Positions 1-49,366 of a DNA stretch of 49,366 bases are shown here, in pieces. This DNA is from Microcoleus sp. GA_180221_E-2-1-MAG-45_12 (GTDB lineage Bacteria; Cyanobacteriota; Cyanobacteriia; Cyanobacteriales; JAAUUE01), in contig JAIMKT010000010.1 in NCBI GenBank assembly GCA_020692245.1, positions 11,329 through 60,694 on the forward strand, in the 5' to 3' direction. The notes under the pieces were generated by a model. The model saw nothing but the letters and a program-made list of their open reading frames with translations, had not been told where the DNA came from and searched no databases. Numbering within the stretch: position 1 is the first letter of the stretch; every line of letters begins with the position of its first letter. Both the position numbers and the translations under genes were made by a program.

Positions 1-1466
1 TCTAGAGCTTCTTGAGCTTGGGCATAGTTGACCACTGCCTCGGCGAGAGGATGTTCCGATTTTCGTTCCACTGCCGCCGCTAATTTGAGAATCTCCAACT
101 CCTGACTAATTCCCTGCACTGCTAGATAGTTTGTAACTCCGGGTTTGCCTTGGGTTAGAGTTCCAGTTTTATCGACGACGATCGTCTTAATCCGGTGGGC
201 AACTTCCAAACTTTCTGCCCCTTTAATCAGAATGCCAAACTCTGCACCCTTACCAATGCCGACGGTAATGGAGGTGGGGGTGGCTAAACCCAAGGCACAG
301 GGACAGGCAATGATCAACACACTAACAGCGGCAAAAATACCTAAACGAGGATTTCCGGCTACAGCCCAGAGAGCAAAGGTGGCGATCGCAATGACAATCA
401 CGGCGGGGACAAACCAGCTTGTTACCTGATCTGCCAGTTTCTGGATGGGAGCCTTGGAGCCTTGCGCCTGCTGGACGAGTTTAATGATCTGTGCCAAGGT
501 GGTATCTTGACCGACACGGGTTGCCCGAAATTGAAAACTTCCGGTCTTATTGATGGTTGCCCCCACCACCTCATCACCGAGGGCTTTGCTCACCGGCACA
601 CTTTCCCCCGTAATCATCGATTCATCCACCGCCGAGGAACCGGAAACAATCACCCCATCCACGGGAATCTTTTCTCCCGGACGCACTACCACCAAATCAT
701 CTACCACTAAGGAACTGAGGGGAATATCAACTTCCTGTCCCCGCCGAATTACCCGGGCGGTTTTGGGTTGGAGTCCCAGCATTTTCTTGATGGCTCCGGC
801 GGTTTCTCCCTTGGCTCGATGTTCGAGATAGCGTCCCACGAGAGTCAGAGTAATGACCACAGAGGACGCTTCAAAATAGACTTCTGGGTGCAAACTATGG
901 GATGAAGTGGAGGTGACAAAGGTGAATAACTGGGGATTGAAGGTGATCAGAGCTGAGTAGAGGTAGGCGATCGAGGTACCGAGGACAATTAGGGTATTCA
1001 TGTCGCTCGATCGATGTTTCAGAGCAGCCCAAGCTCCCCGGTAAAACCCGAAGCCGACCCAAAACTGCACAGGGGTTGCCAAAACCATTTGAATCCAAGG
1101 GGGAGCTGCCCAGGCAAACAGGTTCGATATCCCTAGGTGGTGCAGCATGGCGCCCATTAACAGGCTGCTGGCGATCGAGCCGACCAGAACTTTGGCTTGG
1201 AGTTCTCTTTGTTCTGGAGTTTTCCCCGGTTTTGTTTCGATATCTAAAGCTAGAGGGGGCAAAAACTGGGCTTGATAACCAGCACCTTGGACTGCTTTGA
1301 TGATCTCTTCTGGGGTAAGAGTTGCCTCGTAGGTAACGTTTGCCTCTTCCGTAGCAAAATTCACATTAGAAGATACCACTCCGGGCAGGGAGCCTATGGC
1401 TTTCTCGATCGTCCGCACACAGGAGGCACAGCTAATTCCCCCCAACTTAAAGTTAGCAGTTTCCAT
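1..1466 (-). CDS. copA: Copper-type P1B ATPase (CopA/PacS/CtaA family), C-terminus outside window
   Basis: Heavy-metal-translocating P-type ATPase that would pump Cu(I) across a membrane using ATP. The frame is open to the window edge, so only about 488 residues of an expected ~750 are visible. An N-terminal HMA metal-binding domain carries C13-A-S-C16. Membrane helices follow, then an actuator domain with TGES, the transport motif CPC at residues 388-390 in a [10 protein letters not shown] context, and the phosphorylated Asp of DKTGT at about 432. The SEHPLA motif of the nucleotide domain is just reached. The start is the ATG at 1466, beginning METANF. It is the last visible gene of a leftward operon with merR and a DUF305 lipoprotein, which fits metal-induced expression. 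The CPC motif supports copper; cyanobacteria have import (CtaA) and thylakoid or export (PacS) paralogues that I cannot separate here. Confidence 0.93.
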
Positions 1467-1512
1467 CTTTGAACTCCTTCATTGAGATATTTTGAATTGA
1501 GAATCTTGGGTA

Positions 1513-1533
1513 GGGTAACTACATGAATTACCC
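1513..1533. repeat. Inverted repeat between the DUF305 gene and copA
   Basis: GGGTAA (1513-1518) and TTACCC (1528-1533) form a 6-bp perfect inverted repeat with a 9-nt loop in the 122-nt spacer between the lipoprotein stop and the copA start. No T-run follows on the transcribed strand, so it does not look like an intrinsic terminator. It could be an mRNA-processing hairpin or an operator half-site pair. The function is unknown. Confidence 0.4.
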
Positions 1534-1588
1534 CCCTGATCATTTTGTTGAATAAGTCTGAAACTCTGAGCCTGAAACTAGTTGAAAA

Positions 1589-2290
1589 TTACTGGTTGTA
1601 CCAATCTTTGCGCCACTGCTGCATTTGGCTAATTTCCCCAGCTTGGGAATCTAAAATTGCTTGAGCTAGTTGTTTGATTTCTGGTCTGGAAGATTTTTCT
1701 AAGGCATCTTTTGCCATCACTAAGGCTCCCTCATGGTGGGGAATCATGGCATTAATAAATCTCAGATCAAATTGAGCATCAGCAGCTCCGAGATCACCGC
1801 TCATCATCATGGAGTTCATTTGTGCTTGACCCATTGCCATCATATGTCCCATGGAGCTAGAGTAACCCATGGGTGTACTAGGAGCGTTGGCATACCAGCT
1901 AGTCCGCCAGCCCTGCATTTGGGCAATTTCTTGTTTTTGAGCGGCGATAATTTCTGTAGATAGTTGCTTCAGTTCCGGGCGAGTAGATTTTTCTAGGGCT
2001 TCTTCTGCCATAACTACGGCACCTTGGTGGTGCAAAATCATGCCATCAATAAACCGCAGGTCATAATCCGCATCTGCCGGGCCCAAATCCATCGCCATGC
2101 TGTGATCCATCCCCATGTGATCTTGCTTTCCAGCCGGGGTATCGGGACTAGAGCTAACTATTTGATTGGATTGACTAGAACTAGCATTATCAGCATTAGG
2201 GGTACAAGCGGCGATCGACCCAAAGCTCATTCCCATGAGACCTAATAAAATTACAAGTTTGCGATTAAGTTTGCTATTAGTAAATTGCAT
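1589..2290 (-). CDS. Lipoprotein with two tandem DUF305 domains
   Basis: Predicted exported, lipid-anchored protein of 233 aa. Residues 1-28 form a signal peptide ending in the lipobox I-A-A-C, giving Cys29 as the likely lipidated residue. A Met/His-rich linker (MGMDHSMAMD) follows. Two similar DUF305 units come next, each with a DLRFI..MI.HH.GA motif, at roughly residues 70-135 and 165-232; they look like an internal duplication. DUF305 proteins are helical His/Met-rich proteins often found near copper genes. The place between merR and copA suggests a periplasmic metal-binding or metal-handling role, but the molecular function is not established. It is 81 nt downstream of merR and probably co-transcribed. 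Confidence 0.88.
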   Translation of the reverse strand: MQFTNSKLNRKLVILLGLMGMSFGSIAACTPNADNASSSQSNQIVSSSPDTPAGKQDHMGMDHSMAMDLGPADADYDLRFIDGMILHHQGAVVMAEEALEKSTRPELKQLSTEIIAAQKQEIAQMQGWRTSWYANAPSTPMGYSSSMGHMMAMGQAQMNSMMMSGDLGAADAQFDLRFINAMIPHHEGALVMAKDALEKSSRPEIKQLAQAILDSQAGEISQMQQWRKDWYNQ

Positions 2291-2371
2291 GAAAATTACC
2301 TCAAAAGTTTAGTTATTGGTTTAGTTAGTATTGGTTAGGTTTAATTGTTGATATCCCTGAAAACTAGGCTT

Positions 2372-2785
2372 TTAGGATTGGAGATTAGGGCAGATTTTCC
2401 CAGATTCCGGCGGCGGGGCAGTTTGCCATTTTGCTAAAACATTGGTCAACTCTTGGCGTAGTTGCAGCAGGTCAGCAACTTGTCGATCAATCTCCTCTAC
2501 ATGGTGTTGGAGCTTGTCTTGAATATCCCCGCAAGGTAATTCCCCCGCATCGTAGATCACCAAACATTCCCCAATTTCCTGAAGGCTCAAACCCAGTCCT
2601 TGGAGTTGTTTAATAAAACTCAGGCGGTTAATTGTTTCTAGGTGAAATAGGCGAAATTGTCCTTCGGTACGACCAGCATTCGTGATCAGCCCTAAGTCTT
2701 CGTAGTAACGAATTGTCTTGATGGGTACACCACTGCGGGCAGATAGTTCCCCAATTTTGAGGAGAGATGATTCGAGGGTCAGCAT
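2372..2785 (-). CDS. MerR-family metal-responsive regulator
   Basis: DNA-binding metal sensor of 137 aa. A winged helix-turn-helix lies at residues 9-45 (IGELSARSGVPIKTIRYYED). A dimerisation helix of about 90-120 follows and a C-terminal metal-binding loop holds Cys132 in a CPN context. Cys85 sits at the start of the dimer helix, the place of the metal-ligand cysteine in MerR, ZntR and PbrR proteins, while Cys132 matches the C-terminal loop ligand; Cys74 is a third cysteine. CueR proteins lack the first of these, so the inducer could be a divalent metal rather than Cu(I). A promoter with a MerR-type dyad lies 87 nt upstream and reads into this gene, so autoregulation is likely. The downstream lipoprotein and copA are the probable targets. 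Confidence 0.9.
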   Translation of the reverse strand: MLTLESSLLKIGELSARSGVPIKTIRYYEDLGLITNAGRTEGQFRLFHLETINRLSFIKQLQGLGLSLQEIGECLVIYDAGELPCGDIQDKLQHHVEEIDRQVADLLQLRQELTNVLAKWQTAPPPESGKICPNLQS

Positions 2786-2871
2786 AAAAACCTAATAAAA
2801 AATTGCCTTAGACTAAGGTAATGACCTTTATTTCTCAGCCTGATTGCTAGGGTTTGTGTCACTATATTGTC

Positions 2872-2903
2872 ATCCTAGTATCTCCACTCCACTGGAGAGT
2901 CAA
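2872..2903 (-). promoter_or_regulatory. MerR-type promoter/operator of the metal operon
   Basis: On the minus strand TTGACT (2903-2898) and TAGGAT (2877-2872) are separated by exactly 20 bp, longer than the 17 bp of a normal sigma-70 promoter. That is the hallmark of promoters untwisted by MerR proteins. The spacer holds an imperfect dyad, TCTCCA-N10-TGGAGA. The layout closely resembles the E. coli zntA promoter. Transcription would start near 2865 and run through merR, the DUF305 gene and copA. Confidence 0.72.
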
Positions 2904-2952
2904 GCCTTAAGGGATAAATTTTTGAAAAATATTTTTGAATTGAAAATGAATT

Positions 2953-4455
2953 ATGAATTTTAGCTCTGAATTTACTTTGTTGTTGCGGGCGCGGTATCCC
3001 TTGATTTATGTGCCGACGGGGGAAGAAGAGCGATTAGAAAAAGTTATTTTGCAGGTGGCGCAGGGGTTGGGCGATCGACCCATTTACATCTGGGATTTTG
3101 TGGATGGCTATCAAAATAATCCTAATGATCCGGGATTTGGGAAGCGAAACCCCTTGCAGGCCTTGGAATTTGTGGAGAAATTTCCGGCTAATTCCCCAGT
3201 GATTTTTATTTTGCGAGACTTTCAAAGGTTTTTAGAAGATGTTTCCATTGCCCGAAAACTGCGGAATCTGGCTCGATCGCTCAAGTCTCAGCCCAAAAAT
3301 ATTGTGATTATTGCCCCTAGCATCTCTATTCCGGCGGAACTCTCAGAAGTCCTGACAGTGCTGGAGTTTCCCCTCCCAACTGGGGCAGAAATTCGGCAAG
3401 AGGTGCAAAGTTTATTGATAGCTATGGGGCAGAAATTAGGGGAGCAGGTGATTGATGAGTTGGTTCGATCGGCGCAGGGTTTATCCATGGAACGGATCCG
3501 TCGGGTGATGGCTCGGGCGATCGCTGCCCACGGAGAAGTTCAGCCGGAAGATGTGGAATTAATGCTGGAAGAAAAACGCCAAACCATTCGCCAGACCCAG
3601 ATTCTCGACTATTACCCAGCCCAAGAACAAATTTCTGATATTGGGGGTTTGGATAATCTCAAGGATTGGCTATTGCGGCGGGGCGGAGCGTTTACAGACA
3701 AGGCTCGACAGTACGGCATTCCCCATCCCAGAGGCTTATTGCTAGTAGGTATCCAAGGTACAGGCAAATCTCTGACAGCGAAGGCGATCGCCCATCATTG
3801 GCATTTACCTTTATTGCGTTTAGATGTGGGCAGACTCTTTGGGGGTTTGGTGGGGGAGTCGGAATCCCGGACTCGGCAGATGATCCAACTAGCAGAAGCC
3901 CTTGCCCCGTGTATTTTATGGATTGATGAAATTGATAAAGCCTTTTCGGGGATCGATAGCCGGGGCGATGGTGGCACCACTAACCGAGTGTTTGGGACAT
4001 TTATTAATTGGCTTGCCGAGAAGAAATCCCCCGTATTCGTAGTAGCGACGGCAAACAATATCCAAGCGCTGCCCCCAGAAATGTTGAGAAAAGGCAGATT
4101 TGATGAGATTTTCTTTGTGGGTTTACCCAATCAAGAGGAACGGGAAGCCATCTTTTCCCTCCATCTCAACCGTCTCCGTCCCCACAATCTCAAAGGCTAT
4201 GACCTCGATCGCCTTGCCTACGAAACCCCGGACTTTTCGGGGGCGGAAATTGAACAAACTATTATCGAAGCGATGCACCTAGGATTTAGCCAAAATCGGG
4301 ATTTCACTACTGACGATATCCTCACCGCCGCCAGCCAAATTATCCCCCTCGCCCGCACCGCCCAAGAGCAGATTCAACTATTACAAAACTGGGCTGCTTC
4401 TGGAAAGGCAAGATTAGCCTCTCGCCAGAGTAATAAATGGCTGAATCAAAAATAA
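2953..4455 (+). CDS. ycf46: Ycf46-type AAA ATPase
   Basis: AAA-family ATPase of 500 aa, the usual length of cyanobacterial and red-plastid Ycf46. The N-terminal half (1-220) begins with FSSEFTLLLRARYPLIYV, typical of the family. The AAA core starts around 225. It has Walker A GIQGTGKS at about 266-273, Walker B CILWIDEID at about 319-328, a TNRVFGTFINWL stretch (sensor region) and RKGRFDEIFFV as the arginine-finger region. Ycf46 has been linked to inorganic carbon and photosynthetic acclimation, but its substrate is unknown. The gene stands alone, divergent from the metal operon. Confidence 0.9.
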   Translation: MNFSSEFTLLLRARYPLIYVPTGEEERLEKVILQVAQGLGDRPIYIWDFVDGYQNNPNDPGFGKRNPLQALEFVEKFPANSPVIFILRDFQRFLEDVSIARKLRNLARSLKSQPKNIVIIAPSISIPAELSEVLTVLEFPLPTGAEIRQEVQSLLIAMGQKLGEQVIDELVRSAQGLSMERIRRVMARAIAAHGEVQPEDVELMLEEKRQTIRQTQILDYYPAQEQISDIGGLDNLKDWLLRRGGAFTDKARQYGIPHPRGLLLVGIQGTGKSLTAKAIAHHWHLPLLRLDVGRLFGGLVGESESRTRQMIQLAEALAPCILWIDEIDKAFSGIDSRGDGGTTNRVFGTFINWLAEKKSPVFVVATANNIQALPPEMLRKGRFDEIFFVGLPNQEEREAIFSLHLNRLRPHNLKGYDLDRLAYETPDFSGAEIEQTIIEAMHLGFSQNRDFTTDDILTAASQIIPLARTAQEQIQLLQNWAASGKARLASRQSNKWLNQK

Positions 4456-4468
4456 ACTGAAAAAAAAT

Positions 4469-5062
4469 TTAGTGAAGGTACAACCAACTAAACAAATCTG
4501 CCGCCGACAATTGCCAATCCTGCATCACCTCCAGTGCTGGTAATTGATCATCTTGACTTTTTATCTCTGGCATTTGATTTTCTTGAAAAACCATCACTCT
4601 TTTGCGCTCTGGATCAATCAACCAACCTAATTTAGTGCCATTTTCAAAGGCAAAAATTATTTTCTCCATCACCTTATTAATGCTCTGCTCTGGCGACAAG
4701 ATTTCAATTATCCAATCTGGAGAAATATTAACTTTATTCGCAACACTTCCATCCTCATTTCTAGGAATCCGTTCCCACACAAATATACTAATATCGGGGA
4801 CGATCGATCGAGTCTCAAAAGTACACCGTAATTCAGTACGGGCATAGGCTATTTTCTTGGGTTTAGCAACCTGATTTATTTTTACTACTAATTCTGTCTG
4901 TAGTGTACTATGTTCCCCATTTGGCATAGGTTTTTGGTGAATTTTCCCATCAATATATTCGCTAGCTGGTTTTGTTTCCGGTAGCTGCAAAAACTCCTCT
5001 AAGGTTATCTCTAGCTCTGGGGATTGGTTAGATTGATTAGCTTTAGAAATAGTAGAAACCAT
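4469..5062 (-). CDS. Uma2 family (DUF820) predicted endonuclease
   Basis: 197-aa protein with the Uma2 restriction-endonuclease-like fold. Visible motifs are the N-terminal TLEEFLQLPETKPASEYIDG, the VPDISI strand and PDWIIEILSPEQS, which supplies the acidic residues of a PD-(D/E)XK-type centre, followed by the typical FAFENGTKLGWLIDPERKRV. Uma2 genes are highly expanded in cyanobacteria and their role is unknown. It is convergent with ycf46 and lies downstream of the caspase operon, separated by about 180 nt, so co-transcription is possible but not shown. Confidence 0.85.
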   Translation of the reverse strand: MVSTISKANQSNQSPELEITLEEFLQLPETKPASEYIDGKIHQKPMPNGEHSTLQTELVVKINQVAKPKKIAYARTELRCTFETRSIVPDISIFVWERIPRNEDGSVANKVNISPDWIIEILSPEQSINKVMEKIIFAFENGTKLGWLIDPERKRVMVFQENQMPEIKSQDDQLPALEVMQDWQLSAADLFSWLYLH

Positions 5063-5245
5063 CGATCGACCTCCTAAACTTTCCTAAATTTGCTTTGATG
5101 ATGTTTGAATGATCCCGCTTTTTTTAGGGGGATATAGAAAAAATTTGGTGACAGGGAAGAAAAACGCTGGAAGGCTGATTATGTCGTAGAAATCAGGTTT
5201 GCACAGTTTTCTTAATATTCGGCTGTAACCTTTATCTACTAAAGT

Positions 5246-6721
5246 CTACAATTCTTGATGCGAGAAAAACAAGCAACCACACACCTTCTCCCACTCCCCA
5301 AACCATAACCCAACCCCCAATTTTGGGAGGTGTCCCTCTTTTGATATAAATTTCTTCTCAAAAAATGGGTTGGGGTAATCCACCCCCTCTCCATTATTTT
5401 TCCATGCAGTACGATCGCAAAACTTCTTCCAAGTCTCATCACTGGGATAACTAAAATCTAGCTTACCACCACATTCAACATAAATTTTCTTCTGGACACT
5501 AAAACCATAAAGTCCATTGCTATGCTTTACCCAGAGGCGATCGATCTCCAATAGTTCATTGCAGGGGAACTCTTTTAAGTCTTTCTCGCTAAACCATTGC
5601 CCCTCGTCCTTACCCACCGCCGTAATCATCAGGCGATAGGTTTCTTGATCTGCTTCCTGCCATTTCTCATTTTTGAGATATCTCTCCAGCTTTTGGTAGC
5701 GGGGGTTCGTAGTTGGTTTAGGGGCTTCCTTAGGGGGCTTTGGCTGTTCTATCGGCGATTTTGTCGGTGCTTTATCACCCCGATTACTAGGGCTTGTGGT
5801 TGGTCTAGGTTGCGTTTCTTTATTTGCCAATCGTTGAAAAGCTTTAATCGCCTTAAAATCTGTACCACCAGCCGCCACATTTACCCGCAGCCATAACTGC
5901 AAAGCTAAGTCATAATTCCCTTCATTTTCAGTCTCAAGAGCATTTTCTCTGAGCAAAGCAATATCCGTGAGATTAGCAAACTTCGGCAGCAAAATGTAAT
6001 GCAGTTTTGTTTCCGGCTCAATGACCACATAGGGAGTTTGGGCATAGCTTTTATATCTTTGCGTTAATTGCGGTACGCGAGCCTTCAAATAATTGGCAAA
6101 ACGCTCCACCGTCGCACAATTCCCCTCGCCTTGAATCCGCAGCGCCTCCAGCAACACATGGGTGAAAGCCCCCTGCTGCTTCTCATCAATCTCATAGGAA
6201 ACCTGATTAGGACTGCAAGAAAAGAAAGTAATTACCCCCTGCTGCTTCTCTAATCCAATCCCCAACCCAGCACTTTTTACCCCATCACCACGACAGGCAT
6301 CGATCAACATCACCACATTATCCGCCCCACTCCGTCGCAACCGTTCCGTCACAGAACTAATCGGAATCGCCAGATCGGGAATAGAACGCGGATTTCCATC
6401 ACTAGGCAACAGATAATCGCGCCCCTCCCAGGGCATCCCATGACCGCTAAAGTAAAACCACAGCGTATCCCCTGCGGATAAAAAGGGATCGGCAAAGCGA
6501 TCGCCTAAAAAAGACCAGAGCGTTCCGTAGGTCGGCTGAGTCCTGCGCCCCTGAGCATTGCGTGGCGAATCATCGGTAAAAAAGTACAGATCACTCGTGT
6601 TAACACCCAAATCCTGCATGAAAAAATCACGCATCCTCTCAGCATCGCTTTTGGCATACTTCAGAGGCGAAATTTCATCGTAATCATTAATTCCAACGAT
6701 AACAGCACAATTTCTTGCCAT
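5246..6721 (-). CDS. Caspase-family (C14) protease fused to a GUN4 domain
   Basis: 491-aa two-domain protein. Residues 1-240 are a caspase/metacaspase-like domain beginning ARNCAVIVGINDY, with the catalytic His94 in FYFSGHG and Cys143 in LIDACRGDG, so both residues of the dyad are kept. A helical region (about 245-300) and a Pro/Lys-rich linker (about 305-340) follow. The rest, about 345-491, is a GUN4 domain (YQKLERYLKNEKWQEAD, LLEIDRLWV, GLYGFSVQ). Stand-alone GUN4 binds porphyrins and activates Mg-chelatase; as a fused domain it may act as a ligand sensor, which is inference. It is the last gene of a leftward operon, 4 nt after the Pepco-like gene. Related caspase and GUN4 fusions occur in predicted bacterial conflict systems. 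Confidence 0.88.
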   Translation of the reverse strand: MARNCAVIVGINDYDEISPLKYAKSDAERMRDFFMQDLGVNTSDLYFFTDDSPRNAQGRRTQPTYGTLWSFLGDRFADPFLSAGDTLWFYFSGHGMPWEGRDYLLPSDGNPRSIPDLAIPISSVTERLRRSGADNVVMLIDACRGDGVKSAGLGIGLEKQQGVITFFSCSPNQVSYEIDEKQQGAFTHVLLEALRIQGEGNCATVERFANYLKARVPQLTQRYKSYAQTPYVVIEPETKLHYILLPKFANLTDIALLRENALETENEGNYDLALQLWLRVNVAAGGTDFKAIKAFQRLANKETQPRPTTSPSNRGDKAPTKSPIEQPKPPKEAPKPTTNPRYQKLERYLKNEKWQEADQETYRLMITAVGKDEGQWFSEKDLKEFPCNELLEIDRLWVKHSNGLYGFSVQKKIYVECGGKLDFSYPSDETWKKFCDRTAWKNNGEGVDYPNPFFEKKFISKEGHLPKLGVGLWFGEWEKVCGCLFFSHQEL

Positions 6722-6725
6722 AGAC

Positions 6726-7199
6726 TTAAACTGACTCCGAAGGTTGAGAAATATTGGGCAAATCTACCCGTTTAAATTTTAGTTCGATCGCCCCTTTTCC
6801 AGAAGTTTCGATCCCTGTACCCAATAGTTTAATTTCGCCCTTGCCCGAAATCTCCACTGCCAACTTAATCTCATCCAATTGCAACCCTGAATCTGGAGCC
6901 GTTTGTCTCTGAGCATCCGCAAAAATATGACTAATCACCCGCATAAATTGTGACATTTGGACTGCTAGAGTTTCTGCCTTGATGCGACTTGTTTGGACTT
7001 CTTCCCCTGAAACTGTGGTTTTGCTTGGTGTGCTGTAAGGATTAGTATCTTTTGTTGCGGTTTTTTGACCTGTAGGGGTTTGCAGCGAACTTGGTTCACC
7101 TGCCGTCACAATCCACAATTCCTCATCGCCCCACGTTTGCTCTTCCATAATTTTGCCTTGAGAATGAATATTTCTAGCAATCATCCATGATTTTCTCAT
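6726..7199 (-). CDS. Pepco/trypco-like small protein, partner of the caspase
   Basis: Up to 157 aa. The first Met gives a basic N-terminus; the Met at residue 19 (7145, MEEQTWGDE) gives a more natural acidic start and a 139-aa protein, so the start is uncertain. Residues 40-80 are Thr/Ser-rich and look disordered, about 85-110 is helical, and the C-terminus is a beta-rich unit (LDEIKLAVEISGKGEIKLLG...GAIELKFKR). That tail resembles the small peptidase-companion (Pepco/trypco) domains described beside caspases and trypsins in predicted conflict systems; this is from memory and unverified. The 4-nt gap to the caspase-GUN4 gene supports a joint function, perhaps as a substrate, tether or regulator. 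A degraded copy of its 3' end lies at 7791-7852. Confidence 0.6.
   Translation of the reverse strand: MRKSWMIARNIHSQGKIMEEQTWGDEELWIVTAGEPSSLQTPTGQKTATKDTNPYSTPSKTTVSGEEVQTSRIKAETLAVQMSQFMRVISHIFADAQRQTAPDSGLQLDEIKLAVEISGKGEIKLLGTGIETSGKGAIELKFKRVDLPNISQPSESV
6771..6832. repeat. Repeat copy A1 (3' end of the Pepco-like gene)
   Basis: This 62-bp stretch inside the 3' part of the Pepco-like gene recurs at 7791-7852 with only about five mismatches. It marks an ancient segmental duplication within the operon. Confidence 0.85.
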
Positions 7200-7220
7200 G
7201 CTTTATAAGCATTTCAGTAA

Positions 7221-7308
7221 GCAATCGCCGGACAAATCTTTTTCGGGACTAGAGCTAGGTTTTTTATCTGGTTCTTGAGTCATAGGGTTTGAGGGTCGAT
7301 CGCCTGTT
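7221..7308. repeat. Repeat copy B1 in the spacer upstream of the Pepco-like gene
   Basis: About 88 bp holding CGGGACTAGAGCTAG and TTCTTGAGTCATAGGG, repeated nearly unchanged at 7856-7940. On the minus strand it contains a possible 26-codon reading frame (7283-7203, starting MTQEPDKKPSSS) without a clear ribosome binding site. The second copy does not keep that frame, so I do not call it a gene. Confidence 0.85.
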
Positions 7309-7583
7309 CAAGGATCAATACTTTCCAACTCATCAGCAATAAGCTCTTGTAACTCATCATCACAATGGGACTGTAGATGAATTATAGAAGTATTTAGCTC
7401 TGCTAGGAGATCAGCCTTTTGGCGATCACTAAGACTTGGCAATTGAAGCTGATGTAAAAGCATTAAGACTCTTTGACATTCAACCCCTAATTCGGCAATC
7501 AAAGTACCAAGGGTTGGACTAGCGATCGATGCTGGTCTATAGTTAACGACCAGACCGTTTATAGGTAAATCTGTAGCTTGCAT
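7308..7583 (-). CDS. Small helical protein of the caspase operon
   Basis: 91 aa, family not recognised. A short N-terminal segment (MQATDLPINGLVV) is followed by long amphipathic helices with many Leu, Gln and Glu, and an acidic end (IADELESIDP). There is no signal peptide or membrane segment, so it is cytosolic. It starts 2 nt after the stop of the 61-aa gene, which makes co-transcription near certain, and lies 108 nt before the Pepco-like gene. The composition suggests a helical adaptor, by inference only. Confidence 0.65.
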   Translation of the reverse strand: MQATDLPINGLVVNYRPASIASPTLGTLIAELGVECQRVLMLLHQLQLPSLSDRQKADLLAELNTSIIHLQSHCDDELQELIADELESIDP

Positions 7584-7585
7584 AT

Positions 7586-7771
7586 TTATCTCCTTAATCT
7601 TTTTTGAGCTTTCTCAATACCAACTTCAAAGGCGCGAATCTCTTTCTGCCAATGGCGAATTAGTCCTAAATCGGGATAGTCTTTCAGTAGCTCCGTATCA
7701 ACTTTTCGCTGATGCTCAATAATTCGCTGTTGAAGAGAGTTAATTGATTTTTCATGATTTTTCTTTCCCAT
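7586..7771 (-). CDS. Small coiled-coil protein, first gene of the caspase operon
   Basis: 61 aa, very basic, almost entirely helical with heptad-like spacing (SINSLQQRIIEHQRKVDTELL and RHWQKEIRAFEVGIEKAQKRL). The central YPDLGLIRHWQKEI looks like a conserved turn that I associate with small cyanobacterial proteins near conflict-system genes; this is unverified. It leads the operon of four genes on the minus strand. It may self-associate or act as a scaffold. Confidence 0.6.
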   Translation of the reverse strand: MGKKNHEKSINSLQQRIIEHQRKVDTELLKDYPDLGLIRHWQKEIRAFEVGIEKAQKRLRR

Positions 7772-7790
7772 TATTTAGATCAATCAACCC

Positions 7791-7852
7791 TTTTAAATTT
7801 TAGTTCGATCGCCCCCTTTCCAGAGGTTTCAATCCCTATACCCAGTAGTTTA
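7791..7852 (-). pseudogene. Decayed copy of the Pepco-like 3' end (repeat A2)
   Basis: About 62 bp nearly identical to 6771-6832, here standing outside any gene. The rest of the Pepco-like gene is missing, so this is a remnant of a duplicated or recombined copy. It is followed by repeat B2. Confidence 0.7.
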
Positions 7853-7855
7853 GGA

Positions 7856-7940
7856 GATCGTCGCACAAATCTTTTTTCGGGACTAGAGCTAGTTTTTTAT
7901 CTGGTTCTTGAGTCATAGGGTTTGAGGGGCGATCGCCTAT
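7856..7940. repeat. Repeat copy B2
   Basis: Second copy of the roughly 85-bp sequence at 7221-7308. It lies between the Pepco remnant and the Uma2 gene ending at 7954. A2 then B2 in the same order as A1 then B1 (with the intervening gene body lost) suggests duplication of the locus followed by deletion. Confidence 0.85.
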
Positions 7941-7953
7941 CCAATAGATCTTA

Positions 7954-8529
7954 TTACCAAATTTCCTCAAGGCTCAAAACGAACTCAGGTAAAACATCTT
8001 CCCCAGATAAAGAACTCGGATTTTGCAAAACTTCTTTGGGCTTACCAATCCGATATACTTCCACTTCTCGATCGTGGCGATTAATCAGCCAACCCAGCCT
8101 TGCACCATTATCCTGATATTCCTGCATCTTCCCTTGGGTAATCTTCAAGCTATCACTAGGCGACATTAATTCAACTACAAAATCTGGACAAATTGGTGCA
8201 AACTTAGCCTGTTGTTCTGGAGTTAACGCTTCCCAACGCTCTTTCAGTATCCATGAAGCATCAGGCGATCGATCACTACCATTGGGAAGTTTAAAACCTG
8301 TGGATGAGCCAAACGTAAAGCCTAACTTCGTTCTACGATTCCAAATTGATAAATCGGCGGTAATGCTAGCACTACGCATTCCTGTACCGCCATCTTCTGG
8401 AGCCATAATTGTAATATTTCCTTGAGCATTGCGCTCGAATCTCAGGTCACTATTTTGGCGACAAATTTGAAAGAACTGTTCATCCGTCAGATCAATTACA
8501 GACTCTAAGCTGATCGTTAAAGCATTCAT
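7954..8529 (-). CDS. Uma2 family (DUF820) predicted endonuclease, second copy
   Basis: 191 aa, Uma2 fold, clearly diverged from the copy at 4469-5062. Motifs include LTDEQFFQICRQNSDLRFERNAQGNITIMAP at the N-terminus (shown here only as the family start), RSPDASWI, and CPDFVVELMSPSDS with the acidic residues of the nuclease-like centre, followed by KMQEYQDNGARLGWLINR. It lies upstream of the caspase operon on the same strand, separated from its first gene by the 180-nt repeat region. Function is unknown. Confidence 0.85.
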   Translation of the reverse strand: MNALTISLESVIDLTDEQFFQICRQNSDLRFERNAQGNITIMAPEDGGTGMRSASITADLSIWNRRTKLGFTFGSSTGFKLPNGSDRSPDASWILKERWEALTPEQQAKFAPICPDFVVELMSPSDSLKITQGKMQEYQDNGARLGWLINRHDREVEVYRIGKPKEVLQNPSSLSGEDVLPEFVLSLEEIW

Positions 8530-8911
8530 AGTTCTTAGATAAAGTTTTGAGCCTACATTTTGATTTTATCACTAGCTCTGAGTCATGGTGCTGGAGGGGC
8601 GATCGCATTGTTAGCATTATTTAGCATGATGGTCGATCGAGCTTTTTCGGGTATAGGGTTTCTATAAAGTTCTACGATCGAGCAAAATTAGCTTAAATCT
8701 CGAAATTGGTTTAAATAAAAGAAATATCCTAGAGAAGAGACTTGTCCCTGTTAGAATGGAATACCCTAGGTCAGTTTGGTATTTATCCCTCGTATCTATC
8801 AGGAATATCTATATACTGCCATCTCCTATGGGTTTCGCCGCATCAAAATTTTCTCAAATTCTGTGACTAAGACTGGTGCTGCCAAAAAACGATTAAAAAA
8901 ATTGGAGTCCT
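8530..8911. other. 382-nt gap upstream of the DEAD-box helicase
   Basis: AT-rich spacer between the divergent Uma2 and helicase genes, so it must hold both promoters. It contains one HIP1 site and several CGATCG hexamers. No convincing gene or terminator. A 14-codon ATG frame ends 42 nt before the helicase start; I see no ribosome binding site for it. A long leader would fit cold-regulated cyanobacterial RNA helicases, which is inference. Confidence 0.4.
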
Positions 8912-10285
8912 ATGTCTTTTTCTGCCCTTGGTTTAGCCGATGAAATTGTGCGTGCTGTCACCACCGAAGGTTATACCCAGCCTACCCCCATTCAATTACA
9001 AGCAATTCCCGCCGTCCTTAGGGGTCAAGATGTCCTCGCTGCTGCCCAAACCGGAACCGGGAAGACCGCCGGATTTACCCTGCCCATTTTGCACAAATTG
9101 TCCAGCCAGACGATCAAAAGACCCTCGATCAGCCGACAACCAGTACGCGCCTTGATTCTAACCCCCACAAGGGAACTAGCTGCTCAAGTTGAAGAAAGCG
9201 TCCAGACCTACGGTAAATATTTGAAGATCACTTCCACCACAGTTTATGGCGGCGTGAATATCAACCCCCAAATTCAACGCTTGCGGAGTCGGATTGATAT
9301 CTTGGTAGCGACACCGGGACGGCTCCTTGACCATGTGCAACAAAGAACCGTGGATCTATCCCAAGTGGAAATTCTGGTTTTGGATGAAGCCGATCGCATG
9401 TTAGATATGGGTTTTATTCGAGACATCCGCCGGATCCTCGCCCTCCTGCCCCGCCAACGCCAAAACCTGTTATTTTCAGCAACTTTTTCTGAAGAGATCA
9501 AATCCCTCGCCACTGGATTACTCCATGACCCGGTAATTATTGAAGTCGCCCAGCGCAATGCTACCCCCGACCTCGTAGCCCAGAAAATTTATCTAGTTGA
9601 TCGAGAACGGAAACGGGAACTCCTCTCCCACCTGATCAAAGCCCATGAATGGTATCAAACCCTAGTATTTACCCGCACCAAACACGGAGCCGATCGCCTC
9701 GTCAAGCAACTCACCCAAGATGATATCCCCGCCGTCGCCATCCACGGTAACAAAAGCCAAGCTGCCCGGACTCGTGCCTTAGCCAGATTCAAAGCCGGAG
9801 AGGTACAAGTCTTAGTAGCAACGGATATTGCGGCTAGGGGCATTGATATTACCGATCTGCGTCCCGTAATTAACTTTGAATTGCCCAATGTGCCAGAGGA
9901 TTATGTCCACCGCATCGGCAGAACGGGCAGAGCCGGGATTCAGGGAGAAGCTTTTTCCTTGGTTTGTGTGGATGAACTGGATCTGTTGCGGAATATTGAA
10001 CGGCTGATTAAGCGATCGCTGCCCAAGGAAATGCTTGATGGCTTTGAGGTAGACCCCCAGATTAGACCAGAACCAATCCCCAACGGTCGATCGGGTTCCA
10101 GGCAACCCCAACGGGGCAGAAGAAATGACTCTGATTATCCGGCGGCAAAATCTAATGGTTCCCCTTCCCATCAGTCTAAAAAAGTGATTCCCAGAGAAAA
10201 TATTGCCAAAACTGGTAACAACATTACTCACCCAGTTACCCATCCCATCCCCAAACAGGTGATCTCCCGACGGCGGGGCAGCTAG
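8912..10285 (+). CDS. DEAD-box RNA helicase, RhlE-like
   Basis: ATP-dependent RNA helicase of 457 aa that unwinds RNA duplexes in the cytoplasm. The Q motif ([12 protein letters not shown]) lies near residue 20-33. Walker [28 protein letters not shown] near 155 followed by RMLDMGF, SAT, and [10 protein letters not shown] near 333 are all intact. The [11 protein letters not shown] block is RhlE-like. Residues after about 380 form a basic, disordered tail ([12 protein letters not shown]) suited to RNA binding. The start is ATG at 8912 with GGAG 8 nt upstream. Cyanobacterial members include cold- and redox-controlled CrhR; whether this is that orthologue cannot be said from the sequence alone. 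Confidence 0.93.
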
Positions 10286-10325
10286 ATTTGGTGTTGCTGA
10301 ATTAAGGTATGAGATCATGCAAATC

Positions 10326-10511
10326 TTATACCTCAGGGATAGATAGACCTTTACATATTTTCTTGGCAAGCTGATTTTTTATCTCGTTATGCCTAGGTAC
10401 AGCTTCCATTTCTCCGGTGATGGGGTTCATCCATAAAGAATGTCCTGCTCCTTCTCTTTTTAAGGTGCAACCAAACTCTTTCAGATGCCTAATTAGATCG
10501 CCTCTTTTCAT
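10326..10511 (-). CDS. hicA: HicA toxin (mRNA interferase)
   Basis: 61-aa toxin that cleaves mRNA and halts translation when not held by HicB. It has the double-stranded-RNA-binding-like fold with KRGDLIRHLKEFGC and the catalytic His24 in GAGHSLWMNP. The length fits HicA. Its ATG overlaps the hicB stop by 4 nt, so the two are translationally coupled, with the antitoxin first. Confidence 0.92.
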   Translation of the reverse strand: MKRGDLIRHLKEFGCTLKREGAGHSLWMNPITGEMEAVPRHNEIKNQLAKKICKGLSIPEV

Positions 10512-10723
10512 GCGACTATAATTTCTTTGCAGATCACACTTGACGATAATTTGGAGATTGCTTCTTCTCTCAATTCTTCAAGGACAAGCTGTATTGCCAA
10601 CTTCAGGTCTTCACAACACTCCTCAATAGTTTCCCCTTGTCCGTTTGCTCCTTGAACCTCTGGACAATAAGCAAAATAACCGCCTTCTTCTGCTTTTTCT
10701 ATAATTGCTGTGAAGGTTCTCAT
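10508..10723 (-). CDS. hicB: HicB antitoxin
   Basis: 71-aa antitoxin that binds and neutralises HicA. The typical HicB start (FTAIIEKAEEGGYFAYCPEVQGANGQGET) has a degraded RNase-H-like fold. No clear C-terminal DNA-binding domain is left after residue 60, so autoregulation may be weak or act through another surface. Gene order is hicB then hicA, the reverse of the classical E. coli order. Confidence 0.92.
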   Translation of the reverse strand: MRTFTAIIEKAEEGGYFAYCPEVQGANGQGETIEECCEDLKLAIQLVLEELREEAISKLSSSVICKEIIVA

Positions 10724-10778
10724 GGTTTTAGAAATCTAGGGTTAATTTAAGTCTATTTTAGATCAGCAATTCTTAATT

Positions 10779-12443
10779 ATGACAAAACTACTCGATCGAT
10801 ACTTACAAAACTGGTTTTCCCAAGGCTGGCTGTTGGTAGTGGCGGCGATCGCCCTAATTCTCTCCTTGCCAACTTTAGCGGTGCTGAGTAGTATTTTTAG
10901 TAACCAAGCGGAAACTTGGGATCACCTAGGGGCTACCGTTCTGCCCGGCTATGTGGGGAATTCCTTGAGCTTGATGGCGGGGGTGAGTGTCGGTGTGTTG
11001 ATCATGGGCGTGGGTACGGCTTGGCTGGTGACGAAGTGCCGTTTTCCCGGCGATCGCCTGTTTGAGTGGGCTTTGCTCTTGCCCCTAGCGGCTCCTACCT
11101 ACATTCTGGCTTATACCTATACCGATTTATTAGATGTGTCGGGAGTGGTGCAAACTAGTCTGCGGCGGACTTTTGACTGGCAAGTGGGGGATTATTGGTT
11201 CCCAGATATTCGGTCTCTACCGGGGGCGATCGCCCTCTTGAGTCTTACCCTCTATCCCTACGTTTACCTATTAGCAAGAGTAGCTTTTTTAGAGCAGTCG
11301 GCGGGAGTTTTAGAAGCAAGTCGGCTGTTGGGATGCAATCCGTGGCGGAGTTTCTGGCAGATTTCCCTCCCCTTGGCTCGTCCGGCGATCGTGGCGGGTT
11401 TATCCCTAGCCTTAATGGAAACTCTTAATGATTTTGGCACGGTGGAATACTTTGGGGTGAGTACCTTTACCACTGGGATTTATCGGACTTGGTTTGGCTT
11501 GGGGGAACCCGTTGCTGCTGCCCAGCTTGCTGCCTGTCTATTATTATTTGTTCTCTGGTTAATTCTAGGGGAACGGTGGTCACGCCGTCAGGTCAAGTTT
11601 TATCAAACCTCCAGTTATTACAGTCTGCCCAGTTATGAGTTGCGGGGCTGGCGGAGCTGGTTAGCGGTGATTGCCTGTGCTGTGCCGATTATTTTGGGTT
11701 TACTCATTCCGGCGGTAGATTTGGGTTTGATGACCCTGCGATCGCCCGATCAAATCCTTGGGAATCAATTTTGGAACTTTGCTACTAACAGTTTTACATT
11801 GGCTATGATCACGGCTCTCATAGCCTTGGGACTAGGTTTAGTGATTGCCTACAGTGTCCGTTTAGCCAATACTGCCCCCATCCGGTTCGCCAGCCAGATC
11901 ACAGCCTTGGGTTATGCAGTTCCCGGTTCTGTGATTGCCGTCGGGACGCTCATTCCCTTGGGGTGGGTGGATAATACCATCGATACTTGGTTTCGAGACA
12001 ATTGGCAAATCTCCACAGGGCTGCTTTTTTCAGGGACAATTTTTGCCCTAGTTTTTGGCTATCTTGTCCGCTTTTTGGCGGTGTCCTTGGGGGGAATTAC
12101 CACTAGTCTGGAGAAAATCAAACCCAATTTAGACAATGCTGCCCGTTCCCTTGGGCATCAACCCCTAGGAATTTTGGGTAAAGTCCATATTCCTCTGCTG
12201 TGGAGTAGTTTAATGACGGCCGGAATATTAGTATTTGTTGATGTGATGAAGGAACTACCTGCTACAATGATTCTCCGTCCTTTTAATTTCAATACTCTCG
12301 CTGTCCGGGTATACAACCTCGCTAGTGATGAGCGGTTATCGGAAGCGGCGAGTTCGGCTCTAGCGATCGTCCTCGTGGGGCTAATCCCAGTTTTAATTTT
12401 AACTTGGCAGATCAGAAACTCTCGGAGCCTACCCAAAGTCTAA
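10779..12443 (+). CDS. Fe(III)-type ABC transporter permease (FbpB/FutB-like)
   Basis: 554-aa inner-membrane permease with two fused binding-protein-dependent transport domains, about 12 helices. Each half carries an EAA loop for ATPase contact: EASRLLGCNPWRSFWQISLPLARPA in the first and NAARSLGHQPLGILGKVHIPLL in the second. Length and fused layout match the FbpB/SfuB/FutB family, which takes up ferric iron with a periplasmic binding protein and an ATPase. Neither partner is encoded here, so they must be elsewhere. It starts 55 nt from the divergent hicB. Confidence 0.87.
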   Translation: MTKLLDRYLQNWFSQGWLLVVAAIALILSLPTLAVLSSIFSNQAETWDHLGATVLPGYVGNSLSLMAGVSVGVLIMGVGTAWLVTKCRFPGDRLFEWALLLPLAAPTYILAYTYTDLLDVSGVVQTSLRRTFDWQVGDYWFPDIRSLPGAIALLSLTLYPYVYLLARVAFLEQSAGVLEASRLLGCNPWRSFWQISLPLARPAIVAGLSLALMETLNDFGTVEYFGVSTFTTGIYRTWFGLGEPVAAAQLAACLLLFVLWLILGERWSRRQVKFYQTSSYYSLPSYELRGWRSWLAVIACAVPIILGLLIPAVDLGLMTLRSPDQILGNQFWNFATNSFTLAMITALIALGLGLVIAYSVRLANTAPIRFASQITALGYAVPGSVIAVGTLIPLGWVDNTIDTWFRDNWQISTGLLFSGTIFALVFGYLVRFLAVSLGGITTSLEKIKPNLDNAARSLGHQPLGILGKVHIPLLWSSLMTAGILVFVDVMKELPATMILRPFNFNTLAVRVYNLASDERLSEAASSALAIVLVGLIPVLILTWQIRNSRSLPKV

Positions 12444-12904
12444 AAAGTCTAAGCATTTTCTAGATTATTTTTTTAGGAATTTTCAAGATTATTGCGGGAA
12501 TTTCTTACTAAAAATCACTCTTTGGGGGGGATTACCTAACTAAGAGGGGGGTTCTCCTAACCCGACGGGGGATTAGTCCTCTCTAGAATGGATCCAAAAG
12601 CGGTTTAGCCTAGAGTCCCAAGCAGGGATCACTGATGGCAATTGATGTAAATCACTTTCCCTCCCCGATCTAAAACACTTGTCCTCACGGATCTAAAACA
12701 CCTTCAAACTTAGAAAAGCAAAGCATTATAAGTACAACAGGGTTCAGGTAGTGGACAACTTAACAACTGCCCACAAACCACTTTTAGAAAACCAATTTAC
12801 CTAGAAAATAAAATCTAGGAACCAACCTTAAAAGCCAAACTTAACAACTAACTTTAAAAACCAACTTTAACAACTAACCTTAAAACCAATCAGAAATTTT
12901 TACC
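12444..12904. other. 461-nt gap with direct repeats before the DUF2949 gene
   Basis: No gene seen. It includes a G-rich part (12520-12570) and two GATCTAAAACAC copies near 12670 and 12690. Nearer the next gene, a roughly 25-bp repeat (core TTAACAACTAAC) begins at 12841 and 12867, with weaker similarity just upstream. These probably lie in the leader of the downstream mRNA. There is also an ATG frame of 13 codons, which I do not support. Confidence 0.5.
12841..12891. repeat. Two tandem ~25-bp repeats in the DUF2949 leader
   Basis: Units starting at 12841 and 12867 share TTAACAACTAAC followed by C/TTTAAAA and ACCAA. They are rich in A, C and T with almost no G on the plus strand, so the RNA would be largely unstructured. 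They end 13 nt before the start codon. Confidence 0.7.
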
Positions 12905-13096
12905 ATGACACCTACCAGATACTCTCGATTAATCAAATTCTTACAAGAAGAATTATCTATCTCCAAAGCTTCGATCGCGATGACTCTCCGTCACTCAGAA
13001 TCAGAAGCAGCCCCCCTACCTATGGTTCTCTGGCAATATGGCTTAGTCACCCTAGAGCAGCTAGAGCGAATTTATAAATGGATGGAAACTGCTTAG
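12905..13096 (+). CDS. DUF2949 small cyanobacterial protein
   Basis: 63 aa, soluble and helical. The pattern LIKFLQEELSISKASIAMTL followed by LPMVLWQYGLVTLEQLERI matches the cyanobacterium-specific DUF2949 family, whose function is unknown. The start is the ATG at 12905. An intrinsic terminator follows at 13128-13156, so it is probably a single-gene transcript with a long repeat-bearing leader. Confidence 0.82.
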   Translation: MTPTRYSRLIKFLQEELSISKASIAMTLRHSESEAAPLPMVLWQYGLVTLEQLERIYKWMETA

Positions 13097-13127
13097 GGAG
13101 TAGAGAAAAATGTCTAAGGAGTTTAGG

Positions 13128-13156
13128 AGGGGTGGGACAAGTTCCTGCCCCTTTTT
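13128..13156 (+). terminator. Rho-independent terminator after the DUF2949 gene
   Basis: The plus strand forms a 9-bp stem (13129-13137 with 13143-13151, two G-T wobbles) around a 5-nt loop CAAGT, followed directly by five T residues at 13152-13156. Confidence 0.72.
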
Positions 13157-13272
13157 GATGTTTATAATTTGATGTTTATGTTTAATGCTTAAACGGTACA
13201 ATCCGAAGAGATTTTTATTTTTACCAAGACTTTTATCAATACAAATTTCAATAGGAATTTACGAATTTAAGG

Positions 13273-14139
13273 ATGGAAGCAAATTTTCTCACAGATATCT
13301 TTCTGCCCCTAGCTCTATTTATTATCATGCTAGGTATGGGGTTATCCTTGACCCTAGAAGACTTTAAGCGAGTTGTCCTCTACCCCCAAGCGGTGGGTAT
13401 TGGCTTGATCGCCCAGTTGATCATGTTACCGATAGTTGGCTTTGCTATTGCGTCCTTGTTTCCCCTAGAACCCGAACTAGCTGTGGGTGTGATGATTCTA
13501 GCTGCCTGTCCCGGTGGTCCGACCTCAAACTTGCTGACATTTTTGGCTGGGGGCGATGTGGCTTTGTCTGTCACCCTCACAGCGATCAGTAGTTTAATTA
13601 CGGTTTTTACGATTCCTTTGGTAGTCAATTTTTCCATGCAGACATTTTTAGGACAAGGGACTAACCTACAGTTACCTTTTATCAATACTGTTTTGCAAAT
13701 TGCTGTAATTACCCTGCTCCCCGTTGCCCTAGGGATGGTCGTTAATAAATATGCACCCGGTGTAGCCGTCAAGGCAGATAAACCCGTGAAGTGGTTATCC
13801 TTATTTTTCTTAGCAGTGGTGATTGTCGGGGTGCTGCTGCGAGAACGAAATAATTTTATTTCCTATGTAATTGATGTAGGCTTAGTAACTCTGGTTTTGA
13901 ATGTAGTGACTATGGCTTTAGGTTTTGCTTTGGCGACCTTCACCAAACTGGGCGAAAAAAGGGCTACGGCGATTACGATCGAAGTGGGGCTTCAAAATGG
14001 AACTCTGGCGATCGCTATTGCTTCTTCCTCGACTCTGCTCAATACTCCGACTATGGCGATTCCGGCAGCGATCTATAGTCTGCTAATGTTTATCACTGGG
14101 GCTGGTTTTGCCTGGTGGGCTAATCGTCGCTCAATCTAA
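13273..14139 (+). CDS. Bile acid:sodium symporter (BASS) family transporter
   Basis: 288-aa membrane protein with about nine to ten helices and almost no soluble part. Family signs are the LGMGLSLTLEDFKRV segment after helix 1 and ILAACPGGPTSNLLTFLAGGDVALSV, which forms the sodium-binding crossover region. BASS proteins move organic anions such as pyruvate or bile acids with Na+; the substrate here is unknown. It is not SbtA, which is a different fold. The start is ATG at 13273 (MEANFLTDI). It is convergent with devA, 31 nt between stops. Confidence 0.87.
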   Translation: MEANFLTDIFLPLALFIIMLGMGLSLTLEDFKRVVLYPQAVGIGLIAQLIMLPIVGFAIASLFPLEPELAVGVMILAACPGGPTSNLLTFLAGGDVALSVTLTAISSLITVFTIPLVVNFSMQTFLGQGTNLQLPFINTVLQIAVITLLPVALGMVVNKYAPGVAVKADKPVKWLSLFFLAVVIVGVLLRERNNFISYVIDVGLVTLVLNVVTMALGFALATFTKLGEKRATAITIEVGLQNGTLAIAIASSSTLLNTPTMAIPAAIYSLLMFITGAGFAWWANRRSI

Positions 14140-14170
14140 CCCTCAAATCTAATCTTTATACTTAAACACT

Positions 14171-14902
14171 TTACACACTTTCTGCTAGATAGCCATCTTC
14201 CATATTGACAATGCGATCGGCAATATCAAGAATCCGTTGGTCGTGGGTGACAATGAGAATAGTACAGCCCTGTTCTTTGGCAAGGCGTTGCATAATTTCT
14301 ACTACTTCTCTACCAGATTTTTTGTCGAGGGCGGCGGTGGGTTCATCGGCAAGGACTAGTTTTGGATGGCTGACGAGAGCCCGGGCGATCGCTACCCGTT
14401 GTTTTTGTCCCCCAGAAAGAGTTGCCGGAAAGTAGTCTGTTCTCTCTGCGAGACCAACCTGAGCCAGCATTTGGGTAGATTTGACGATCGCCTCCTGATT
14501 AGAGATGTGTTCATGGAGATCGATGGACATTTGCACATTTTGCAACGCCGTCAGAGAGCCAAGGAGATTGTGCGCTTGAAAAATATAACCAATATAGCTG
14601 CGAATCTTCACCATTTCGCTTTTACTTGCCCCATGGATCTCCTGCCCCAGAATTCGGACACTGCCTTCTTGGACTGACCGCAGACAACCCATCAAGGTCA
14701 ATAAAGTCGTTTTCCCAGAACCAGAGGGCCCCGTCATCAGCACAATTTCGCCGGGCTGAATAGTTAGGTTAATATCAAACAAAATTTGCTTGCGGAGGCT
14801 CCCGGTGCCGTAGTAGTGACAGAGGTTTTTGATCTGAATTACTGGTTGCTGGGAATCATCAGAATTGGGGTTAAAAGCCTGAGACTTGAGGAGATTTAGC
14901 AT
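14171..14902 (-). CDS. devA: DevA-type ABC exporter ATPase
   Basis: 243-aa ATPase of a DevBCA efflux system. Walker A is GPSGSGKT, the signature is LSGGQKQRVAIARAL and Walker B is LVLADEPTAALD with the following H-loop His in IVTHDQR. It matches the MacB/LolD-like class of exporter ATPases. It is the last gene of the leftward operon, 45 nt after devC. In Anabaena DevBCA exports heterocyst envelope glycolipids; paralogues in other cyanobacteria export unknown compounds, so the substrate is not assigned. Confidence 0.93.
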   Translation of the reverse strand: MLNLLKSQAFNPNSDDSQQPVIQIKNLCHYYGTGSLRKQILFDINLTIQPGEIVLMTGPSGSGKTTLLTLMGCLRSVQEGSVRILGQEIHGASKSEMVKIRSYIGYIFQAHNLLGSLTALQNVQMSIDLHEHISNQEAIVKSTQMLAQVGLAERTDYFPATLSGGQKQRVAIARALVSHPKLVLADEPTAALDKKSGREVVEIMQRLAKEQGCTILIVTHDQRILDIADRIVNMEDGYLAESV

Positions 14903-14947
14903 AGCAGTGACGATTTATTTATCTATTTTAGGAATATTTTAGGAGTC

Positions 14948-16096
14948 CTAGAAAATATCAGCAGGGTCGGCAGCTTGGAGTTTTCTGACGGAGATCGCCC
15001 CGGAAACTAAGCACATAATTAGAGTTAAAACTAACACTGTCACTGCCCTAGTCAAGGTCATAAACAGAGGTAAACTCGTGGCATTACGGGTGAGATTGTA
15101 GAGAAAGAAGGTTATTACACTGCCGGGAATATAACCTAGGAATGCGAGGATCACTGCCTCTTGAAAGACTACGCCCAAAAGATACAAATCACTATAACCC
15201 ATTGCCTTGAGGGTAGCATATTCTGGGAGATGGTCAGAGACATCGGTGTAGAGAATTTGATAAACAATAACGATGCCGGCAATAAAGCCCATGGCTGTGC
15301 CGAGGGTGAAAATAAAGCCGATCGAAGTCCCTTGTTCCCAGTAGGTGCGTTCAAAATCAATAAACTCTTCCTTGGTGAGAATCTTCACGTCATTGGCAAA
15401 CTCTTGGCGCATGGCTGCCACGGTGGTGATCGGGTCTACCCCCGGCTTTAAGCGAATAACCCCCACATCAATTAAATCCTTAGAGCGAGTGGGAAATATT
15501 CTGAGAAAATTTAAATCACTGGTAATCAAGTTCCCGTCTGCCCCAAAGGAAGCTCCGAGGGTAAATAAGCCCCCGACTCGGACACGGCGACTCCGTACTT
15601 CCGTCTCAACAATTTCTCCTTGCTTGAATAAATCCGGCACTGGTCCAAATTCGGCACGGGAAGCATCATCAAACAAAACAATATCAGGAATTTTAGTTTT
15701 TTCCATTCCTCCTTCTAGCCCTGGGGAAGTCATTAAGTTCCGTTCAGGGTTGAAGCCAATTACCATCATGCCCCGGGTCGCTTGAGTTTGGGGATTTTTC
15801 CAAAGCCCAGTATCTAAAAATAAAGGTTCGGCTGAGGCGACTCCCTCAAAGCTCAAGGTCTGGTACAAACGCCGACTAGAGAACGATCGCATGGCAATCA
15901 GGGCGGTGGATTGGGTACTAATCAAAAATACATCACCCTGCAATTGTTTGTGGAAAGTCACCGCACTCTCAAACAAGGCATCCCGAAACCCCAACTGCAT
16001 AAACATCAAGATATCGGCAAAGGCAATACCCGCCAGAGCAACTAATAATCGGGTTTTATCGTGGGTAAGTTGGCGCCAAGCTAAGGGGATTTTCAT
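14948..16096 (-). CDS. devC: DevC-type ABC exporter permease
   Basis: 382-aa permease. A first helix at about residues 15-35 is followed by a large periplasmic domain (about 40-260) and three C-terminal helices, the FtsX/MacB arrangement. The start PLAWRQLTHDKTRLLVALAGIAFADILMF is characteristic of DevC. It works with DevA and the adaptor DevB. A 157-nt spacer with 19-bp repeats separates it from devB. Confidence 0.93.
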   Translation of the reverse strand: MKIPLAWRQLTHDKTRLLVALAGIAFADILMFMQLGFRDALFESAVTFHKQLQGDVFLISTQSTALIAMRSFSSRRLYQTLSFEGVASAEPLFLDTGLWKNPQTQATRGMMVIGFNPERNLMTSPGLEGGMEKTKIPDIVLFDDASRAEFGPVPDLFKQGEIVETEVRSRRVRVGGLFTLGASFGADGNLITSDLNFLRIFPTRSKDLIDVGVIRLKPGVDPITTVAAMRQEFANDVKILTKEEFIDFERTYWEQGTSIGFIFTLGTAMGFIAGIVIVYQILYTDVSDHLPEYATLKAMGYSDLYLLGVVFQEAVILAFLGYIPGSVITFFLYNLTRNATSLPLFMTLTRAVTVLVLTLIMCLVSGAISVRKLQAADPADIF

Positions 16097-16115
16097 AGGG
16101 GTAGAGGGGGTAGAG

Positions 16116-16162
16116 GAGGTAAAGAAGGTACAGGGAGGTAAAGAAGGTACAGGGAGGTAAAG
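16116..16162. repeat. 2.5 tandem copies of a 19-bp purine-rich unit
   Basis: Unit gaggtaaagaaggtacagg at 16116-16134 and 16135-16153, then a partial copy to 16162. It sits in the devB-devC spacer, so in the mRNA it is pyrimidine-rich and lies just upstream of the devC start codon. Confidence 0.9.
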
Positions 16163-16253
16163 TAGATTAGAAAGATTAGATGAGTAGGTTTGAGTTGATG
16201 ATTCGGGAATCTCTTGTGGATATAGATAATTAACTTGAAAGTCTGCTCTATTC

Positions 16254-17570
16254 CTAGAGGTTGATTTTGACGATCACGTTGGAATTGGTGAGTCCGGCGA
16301 CCTTTTTGCTATCGTTGGCATCAAGGCGAATCTTCACTTCCACCACACGGGCATCTACCGCCGCTGCCGGATCCGTAGACAGAACATCTTTTTTTCCAAT
16401 CTTTAAGCCAATCTGCGCCACACTGCCTTTCAGCTCTCCAGTAAAAGAGTTGCCCTCGCTCACAACATCCACCCGTTGCCCGACTCGAACTTGATTGACA
16501 TCACTTTCATAAACCTCGGCAACCACCATCATTTGGCTAGTCTGCCCTAATTCAGCAATGCCTTGGTCTTGAGCTAAGGTTTCCCCCGGACGGGCATTAA
16601 TCTTGATGATTTGACCAGCGATCGGCGCCCGGACAAAAGCTAAATCTAGGTCTGCTTTGGCTTTGGTGACAGCAGCAATGGCTCTTTCTACCTCGGCTCT
16701 GGCTGATTCGATATCTGTGGGGCGGACTTCAGTGACTCGATCAAGATTGTCTCCAGCTTGTTTAATTTGCTCTTGAATTGACTTAATATTTCTTTGAGCA
16801 ATGGCACTAGCTTCGATAATCTGCTGATCCTGAGTCTCGATCGTCCGACGTTCGTTTGCCAGAGCCTCATTCAAGCGCTCCCGTGCCGAATTCATCGTTA
16901 AACGCCTACTATCTAGCTCAGAATCGGAAATCGCCCCCGCTTGTGCCAATTGCTGAAAACGTCCAAAATCAGCCTCCGCCGTCTCAAACTCTGCTTTGGC
17001 TCTCGCTACTGTAGCTGCTTGGGAACCAACTTGTCCTCGACGTTCCGCCTGTAGTCGATCGAGGGTAGCTTGGTTTGTATTTGTCTCCCCTTCTAATTGG
17101 ACTCTAAGGCGATTGACCTCCGATTGTTGGACTTCGACTACCCCCGTCTGTCCGGCGTTGATTTTATTCAAGTTTGCCTCTGCGACCCGGACTCCAGCTT
17201 CGGCTTGGGCGAGGTTAGCTTCTAGAGTCTCCCGGTTATCCATCACCGCAATTACCTGTCCTTGGCGGACTTCATCCCCTTCTGCTACCATAATTTGGGC
17301 AACTCTTGCTCCTTGGATAGAGCTGGGGGCAGCGAGGGAAATAACTTCTCCTTGGGGTTCGATTCTGCCCAAGGCACTGACTGATATGGTAGTTGCGGCA
17401 GCAGATGTAGCACTAGGGGTAGGGGTTGCTTCTTCGGCAGATCCCCGGACTTGATTTAAGCTGTAGATGGCTGTCCCGGCGGTGACAAGCATACCGATCG
17501 CTCCAAGAACAATGATCCATCGTTGATTTGGGCGGGAAGATGACATTTGGGAGTCTGGTTTCTTAAACAT
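16254..17570 (-). CDS. devB: DevB-type periplasmic adaptor (HlyD family)
   Basis: 438-aa membrane fusion protein that joins the DevAC pump to an outer-membrane TolC-like channel. One N-terminal helix (about 17-36) anchors it. A lipoyl half follows (IEPQGEVISLAAPSS to VIAVMDN), then a long coiled-coil hairpin (about 115-300, rich in Ala, Glu, Gln). The second lipoyl half and beta-barrel begin at about 305 (DLAFVRAPIAGQIIKINARPGE). No TolC gene is in the window. It lies 150 nt downstream of tetR on the same strand. Confidence 0.93.
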   Translation of the reverse strand: MFKKPDSQMSSSRPNQRWIIVLGAIGMLVTAGTAIYSLNQVRGSAEEATPTPSATSAAATTISVSALGRIEPQGEVISLAAPSSIQGARVAQIMVAEGDEVRQGQVIAVMDNRETLEANLAQAEAGVRVAEANLNKINAGQTGVVEVQQSEVNRLRVQLEGETNTNQATLDRLQAERRGQVGSQAATVARAKAEFETAEADFGRFQQLAQAGAISDSELDSRRLTMNSARERLNEALANERRTIETQDQQIIEASAIAQRNIKSIQEQIKQAGDNLDRVTEVRPTDIESARAEVERAIAAVTKAKADLDLAFVRAPIAGQIIKINARPGETLAQDQGIAELGQTSQMMVVAEVYESDVNQVRVGQRVDVVSEGNSFTGELKGSVAQIGLKIGKKDVLSTDPAAAVDARVVEVKIRLDANDSKKVAGLTNSNVIVKINL

Positions 17571-17720
17571 AGGAAATGTTGAAGTAGAAGGTTGCCATCA
17601 AGGCAAAGTAGATACAAGTTAAAGATTTTTCAAAAAATACTTCTAAGAAATACTTTTAAGCAATCTAGGAAAATCAGTAGAGAGGTCTGAGATTTTAGCT
17701 AGTGGTGATTACCTTGGTCT

Positions 17721-18365
17721 TTACCCCCCAAAAATTTCTAGGGGCTGCGGGACTCCATTTTGCACTCCTTGCAGAAGTACAGAGATCATTTGCTCTGCCA
17801 TGACTGCTCCTGAGCTATCTTGACACTTGGTTGGGATATTTTGGAACTGATGAATGCTCTCCACCAGAGAGAGAAAGAAACCCGCTAATAAATCGGGACA
17901 GAGGGGACGAATCTGTTGATCTGCTTGGGCGATGATGAAAATTTGCTGGATGGGGTTAAATACATTCTCTGTAGCTACTTCAAAGAGATGTTGTTGAGCA
18001 TCGGGGCTGAGGGCAGGCATGTCGGACTGGAGCATACTGAGAAATTTGATCGGGGGTTGGGAGAGAAACCAAGCGGCGGCTCCCTGCAACTGCGATCGCA
18101 AATCCTCACCTGCTTCAGCTAAAGATTGCTCTAACCCGTTCCGGTGATGCTCAAAAATCTTTTCTCGAACCGCCACAAATAATTGTTCCTTACTAGCAAA
18201 ATGGTAATAAAGTGAAGCCTGTCGCATCCCAGTTGCCGTGGCAATATCCCGCATGGATACTTGGTTATAGCCCTGTTCCCGAAAGAGAGTTTCTGCTCGA
18301 TCGAGGATTAATTCATAACCATCAGTTTGCTTGGCTCCCAAAGAAATTGCTGAATCAGATGCCAC
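17721..18365 (-). CDS. TetR-family repressor of the dev exporter operon
   Basis: 214 aa. Residues 17-62 are a TetR helix-turn-helix (ILDRAETLFREQGYNQVSMR then ATGMRQASLYYHFASKEQL). The remainder is an all-helical ligand-binding domain. Its place as first gene before devB, with a promoter and dyad just upstream, suggests ligand-controlled autorepression of the exporter. The ligand may be the exported compound; this is inference. Confidence 0.92.
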   Translation of the reverse strand: MASDSAISLGAKQTDGYELILDRAETLFREQGYNQVSMRDIATATGMRQASLYYHFASKEQLFVAVREKIFEHHRNGLEQSLAEAGEDLRSQLQGAAAWFLSQPPIKFLSMLQSDMPALSPDAQQHLFEVATENVFNPIQQIFIIAQADQQIRPLCPDLLAGFFLSLVESIHQFQNIPTKCQDSSGAVMAEQMISVLLQGVQNGVPQPLEIFGG

Positions 18366-18371
18366 TTATTT

Positions 18372-18385
18372 ACCTAACGTTCAGT
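18372..18385. promoter_or_regulatory. Candidate TetR operator
   Basis: Imperfect 14-bp dyad acctaacgttcagt, centred on AACGTT, 10 of 14 positions symmetric. It lies just downstream of the predicted transcription start and 7 bp from the tetR start codon, where a bound repressor would block transcription. A second exact TACCTAAC half-site, inverted, is at 18460-18467. Confidence 0.45.
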
Positions 18386-18401
18386 AGTTTTATTCATGCA
18401 A

Positions 18402-18431
18402 ATCTTAACAAAGTCTGCCTTTTTCTGTCAA
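18402..18431 (-). promoter_or_regulatory. Sigma-70 promoter of tetR-devBCA
   Basis: TTGACA (18431-18426), an 18-bp spacer and TAAGAT (18407-18402) on the minus strand. The -35 is perfect and the -10 matches 4 of 6. The start would be near 18395, about 30 nt before the tetR ATG. Confidence 0.62.
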
Positions 18432-18456
18432 GCTTCTGTCAAGCTTCTGTCAAGCT
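18424..18456. repeat. Three perfect tandem copies of an 11-bp unit carrying TTGACA
   Basis: Unit tctgtcaagct at 18424-18434, 18435-18445 and 18446-18456. Each copy reads TTGACA on the minus strand, so the -35 element of the tetR promoter is present three times, one helical turn apart. Confidence 0.95.
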
Positions 18457-18492
18457 ATAGTTAGGTAGTGACAATCAAATCCTCATTAAAAA

Positions 18493-18520
18493 ATTACTAA
18501 TCTAAAATTACTAATCTAAA
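18493..18520. repeat. Two perfect 14-bp tandem repeats before the AI-2E gene
   Basis: Unit attactaatctaaa at 18493-18506 and 18507-18520. They end 3 nt before the TTG start codon at 18524 and take the place where a ribosome binding site should be. Confidence 0.95.
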
Positions 18521-18523
18521 AAT

Positions 18524-19597
18524 TTGTTAGACCAGACAAGCAATACCAAACTATTCCGCTATCTCCTGCTGATTGCTCTGGGGTGGGGGCTAGTCCAAGT
18601 TTTAGCCTATTTTTCAACAGTGGTGATAATTTTCACCTTGGCAGCAATTTTGGCGTTTCTGCTCAACTATCCGGTGCGATGGGTACAGCGTTTTCTGCCT
18701 AGATCGATCGCCATCTTTTCTGTATTTTCGATCAGCCTGATCCTCCTAGTCAGCTTTACTGTCACCGTTGGCTTTGCGGTCATCTCCCAAGGACAAGAGC
18801 TATTAACACAACTCCCCAATCTGGTTAACTCCCTGATCTCGACCCTTGAACAAACAAGAGTTTTTTTAAGTCAATGGGATGTACAAGTAGATTTTGGTTT
18901 TGTTGAGGAGCAACTGCGGGGTCAAGCTCTACAAAGTATTGGTTTAGGCTTGGCTACAGCGCAGAAGTTTCTGGTGAGCCTAATTGATATTGTCCTGATC
19001 GTCATTGTGGCTTTTTTTATGCTGCTCAACGGCGATCGGCTCTGGGCTTTTCTCCTGAAAATTTTTCCGCCCCATCTCCGAGGGGAACTAACAGAATCTA
19101 TCCAGAAGAGTTTCTTGGGTTTCTTTTGGGGCAGATTAATCCTCTGTGTATTTTTGTGGATATCTACATTTATCGTATTTTTGGTTCTAGGAATACCCTA
19201 TGCTCTGGTCTTAGCTACCATTGTGGGAATTTTTGATCTAATTCCGGGGATTGGTGCGACTATCGGCGTTAGCATGGTAGCTCTACTTGTTCTGCCTCAG
19301 GGTCTCGGTACAGTGATTACAGTTCTGGTAGTCTGTATTCTGCTCCAACAAATCCAAGAGAATTTAATCATGCCCCGGATTATGCAAGGCTCCCTGAATA
19401 TTAATCCAGTGGTCATGTTTTTTAGCCTCTTGGTTGGTGCTAGGGTGGCAGGATTATTAGGAGTTTTCTTGGCCGTGCCAATTACGGGGACGATTATTAG
19501 CTTATTCCAGCTAGGAGAGTTACAAGCGGAAGAACCAAAAGTAGCAGCTCCTGAAGAGGGCGACTCTGATTCCTATAGCAAAGAAAGGGATAGTTAG
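18524..19597 (+). CDS. AI-2E family transporter
   Basis: 357-aa membrane protein of the AI-2E/PerM/YdiK family, about seven to eight helices. The first helix (LLLIALGWGLVQVLAYF) begins near residue 14. The middle soluble region (about 95-150) and the C-terminal GIFDLIPGIGATIG and QQIQENLIMPRIMQGSLNINPV blocks are diagnostic. Members export diverse small molecules or act as antiporters; the name does not mean AI-2 transport here. The only start keeping the first helix is TTG at 18524, with no clear ribosome binding site. It diverges from tetR. The C-terminal 25 residues are acidic and disordered. Confidence 0.87.
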   Translation: MLDQTSNTKLFRYLLLIALGWGLVQVLAYFSTVVIIFTLAAILAFLLNYPVRWVQRFLPRSIAIFSVFSISLILLVSFTVTVGFAVISQGQELLTQLPNLVNSLISTLEQTRVFLSQWDVQVDFGFVEEQLRGQALQSIGLGLATAQKFLVSLIDIVLIVIVAFFMLLNGDRLWAFLLKIFPPHLRGELTESIQKSFLGFFWGRLILCVFLWISTFIVFLVLGIPYALVLATIVGIFDLIPGIGATIGVSMVALLVLPQGLGTVITVLVVCILLQQIQENLIMPRIMQGSLNINPVVMFFSLLVGARVAGLLGVFLAVPITGTIISLFQLGELQAEEPKVAAPEEGDSDSYSKERDS

Positions 19598-19618
19598 GAT
19601 ACTTAATAATCTGATGAA

Positions 19619-19638
19619 CAAGGGGCTTAAGCTCCTTG
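19619..19638. terminator. 20-bp near-perfect palindrome between convergent genes
   Basis: CAAGGGGCTTAAGCTCCTTG, symmetric except one pair, lies between the stops of the AI-2E and ilvB genes. It could form a hairpin that ends or stabilises both transcripts, but no T-run follows on either side. Confidence 0.45.
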
Positions 19639-19752
19639 CCTGTCCTAATTAACTCTAACCTTGCCATAAAACCTCAATTCTCAAGATATTTTTCAAAAAA
19701 ATGACCAGCCAGTTCACAACCAGCTAGCCAAATAATTAATTAGTTAACTCCC

Positions 19753-21612
19753 CTAGTTCGCAAGTTTTGTGCCGCACTCACCACAGAATTTGTGGTCTTG
19801 GGGATTGGTAGTGCCGCAGTTGGTACAAGTGACGGTAGCGACAATTTTCTGAGAAGCAGGTTCTTGAAGCCCGATCATGTCTGCGTTGCTCTTGCCCGGA
19901 GCCACCATGGGATAACAATTTTCTTCCCTAGAAACTAGGACATCGAGGATCACTGGCCCCTTAGTTGCCAACATGGTGGCGATCGCCCCTTCGAGGTCTT
20001 CACGTTTACTAATCTGGATCCCCTTTACCCCGTAAGCATCAGCAAGTTTCACAAAATCGGGCATTCCCGGCTCCGTATCAGAAGAAGAATAACGCTCCTC
20101 ATAGAAAGCCTCTTGCCACTGGCGTACCATGCCTAACCAACGGTTATTAATAATCACGGTTTTGACATTAATGCCGTACTGGGCAAGGGTTCCCAATTCC
20201 TGAATATTCATCTGAATACTGGCATCCCCAGCAATACAAATTACTTCCTCACCGGGCAGAGCAACCTTGGCTCCCATGGCGGCGGGTAAACCAAAACCCA
20301 TGGTTCCCAACCCAGCACTGGAAATCCATTGACGGGGGCCATTTTTCAGGAATTGGGCTGCCCACATTTGGTGTTGTCCCACATCGGTGGTGTAGTAGGC
20401 GTGGGGGGCTTGGCGGGCTACTTCAACGATGACTTCTTGGGGAGACAGGACATCGGGGTAGTGAGGGACTACAAGGGGATAATCTTGTCGCCATTGGTCA
20501 ATTTTTGCTAGCCATTGCTTGGTTTGGTTGGGTTCAGCAGGGATATCTAATTCAGCGTAGCGGCGGAGCAGAGCGAGGAGGACTTGCTTGACATCACCGA
20601 CGATCGGGACTTCTGGGGTGCGATTCTTCCCGACTTCTGCTGGGTCAATGTCAATATGAATTACCTGCGCTCGGTTGGCAAACTGGTCTAGTTTTCCGGT
20701 GACTCGATCGTCAAACCTAGCTCCCACAGCAATTAACAAATCACACTCACTCACGGCAAAGTTGGCGTAGGCTGTCCCATGCATTCCGAGCATTCCTAGG
20801 GCTAGGGGATGGTGTTCATTAAAAACTCCTTTCCCCATGAGAGTGGTAGTAACAGGAAGTTGGAAAATTTCGGCAAGCTGGAGAATTTCTTGATGGGCAT
20901 TGGCAGCGATCGCTCCTCCCCCGACATAAAGCAAAGGCTGCCGTGCGACCCGAATCAAATTCAAAGCCTGATTAATCATCCGGGAGTTACCCTTCACCGT
21001 TGGGCGATAACCCACTAATTTCACCGAACCCGGCAGTACAGGAGTATAGTCAAATTCTTCCAGACCCACATCCTTGGGGATATCAATCAATACAGGCCCC
21101 GGACGACCGCTACTGGCGATGTGGAAGGCTTCGGCAACAATTCTTCCCATGTCCCGTGGCTCCCGAACGACGTAGGAATGCTTAACGATGGGCAGGGTAA
21201 TCCCAAAAATATCGGTTTCTTGAAACGCATCGGAACCAATGAAGGCTCTGCCGACTTGTCCGGTAATTACAACCATCGGAATCGAATCCATGTGGGCGGT
21301 GGCGATCCCGGTGACGAGGTTGGTGGCTCCGGGGCCAGAAGTTCCAAAGCAAACTCCCACTTTCCCCGTAGCTCTGGCGTAGGCATCGGCAGCATGGGCG
21401 GCGGCTTGTTCGTGGCGGACGAGGATGTGCTGAATTTTCCCTTCGGCTTCCCAGCGATACAGTTCGTCATAAATAGGCAGGATTGCCCCACCGGGATAGC
21501 CAAAGATGTGGTCTACGCCATGAAGCTTGAGACTGTCGATTAAAGCATAGGCCCCACTGCGCCGAGTGGGTTTGGGGATGATGGTCGCCGGAGATATACT
21601 CTGAGAAAGCAC
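19753..21612 (-). CDS. ilvB: Acetolactate synthase large subunit with C-terminal zinc ribbon
   Basis: 619-aa ThDP-dependent enzyme that condenses two pyruvate (or pyruvate and 2-oxobutyrate) in branched-chain amino acid synthesis. The PYR domain starts at about 15 with the catalytic Glu in [19 protein letters not shown]. The FAD-binding middle domain holds [10 protein letters not shown]. The PP domain holds [20 protein letters not shown], the ThDP-Mg motif. The enzyme proper ends near 575. It is followed by a linker and a short zinc ribbon with Cys596, Cys599, Cys610 and Cys613 (CTNCG and CGECG). That tail is not normal for this enzyme and could mediate regulation or partner binding. The small subunit ilvN is not in the window. 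Confidence 0.95.
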
Positions 21613-21867
21613 TGTAATAACCTCGCCGAATTTTTTTGGGTTTAGTAGTCGATCGCGACACTACTGGAAGATTTGTAGTAAATAATACTTTATACTAAAG
21701 AATTTTCCCGTCTAAGTCTAGTATTTATTTCAGGTTTGTGGGCATTTAATGACAAAGGGCAGATATAGAGGCGATCAATCGGCTAACCACCAATTCCAAA
21801 ACCTCAGACCCAAAAGTGGTGTGATAGTCTAGATAGATAGCTACTAACCCAATGCACACCTCAAGCT

Positions 21868-23166
21868 ATGACTGAACGGCTAATTGTTAAAAATTTTGTA
21901 GGCATCAAGGATTTAGAAATTGAGGTCAAAAAAATAAACGTCCTCATCGGACCTCAAGCAAGTGGTAAAAGTATCTGTGCCAAACTCCTCTTCTACTTTA
22001 AAAACTTTCCTTGGGAAATTTTATCAGCTGTAGAAAATGAAGAAACAAAACGAAATTTTGATTCTAACTGCTCCAAAAGATTCATAAAATGGTTTCCACC
22101 AATCTCATGGGGGAATGAAAGCTTTTTTATAAGATATGAAATAAATGATGTTTTTATAGAAGTAAAAAGAATAACCACCAATAAAAGTAGGATTTCAATT
22201 GACTATGCGGACTCTTATAAGAAAGAGTTTCTATTATTGCATAAGATGAAAAAGAGAACTAAAGAAGAGGCAGAAAAATATAAAGATATTAGACATGAAC
22301 AATTAAATTACTATTTAATCAGAGAACACCTATCTAATTATTTAACCTCTTCTCTTTGTAATGAAGCTTCTTTCATTCAGCTTTTTGTCCCAGCTGGGCG
22401 GGCATTTTTAGCCAATCTTCAAAATAATATATTTTCTTTTTTACATAGCAATAATGATTTAGACCCTTTCCTAGAGGCATTTGGCTCTGAATATGAAAGC
22501 CTTAAGGGTTTAGTAGGAATAGAAATAGTTAATATGCAAGCCAGTGAGAAAGAAAAATATCTTGAGAAGAAGTATTTACAAGATTCAAGAATTTCATTAA
22601 TAGTAGAGGAAATATTATGTGGTAAGCATATTAACCTGAAAGGAAAAGATTATATAGAAAATGCTGATCATCGTCTTGTTAGCCTAGTTAATGCATCCTC
22701 TGGACAGCAGGAAACATTACCTCTTTTGATAATACTTGCAAAATTACCAATTGTAGTGGAGTTTTTTCTTGGAAGAACTGTATATATTGAGGAGCCAGAA
22801 GCACATTTATTTCCTCAAGCTCAAAAGAGTATTATTGATTTGATCGCAACAGTTTTTAATTATCATGAAGATAAACTACAGTTTTTTATAACTACCCATA
22901 GCCCTTATACCTTAACTTCTTTTAATAACTTACTTCAGGCAGGGATGCTTTATAAGGAATTAGATACAGAGCATTTAGAAGAATTAGAGAAGATAGTACC
23001 AAGGTATAAAGCCTTATCTACTGATGATTTCTCAGCTTATGCTTTAGCTGATGGAAAATGTACTAGCATCATTGATCCAGAGACAGGTTTGATTGATGCG
23101 ACCATCATTGATACTGTGTCTGAAGACTTAGCGTTCGAGTTTGATAATCTCCTCAATCTTGTTTAA
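21868..23166 (+). CDS. AAA/ABC-type ATPase of the OLD/AAA_15 class
   Basis: 432-aa SMC-like ATPase. The start TERLIVKNFVGIKDLEIEV is the typical first strand of RecF/OLD-type proteins. Walker A is GPQASGKS at 28-35, an ABC-like signature SSGQQE at about 277, Walker B VYIEEPEAHLFP at about 305, and the H-loop TTHSP at about 341. The intervening region is helical. There is no Toprim domain at the end, unlike OLD nucleases, so a partner would have to supply the effector. The next gene starts 6 nt later. The DNA is strikingly AT-rich and Lys/Asn/Ile-heavy compared with ilvB and recN at its sides, a sign of horizontal transfer. Comparable ATPases serve as sensors in PARIS- and Septu-like phage defence; this is analogy. 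Confidence 0.82.
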   Translation: MTERLIVKNFVGIKDLEIEVKKINVLIGPQASGKSICAKLLFYFKNFPWEILSAVENEETKRNFDSNCSKRFIKWFPPISWGNESFFIRYEINDVFIEVKRITTNKSRISIDYADSYKKEFLLLHKMKKRTKEEAEKYKDIRHEQLNYYLIREHLSNYLTSSLCNEASFIQLFVPAGRAFLANLQNNIFSFLHSNNDLDPFLEAFGSEYESLKGLVGIEIVNMQASEKEKYLEKKYLQDSRISLIVEEILCGKHINLKGKDYIENADHRLVSLVNASSGQQETLPLLIILAKLPIVVEFFLGRTVYIEEPEAHLFPQAQKSIIDLIATVFNYHEDKLQFFITTHSPYTLTSFNNLLQAGMLYKELDTEHLEELEKIVPRYKALSTDDFSAYALADGKCTSIIDPETGLIDATIIDTVSEDLAFEFDNLLNLV

Positions 23167-23172
23167 TCATCT

Positions 23173-23640
23173 ATGAGAGAAATTCCCCCTGAATGTAAAG
23201 AGGATAATTCAAACCCTAAAATACCTCTAGAAGAATATAAAAGTAAAATAACTTTTCTAAATCCAGATAAAATAACAGTTATAAAAATTAAAATTGATGG
23301 TTGTGTAATTAAAAAGAATGATCCGCTTTTACGTTGTGATTATATGATGATTATTCTTGGGAAGAATACAAAAACAAAGGATAATGTAGAAATATATGTA
23401 GAGTTAAAGGGATGTGATATTAATCACGCAGTCAAACAAATAGAATCAACTATTAAAGATTTGTCAGAAAATCCTAATAAGTTAAAGAAAGTATGTTTTG
23501 TTGTTGCTACTAGTAGCATTTCTCCTAGTCTACGTTCAAATATGCAAAACCAGAAAAGCAGATTTAAGAAAAACTTTAGTGCTACTCTTCACATCGATAA
23601 AACTCCACACGAATATAATCTCAAAGATTTGTGTAGTTAA
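23173..23640 (+). CDS. Small PD-(D/E)XK-like protein paired with the ATPase
   Basis: 155 aa, AT-rich like its neighbour and 6 nt behind it. The core reads CDYMMIIL (Asp56) followed about 20 residues later by EIYVELKG (Glu77, Lys79) and then HAVKQIE (Gln89). The spacing D-x20-E-x-K-x9-Q fits the restriction-endonuclease-like active site, with Gln in the following helix as in resolvase-type members. The N-terminus (residues 1-35) is charged and may contact the ATPase. I infer a nuclease effector controlled by the ATPase. I do not recognise a named family, and sequence similarity alone does not prove catalysis. Confidence 0.62.
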   Translation: MREIPPECKEDNSNPKIPLEEYKSKITFLNPDKITVIKIKIDGCVIKKNDPLLRCDYMMIILGKNTKTKDNVEIYVELKGCDINHAVKQIESTIKDLSENPNKLKKVCFVVATSSISPSLRSNMQNQKSRFKKNFSATLHIDKTPHEYNLKDLCS

Positions 23641-23751
23641 ATTATCCAGATCGGGGCTGTAAAAAGTACAAGGGAATCAAGGTATGATCGTTAGGGATGG
23701 ATCAATCTCGATCGAGGTTGCAGGAACTTAGAAATATTGAAACTTATATAA

Positions 23752-25578
23752 ATGCTGTTATTGCTACGGATTCAGAATTTTGCCCTGATTGACTCCTTGG
23801 AGTTGGAATTTGGGGCGGGGTTGAATGTGTTGACCGGGGAGACAGGGGCGGGGAAATCGATTATTTTGGATGCGATCGATACGGTGTTGGGGGGAAAAGT
23901 TAGTAATCGGCTGATTCGTACCGGGAGCGATCGATCCTTCATTGAAGCTACTTTTGCTGCCCATCCCCAGCTTTTGGATTGGTTAGCCCAGCAGGAAATT
24001 GATCCCCTCGAAGAGCAGATTATTGTGACCCGTGAGCTGGCCAGTGGAGCTAGTAGCGTTCGATCGCGCTGTCGAGTTAATGGCGTATTAGTCAATCGTC
24101 CGATCCTCGAAGAACTCCGAGAAAAACTTGTAGAAATCACCGCCCAAGGACAAACCGTCCAGCTACTTTCCCCCGCTGTGCAACGCCGCCTCCTTGATGC
24201 CTTTGGGGGAGAGACTCTGCAACAACAGCTAGAAAAAGTTGTCCAGATCTATCAAAAAGTCCAAGAAACCGCCCAAGCCCTCGAAAAACTGCGGCAATCG
24301 GAACAGCAAAAACTCCAAAGATTGGATCTGTTGCAATACCAAGTCCAAGAACTGCGGAAGGCTGAACTTCAAGACCCAGAAGAATTGGAACACCTCCTGC
24401 AAGATCAGGATCGGCTTGCCCACGTGGTGGAGCTACAGCAATTGAGCTATCAGGCGTACCAGTTGCTATACCAAAATGAAAGTGATTCCTCCGTTGCTGA
24501 CCTGTTAGGCAAAGCCGAAGGCACGCTGCAAGATATGGTGGCTTATGATCCCCAGTTGCAGCCAATTTTGGATTTAGTCAGTAGTGCAGCTTTGGCAGTG
24601 GTAGAAGCAGGCAACCAGATCAACGCCTACGGGGACACCCTAGAGAGCGATCCGGCGCACCTAGAAGAAGTTACTCAACGGATTCAACTCCTCAAGCAAA
24701 TCTGCCGTAAATATGGGGCAACCCTAGGGGAAGCGATCGCCTACCAGACCCAAATTGAGGCAGAACTGGCAGAACTAGTCAATAGCGAACAATCCCTAGA
24801 GGAACTGACCATCCAATCCCAACTCCTTGAACAGGAATTAGCCCAAACTTGCGAACAGCTTACCCACCTACGCCGTACTGCCGCCCAATCTCTAGAATCT
24901 CGACTAGTAACAGAACTACGCCCCCTAGCCATGGAAAAAGTCCAATTCCAAGTGGTGATTTCTCCCGCTATCCCCAATATCCACGGTGCAGACCTGGTGC
25001 AGTTTCACTTTTCTCCAAATCCCGGTGAACCATTGCAACCTCTGGCCGCTACCGCCTCTGGGGGCGAAATGAGCCGATTTTTATTAGCCTTGAAAGCCTG
25101 TTTTACTGAGGGTAGTAGTCAGGAAACTCTGATTTTTGATGAAATTGATGTGGGAGTTTCCGGGAAAGTGGCACAAGCGATCGCCGATAAGCTCCATGCC
25201 CTCGGACTCAATCAACAGGTGCTATGCATTACCCACCAGCCCCTAGTTGCAGCCCTTGCAGATCATCACTTCCGAGTAGATAAACAAGTGATCAATGAAC
25301 CTCTAGAGAAGTTGGATCATCTAGATAAATCAAGTAAATCAGATCAGTCTCATGAGTTAAACGGGCTGGAACCCGAAGCAGTAGAAAATTTACGTACCGT
25401 CGTCCGGGTCAGTATTCTCGATAATCAAGACAAGCGCCAAGCCGAACTTGCTCAACTAGCTGGAGGAACCTTAGATAATGATGCCCTGTCCTTTGCGGCT
25501 TCTCTCCTCAGCCAAGCTGCCACCAAGCGTGACGGTGAGGTAATTTCTACCCTGCTCTCTAAAACCAAAAAATCATGA
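23752..25578 (+). CDS. recN: DNA repair protein RecN
   Basis: 608-aa SMC-like ATPase acting in double-strand-break repair. The N-terminal head has LLRIQNFALIDSLELEF and Walker A TGETGAGKS. A long coiled coil runs from about 150 to 370. The C-terminal head has the signature ATASGGEMSRFLLALK, Walker B TLIFDEIDVGVSG and the ITHQP switch. The length is a little above the usual ~550-570, mostly from a charged insert of about 50 residues near 520-560. The start is ATG at 23752. Confidence 0.95.
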   Translation: MLLLLRIQNFALIDSLELEFGAGLNVLTGETGAGKSIILDAIDTVLGGKVSNRLIRTGSDRSFIEATFAAHPQLLDWLAQQEIDPLEEQIIVTRELASGASSVRSRCRVNGVLVNRPILEELREKLVEITAQGQTVQLLSPAVQRRLLDAFGGETLQQQLEKVVQIYQKVQETAQALEKLRQSEQQKLQRLDLLQYQVQELRKAELQDPEELEHLLQDQDRLAHVVELQQLSYQAYQLLYQNESDSSVADLLGKAEGTLQDMVAYDPQLQPILDLVSSAALAVVEAGNQINAYGDTLESDPAHLEEVTQRIQLLKQICRKYGATLGEAIAYQTQIEAELAELVNSEQSLEELTIQSQLLEQELAQTCEQLTHLRRTAAQSLESRLVTELRPLAMEKVQFQVVISPAIPNIHGADLVQFHFSPNPGEPLQPLAATASGGEMSRFLLALKACFTEGSSQETLIFDEIDVGVSGKVAQAIADKLHALGLNQQVLCITHQPLVAALADHHFRVDKQVINEPLEKLDHLDKSSKSDQSHELNGLEPEAVENLRTVVRVSILDNQDKRQAELAQLAGGTLDNDALSFAASLLSQAATKRDGEVISTLLSKTKKS

Positions 25579-25670
25579 AAAATTATCAATGTTCTTGCGA
25601 TCCTGAAATTTTCGATAAAATAGAATGAAAAGCTAGGAACAAATAGGTTAACTCTTTGGGAGGTCTAGCC

Positions 25671-25919
25671 ATGTGTATTTGTATTAATTGCGTTTATGTC
25701 GATCGCTGCTTCACCTACCACGCCGTAGAACACCAGCACCAACAGCCCCACCTGACGGAAAATCCAGATTTTGAGGCGATCGAACCAAGTGTTAATGTCA
25801 ATATCCGTACCACTGCTGATGAAATCCAGATGGAGTGGGATGTCGTCGGTTGTGAAAGTTTCTCTCCCGAAATGGGTAAATGGGCAAAACTCCGCCCCGG
25901 TGAACTTGTGCCAACTTAA
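25671..25919 (+). CDS. ycf34: Ycf34 family protein
   Basis: 82 aa, a cyanobacterial and algal-plastid family thought to bind an iron-sulfur cluster. Cysteines cluster at the N-terminus (MCICINCVYVDRC) with another in VVGCESF. The start is the ATG at 25671, set by the GGGAGG 8-13 nt upstream; an upstream in-frame TTG would place that ribosome binding site inside the gene. The end GKWAKLRPGELVPT is typical. It is a free-standing gene downstream of recN. Confidence 0.88.
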   Translation: MCICINCVYVDRCFTYHAVEHQHQQPHLTENPDFEAIEPSVNVNIRTTADEIQMEWDVVGCESFSPEMGKWAKLRPGELVPT

Positions 25920-25990
25920 ACTTTATGGTAGTGATGAATGGCAATGGTAGTCAGGTAAACTAGAAAGTATAAACATCTTATCAATTATGC

Positions 25991-26030
25991 TTATGAATTG
26001 TCCCAAGTGCTTATGAATTGTCCCAAGTGC
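25991..26030. repeat. Perfect 20-bp tandem duplication at the transposase start
   Basis: ttatgaattgtcccaagtgc occurs at 25991-26010 and again at 26011-26030. It doubles the first codons of the transposase; the first copy reads MNCPKCL then a stop, so only the second copy gives a usable start. Confidence 0.95.
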
Positions 26031-26824
26031 CAATCAGTTTCCGTTATTAAGTATGGACATACTCACTACGGAAAATCTCGTTTCCTGTGCAAGGAATGCG
26101 GTCGGCAGTTTGTGGAGAATCCCTCACGATAGCCCATCGACCAAGATACCCGCAACTTGATCGACAAGATGCTTTTGGAACGTCTAGCCTTAGCAGCCAT
26201 AGCTCGGATAACAGGAGTCTCTGAACGGTGGTTACAGATGTATGTGAATCAAAAATACTCTCAAACACCCCAAGAAGTAGAAGTTACTCAAAAAAAACAG
26301 GCAAGTTGATAATCCAGCTAGATGAGATGTGGTCATTTGTTGGCTCCAAGCGAAATAAGCAGTGGATTTGGCTAGCTCTAGATGCTGACACCCGTGAAAT
26401 TGTGGGATTATACATTGGAGATCGTTCTCGAAGTGCCGCTAAGAGGCTTTGGAAGTCAATCCCGTCTGTCTATCGTTAGTGTGCCGTTTGTTATACAGAT
26501 TTTTGGGAGGTTTACAAGAGGGTGCTACCTAGTAAACGTCATCAATCGATGGGCAAAGAAACAGGGAAGACCAGCTATATTGAGCGTTTCAACAACACAT
26601 TGAGACAAAGAGTGGGGCGGTTGGTAGATAAAACATTATCATTATCATTTTCTAAAAAGTTGGAAAATCACATTGGTGCAGCTTGGTACTTTGTCCATCA
26701 CTACAATGCCTTGCTTCGAGCCTCACCATTACTATTCATGACTACTAAACCCAGTAGAAGATGTGTGGTTACAAGCCAAGAATTTCTTGATTTGACAATT
26801 CATACGACTAATCAGCAACGCTAA
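26013..26824 (+). pseudogene. IS1 transposase (InsA-InsB) with two amber codons
   Basis: The first frame from 26013 has a zinc-finger InsA start (MNCPKCQ...FLCKECGRQFVENPSR), then TAG at 26130-26132, then a helix-turn-helix stretch to a run of eight A at 26290-26297. A -1 shift there joins InsB (KTGKLIIQLDEMWSFVGSKR), as in programmed IS1 frameshifting. A second TAG at 26477-26479 interrupts the phrase usually read YRQCAVCYTDFW. The DDE-region words YTDFW and YIERFNNTLRQRVGRLV are otherwise kept. Both ambers replace a Gln codon (CAG to TAG). A 6-bp repeat also inserts two residues in KTLSLSFSKK. Confidence 0.85.
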
Positions 26825-26851
26825 AAACTCGATCGAAAGCCTGAAGAATAG

Positions 26852-28045
26852 TTAGATGGGATAGGTTCTGGGGATGTTGGTTTCAATTTCTCGATCGATC
26901 GCCCCGGCGTAGGTACTCACCACATGATTTGGTAATAGATCCTCATTTTGAGCCAAAAAAGACCATTCCTGCCCACAGTGGACATAGGTGATGTTTTGTA
27001 AGAGCATCGTTGACGGGATGAGAGGAACCAAGTCTGCCAGATTCACGATCCGATAATGATTGGGAATCAGACGACTGTGACCATTGGCAAAATCCGCATT
27101 CCCCACCCTTGGGGCTGCATAGGTATAGAGACGCAACTGGGGACGGAGGGCAGGTACCGTGATGGCAATATCGATGGCTGCTAGAGTGGCGATCGCCGCC
27201 CCTAGACTATGCCCAGAAATATAACAAGGCTTGCTGGGGTCGAGGTTCCGAGCTATTTCCCGTGTTTGCACTACCAAATCTTCGTAGATATTCACAAACC
27301 CCCGATGCGCCCTGCCCAAAAACTGTGGGGTCTCGATCTCTTGGGCTGTCACTTGCAAAGCCGCCAGATTGAGGAGCCATTCATTGGTGCGTTGGGTTCC
27401 CCGAAAAATTATCATGTGGGCTGCTGGGGAACTAAGGACAAAGCCAAAATAGACGGGAACTGTTTTTTCAAGTTTGACTAATTCCTGTGTGGTCGTCTGG
27501 ATAACTGTTTGGATTGCGTTAACATTGGTCTCGATCGAGTCTTGAGGGCGATTGGGATTTTGGGACTGATTTTCCTGCTCTAGCTGGGCTAGAACTTGGA
27601 GGGGGATTTCTTCAGTAATTGTCTGCTCTAGGGCTTGGAGGTTGGCAACTTGGGTATAACCAGCCAGAGAGCGATCGTAGGTGGGCAGGGAACTAATTTC
27701 CCCGGCATAGGTAGGGATGGTTTTGCCTTTGAGATACTGCTCTGTACCAAGGCGACTACACCGGATCAAAATTTTGGATATGGCTCGATCGTAGGGCTGG
27801 GTCGGGGTGGTGAGGTTGATGGATTCTCGGATTTTCTGGAGTTCGATCGCTTGGGCACTATCAGCATCAAAGGTTGCCTTAAGAACTTGGCTCATATCTC
27901 GCTGGCTGGCAATTTCGGCGATCAGAGCTTGACGCTCCCTTTCTTCCTGACCCTCTACGTATTCTCTGCCCGTGGCGATCGAGGCTCCTGCTGCCAATCC
28001 CCCCCACAAAAATTGTCTCCGCCGCAACCTACCGATTAAGTTCAT
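26852..28045 (-). CDS. Class 3 lipase family protein, likely exported
   Basis: 397-aa alpha/beta hydrolase. The N-terminus RLRRRQFLWGGLAAGASIATG looks like a twin-arginine signal. The catalytic Ser lies in YISGHSLGAAIATLAA, with a following Asp in NLADLVPLIPS and a His in PNHVVSTYAG, which complete a plausible triad. About 180 residues of helical sequence precede the hydrolase core and may form a lid or a partner-binding region. The family hydrolyses acyl glycerols; the substrate here is unknown. Confidence 0.87.
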   Translation of the reverse strand: MNLIGRLRRRQFLWGGLAAGASIATGREYVEGQEERERQALIAEIASQRDMSQVLKATFDADSAQAIELQKIRESINLTTPTQPYDRAISKILIRCSRLGTEQYLKGKTIPTYAGEISSLPTYDRSLAGYTQVANLQALEQTITEEIPLQVLAQLEQENQSQNPNRPQDSIETNVNAIQTVIQTTTQELVKLEKTVPVYFGFVLSSPAAHMIIFRGTQRTNEWLLNLAALQVTAQEIETPQFLGRAHRGFVNIYEDLVVQTREIARNLDPSKPCYISGHSLGAAIATLAAIDIAITVPALRPQLRLYTYAAPRVGNADFANGHSRLIPNHYRIVNLADLVPLIPSTMLLQNITYVHCGQEWSFLAQNEDLLPNHVVSTYAGAIDREIETNIPRTYPI

Positions 28046-28101
28046 ATTCCTAGCTAGATTATCTTGATTATCTGATGATCTCGATCGTCAACTTATTTTT
28101 A

Positions 28102-28620
28102 TCACTTGCGCTGCTTCCTAACTTTCCACCACCGCTTTTCCCCTAGCTGCCAACCACTAGCATAGTATTGATTTGTCGCCTGTCCCAACCCCCAAGTCAG
28201 GGTAAATAATCCGGTCGCCAAGGCAAACCCCCTAGGAATTGGCAGGTAAATACTCATCACAAAAATAGTCCCCCATACCATCAGGGACAACCAGATTGTA
28301 GACATGGCTCCCAAAAAACTACCCACGATCGCTAGTAGATCCTGTCCCCTTGCAAACCCCCACAGCACCGCTATATCCCGGAGCATTTTCAAGATGACGA
28401 TCGTCGCTATTAATAAAGTCCAACTCAGAAATCCTTCCCAAGGATTAAAACCCAAAATGGCAACCCCCAAGGCATAGTCTAAAATCACTCCCCGGATCCG
28501 CCGCCGTTTCTGGCGCAAATGGGCAATATCTGCCGCCGAAAGTTGAGAATTATTTTGAGAATTAGCTTGAGAATTAGCTTCAAGTGGATATTGAGAATCG
28601 TCCATTGGGGCACCAGTCAT
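28102..28620 (-). CDS. Four-helix membrane protein of unknown function
   Basis: 172 aa, not recognised. The N-terminal 40 residues are Gln/Asn/Ser-rich and end in a basic patch RQKRRRIRG. Four hydrophobic segments follow (about 45-65, 70-90, 95-125, 130-150), separated by short loops. The C-terminus is basic (GEKRWWKVRKQRK). It starts 12 nt after the amidohydrolase stop on the same strand, so the two are probably one transcript. Confidence 0.62.
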   Translation of the reverse strand: MTGAPMDDSQYPLEANSQANSQNNSQLSAADIAHLRQKRRRIRGVILDYALGVAILGFNPWEGFLSWTLLIATIVILKMLRDIAVLWGFARGQDLLAIVGSFLGAMSTIWLSLMVWGTIFVMSIYLPIPRGFALATGLFTLTWGLGQATNQYYASGWQLGEKRWWKVRKQRK

Positions 28621-28632
28621 ATTTTCTAGGGG

Positions 28633-29850
28633 TTAATCTCCAGTTTGCCAGTATTTGTAGGCTGCGTAGGCAAGGGTGACGACTCCGGTGACGATCGCCT
28701 TTTCGTTGACCTCAAATTGGGGATGATGGAGGGGATAATTAGGTCGATCCACAAAACCCACCCCCAAGCGAAACATTGATCCCGGTGCTTGCTCCAGATA
28801 TACCGAAAAATCCTCGGCTCCCAGAGACGGTTCCAAGAGAATCTGGACTCGATCGCTGCCCCATGCTTCTCGAGCAGAACTTTCCAAAATATTCGTTAAA
28901 AAAGTGTCATTCTGTACCGAAGGCACCCCCCGTTGATAGTTCACTTGGCAGGTCGCCCCATACATTTGACAAACTCCTTGAACAATATTTTCAATCCATT
29001 GGGGCAAGTGGGCGTGGGTTTCAGGATGGAGCGATCGAACCGTTCCCACTAGTTGCACCTGATCAGCAATCACATTGGGCGCTCTACCCCCGATAATTTT
29101 GCCAATGGTTAATACCACTGGTCTCAGGGGGTTTTGAGTCCGACTAATCGCCTGTTGGAGGGTTGTAATCACCTGAGCTGCAATCCAGATGGCATCGATC
29201 GCCTCGTGGGGTCTAGCTCCATGCCCCGATTCTCCTCTGATAATAATCTCCAGATCATCCGCCGCCGCCGTTAACGCCCCGTAGCGTAGTCCCACAGAAC
29301 CGCCGGGAATCGAAGGAAATACATGGACGCCTAGAATCCCCGTCACATCCTCCATAGCTCCATCTTTGACCATCCAGCTTGCTCCCTGGGCAATTTCCTC
29401 CGCAGGCTGAAACAAAAATCTTATAGTGCCGGGGAATAAGTCCGGGATTGTTCTTTGTAATCGAGCCAAGATCATGGCTGTACCTAGACCGACGGTGGTG
29501 TGGACATCGTGACCACAGGCGTGCATCACCCCCGGATTGTGGGAAATAAACCCTAGCTCCGTGCGTTCATGAATAGGCAGCGCATCCATATCCGTCCGAA
29601 TAGCAAGGACTCGTTGGCACAGACTTCCCTTTGGAAAATCGCTCCCTTGAGAACCCACCAACTCCCCCACAACCCCCGTCTTGCCCACGGCTTCTCGCAC
29701 TTGGATTCCACTCGAAGAAAGTACTCCGGCTACGTAGGCAGCAGTTTGGTGTTCCTGTCCGCTCAATTCTGGATGGGCATGGATATGGCGGCGGATATCA
29801 ATGAGTCGGGGCGCAAGGGTTTCGGCAAGTTCTTTGATTTGGGAGAGCAT
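28633..29850 (-). CDS. M20-family amidohydrolase (N-acyl amino acid hydrolase type)
   Basis: 405-aa metal-dependent hydrolase that releases an amino acid from an N-acyl or auxin-type conjugate. Metal-binding motifs are MHACGHDVHT near 110, FQPAEEIAQGA near 148 and ILGVHVFPS near 175, with a late His in YPLHHPQFEV. The dimerisation lobe is about 190-310. The start HIHAHPELSGQE is typical. No signal peptide, so it is cytosolic. The substrate cannot be assigned. Confidence 0.92.
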   Translation of the reverse strand: MLSQIKELAETLAPRLIDIRRHIHAHPELSGQEHQTAAYVAGVLSSSGIQVREAVGKTGVVGELVGSQGSDFPKGSLCQRVLAIRTDMDALPIHERTELGFISHNPGVMHACGHDVHTTVGLGTAMILARLQRTIPDLFPGTIRFLFQPAEEIAQGASWMVKDGAMEDVTGILGVHVFPSIPGGSVGLRYGALTAAADDLEIIIRGESGHGARPHEAIDAIWIAAQVITTLQQAISRTQNPLRPVVLTIGKIIGGRAPNVIADQVQLVGTVRSLHPETHAHLPQWIENIVQGVCQMYGATCQVNYQRGVPSVQNDTFLTNILESSAREAWGSDRVQILLEPSLGAEDFSVYLEQAPGSMFRLGVGFVDRPNYPLHHPQFEVNEKAIVTGVVTLAYAAYKYWQTGD

Positions 29851-30036
29851 GGGCAGGGTACTTAGGGAAGGGGAGTATCTAAACTAATCTATAGAATTAG
29901 CATAAACCCTAAAAAAATAAGGAATAGGGAAAATAATACCCCACTCCTTTCATAATAGTTAACAAAAATATGGCTAACTTCCAGAGGTAAATCCCAAGTT
30001 AACCATATTATTTAAGTTTATTTGATCTAAAGATAT

Positions 30037-30159
30037 TTAGCCCAAGGACAGAATATCTGGAAAATAGTAGTTAACTACAGCTAAAACTGAAGCCAGACCA
30101 AATACTGTGACGACACCCAAAACTGGGGCAGTGGATAAATAGGTTACAAAATCTTTCAT
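30037..30159 (-). CDS. psaJ: Photosystem I subunit IX (PsaJ)
   Basis: 40 aa with one membrane helix, beginning MKDFVTYLSTAPVLGVV and ending YYFPDILSLG, the classic PsaJ pattern. The ribosome binding site AAGGAGAA lies just upstream of ATG 30159. It follows psaF by about 97 nt, the usual psaF-psaJ order. It helps anchor PsaF and chlorophylls at the edge of photosystem I. Confidence 0.96.
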   Translation of the reverse strand: MKDFVTYLSTAPVLGVVTVFGLASVLAVVNYYFPDILSLG

Positions 30160-30256
30160 GGTATTCTCCTTTAATTCAAGCGACAAAAGTACAAACTACA
30201 AACTACAAGCCTAACTAAGCTATGGGTTCATTTATGGGTCTAACCTAATAGCTTAA

Positions 30257-30769
30257 TTAACGAGGAGAAACGGTGATTTCATCGTCAGCAGCGGTAAGTT
30301 TGCCAGAGAGAAGTTCCCCTAAAGCAGCCACGGGCCACAGGAGAGCAGCCACGATCGACTTAATCGCTAGAGGCACATCAATGATAATTTCCTTCTCTTC
30401 GGGGTTCTTGCCACCTTGGATCGCAATTAGGTAAGCCCGTCCTGCCCAACCAATGAAGCCAGTGATATAGAGGAAGAGAACACTAGGGATCAAAAATTCC
30501 CCAGCATGGCTGAGGCGACCATCTACAATCAAGCGAGGCAGACCATCGGCTTCACCGCAGAGTTGGTTAGCATAGCGAGCAAAACGTTTTTGACCAGATT
30601 GGGGATCGGCAGTGGTATTCCGAGCGGCAGCAGCCCGTTTAACGAAGGCAGGAGAATCTTTACAGGGGACAAGTCCAGACACTGTTTCGACAGCATCAGC
30701 AGAGGCAATGGGGGTGACACAAAGCCAAATCCCGATCGCTAGAAATAGAGCTAATAATTTTCTTTTCAT
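30257..30769 (-). CDS. psaF: Photosystem I subunit III (PsaF)
   Basis: 170-aa precursor. A signal peptide ends at SA-D25 ([10 protein letters not shown]), giving a lumenal N-terminal domain and a transmembrane segment near 110-125. The mature start [16 protein letters not shown] and [31 protein letters not shown] are diagnostic. It docks at the lumenal side of photosystem I. It heads the psaF-psaJ operon and diverges from the methyltransferase gene. Confidence 0.97.
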
Positions 30770-30974
30770 GGCTTACTGTTTCCTTTTGTTAAGAAACCAA
30801 AATTTTCTTGTACAAAAACATGGTTTGCACTTCCCAGAATCATACCTGAAACTGGTTACAGACTTTTGAACATAAACTTTTATTAAGGAAAAATAGCAAG
30901 AATCAAGCTTTGTCCTGATATTATATCTTTAACATTTATTCGTAATATTTATTTGTAATTTTCTCTTGATATCC

Positions 30975-31949
30975 ATGAGTAGCACTATTAACTCGACTAA
31001 ATCTTCCCAATCTGCTGCTGGTAATCTTCGTAACTCTAATTCCTCAGCCCGATTTATGACCCAATTAGTCAATGGTCTGTTGGCGGTGAAACCCTTGGCA
31101 GCTTTGGCGAAACATCAGGCTCGATCGATGATGATCAAAAGAGCGGAAAGAATTGGTGTGCCTTGGACAGCCACGGTGCAGGAACTAGGGGAAATCAATT
31201 GGGAGCCATACCTCCAGCAAGTCCAGAATCCTCAACTCCAATATCCAGATTATTATCTGCGATCGTTCCATGCCTACGCTGAGGGAAATATGAGTTGGCA
31301 GGCTGCGTGGGAAGTGGAAGTAGCAGCCAAGGCGGTTCATGCAGGGATTTGGCAGGATGCGGGTAAGGAGGGCGATCGAAAGCTCCGAGATAGTTACCAC
31401 CAGCTTTTGTTAGAACATATTCCCCAAGCTCCAGAGGCGATCGTCGATTTGGGTTGTAGCGTAGGCATGAGTACCGCAGCCCTGCAAGCCACCTATCCCC
31501 AAGCCCAAATCACCGGAGTAGACCTTTCTCCGTACTTCCTCGCCGTGGCAAATTACAATTCCCAGCATCAAGCCTCTCCTCAAACCACTCAATGGGTACA
31601 TGCTGCTGCGGAAAAAACGGGTCTGCCCAGCAATTCCTGTGATCTGGTCTCCATTTTCTTGATGTGCCATGAATTGCCTCAGTCTGCTACCCTAGAGATT
31701 TTCCAAGAAGCTAAAAGATTACTCCGCCCCCAAGGACATATGGCAATTATGGATATGAATCCCCAGTCTCCCATTTATGCCCAAATGGCTCCCTATATTT
31801 TTACCTTGCTGAAGAGTACCGAACCCTACCTCGATCAATACTTTAGCCTTGATATCGAAGCTGCCCTAGTCCAAGCTGGCTTTCAACCCCCAAGGATTAT
31901 TCCCAATACTCTGCGCCACCGGACAATTATCAGTCAATTAGCTGAATAG
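30975..31949 (+). CDS. Class I SAM-dependent methyltransferase
   Basis: 324 aa. The SAM-binding fold starts near residue 155, with motif I VDLGCSVGMSTAAL, the acidic end of strand 2 in ITGVDLSPYFL, and a post-I phrase NSCDLVSIFLMCHELP. The 150 residues before it are helical and specific to this subfamily. The start is ATG at 30975; an upstream TTG adds only three residues. The methylated substrate is unknown. It resembles UbiE/Menaquinone-type and small-molecule methyltransferases. Confidence 0.87.
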   Translation: MSSTINSTKSSQSAAGNLRNSNSSARFMTQLVNGLLAVKPLAALAKHQARSMMIKRAERIGVPWTATVQELGEINWEPYLQQVQNPQLQYPDYYLRSFHAYAEGNMSWQAAWEVEVAAKAVHAGIWQDAGKEGDRKLRDSYHQLLLEHIPQAPEAIVDLGCSVGMSTAALQATYPQAQITGVDLSPYFLAVANYNSQHQASPQTTQWVHAAAEKTGLPSNSCDLVSIFLMCHELPQSATLEIFQEAKRLLRPQGHMAIMDMNPQSPIYAQMAPYIFTLLKSTEPYLDQYFSLDIEAALVQAGFQPPRIIPNTLRHRTIISQLAE

Positions 31950-32041
31950 CTACCTAAATTAATGTTTTGGGTTGAATTCTCAGGAATTAGCAAAAAACAT
32001 GAGTAAGTAGAAATAAGTATTAGGAATTAAGGTATAAAAAA

Positions 32042-32497
32042 ATGAGGAAAATACTTATTTGGATAGGCACAACTTTTCTGATGATTGGCGGAGGAGTTGC
32101 CTGTACAAGTAGTGCTGTTGTTGACCTCAATCCTGTACAAAACCTTGTTAATCAATTTAATATCACTAGTATTGACCAACTCTTGCAAACTAAGCCTCAA
32201 AATGCAGTGGTAACTCTGCGGGGGAAAGTGCAGGCGATCGCTCCCTTGGTGGGCAATGCTGCCTATCAACTCGAAGACGCTAGCGGGAAGATTTGGATTT
32301 TAACAAGCAATCCAGAACTACCAAAGGTTGGTGATATTCTCTTGGTTAAAGGGCAGACTCGTTACGAATTAATTCTGATTGCGGGTCAAGACCGGGGCGA
32401 ACTCTATATCCAAGAGCAGGAAATCTTGGAGCGACAACCCCCGCCAGCTCGTCCTTTGGGAACTAATCTCTTACCAAATAATTCCCCCAGTCCTTAA
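32042..32497 (+). CDS. Small lipoprotein with an OB-like domain
   Basis: 151 aa. A signal sequence (residues 1-20) ends in GGVAC, a weak lipobox. The remainder contains VTLRGKVQAIAPLVGNAAYQLEDASGKIWILT, the strand pattern of an OB-fold. Pro-rich C-terminal tail. It is probably a periplasmic lipoprotein of unknown binding partner. The Nudix gene begins 22 nt after its stop, so the two may be co-transcribed. Confidence 0.7.
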   Translation: MRKILIWIGTTFLMIGGGVACTSSAVVDLNPVQNLVNQFNITSIDQLLQTKPQNAVVTLRGKVQAIAPLVGNAAYQLEDASGKIWILTSNPELPKVGDILLVKGQTRYELILIAGQDRGELYIQEQEILERQPPPARPLGTNLLPNNSPSP

Positions 32498-32519
32498 ATA
32501 CCCCCATGATCATAAATCT

Positions 32520-32966
32520 ATGACCCAAGCAAAGTCTACGATTACGGAAGTCTCGATCGCCATTATTCCTGCGGGAGATAAATTTTTGATGCAACTCCGA
32601 GATGACATCCCCGGTATCTACTATCCCGGTCATTGGGGTTTTTTTGGTGGGCATATTGATCCCGGAGAAACGCCACCCGTAACAGTTAAACGAGAGTTAA
32701 TTGAAGAAATTGCCTTTGATGCACCCCAAATTGATTTTTACCGTAGCTATGTTGATTTTGAGGTAGTTCGTCATGTGTTTATTGCGCCCTTAACCGTACC
32801 CTTAGAATCTCTAGTTTTGGGGGAAGGCTGGGATTTCGGTCTATTAAATCTGGAGGATATTCTCCGGGGCGATCGCTACTCAGAAAAAGCCCAACAAATC
32901 CGCCCCCTCGGCAAACCCCATCAAGGGATTCTTCTCGATTTTATCCACGATCGCAACTCTATCTAA
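32520..32966 (+). CDS. Nudix hydrolase
   Basis: 148 aa, a pyrophosphohydrolase of nucleoside-diphosphate-linked compounds. The Nudix box reads GHIDPGETPPVTVKRELIEE followed by IAFD. It fits G-x5-E-x7-R-E-U-x-E-E, but the last Gly is Ala, a common variation. The ATG at 32520 is chosen because the longer frame overlaps the lipoprotein gene. The substrate is not predictable. Confidence 0.88.
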   Translation: MTQAKSTITEVSIAIIPAGDKFLMQLRDDIPGIYYPGHWGFFGGHIDPGETPPVTVKRELIEEIAFDAPQIDFYRSYVDFEVVRHVFIAPLTVPLESLVLGEGWDFGLLNLEDILRGDRYSEKAQQIRPLGKPHQGILLDFIHDRNSI

Positions 32967-33130
32967 TAGACTCTATCCAAAATACCCAATCTAAAGTGAT
33001 AGGAGGTTTAATAGTGGAATCCCAGTCACCGGATATCAAAACTGGGTTCCTAGTTGATTTCTGGATAATCTTCTAGAATAGGAACAGTGGTTAGTAATTC
33101 TACCCACAGACACTCAAAATTTAATTGATT

Positions 33131-33412
33131 ATGAATCATAGTGAAACTCCTCCTAGCGTTCTTCTATCGGAGAGAGAGCTAGAGATTGTCAATCTGATTG
33201 CCGAAGGCTTGACTAATCAACAAATCGCTGATCAACTAGAGATCAAGAAACGGACTGTCGATAACCACATTAGTAATATCCTGAGTAAGACCAAGACTGA
33301 TAATCGGGTGGCTTTGGTGCGTTGGGCGCTGGAGTGGGGAAAGGTTTGCTTAAACGATGTCAATTGCTGTGTTTTACCAACAACAGATACAGAAAATCAT
33401 AAATTGGGGTAG
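33131..33412 (+). CDS. pedR: PedR-like small LuxR-type regulator
   Basis: 93 aa, almost only a LuxR-type helix-turn-helix (LSERELEIVNLIAEGLTNQQ then VDNHISNILSKTKTDNR). Small stand-alone regulators of this size occur in cyanobacteria as PedR, which senses photosynthetic electron transport through a conserved cysteine near position 80. Here Cys73, Cys79 and Cys80 are present (GKVCLND and VNCCVLP), which supports the assignment. The start is ATG at 33131. Its 3' end overlaps the next gene by 56 nt. If the assignment holds, it represses or activates light-stress genes depending on thioredoxin state. Confidence 0.72.
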   Translation: MNHSETPPSVLLSERELEIVNLIAEGLTNQQIADQLEIKKRTVDNHISNILSKTKTDNRVALVRWALEWGKVCLNDVNCCVLPTTDTENHKLG

Positions 33413-33905
33413 GTTCCTACTCCTTTCGTTTCTACTGTGGGGTGTGACTGCTTGTAACGATCCTGTTGTAATCACCCCGCCTCCTCAGTTACTAGGGGCT
33501 ACCTTAAATAGTTTAGTGGGGGATGGAGAGCCTCGCTATAGTTTTGATGGCAAGTTGTTGGTTTTTAGTAGCGATCGCCAAAATCAACGCAATGTTTATT
33601 TGTACAATGTTCCCGGACAAACTCTAGTGAATCTGCCGGGGTTGAATCAGCCGAATAGTATCCAAGACCAGCCAGATATTAGTGGTGATGGTCGCTTTAT
33701 TGTCTACGTTTCCGAACAGTTTGGCAGACCAGAAATCTTAGTGTACGATCGCCAGAATTTCACGGTCGATCGAGTTTCTGAAAATTTGCTTGTCCCGGTA
33801 CGCCAGCCCACAATTAGCGGCAATGGTAGATTTGTGGCTTTTGGGGCAGAACGCCGGGGACAGTGGGATATTGAAATTGTCGATCGAGGGGAACCGATGC
33901 CCTAG
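33357..33905 (+). CDS. TolB-like lipoprotein with beta-propeller repeats
   Basis: 182 aa. Hydrophobic residues about 20-32 (FLLLSFLLWGVTAC) form a lipoprotein signal with Cys at about 33. The rest has PD40/WD40-like blades: YSFDGKLLVFSSDRQNQRNVYLYN, DISGDGRFIVYVSEQFGRPEI, TISGNGRFVAFGAERRGQWDI, about three repeats, too few for a closed propeller. It could dimerise or be a shortened paralogue of TolB. It starts 56 nt inside pedR in another frame; the ATG at 33357 is the first good start, though the ribosome binding site is poor. Confidence 0.8.
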   Translation: MSIAVFYQQQIQKIINWGRFLLLSFLLWGVTACNDPVVITPPPQLLGATLNSLVGDGEPRYSFDGKLLVFSSDRQNQRNVYLYNVPGQTLVNLPGLNQPNSIQDQPDISGDGRFIVYVSEQFGRPEILVYDRQNFTVDRVSENLLVPVRQPTISGNGRFVAFGAERRGQWDIEIVDRGEPMP

Positions 33906-33923
33906 ATTTAAGCAGCGATAGAT

Positions 33924-34226
33924 TTAGGCCGCGATGGTTGATCGATCCGGACGCTCTTGAGGTAATTCTTGAGGTAATTCTCGCAAGATCGGCTGACTGG
34001 ATAACAATTCCCCAGCCTTGATCTCTTCAAAGTCTTCAGTAACTTTCTCTAGCACTTGCACCTCGATATTGACAGCAATTAGATAGGTTCCCTCGGCTTC
34101 CCCCACGGCTTCAGCGATCACCTGAGCTAGTTCGGGGCGGTGAGCGGTCAGGGGATGGCTAAGAATACAACGATTCCAAGAATATTCGGCTTCAGGATTG
34201 ATACTCAGAATATAGTGCTTAGTCAT
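33924..34226 (-). CDS. Hypothetical protein, 100 aa
   Basis: Not recognised. It is acidic and probably a small alpha/beta fold (residues 1-70: HYILSINPEAEYSWNRCILS and YLIAVNIEVQVLEKVTEDFE), followed by a Pro/Glu-rich tail (RELPQELPQERP) with a short internal repeat. It lacks a signal or membrane segment. It is convergent with the TolB-like gene, 18 nt between stops. Confidence 0.55.
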   Translation of the reverse strand: MTKHYILSINPEAEYSWNRCILSHPLTAHRPELAQVIAEAVGEAEGTYLIAVNIEVQVLEKVTEDFEEIKAGELLSSQPILRELPQELPQERPDRSTIAA

Positions 34227-34518
34227 GGCTTTAACCTCATCTTTTTCTGGATTGGGTGAGTCGATCGAGAATCATCTACTCTTCATATTATAGAACAAAA
34301 TAGAACACTTGTACTAGTATTGCTTCAGATTTTAGACAAGGATGGGCGATCGACAGATCAAGAATTGAGGAGTGGTTAAGTGGTGACTCGGAAAAGGGAG
34401 ATAAGTCTTGGCATTTAGGCGGGAATCAGGTTTAGGATTAGGCTTGCTAGGTAGCGATCGAGGGCAATATCTGACAAAATGAGAGAAATATGAAAATTAA
34501 GAGCAGCCAACACAATCA

Positions 34519-35025
34519 ATGAGTAGCACGTCCCCCTCATCGGAGACAGTTCCCCCTGTTTCCCTAATTTCCGTAGAGCGATCGAATTCTTTCCCTACTC
34601 CCTCATCAGCAGCAAACTCTGGAGCTGTTGCCGAAATTATTCCAATCACTCCAGAGCAGGCGAGTAATCAAGCAGACTCCTCTCAGTTAGCTAGTCAATC
34701 TATTCATAATTCAGCCAGTCATCCCCATCACCATCAAGCTGAGGCTAAATGGCAGGTATTTACTTCTACTTTTATTACGATTTTCTTGGCGGAAATGGGC
34801 GACAAAACCCAGATTGCTACACTCCTGATGACTGCCGAATCCCATGCACCTTGGGTCATTTTTTTGGGAGCCGCCACTGCCTTGATTGCTACTAGCCTTG
34901 TGGGAGTATTGCTGGGTCGCTGGTTAGCTAGTCGCCTCACCCCCCAAACCCTCGATCGAGCCGCCGCCATCATGCTCTTATTTGTAGCCGTAATGTTGAT
35001 CAGGGAAGTAATCCAACAATCTTAG
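34519..35025 (+). CDS. GDT1/UPF0016 half-transporter, first subunit
   Basis: 168 aa. The first 75 residues are Ser/Pro/Gln-rich and His-tipped (HPHHHQAEA). Three helices follow, with the family motif EMGDKT at about residue 91. GDT1/TMEM165 proteins move Mn2+ or Ca2+ and normally have two such repeats in one chain; here each is a separate gene. The partner begins 64 nt downstream. A role in Mn export from the cytoplasm, as for Mnx in Synechocystis, is probable but not shown. Confidence 0.88.
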   Translation: MSSTSPSSETVPPVSLISVERSNSFPTPSSAANSGAVAEIIPITPEQASNQADSSQLASQSIHNSASHPHHHQAEAKWQVFTSTFITIFLAEMGDKTQIATLLMTAESHAPWVIFLGAATALIATSLVGVLLGRWLASRLTPQTLDRAAAIMLLFVAVMLIREVIQQS

Positions 35026-35088
35026 ATAGAAAATTTGGCTAAGATTCAAAACCTAAAACTTAAAACTCAAAACTTGAAACTTAAAATT

Positions 35089-35403
35089 ATGGACTGGCAA
35101 CTTTTAGGAATTAGCTTTTTAACAGTATTTTTGGCAGAAATTGGGGATAAAAGCCAATTGGCAGTGATCGCCCTTGGGGGAAGTTCTGTCCATCCCCGGA
35201 GCGTTTTTTTCGGGACTGTAGCCGCCCTTGTCTTGGCTAGCTTTTTGGGTATCCTTGCCGGAGAAGGTGTTGCTCAAATTTTCCCTGCTCAACTGGTCAA
35301 ATCGATCGCCGCCCTTGGCTTTGTGATTATGGCAATCCGCCTCCTTTGGGCTTCCTTTGGCTTAGAAAGTACAAATTCAGCAGATCAACCAGATCAACCC
35401 TAA
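35089..35403 (+). CDS. GDT1/UPF0016 half-transporter, second subunit
   Basis: 104 aa, three helices with EIGDKSQ near residue 20, the second half of a GDT1-type carrier. The start is the ATG at 35089 (MDWQLLGISF). A longer frame starting with TTG at 35035 encodes a repetitive Lys/Asn/Leu run formed by a tandem AACTTAAAA-type repeat, unlikely to be translated. It should form a heterodimer with the gene at 34519. Confidence 0.9.
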   Translation: MDWQLLGISFLTVFLAEIGDKSQLAVIALGGSSVHPRSVFFGTVAALVLASFLGILAGEGVAQIFPAQLVKSIAALGFVIMAIRLLWASFGLESTNSADQPDQP

Positions 35404-35440
35404 ACAAACTCTAGAAATCCCTCAATATCAGCCAGCAGTA

Positions 35441-37129
35441 TTAACCCTGAGCACCCGGACTAGCTGGAACTGGACTGGGGCTCACCACAGGGCTAGGTGC
35501 AGGACTAGGACTTACAGCAGCAGGGCTAGGTACGGGACTAGGTGCTGGAGTTGCAGCAGGGCTGGCAGGAGCCACGGGAGGAGTTGCTACGGGGCTAGGG
35601 GAAGCCACTGGGCTGGGAGTCGCTGTCGGACTGATACTAGGACTTGCAGTAGGACTGGCGGTAGGGCTTGCAGTGGGACTGGCAGTAGGGCTAGGAGATA
35701 CGATCGGGGTGGGTTCTCTGTCACCAAGAATACTGGGGTTTCCATTATCAAATACTCCAGCTATTGCTGCAATCATCAAGGTGGCGAGGGTTCCTACAAA
35801 TAGAGCCTTCCAACCTAGTTCCGAGATATCCTTCCGCCGGGAGGGAATCAACGCTGTAGTACCACCGACAAAGATACCAACAGAAGCAACGTGAGCAAAA
35901 CCCGATAGGGCATAGCTGACAATTAACACAGTTCGATCGCTAATCTCCCCAGCCGCCGCCGCATCAGCCAAAGCTCGGTAAGGAGGAATCGCCGTTTCTA
36001 ATAACCGTCTGCCAATAATCACCGAAGCAGTCCAAGAATCTTCAAAGGGAACCCCAGTTAACAAGGTCAGGGGATAAAATAGAAATCCTTGGATATTGGC
36101 TAAGTTTACGACCCGGAACACAGAGCCAATACTCGCAAGGATCGGGTTTTCACTGGTATCTAAAGCAGCTAAAACTCCAAAGGACTGGTTAATTAAAGAC
36201 ACTAGCCCGACGATGAGGATCAACACTGCGGCGATCGAGGAAGCCATCTTCACCCCATCTAAGGCTCCCAAAATTGCTGCATCTAGAGGACTTACCCGCT
36301 CGATCGGCTCAGTTCCAGCCATTTCTGGTTTGTACTCCTCTTCTTCCCGGAGAGCGTAGGAATCGTCATCTTCACTGAAATACTGAGCATCATCCTTCTC
36401 TTCTTGAGGAATTCCCCCCGCCGTCACCGGAACTTCGGTTTCTGGGACTAAAATTTTTGAAAGCACAAAACAAGCCGGAATCGCAATAATCGAAGCAGAG
36501 ATTAAATGCCCCAGAATATTCGGGAATACGGGTCTGAGAAAACTAACATAGATAGCAAGGGTAGAAGATGCTGCCGTCCCAAAACAACAGGAAAGAATTG
36601 CACAAATTTCGCTCCGGGTCATCCTTGCTAGGTAGGGCTTGACCACGATTGCCGCCTCAATCCCCACAAAAATATTGGCTGCTCCACTCAGAGACTCTGC
36701 TCCGCTTAAGCGCATGGTTTTGTAGAAAATTACCGCAAAAAAGTTGACCACTGGCTGAATTAAACCCAGATTTTCCAGCAATGCCATTAATCCAGAAAAG
36801 AACACCACCGTTGGTAAGGCTCGGAAAGCAAAAATATAACCCAGATTCACCTGTGGATCCTGCCCCGGTACTGGCACAATATTGGGACCAAAGACAAATC
36901 TTGCCCCAGCATCTGCTGCATTAAACACACCATCCAGTAGAGAAGTAAACCACTCCAGAGCCGTTCTGGTGGGAGGAAAGATAAATATCAATGCTCCCAA
37001 AAACAGTTGGAGACCAATTCCCCAAAAGATAACTCGCCAAGGAATAAACTCTTTGCTGCGGTTTTCCGAGAAGATCCAAGCCACAAGGCAAAGACCAAAG
37101 ATACCCAAAAAGGAAATGATGTTGTACAT
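35441..37129 (-). CDS. CNT/NupC nucleoside transporter with Pro/Ser-rich tail
   Basis: 562 aa, far longer than the usual ~400-425. The transporter core (residues about 1-460) has N-terminal helices, the AESLSGAANIFVG motif and the C-terminal YALSGFAHVASVGIFVGGTTALIP. The substrate loop reads VGIEAAIVVKPYL where canonical members have a G-Q-T-E-A-P pattern; Gln and Thr that contact the nucleoside are missing. An acidic insert lies at about 230-275. The last ~90 residues are a run of PS/PTAS repeats, disordered and probably periplasmic or cytoplasmic linker. The family co-transports nucleosides with Na+ or H+; the changed loop argues for another substrate. Confidence 0.87.
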   Translation of the reverse strand: MYNIISFLGIFGLCLVAWIFSENRSKEFIPWRVIFWGIGLQLFLGALIFIFPPTRTALEWFTSLLDGVFNAADAGARFVFGPNIVPVPGQDPQVNLGYIFAFRALPTVVFFSGLMALLENLGLIQPVVNFFAVIFYKTMRLSGAESLSGAANIFVGIEAAIVVKPYLARMTRSEICAILSCCFGTAASSTLAIYVSFLRPVFPNILGHLISASIIAIPACFVLSKILVPETEVPVTAGGIPQEEKDDAQYFSEDDDSYALREEEEYKPEMAGTEPIERVSPLDAAILGALDGVKMASSIAAVLILIVGLVSLINQSFGVLAALDTSENPILASIGSVFRVVNLANIQGFLFYPLTLLTGVPFEDSWTASVIIGRRLLETAIPPYRALADAAAAGEISDRTVLIVSYALSGFAHVASVGIFVGGTTALIPSRRKDISELGWKALFVGTLATLMIAAIAGVFDNGNPSILGDREPTPIVSPSPTASPTASPTASPTASPSISPTATPSPVASPSPVATPPVAPASPAATPAPSPVPSPAAVSPSPAPSPVVSPSPVPASPGAQG

Positions 37130-37569
37130 AACGACACTGGGGAATTTCTATCTAATTTAGGGGCTTAATACAAATTTCAATAATATTCTAGAGAACATTG
37201 GGCTAAATAACTCACAAACATTGATGAGTATCTATAGACAAACCTAAATTTCTAAGAATTAAGTGCCATACTACCAGAATCATCATCTGTAAATATGTAT
37301 TCTTGGCTCTTCTGTTTTCTCTCTCGAAATTCCTGTCCAGATCTGGATTATCCGGGACTACTTGAAGTTGCAGTTTATAGGTGTAATTTATGGTTACAAT
37401 TCATAAAGAACTTTCATAAAGAACTGTGTTAAATCTGTGCTAAATACATTTTTAAGAGTCCGGTTGAGCAAGATAGACACCCAGTAATTGATGATCAAAT
37501 AATTCCTAAATAATCACTAGATAAGACAGTCACCACATAATCTTCAGAGAATACACTACTCAATAACCT
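37130..37569. other. 440-nt gap without a gene
   Basis: AT-rich, between the divergent CNT and zinc-ribbon genes, so it should hold both promoters. I see no RNA gene, terminator or clear promoter pair. Short repeats of TTCATAAAGAACT occur near 37400-37425. Confidence 0.45.
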
Positions 37570-37848
37570 ATGGATGTTTTTAGTCCTAATCCCCCCCAGT
37601 GGGTCGAGTCCGCTGTTCATGCCTACAATTTTTGTTGCCCCGATTGTAAATCTAGCTCCACCGAAGCAGAGCAAGTATGGTTAAATCGTCGATCGCCCGT
37701 CTTCACCCACGATCAACGCCGGAAATGGCAGGAATTTTATCATTGTCATTGTGGAACCAACTGGTGGGCTTGGAGTGATGAGCGTCCACCCTCAGAATTA
37801 CTTCAAAAACGGCAGAAAAATAACTCTTCAACCCCAGATAAAACTTAA
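37570..37848 (+). CDS. Small zinc-ribbon-like protein
   Basis: 92 aa, unrecognised. Cysteines pair as CCPDCK near residue 25 and CHCG near residue 59, the arrangement of a four-Cys zinc ribbon. The intervening region WLNRRSPVFTHDQRRKWQEF is basic and could bind nucleic acid or protein. The C-terminus is Lys/Gln/Ser-rich. No membrane part. The start is ATG at 37570. Followed 80 nt later by the YggT gene. Confidence 0.7.
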   Translation: MDVFSPNPPQWVESAVHAYNFCCPDCKSSSTEAEQVWLNRRSPVFTHDQRRKWQEFYHCHCGTNWWAWSDERPPSELLQKRQKNNSSTPDKT

Positions 37849-37928
37849 CTAAATTAAGACTTTTAGATAGACTTCAGATAACTTTTGCAACTTTTATAAA
37901 CCTTAGACCCCCCAACTCTTACAAACTT

Positions 37929-38213
37929 ATGAATAGCTTGATTCTTTCTAACTGGATCCTCGCTCCCTTCTTTGGGATTATGATCTTTCTCTTTATATTT
38001 CGGATTGTCCTGACCTGGTATCCCCAAGTAGACCTGAGCCGATTCCCTTTCAATCTCATTGCTCTACCCACGGAACCCCTATTAGCCCCTGTCCGGAAGC
38101 TGGTTGCCCCCATTGGCGGTGTAGATATCAGCCCGATTATCTGGGTGGGAATTTTTAGTTTGCTGCGGGAAATTCTCCTCGGACAGCAGGGATTGATCAA
38201 GATGATGTTCTAG
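37929..38213 (+). CDS. YggT family membrane protein
   Basis: 94 aa with two helices (about 8-30 and 65-85) and the family phrase RIVLTWYPQVDLSRFPFNLIALPTEPLLAPVRKLVAP (only the key YPQVD and EPLLAPVR parts matter). In plants and cyanobacteria YggT/Ycf19-like proteins take part in heme attachment to cytochrome b6 or in thylakoid and nucleoid organisation; the exact function here is not assigned. The cytochrome b6 gene is only a few kilobases away. Confidence 0.87.
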   Translation: MNSLILSNWILAPFFGIMIFLFIFRIVLTWYPQVDLSRFPFNLIALPTEPLLAPVRKLVAPIGGVDISPIIWVGIFSLLREILLGQQGLIKMMF

Positions 38214-38509
38214 GATATTGGGAATAATTTTCAGGGAAGTATTTTCAGGAAAATAAGTTAACGTGATCTCGCTTTCAGTCAAGGCTCTGCCCCAATGGAA
38301 AATTGGTACTTGAGAAGATTAGAGGCATTTCCTAGATAGTAATCTACTAGAAAAATCATGATTTTGTGCCATTTAACACCGAGAGCTAGGACGAGCGTGG
38401 CATAATCTAGAGGCGTTAATCAGGGTTGATTTCTCAAATTTGTCCCAGATTATGATCAATATGATCAAACTATTCTCAAGTTTTTCTCTAAATTTTTCCT
38501 AAAATTCCT

Positions 38510-39901
38510 ATGGTCAATCTTACTCCTAGCTCTAGTTTCAGTGTCACCATGCGATTACAACTTCCTAACCAAGCGGGGATGTTGGCTAGTGTGGTGCAAG
38601 CGATCGCCGAGATGGGTGGCAATCTGGGGCAGATTCAACTTATTGAGCAAACCTTAAAAATTTCCCTGCGAGAAGTCACTGTCGATGCCGCCAGTACAGA
38701 ACACGCCGAACATATTGTCCAAGCGGTGAAGGCTTTGCCAGAAATTAGACTCATTGAGGTTTCTGACCGGACTTTTGATCTGCATCGGGGCGGCAAAATT
38801 AGTGTCCACAGTAAAATTGCCTTGGGAACTCAGGGGGATTTGGCTATGGCGTATACTCCCGGTGTGGGTCGGGTTTGCAAAGCGATCGCTGCCGAACCAG
38901 AAAAGGTCTATGCCCTAACAATTAAGGGCAATACTGTGGCGATCGTCACCGATGGTAGTGCGGTTCTGGGGTTAGGGAATTTGGGCCCCGAAGCAGCCAT
39001 GCCCGTGATGGAAGGGAAGGCAATGTTATTTAAGGAATTTGCGGGATTAGATGCGTTTCCCATTTGTCTTGCTACTCAGGATACGGAGGAAATCATTCAA
39101 GCTGTGAAGCATATGGCTCCGGTGTTTGGAGGCGTGAACCTAGAAGATATTAGTGCGCCCCGATGTTTTGAAATTGAAGCTCGCTTGCGGCAAGAACTAG
39201 ATATTCCCGTGTTCCATGATGACCAAAACGGCACAGCGATCGTCACCCTTGCAGCTTTGATCAATGCTTTGAAACTCCTGAAAAAAGACCTAGGGGAAGT
39301 TAAAGTAGTCCTGAATGGTGCAGGAGCGGCGGGGATTGCGATCGCCAAACTTCTGAAAAAAGCTGGAGCCAACTACATTGCCCTGTGTGATTCTAAAGGG
39401 ATTGTTTCTAAAGACAGGACTGATCTCACAGCAGAAAAACAGGAATTGGCAGTGGAATTAAGCGGGACTTTAGCCGATGCCATGCAAGGGGCAGATGTGT
39501 TCTTGGGAGTGAGTGCGCCGGGAGTTTTGACCCCAGAGATGGTGCGATCGATGGCAGCGGATCCGGTGGTATTTGCTATGGCGAACCCCATTCCCGAAAT
39601 TCAACCAGAGCTAGTAAAAAATGATGTGGCGGTGATGGCTACGGGCAGGAGCGATTATGCCAACCAGATTAATAATGTCTTGGCGTTTCCGGGAGTTTTC
39701 CGGGGAGCGATCGACTGCCGAGCTTCGGAAATTACCCCCAACATGTGCCTAGAAGCCGCCTATGCGATCGCCTCTTTGATCAATCCCGCCGAACTGACCA
39801 AGGAATATGTGATTCCCTCCGTCTTTGACAAACGAGTCGCCACCGTAGTCGCCGCCGCCGTCCAAAGAGCCGCTAGACAAGATGGCATTGCTAAACTCTA
39901 G
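38510..39901 (+). CDS. NAD(P)-dependent malic enzyme with N-terminal ACT domain
   Basis: 463 aa. Converts malate to pyruvate and CO2. Residues 8-85 are an ACT domain (FSVTMRLQLPNQAGMLASVVQ) which usually binds an amino acid or other effector. The catalytic body begins near 95 with AMAYTPGVGRVCKAIA, includes VLGLGNLGPEA, the metal-site stretch VFHDDQNGTAIVTLAAL, and the Rossmann NGAGAAGIAIAKLL. The ACT fusion is known in cyanobacteria. The start is ATG at 38510. A role in C4-type metabolism or pyruvate supply is likely. Confidence 0.92.
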   Translation: MVNLTPSSSFSVTMRLQLPNQAGMLASVVQAIAEMGGNLGQIQLIEQTLKISLREVTVDAASTEHAEHIVQAVKALPEIRLIEVSDRTFDLHRGGKISVHSKIALGTQGDLAMAYTPGVGRVCKAIAAEPEKVYALTIKGNTVAIVTDGSAVLGLGNLGPEAAMPVMEGKAMLFKEFAGLDAFPICLATQDTEEIIQAVKHMAPVFGGVNLEDISAPRCFEIEARLRQELDIPVFHDDQNGTAIVTLAALINALKLLKKDLGEVKVVLNGAGAAGIAIAKLLKKAGANYIALCDSKGIVSKDRTDLTAEKQELAVELSGTLADAMQGADVFLGVSAPGVLTPEMVRSMAADPVVFAMANPIPEIQPELVKNDVAVMATGRSDYANQINNVLAFPGVFRGAIDCRASEITPNMCLEAAYAIASLINPAELTKEYVIPSVFDKRVATVVAAAVQRAARQDGIAKL

Positions 39902-39958
39902 GGAGATTTACGATACACAACCCCCAATCTCTTGGGAAAGGGGGCTAAATATCAAAAA

Positions 39959-40246
39959 TTAAAATTGATCTTCTATATTTCTGGATTGATGAAGAATACG
40001 CACAATTTCAATACAGTCTTCCACGGGCTTGTAAAAAATAATGTATGGCTTAACTGAAAAGCTCCTCAGTCCTTTGGCAAGATCGTTTCTACTTTTTCCC
40101 ATCTCTGGAAACTGAGCAAGCATAGGAAATTTATCAATAACTTTTGCTAGCAATAAATCAGCAGCTAAGGAATCTTTTTGCGCAAGATATACCCATAGGT
40201 CTTCAAGGTCAAAATCAGCTTGTTGAGAAATCTTAAATCGATTCAT
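39959..40246 (-). CDS. ParE/RelE-family toxin
   Basis: 95 aa from the ATG at 40246 (MNRFKISQQADFDLEDLW). The fold pattern of the ParE/RelE family is clear: an N-terminal helix, then FPEMGKSRNDLAKGLRSFSVKPYIIFYKPVEDCIEIVRILH. It probably poisons gyrase or cleaves ribosomal mRNA. It overlaps the antitoxin gene by 14 nt, so the two are translated as a coupled pair. The family sign supports ParE more than RelE, but they are not separable by eye. Confidence 0.85.
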   Translation of the reverse strand: MNRFKISQQADFDLEDLWVYLAQKDSLAADLLLAKVIDKFPMLAQFPEMGKSRNDLAKGLRSFSVKPYIIFYKPVEDCIEIVRILHQSRNIEDQF

Positions 40247-40589
40247 TTTTACTTTGCAGCAACCTCCTTTGACCACGCGCTTTGATATTTTCTAGGAGGT
40301 TTGGCAAGGTATCGACATCATATTCTGTGTATTCACCATTTTCGAGTTGAGAAATTCCTAGGTTAATGTCTTGCTGTAGAGTGGCGAGTTTTAGGAGGCG
40401 CAGTTCCGATTCGGCTTGTTCAACCCGATCGTATATTGCTTGAAAGGCATGGGCATCTTGAACAACAACTGCCGCTTTACCATTAATGGTTAACACAATT
40501 GGGGATTTTGTTGCTTTGATCCGTTCGATAAATTCCTTGGCGTTGCGCTTGAAGTCACTCAGGGAGTGAATGTTTTTTAGCTCAATCAT
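40233..40589 (-). CDS. Phd/YefM-type antitoxin
   Basis: 118 aa from the ATG at 40589 (MIELKNIHSLSDFKRN). The N-terminus SLSDFKRNAKEFIERI, followed by PIVLTINGKAAVVVQDAHAFQ, is the Phd/YefM DNA-binding fold. The rest is helical and should wrap the toxin. It should repress its own promoter. An upstream frame start at 40607 adds six residues and is less likely. Confidence 0.85.
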   Translation of the reverse strand: MIELKNIHSLSDFKRNAKEFIERIKATKSPIVLTINGKAAVVVQDAHAFQAIYDRVEQAESELRLLKLATLQQDINLGISQLENGEYTEYDVDTLPNLLENIKARGQRRLLQSKNESI

Positions 40590-40653
40590 AATTATTAAAT
40601 TACCCAAACATTTAATTTAGATCTAATTTAATGATAAGCGATCTCAAACATTA

Positions 40654-40689
40654 AAGAAAAATCCCCCCAGCTTGATAGTTGAGGGGTTT
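40654..40689 (-). terminator. Probable terminator after petD
   Basis: On the minus strand, CCCC (about 40685-40682) can pair with GGGG after a 17- to 19-nt loop, and the stretch ATTTTTCTTT follows, as at an intrinsic terminator of petBD. The stem is short and the loop long, so confidence is moderate. Confidence 0.45.
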
Positions 40690-40745
40690 CTGATGTTAAT
40701 ACAATCTAAATTCCAGAGTTGCTCTAGATTTAGGAAAATTTATGC

Positions 40746-41228
40746 CTAGAACAAGCCGAGGGTGAAGGACTTGTCGATCGGGAAAGTAGCACCAATGCCT
40801 AGCCAGAGAGTCACCGCTGTGCCGAACAGGAAGATGCTGGTAGCAATGGGGCGACGGAAAGGATTTTGGAACTTGTTGACACTTTCGATGAAGGGAATCA
40901 AGATCAAGCCCAAGGGAATCGCGCCAGTAGCAGCAATACCAAGAAGTTTATTTGGTAGGACTCGGAGGAGTTGGAAACTGGGGTATAGATACCATTCGGG
41001 CAGAATTTCGAGGGGTGTGGCAAAGGGATTGGAAGGCTCACCCACCATAGCAGGATCTAGTACTGCTAGACCGATGCAGAGGGCGATCGTCCCCATGATG
41101 ACCACAGGAAAAATGTAGAGTAGGTCGTTAGGCCAAGCGGGTTCGCCGTAATAGTTGTGACCCATGCCTTGAGCTAGTTTGGCTCTGAGGGCGGGATCAG
41201 CTAGATCTGGCTTTTTGATAGTTGCCAT
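40746..41228 (-). CDS. petD: Cytochrome b6f subunit IV
   Basis: 160 aa, exact family length, three helices. Hallmarks are [47 protein letters not shown] with the Qo-site PEWY, and [33 protein letters not shown] (only PEWY and [11 protein letters not shown] are cited as key). It forms the C-terminal half of the cytochrome b core. It follows petB by 218 nt in the usual petB-petD order. Confidence 0.97.
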
Positions 41229-41446
41229 AGAGTTCTCCTTAATTAAAATAACGATTGCTGGGGTTTAGTCGCTGGGGTCAGTTCTTGGATAAATACTGAA
41301 TAAATACTGAGTAAAGACCCAAGGCTGGAGATTGTTGGATTTTATGTTGTCTAATTTTAATGCTTTTCCTGTTTGTAAACCAGCAGAAATGGGCTTCAGG
41401 AAAATTACAGGTAGGTTTATTTCGGGCAATGCTGAAGAATGGTTTC

Positions 41447-42115
41447 TTAGAGAGGACCAGAAATCCCTTGCTTGCGGATCATTATAAAGTGGAGCAACAT
41501 GAAGACCACAATAAACCAAGGTAAAACAAAGGTGTGTAAGCTATAGAACCGGGTTAGGGTCGCTTGACCAACGCTGACATCACCCCGGAGAAGTTCGACC
41601 ATGGCATCACCAACTACAGGAATTGCCGCAGGTACACCAGAGACGATTTTTACCGCCCAGTAACCCACTTGATCCCAAGGGAGGGAATAGCCAGTTACGC
41701 CAAAGCTGACGGTGATGACTGCCAAGATAACACCTGTCACCCAAGTCAATTCTCTGGGTTTTTTGAAACCACCAGTCAGGTATACCCGGAAGGTGTGGAG
41801 GATCATCATCAAGACCATCATGCTGGCAGACCAACGGTGAATGGAACGAATCAACCAGCCAAAGTTGACTTCATTCATCAAGTACTGTACAGAGTTGAAA
41901 GCCTCGGTGACAGTGGGCTTGTAGTAGAAAGTCATGGCAAAGCCAGTGGCAAATTGAATAATAAAACAAACTAAGGTAATACCACCCAAACAGTAGAAGA
42001 TGTTGACATGGGGGGGAACGTACTTACCAGAGATATCATCGGCGATCGCCTGAATTTCCAGACGTTCTTCAAACCAGTTAAAGAGCTTTGATTCTCTTAC
42101 TTCTTTTGTAAACAT
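41447..42115 (-). CDS. petB: Cytochrome b6
   Basis: 222 aa, exact family length, four helices. Heme-binding His pairs lie in helices B and D ([18 protein letters not shown] and [12 protein letters not shown]...LLHF). Cys42 in FYCLGGI is the covalent heme c-prime (c_n) ligand, corresponding to Cys35 in shorter proteins. Sits in the thylakoid membrane in the plastoquinol-oxidising complex. petB is divergent from ctpA across a 344-nt region. Confidence 0.97.
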
Positions 42116-42459
42116 GAAGCTCGAACTCCTAGAATTATTGCTATTGATTGCTTATGGGGAAGGGGCTATCCATTTTAGGATTGTCGGCTGCCCTCGATCG
42201 ATTATAAACCTGAGAAGTTTCAACTTATCTCTATACGAAATGTAACATAGTGCCAAGAATTATGGGCAGAAATTGACGTTAAAAATATAGTAAAAAGTTA
42301 ATCTAAGAGGCAATTTGGTTAAGTTATGGCTAAACTGGTCCAAAAATTAACTTAGAATTGAGCCTACAATGGTTCTTAGGGAGTTTCTAAGGAAAAGTCC
42401 ATAAAATTAGTCATCGGCACTTTGCAGAATTTTTGAGAAATTTGTTGAATTTGCAAGTT
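42116..42459. other. 344-nt divergent region between petB and ctpA
   Basis: AT-rich region that must hold both promoters. I do not see a clear pair of promoter elements for either gene, nor an RNA gene. Confidence 0.45.
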
Positions 42460-43704
42460 ATGTATATAAAAGTTGCTTTAGTTGGATTATTACTGATTTG
42501 CCAGTTGTTCTGGTCAGGATTTGTGGCGACTCCGGGAGCGATCGCCTTCAGCAGCAATCAGAATTTGGTGGCGGAGGTCTGGCGGATTGTCAATCAGGCC
42601 TACCTTGACGATAGTTTCAATCACCAAAACTGGTGGCTAACCAGGGAAAATACTCTAAAGGGTCAGCTAGATGACCAAGAGCATACCTACACAGCGATTA
42701 AGGAAATGTTGGCAACCCTAGATGACCCCTTTACTCGGTTTTTACCGCCGGATCAATACCGGGGCTTGAAGGTGAACACCTCTGGAGAATTATCGGGAGT
42801 CGGTTTGCAGATCATGATTAATCCCGAAACTAAAGCTCTGGAAGTTATTTCGCCCCTCGAAGGTTCCCCCGCAGCCAAAGCCGGAATTCAACCCAAAGAC
42901 ACGATCGTGAGTATTGACGGCATCCCTAGTTCTACCCTGACCCTCGATGAGGCAGCAACGAAAATGCGGGGTAAGAGTGGGACGAAGGTAAAACTGCTGG
43001 TACAAACACCGGGACAGGAGCCTGCGGAGGTGGAACTGCAACGCGATCGAATTACCCTTAACCCTGTTTATGCACGGATGGATACTAGTACTGGGCAGTC
43101 GATCGGCTATATTCGCCTCACCCAGTTTAGTGCTAATGCCACCAAGGAAGTTGCCCACGCGATCGCAAACCTTGAAGACCAAGGAGCCACGGGTTACATC
43201 CTCGATCTCCGCAACAATCCGGGGGGACTCCTCCAAGCTGGCATTGATATCGCCCGTCTCTGGCTCGATGACGCAACGGTGGTATACACAGTTAATCGCC
43301 AAGGAATGCTGGGGAGTTTCACCTCCAATGATCCCGCCCTGACCCAAGCCCCTTTAACCGTATTGGTAAATCAAGGCACGGCTAGCTCTAGCGAAATTTT
43401 GGCAGGAGCTTTGCAAGATAACGGCAGAGCCAAGCTGGTGGGGGAAACTACCTTTGGCAAGGGTTTAATCCAGTCTTTATTTGATCTAGAAGGTGGTTCT
43501 GGATTGGCGGTAACAGTGGCAAAGTATGAAACCCCCAATCATCGGGATATCAATAAATTGGGGATTACTCCCGATCAAGTCATTCCTTCAGAACTATTGA
43601 CCTTTAGTCAAGTGGCAACTCCTGAAGATGATCAATATCAAGCCGCCCTAAAACTGGTGACAAATAATATTCAACTTGCCAGAAGTAATCAATTAGCTGG
43701 TTAA
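42460..43704 (+). CDS. ctpA: C-terminal processing protease CtpA
   Basis: 414 aa, S41 peptidase that trims the D1 precursor of photosystem II in the lumen. A signal peptide (residues 1-29, ending ATPGAIA) exports it. A PDZ domain occupies about 110-190 (GVGLQIMINPETKALEVISP and GIQPKDTIVSIDG). The catalytic Ser lies in NQGTASSSEILAG and the Lys in TTFGKGLIQ. The start is ATG at 42460; the longer frame from 42433 uses TTG. The ctpA-petBD neighbourhood is shared by several cyanobacteria. Confidence 0.95.
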   Translation: MYIKVALVGLLLICQLFWSGFVATPGAIAFSSNQNLVAEVWRIVNQAYLDDSFNHQNWWLTRENTLKGQLDDQEHTYTAIKEMLATLDDPFTRFLPPDQYRGLKVNTSGELSGVGLQIMINPETKALEVISPLEGSPAAKAGIQPKDTIVSIDGIPSSTLTLDEAATKMRGKSGTKVKLLVQTPGQEPAEVELQRDRITLNPVYARMDTSTGQSIGYIRLTQFSANATKEVAHAIANLEDQGATGYILDLRNNPGGLLQAGIDIARLWLDDATVVYTVNRQGMLGSFTSNDPALTQAPLTVLVNQGTASSSEILAGALQDNGRAKLVGETTFGKGLIQSLFDLEGGSGLAVTVAKYETPNHRDINKLGITPDQVIPSELLTFSQVATPEDDQYQAALKLVTNNIQLARSNQLAG

Positions 43705-43756
43705 CTCACTGGTTAATTTGTTGATTTCATTGGTCGATCGAGGAGTCAATTTTCTT

Positions 43757-43784
43757 TTGTTCACCAGTCTTCATAAACTAATAT
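43757..43784 (+). promoter_or_regulatory. Candidate promoter of the high-light-inducible gene
   Basis: TTGTTC (43757-43762), a 16-bp spacer and TAATAT (43779-43784). Both boxes match only partly. It overlaps an HLR1-like element at 43780-43797, as at repressed RpaB targets. Confidence 0.4.
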
Positions 43785-43797
43785 AAACTTATGTAAA
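43780..43797 (-). promoter_or_regulatory. HLR1-like element (RpaB binding site)
   Basis: On the minus strand TTTACATA and TTTATATT separated by two bases. The HLR1 consensus is two (G/T)TTACA(T/A)(T/A) units separated by two bases; the first unit is perfect and the second has one mismatch. RpaB represses hli genes in low light through such sites. The orientation is opposite to the gene. Confidence 0.45.
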
Positions 43798-43838
43798 GTC
43801 TTATAAGTTTTTTAAAAAGTTTTTTGGAGAAAGTTCCC

Positions 43839-44015
43839 ATGACAAAATCTACACCTACCCCCACCGTTGCCCCCCAAGTCTTAGAACCAAAATTTGGCTT
43901 TAATGAGTATGCCGAACGTTTAAATGGCAGAGCGGCGATGGTGGGCTTTGTCCTGACCTTGGCGATCGAGTATGTCACCGGAAAAGGCGTTCTGGCATGG
44001 TTAGGCTTAGGCTAA
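43839..44015 (+). CDS. High-light-inducible protein (Hli/Scp)
   Basis: 58 aa, single chlorophyll-binding helix. The signature FNEYAERLNGRAAMVGF contains the ExxNxRxAM motif with the chlorophyll ligands. Protects photosystem assembly intermediates from excess light in the thylakoid. The start ATG at 43839 has GGAG 10-13 nt before it. An in-frame upstream ATG exists but lacks such a site. Confidence 0.92.
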   Translation: MTKSTPTPTVAPQVLEPKFGFNEYAERLNGRAAMVGFVLTLAIEYVTGKGVLAWLGLG

Positions 44016-44072
44016 AACCTATATCTGCTTTTGCTTTTGTAGTAACGGCTTTAGCTGCTGTATGTCAGGACA

Positions 44073-44330
44073 TTAGCTGTCATCAATTTCCACAAGCTTG
44101 TATTTGCTGGTTGTCCCGGATTTAATTGTGATCTGGGATTTCTTCACTGCCAAAAACTCTGCTAGAACTTTCACCAATTCTTGATTGGCTTTGCCATCTA
44201 CCGGAGGAGCCTTGAGATTAATCAGCCAACTGCCATCTGCTTGGAGCTGAATTTGGACAGTTTTCGAGTTGGGTTTAACTTTGACTCTCAAGATTTTCAC
44301 TTTTCCTCTTTCAATATTTTCCTTTTTCAT
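44073..44330 (-). CDS. DUF167 (YggU-type) protein
   Basis: 85 aa from the ATG at 44330; the ATG at 44357 would add nine residues. Contains [45 protein letters not shown] (core words VKPNSK and PPVDGKAN), the UPF0235 pattern. The family is small, soluble and of unknown function. It diverges from the serine hydrolase gene. Confidence 0.87.
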
Positions 44331-44387
44331 CAGTGGCGATCGCTCCCACAATGGCATAATGAGCCTAAATCAATTCATAAATTTAAG

Positions 44388-45323
44388 ATGACTTTTTATC
44401 AAAAAGACCCGATCCTTGAAGACCTAGGGCAAAGGATTTTGGGGGCAACATGGCAAGAATTTCCTGCCCTTGCTCGAAACCAAATCGCCATGACTTGGCT
44501 AGTTTACGACCCACCATTTCCAGTGAATATTGGGGGAGCGATCGCCGCCGAGGAGTTTTGGAAATATCCCGTCCGGGGCTTTGGTTATCGGGGCTTGGAG
44601 TTATTCTATCCGGCTAGTGTGGTGAAATTGTTTTACCTTGTGGCGATACAGGAATGGCTGGAAAAGGGAATGATCTCCACTTCTCTGGAACTGGCTCGAT
44701 CGATCCACGACATGATCGTCAAATCTAGTAATGATGCTACTAGTCTGGTGGTAGATGCGTTAACAGGCACAACTAGCGGGCCAGAACTGCCCCCGGAACC
44801 CTTCAAAACTTGGCAAAACCAGCGAAATATTGTGAATCGCTACTTTCAATCCTTGGGCTGGGAAGAGCTAGAAGGGATTAATGTTAACCAGAAAACTTGG
44901 GGAGATGGGGCTTACGGGCGAGAACGGGCTTTTTTGGGGGAGTTTCGGGAAAATCGGAATCAACTCACCACCGATGCTACGGCGAGATTACTCCATAGTA
45001 TTGTGGGCGGAGTGGCAGTATCAGGGGAGCGATCGCAAGCTATGCTCAATCTTCTATCCCGCAAGTTAGAGCCGGAAGTGTGGCAACAAGACCCAGAAAA
45101 TCAAATTCAAGGTTTTCTCGGCGAGGGTTTACCACCGGGAGCCAAGGTGTGGTCAAAGGCGGGTTGGATGACCCAAGTTCGTCACGATGCGGCTTATATA
45201 GAACTTCCCCAGCCCTGTACCCTAGTGGTGTTCACGGAAGGAGCAGCCAACAGCAAAAATGAATTAATCCTACCCTTCATTGCTCAACAGGTAGCGATCG
45301 CTATGAGTTCTCTAGCCACGTAA
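44388..45323 (+). CDS. Beta-lactamase-fold serine hydrolase
   Basis: 311 aa, class A-like fold. Catalytic words are SVVK (in YPASVVKLF), the SND loop (KSSNDATSLV) and KAG (VWSKAGWM) for the KTG box. No obvious signal peptide; residues 1-40 are not hydrophobic. Without export it may not act on cell wall in the periplasm, unless the start is misread. The true start is ATG at 44388; a longer frame upstream runs through the antisense of the DUF167 gene. The substrate is unknown. Confidence 0.8.
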   Translation: MTFYQKDPILEDLGQRILGATWQEFPALARNQIAMTWLVYDPPFPVNIGGAIAAEEFWKYPVRGFGYRGLELFYPASVVKLFYLVAIQEWLEKGMISTSLELARSIHDMIVKSSNDATSLVVDALTGTTSGPELPPEPFKTWQNQRNIVNRYFQSLGWEELEGINVNQKTWGDGAYGRERAFLGEFRENRNQLTTDATARLLHSIVGGVAVSGERSQAMLNLLSRKLEPEVWQQDPENQIQGFLGEGLPPGAKVWSKAGWMTQVRHDAAYIELPQPCTLVVFTEGAANSKNELILPFIAQQVAIAMSSLAT

Positions 45324-45363
45324 ATAACAGGTAATGGGATTTAACTATGAGCCATGTTAACTT

Positions 45364-45456
45364 ATGGAAATTCGATCGGAACAACTAGAAGATATCGAAG
45401 CAGTGCGGCGGGTGAACATTGCAGCTTTTGGGCGATCGAGCGAGGTGGAGATTTAG
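45364..45456 (+). pseudogene. Truncated GNAT acetyltransferase remnant
   Basis: A 30-codon frame, MEIRSEQLEDIEAVRRVNIAA followed by FGRSSEVEI and a stop. The first part matches the N-terminal helix of GNAT N-acetyltransferases, which need about 150 residues. The remainder is missing, so this is the end of a deleted gene beside recX. Confidence 0.6.
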
Positions 45457-45464
45457 GAAAATAG

Positions 45465-45938
45465 CTAGGATTCTCGATCGTGATCTTCCTGCTGCCAGAG
45501 ATTCAACATTTCCCAAGGCTTGAATCCCCGGTATTGCAGAAAATTAGCAATCTTCCCTTTAGTTTTGGGGTCTAGATTTTGAAAACTAGTAATTTTATAG
45601 CGGCGCTGCACCTTCTCCCTCAGTTCCTGCCATTGCTCTTCAGGACTATCTGCCTCTGGGATGGTAGCTGACCAGATTTCTTCAAATAAATCCCGGTTAA
45701 TCCCCTTGGTGTAGCACTTCCGCCAGACGACACTTTTCCCGTACTTCCCCTCGGCAGCAGTAATTAAACCACTAACAAGACGGCGATCGCTCTGGTAGTC
45801 ATAATTTTGGAGCTGCTCCAAGGCGGGGGTAATATCCTCTGGGGGAAAACCCTTTTCTGTGGCTTTTTTTTGTAGCTCGGCAGCACTGTATTCTCTCCGA
45901 GTCAAGAGACGCAAAAAGTATTCGTAGCACTTATTCAT
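45465..45938 (-). CDS. recX: Regulatory protein RecX
   Basis: 157 aa that restrains RecA filament extension. Three helical repeats are seen: FLRLLTRREYSAAELQKKATEKGF with LEQLQNYDYQSDRRLVSGLI first, the second with KSVVWRKCYTKGINRDLFEEIW, the third around KIANFLQYRGFKPWEMLNLW. The length is typical. It is not next to recA. It lies alone between the acetyltransferase remnant and pgi. Confidence 0.9.
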   Translation of the reverse strand: MNKCYEYFLRLLTRREYSAAELQKKATEKGFPPEDITPALEQLQNYDYQSDRRLVSGLITAAEGKYGKSVVWRKCYTKGINRDLFEEIWSATIPEADSPEEQWQELREKVQRRYKITSFQNLDPKTKGKIANFLQYRGFKPWEMLNLWQQEDHDRES

Positions 45939-46064
45939 AGATTTTTAGATTTATTTTGAGATTCTGGAGATTTTCTAACGATCTTTCCTTGGATTAACGC
46001 TTTTATGGTAATTGTGGTAATTATTGGATAATTTAGGACTCTTGAACTAGGGGGATTCCTGCGT

Positions 46065-47660
46065 ATGGATGCAGCAACTTTATGGCAACGCTATCAGGAT
46101 TGGCTCTACTATCATGGAGAGTTGGGCTTTTACCTAGATATCAGTCGGATGCGGTTCCCTGAGGCTTTTGTCCAAGAGATGCAACCTAAGTTTGCCCAAG
46201 CCTTTCAAGCTATGACTCAGTTAGAGCAGGGGGCGATCGCTAACCCCGATGAAAACCGGATGGTCGGTCACTACTGGCTCCGCAATCCAGAGCTTGCCCC
46301 CAATGCTGCCATCAAAGCAGAAATCACTGATACCCTAGAGCAGATTCTCACCTTTTCTCAGCAAATCCATCGAGGCGAACTGCGCCCTAGTCCCCATCAC
46401 CATTTTACCGAAGTTCTTTCCGTGGGGATTGGTGGATCTGCCTTGGGCCCCGAATTTGTTGCTGCCGCCCTTGCTCCCTACGATGCGGCGATGGAGTTAC
46501 ATTTTATTGATAATACTGACCCAGAGGGGATCGATCGCACCCTCCACCAACTCCAAAGCAAACTAGCCAATACTCTTGTTTTAATCATCTCCAAATCTGG
46601 GGGAACTCCCGAAACTCGCAATGGCATGATCGAAGTTAAACAAGCCTTTGCCTCCCAAGGATTAGACTTTTCCCGCCACGCTGTCGCCATCACTGGTGTG
46701 GATAGCCTGTTGGACAAAACTGCCAAATCTGAGGGCTGGTTAGCCACATTTCCCATGTTTGATTGGGTGGGAGGCAGAACTTCCCAAATGTCGGCGGTGG
46801 GCTTGTTACCTGCGGCTCTCCAAGGCATTGACATCCAGCAGATCCTAGAGGGAGCGAAGATTATGGATGATGCCACCCGGATTCCCCAACTCCGAGAAAA
46901 TCCTGCGGCTCTACTCGCCCTCAGTTGGCACTATGCAGGCAAAGGGAAGGGAGAAAGGGACATGGTGATCCTGCCCTATAAAGATAGCTTGCTCCTCTTT
47001 AGTCGTTATCTCCAACAGTTGGTCATGGAATCCTTGGGCAAAGAGAAAGATTTGGATGGTAACACTGTCTATCAAGGGATTGCGGTCTATGGCAACAAAG
47101 GCTCCACGGATCAACACGCCTACGTCCAACAACTCCGGGATGGCGTACCCAATTTCTTTATGACTTTTATTGAAGTCTTGCTCGATCGCACTGGAACTTC
47201 TCCAGAGGTCGAACCGGGAGCAACTAGTGGGGACTATTTAAGCGGTTTACTATTGGGAACTCGCCAAGCCCTCTACGAAAATCAACGAGATTCTATTACG
47301 ATTACCATTCCCCAAGTGACTCCCCGCACCGTGGGAGCGTTAATTGCCCTGTACGATCGAGCCGTGGGTATCTATGCTAGCTTAGTTAACGTCAATGCCT
47401 ACCATCAACCGGGGGTAGAAGCTGGGAAAAAAGCTGCCGCTACGGTGCTAGATATCCAAAAAAGGTTGGTGGAAGCCCTCAAAAGCTCTGGTTCCAGTCT
47501 TTCCTTGCCAGAGTTGGCGCAGATGGCAAACGCCTACGACCAGATCGAAACTGTCTACCAGATCCTCCGTCACCTTGCAGCCAATCGCCGCTACGGTATT
47601 TATCTCGAAGGCAATCCTGCCCAACCCAGCAGCCTCAAGGTGAGTATTCGCAACTCTTAA
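46065..47660 (+). CDS. pgi: Glucose-6-phosphate isomerase
   Basis: 531 aa, interconverts glucose-6-phosphate and fructose-6-phosphate. The SIS domain is marked by [19 protein letters not shown] and [13 protein letters not shown]. The second signature lies around [19 protein letters not shown] helical N-terminus (1-60) is normal for this bacterial group. The start is ATG at 46065. Followed 42 nt later by a response regulator. Confidence 0.96.
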
Positions 47661-47702
47661 GCCCTCTGTAATACCTATGAGCTAGAGCAACTTTCTTATC
47701 CT

Positions 47703-48368
47703 ATGCCCTTACTAATTTTAGTTGCCGATGATGATCCGGGAGTCCAAGTCGCTGTCTGCGATTATTTGGAAATGTCTGGTTATCGAGCGATCGCTGTGGA
47801 TAATGGTCGCAGTGCCATGAATCTCCTCGAAAAATACCACCCCCAGTTGCTGATTACTGATATCAATATGCCCCAGATGGATGGCTATCAGCTAGTGCGG
47901 GAAGTAAGAACCAGACCAGAATATCGGCTTTTACCCGTGGTTTTCCTCACAGAACGGGGCAGTACCGTAGAACGCATCCGGGGCTACCAGATGGGGTGTG
48001 ATGCTTACCTGCCCAAGCCCTTTGAAATGCCAGAATTGGGGGCGATTTTACGCAATCTCCTAGAGCGATCGCAACTTATCCAAACCGAGTGGCGTTACCA
48101 ACAATCTCTCAGCAAGCCCCCAGAGCCAGCCCGGATAGTTTCCCCAGAGACGATCATGGCAGCAGATATCAGCATTGAAATTAGTCGCCGAGAGCAGGAA
48201 GTCTTGGAGCTATTAACCACGGGGTTATCTAATGGAGAAATTGGAAGTCATCTCCACCTGAGTTCCCGCACCGTGGAAAAATATGTTTCTAGCCTCCTCA
48301 GAAAGACAACGACTAATAATCGATCGGAACTACTCCGCTTTGCCCTCCAACATAAGCTTGTAAATTAA
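47703..48368 (+). CDS. NarL/LuxR-type response regulator (Ycf29-like)
   Basis: 221 aa. The receiver domain (1-120) has acidic Asp10/Asp11, the phosphorylation site Asp53 (ITDINMPQMDG) and the Lys of YLPKPF. The C-terminal part (about 156-221) is a LuxR-type helix-turn-helix (REQEVLELLTTGLSNGEI then SSRTVEKYVSSLLRKT). A NarL-type layout, similar to Ycf29 of plastids. No sensor kinase is next to it. Targets unknown. Confidence 0.92.
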   Translation: MPLLILVADDDPGVQVAVCDYLEMSGYRAIAVDNGRSAMNLLEKYHPQLLITDINMPQMDGYQLVREVRTRPEYRLLPVVFLTERGSTVERIRGYQMGCDAYLPKPFEMPELGAILRNLLERSQLIQTEWRYQQSLSKPPEPARIVSPETIMAADISIEISRREQEVLELLTTGLSNGEIGSHLHLSSRTVEKYVSSLLRKTTTNNRSELLRFALQHKLVN

Positions 48369-48668
48369 TTGCTGCTACTCTATATATTGCTAGATATTGC
48401 TAGAATCTTTCGAGGGTTTCTGGGATCGATCGAGACCTACTCACACTAAGAACTCCCTAGATGAATTTTTTAGATTTTCAGATTTCCTACGTAAACTTAC
48501 GGGCGAAAACCTTGGAGGAAATTTTCTCAAGGTCTAATGTGGGCAAATTACCTAGTAAATTTAGGGGTGTCACTCCCCAGAGAATGGAACTATAATTTAG
48601 GGGCTATTTATGAATGCGTTGTGATCACAGTCCAAAAAAATCCGAGAGTTCGGGACTAAGAGGGGGGA
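48369..48668. other. 300-nt gap before the pentapeptide gene
   Basis: AT-rich, with a candidate promoter at 48567-48596 and a 44-codon reading frame (48461-48595) that I do not support as a gene. Nothing else recognised. Confidence 0.45.
48567..48596 (+). promoter_or_regulatory. Candidate promoter of the pentapeptide gene
   Basis: GTGTCA (48567-48572), an 18-bp spacer and a perfect TATAAT (48591-48596). The start would be about 65 nt before the GTG at 48669. Confidence 0.4.
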
Positions 48669-49366
48669 GTGAATAAAATAGACTTTGATAGTGGTATCCG
48701 CCTAAACCATCAACAGCTCAAGGGTCAGGAAGTGTCCACCAACCAATCACTGCAACCTGACCTGCGGAAGGCTGACTTTAAGGGAGAAAATCTCCGGGGA
48801 GCCAATCTCCACAAACAAAACCTCGCCAAAGCCAACCTCAGTTATGCCGAACTCATCGAAGCCGACCTCCGGGAAGCCAACCTCAATGGAGCCAACCTCA
48901 ACGGAGCTTGTTTAAATCTTGCCAACCTGACTCTAGCAAATCTGCAACGGGCCGATCTTAGCTGGGCAAACATGGTGGGTACAGAATTAACAAAGGCAGA
49001 TCTCCGGGGCGCAAATCTGAAAAAAGCTAACCTCATTGGTCTGATCTTAGATGGGGCAAACCTTTCCGGCGCAAACTTAAGCGAAGCTGACCTGAGTGGG
49101 ATCGACTTGACGGATGTTTGTATCCAAAAAGCTATTTATACTGCCAATACCAAATTCAGTCCGGGCTTTAACCCCAAAACAGCAGGGGCTTATCTAGTTG
49201 GTTCCCATATGGTTTTAAGTGGTGCAGACCTCAGTGAAGTAGCTCTGGTGGGGGCAGACCTGAGATTTTCGGAACTCAGGGTAGTCAATCTCCGCAACTC
49301 TGATCTCTCTGGTTCCAATCTTGATAATGCTAATCTGACGGGAGCCAACTTAATCGGCGCCGATCT
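48669..49366 (+). CDS. Pentapeptide-repeat protein, C-terminus outside window
   Basis: At least 232 residues, open to the window end. Tandem five-residue repeats of the A(D/N)LXX type (GANLNGA, RADLSWANM and similar) begin near residue 34 and continue to the edge, with one break at about 155-175 (YTANTKFSPGFNPKTAGAYL). They should stack into a right-handed quadrilateral beta-helix. The most upstream start in an open frame is GTG at 48669, with AGAGG upstream; another GTG at 48732 is possible. Its binding partner is unknown. Confidence 0.85.
   Translation, partial: MNKIDFDSGIRLNHQQLKGQEVSTNQSLQPDLRKADFKGENLRGANLHKQNLAKANLSYAELIEADLREANLNGANLNGACLNLANLTLANLQRADLSWANMVGTELTKADLRGANLKKANLIGLILDGANLSGANLSEADLSGIDLTDVCIQKAIYTANTKFSPGFNPKTAGAYLVGSHMVLSGADLSEVALVGADLRFSELRVVNLRNSDLSGSNLDNANLTGANLIGAD

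Follow-up and report, generated by a model that had tools for sequence, protein, structure and literature searches.

A caspase-GUN4 gene and the small Pepco gene directly in front of it belong to a conserved two-gene unit of cyanobacteria, and the C-terminus of this caspase is a swappable slot in which the GUN4 version evolves faster than either the caspase or Pepco. We think it probable that the pair is a conflict or cell-death effector, made up of an orthocaspase with an interchangeable recognition domain and Pepco as its companion. The genes come from Microcoleus sp. GA_180221_E-2-1-MAG-45_12 (GCA_020692245.1), where we analysed a stretch of 49,366 nt (contig JAIMKT010000010.1, positions 11,329-60,694, forward strand), hereafter called the window. 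A first-pass annotation had described window positions 5246-7771 as a four-gene operon. All four minus-strand ORFs (A, B, Pepco and caspase-GUN4; Table 1) were present, and the tight Pepco-caspase pair stood; a single operon is doubtful, as the ORFs form two tight pairs (A-B, 2 nt apart; Pepco-caspase, 4 nt apart) separated by 159 nt that contain the decayed leader of another gene. The locus is two units, a Pepco-caspase core and an A-B pair, rather than one set of four.

Table 1. Features of the caspase-GUN4 locus and its flanks, in window positions.
Feature	Position	Strand	Basis
Whole caspase-GUN4 protein of 491 aa, the effector with its C-terminal module	5246..6721	-	Pfam Peptidase_C14 and GUN4 above cut-off; AF2 model
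Caspase (Peptidase_C14) domain, residues 4-234	6020..6712	-	Pfam; His94 codon 6440-6442, Cys143 codon 6293-6295
GUN4-type domain, residues 338-468, lacking LxNxLR	5318..5710	-	Pfam; PDB GUN4 sequence matches; motif comparison
Divergent C-terminal tail of GUN4 module, residues 463-491	5249..5335	-	Ortholog identity; pLDDT
Pepco companion gene, 140 aa	6726..7148	-	PF24393; start by homology; caspase adjacency
Orphan leader MTQEPDKKPSSSPEKD..., apparent start remnant of a NACHT-GUN4 gene like the congener's	7224..7305	-	Likeness to congener N-terminus
B, 91-aa small protein of A-B cassette	7308..7583	-	Homologs in 43/292 cyanobacterial genomes, beside A
A, 61-aa probable coiled-coil protein of A-B cassette	7586..7771	-	Homologs in 43/196 genomes
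Decayed duplicate consisting of the Pepco 3' end (7782-7852) and leader (7857-7938), middle missing	7782..7938	-	Repeat identity
Uma2 gene flanking the module, site marker	4469..5062	-	Pfam; same flank in congener
Flanking Uma2 gene, marks the site; in Pseudanabaena likewise upstream of Pepco	7954..8529	-	Pfam; locus comparison

Judged against the curated Pfam gathering cut-offs used throughout, the large protein carries both a Peptidase_C14 domain (E 5e-23) and a GUN4 domain (112.9 bits against 29.2, E 2e-32; PDB GUN4 entries also match by sequence), confirming the fusion proposed earlier, and Pfam finds no NACHT domain in it. The catalytic dyad was likewise intact as described: His94 and Cys143 were invariant in 50/50 relatives, the caspase partners of Pepco that served for both this check and the census of C-terminal domains. 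An AF2 model of the whole protein (pLDDT 80.6) has a predicted caspase fold over residues 1-248 that scores Z 20-23 against metacaspase, MALT1 and caspase structures. By its p20 domain, His-Cys dyad and predicted fold, the protein classifies as an orthocaspase (Peptidase C14), and proteolytic activity is predicted. The PADLOC match of the caspase to PD-T4-6 arose solely in the GUN4 portion of a single kinase-GUN4 profile and does not count as evidence for PD-T4-6.

The gene in front of the caspase, called Pepco-like in the first-pass annotation, matched the Pepco profile PF24393 well above its cut-off (92.1 bits against 27, E 4e-26). Its longest ORF spans 7199-6726, and homologs put the start at the ATG at 7148 (MEEQTWGDEELWIVTA). 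Pepco was present in 34 of the 292 cyanobacterial genomes sampled; the genomes are drafts, and absences and contig-end effects are possible in this and the other counts. When loci were picked via Pepco, the next gene was a caspase of one clade in 34 of 38, mostly less than 50 nt away or overlapping; when they were picked via the caspase alone, 18 of 20 carried Pepco. In a further 80 Pepco loci from named genomes the caspase was adjacent in 68, several of the exceptions being contig ends or decayed genes, and in the pooled set, selected in part by Pepco presence, Pepco stood in front of 105/111 caspases. Genes farther upstream differed between loci. A literature search found no paper defining Pepco, and its AF2 model, of modest quality (pLDDT 73), gave at this low confidence no match to solved structures or viral structures.

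Among the 50 caspase partners, 26 ended in an FGE-sulfatase (FGS) domain and 19 in GUN4, with single DnaJ_C, nSTAND, RDD and HTH C-termini. A minimum count over the tree built from 111 caspase domains gave at least 18 switches between FGS and GUN4. Such changes were seen between close relatives: the caspases of L187 (FGS) and L064 (GUN4) are 92% identical, the caspase of L135 is 80% identical to that of the window yet ends in DnaJ_C, and the L132 protein has two GUN4 domains. Where GUN4 is retained, it diverges quickly. For pairs with caspase identity of 0.85-0.97, median identity was 0.78-0.79 for Pepco and 0.38-0.52 for the GUN4 module, while FGS modules diverged less than GUN4 (0.71-0.79 over the same range). 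Compared with its counterparts in four Pseudanabaena loci (L132, L133, L134 and L137), the window protein is 87-90% identical in the caspase, 33-56% in the GUN4 core and 18-48% in the tail, of which residues 467-480 have a pLDDT under 50 (AF2). As a control, true GUN4 is 91% identical between both congeners; in the same congener comparison, a GUN4-only paralog has about 69% nucleotide identity between flanks that are 94% identical. The quick divergence of GUN4 could in part reflect relaxed constraint. We considered the GUN4 tail as the target of a diversity-generating retroelement and found no evidence for this: apart from short chance matches (E 0.1 or worse), the GUN4 3' end had no template repeat in the draft genome, and neither the surroundings of related loci nor the window showed a reverse transcriptase motif.

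The effector itself has also been exchanged at this site. In the only congener (G300), a 779-aa NACHT-GUN4 protein takes the place of Pepco-caspase-GUN4, flanked by the same Uma2 genes and likewise located upstream of the DEAD helicase. The N-terminus of this protein (MTQEPEPKDIDKSTNSSPEK) resembles both copies of the leader in the window, the orphan one that precedes Pepco (MTQEPDKKPSSSPEKD, 7224-7305) and the second one (7857-7938). The latter adjoins the decayed Pepco 3' end (7782-7852); the Pepco remnant and this leader copy are identical to 6761-6831 and 7224-7305 at 90% over 71 bp and 94% over 83 bp, respectively. We infer that recombination produced the exchange of NACHT and Pepco-caspase genes. 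The window genome has two further NACHT-GUN4 genes and one kinase-GUN4 gene; together with the congener site, these make the GUN4 end common to NACHT, kinase and caspase effectors. Horizontal transfer between the window lineage and Pseudanabaena is indicated by sequence comparison, since the arrangement and a Uma2 gene are shared and the caspases are 87-90% identical, against 49-51% for true GUN4. More tentatively, and with slightly less than an even chance of being right, GUN4 paralogs may constitute a hypervariable immune recognition domain that has lost tetrapyrrole binding, a C-terminal cassette that effectors of three kinds, caspase, NACHT and kinase, trade with one another and that is interchangeable with the lectin-type FGS.

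The triggered protease system suggested by the first-pass annotation holds in part: with an intact dyad, a ligand- or antigen-triggered protease is the likely logic, while a tetrapyrrole trigger is not supported. In the mechanism that we propose by inference, the module would guard against invaders or severe stress, its GUN4 end recognising a variable macromolecular cue that probably derives from an invader or a guarded host component. This recognition, perhaps via clustering, would free the caspase from inhibition; the freed caspase would then cleave cell proteins, leading to cell death or arrest. Pepco, judging by gene order, may be a regulator or adaptor that keeps the protease off or recruits its substrate. 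A and B would have come into the locus as a cassette of their own, dispensable for the Pepco-caspase mechanism. Predicted conflict systems have been described with caspases in the effector role and FGS in that of a sensor (PMC7159879, PMC10907252), FGS domains being proposed as antigen sensors (PMC10907252), and bacterial NACHT proteins are antiphage (PMC12169576).

A different trigger was suggested by the first-pass annotation and also by PMC7159879: GUN4 would bind a porphyrin or bilin and set the caspase, thereby tying programmed cell death to photosynthetic damage. The window protein does keep the GUN4 fold and the central motif LWVKHSNGLYGFSVQ, and GUN4 effector fusions are cyanobacterial. 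The pocket comparison with true GUN4 proposed earlier gave the opposite indication: where the genome's true GUN4 has GHLPLSNQLRG, including LSNQLR (LxNxLR), the window domain has GHLPKLGVGLWFG, and LxNxLR was found in 0/27 caspase-GUN4s. This motif is tied to bilin binding; orthologs retain it and paralogs lack it, and loss of bilin binding has been proposed for the latter (PMC10156173). Of the conserved Arg and Phe that are important for porphyrin binding (PMC8967248), the Arg is absent from the window domain. Tetrapyrrole sensing, whether of bilin or porphyrin, is therefore unlikely for a domain that has lost LxNxLR though the genome's true GUN4 keeps it, and swaps with the unrelated FGS and divergence inside near-identical proteins would be unneeded for a fixed small-molecule sensor. 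We regard a tetrapyrrole-set caspase as improbable; a different ligand in the same GUN4 pocket is possible. GUN4-effector fusions have been read as photosynthetic tetrapyrrole sensors; the loss of the motif, the domain swaps and the replacement of Pepco-caspase by NACHT-GUN4 speak rather for a module that serves recognition in an immune or cell-death system.

The GUN4 or FGS end might instead be an arm by which a housekeeping protease docks substrates or partners in differentiation, ageing or stress proteolysis, with variation following changing partners. This reading, which we hold to be unlikely though less so than tetrapyrrole sensing, draws on the discussion of orthocaspases in homeostasis and stress (PMC7517822) and on the neighbours of the loci, which among the matches listed were mostly housekeeping genes with no consistent defence island; scattered PADLOC matches among the listed neighbours are weak either way. 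Accessory conflict genes fit better than housekeeping ones because the distribution is patchy (34/292 genomes), genes appear to have been transferred between orders, NACHT replaces the effector at the same site and the C-terminal domain is frequently swapped. The remaining alternative, a true four-component system with A and B as dedicated subunits of a Pepco-caspase machine, is very improbable. All four genes are present in the window, and L133 has the order Pepco-A-B-caspase-GUN4 with gaps of 2-20 nt. L133 is also the only one of the four Pseudanabaena loci with intact A-B: a deletion has fused A and B in L132 and L134, and L137 has a truncated B, while Pepco and the caspase remain open in all three. 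A-B joined Pepco-caspase only in the window and these four Pseudanabaena-type loci, and 0 of about 60 other Pepco-caspase loci had an A or B homolog. Neither A nor B matched a Pfam family above its cut-off; both are real genes, given homologs in many genomes (A in 43/196, B in 43/292) and a bias of substitutions toward the third codon position (5/2/16 for A and 16/10/33 for B at positions 1/2/3 against Pseudanabaena). The two normally form an adjacent pair beside unrelated genes, such as those for aconitase B, NRPS, ValRS, an aminotransferase or ThiC, and in L292 a STAND-TPR protein has A as its C-terminal end, with B following. A-B is an independent, widespread cassette, and we rejected it as a source of Pepco-caspase subunits. 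The first-pass annotation had tied its reading to conservation of the small genes with the caspase; such conservation is largely lacking for A-B, which do not behave as dedicated caspase partners, and is present for Pepco.

Cyanobacterial orthocaspase-GUN4 fusions with the domain make-up of the window protein appear in excerpts of two orthocaspase surveys (PMC2853523, PMC8283722), the second of which counts GUN4 on 29/473 orthocaspases; the Pepco partner, FGS/GUN4 swapping, loss of the tetrapyrrole motif and NACHT exchange are not reported in these excerpts. True GUN4, the Mg-chelatase cofactor, shares its fold and core motif with the window domain, which differs in lacking LxNxLR, in being fused to a caspase and in being hypervariable. 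In the Pepco-orthocaspase module that we favour, GUN4 takes the C-terminal slot that FGS (C-type lectin) sensors, proposed as variable and in some cases diversified by retroelements (PMC7517822, PMC10907252), fill on these caspases. It stands there in place of the lectin fold, with neither a template repeat in the genome nor a reverse transcriptase motif near related loci, and would add to the C-type lectin fold another type of variable recognition domain in bacteria. The NACHT protein with a GUN4 end at the congener's site is a candidate for comparison with NLR-related antiphage NACHT proteins (PMC12169576), and the window gene differs in having no NACHT. On this reading, the cue to which cyanobacterial caspases respond, long a matter of question, becomes directly testable by exchanging domains.

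A small companion directly upstream of a peptidase gene is also a feature of the Trypco1-trypsin pairs in VMAP/MoxR-vWA conflict systems (Kaur et al. 2020, PMC7159879). Here the peptidase is a caspase, Pepco is its own Pfam family and MoxR, vWA and VMAP are not adjacent in the window. Beside the module in the window we saw no partner NTPase, whether MoxR/vWA-like or STAND-like, and the set that marks a VMAP/MoxR-vWA ternary system (MoxR ATPase, vWA, VMAP and alpha/beta-hydrolase beside the caspase) was not found among the scanned window neighbours, which were an AAA (AAA_lid_3) ATPase, a DEAD helicase, MerR, DUF305, a BPD transporter and Uma2; a lipase-type hydrolase lies 20 kb from the module. 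Similarity of Pepco to Trypco1 is weak (faint Pfam matches in 20/50, the best with E 4e-4; by hhalign, E 0.0027 and a probability of 11%) and no more than suggestive of homology. Pepco would be an analogue, and perhaps a distant relative, of the Trypco1 of trypsin systems. Trypco1 genes were observed upstream of trypsin-like genes in our analysis as well.

At the site in the congener genome (G300) homologous to that of the window's Pepco-caspase-GUN4 module, the same Uma2 genes enclose a NACHT-GUN4 gene. A leader resembling the start of that gene is present twice in the window, one copy being attached to a decayed Pepco 3' end, and judging from the sequence these remnants may be traces of earlier recombination at the window site.

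Locations of the compared features
Feature	Locus	Coordinates
NACHT-GUN4 gene	L331 (G300:C381)	4440-6779
Leader, with decayed Pepco 3' end	window	7782-7938
Leader, other copy	window	7224-7305
Caspase with DnaJ_C	L135	5428-7125
A-ATPase fusion	L292 (G286)	5035-6932
Second Pepco-caspase pair	L089 (G000:C67)	7525-8097
ATPase and 155-aa protein	window	21868-23640

In a caspase 80% identical to that of the window, a DnaJ_C domain fills the C-terminal slot. Because phage detection by bNACHT25 depends on host DnaJ (PMC12169576), DnaJ-like bait domains could, by analogy, be a recurring theme. In L292, an ATPase of the STAND type that carries TPR repeats is fused to protein A, and the gene for B overlaps this fusion gene, a hint that the A-B cassette also works for NTPase systems.

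The GUN4-only paralogs of the congener (L212, G300:C239) and the window genome (L214, G000:C44) share ~69% nucleotide identity, versus 94% in their flanks; of the two, only the congener's is followed by an A-B cassette. The window genome's second Pepco-caspase pair is interrupted by a contig end, and L101 (G300:C448) holds a possible counterpart.

Elsewhere in the window, an AAA_15/AAA_21 ATPase (top PADLOC match AriA, 95.8 bits) precedes a 155-aa protein matching PDC-M29B, forming a candidate two-gene defence pair.
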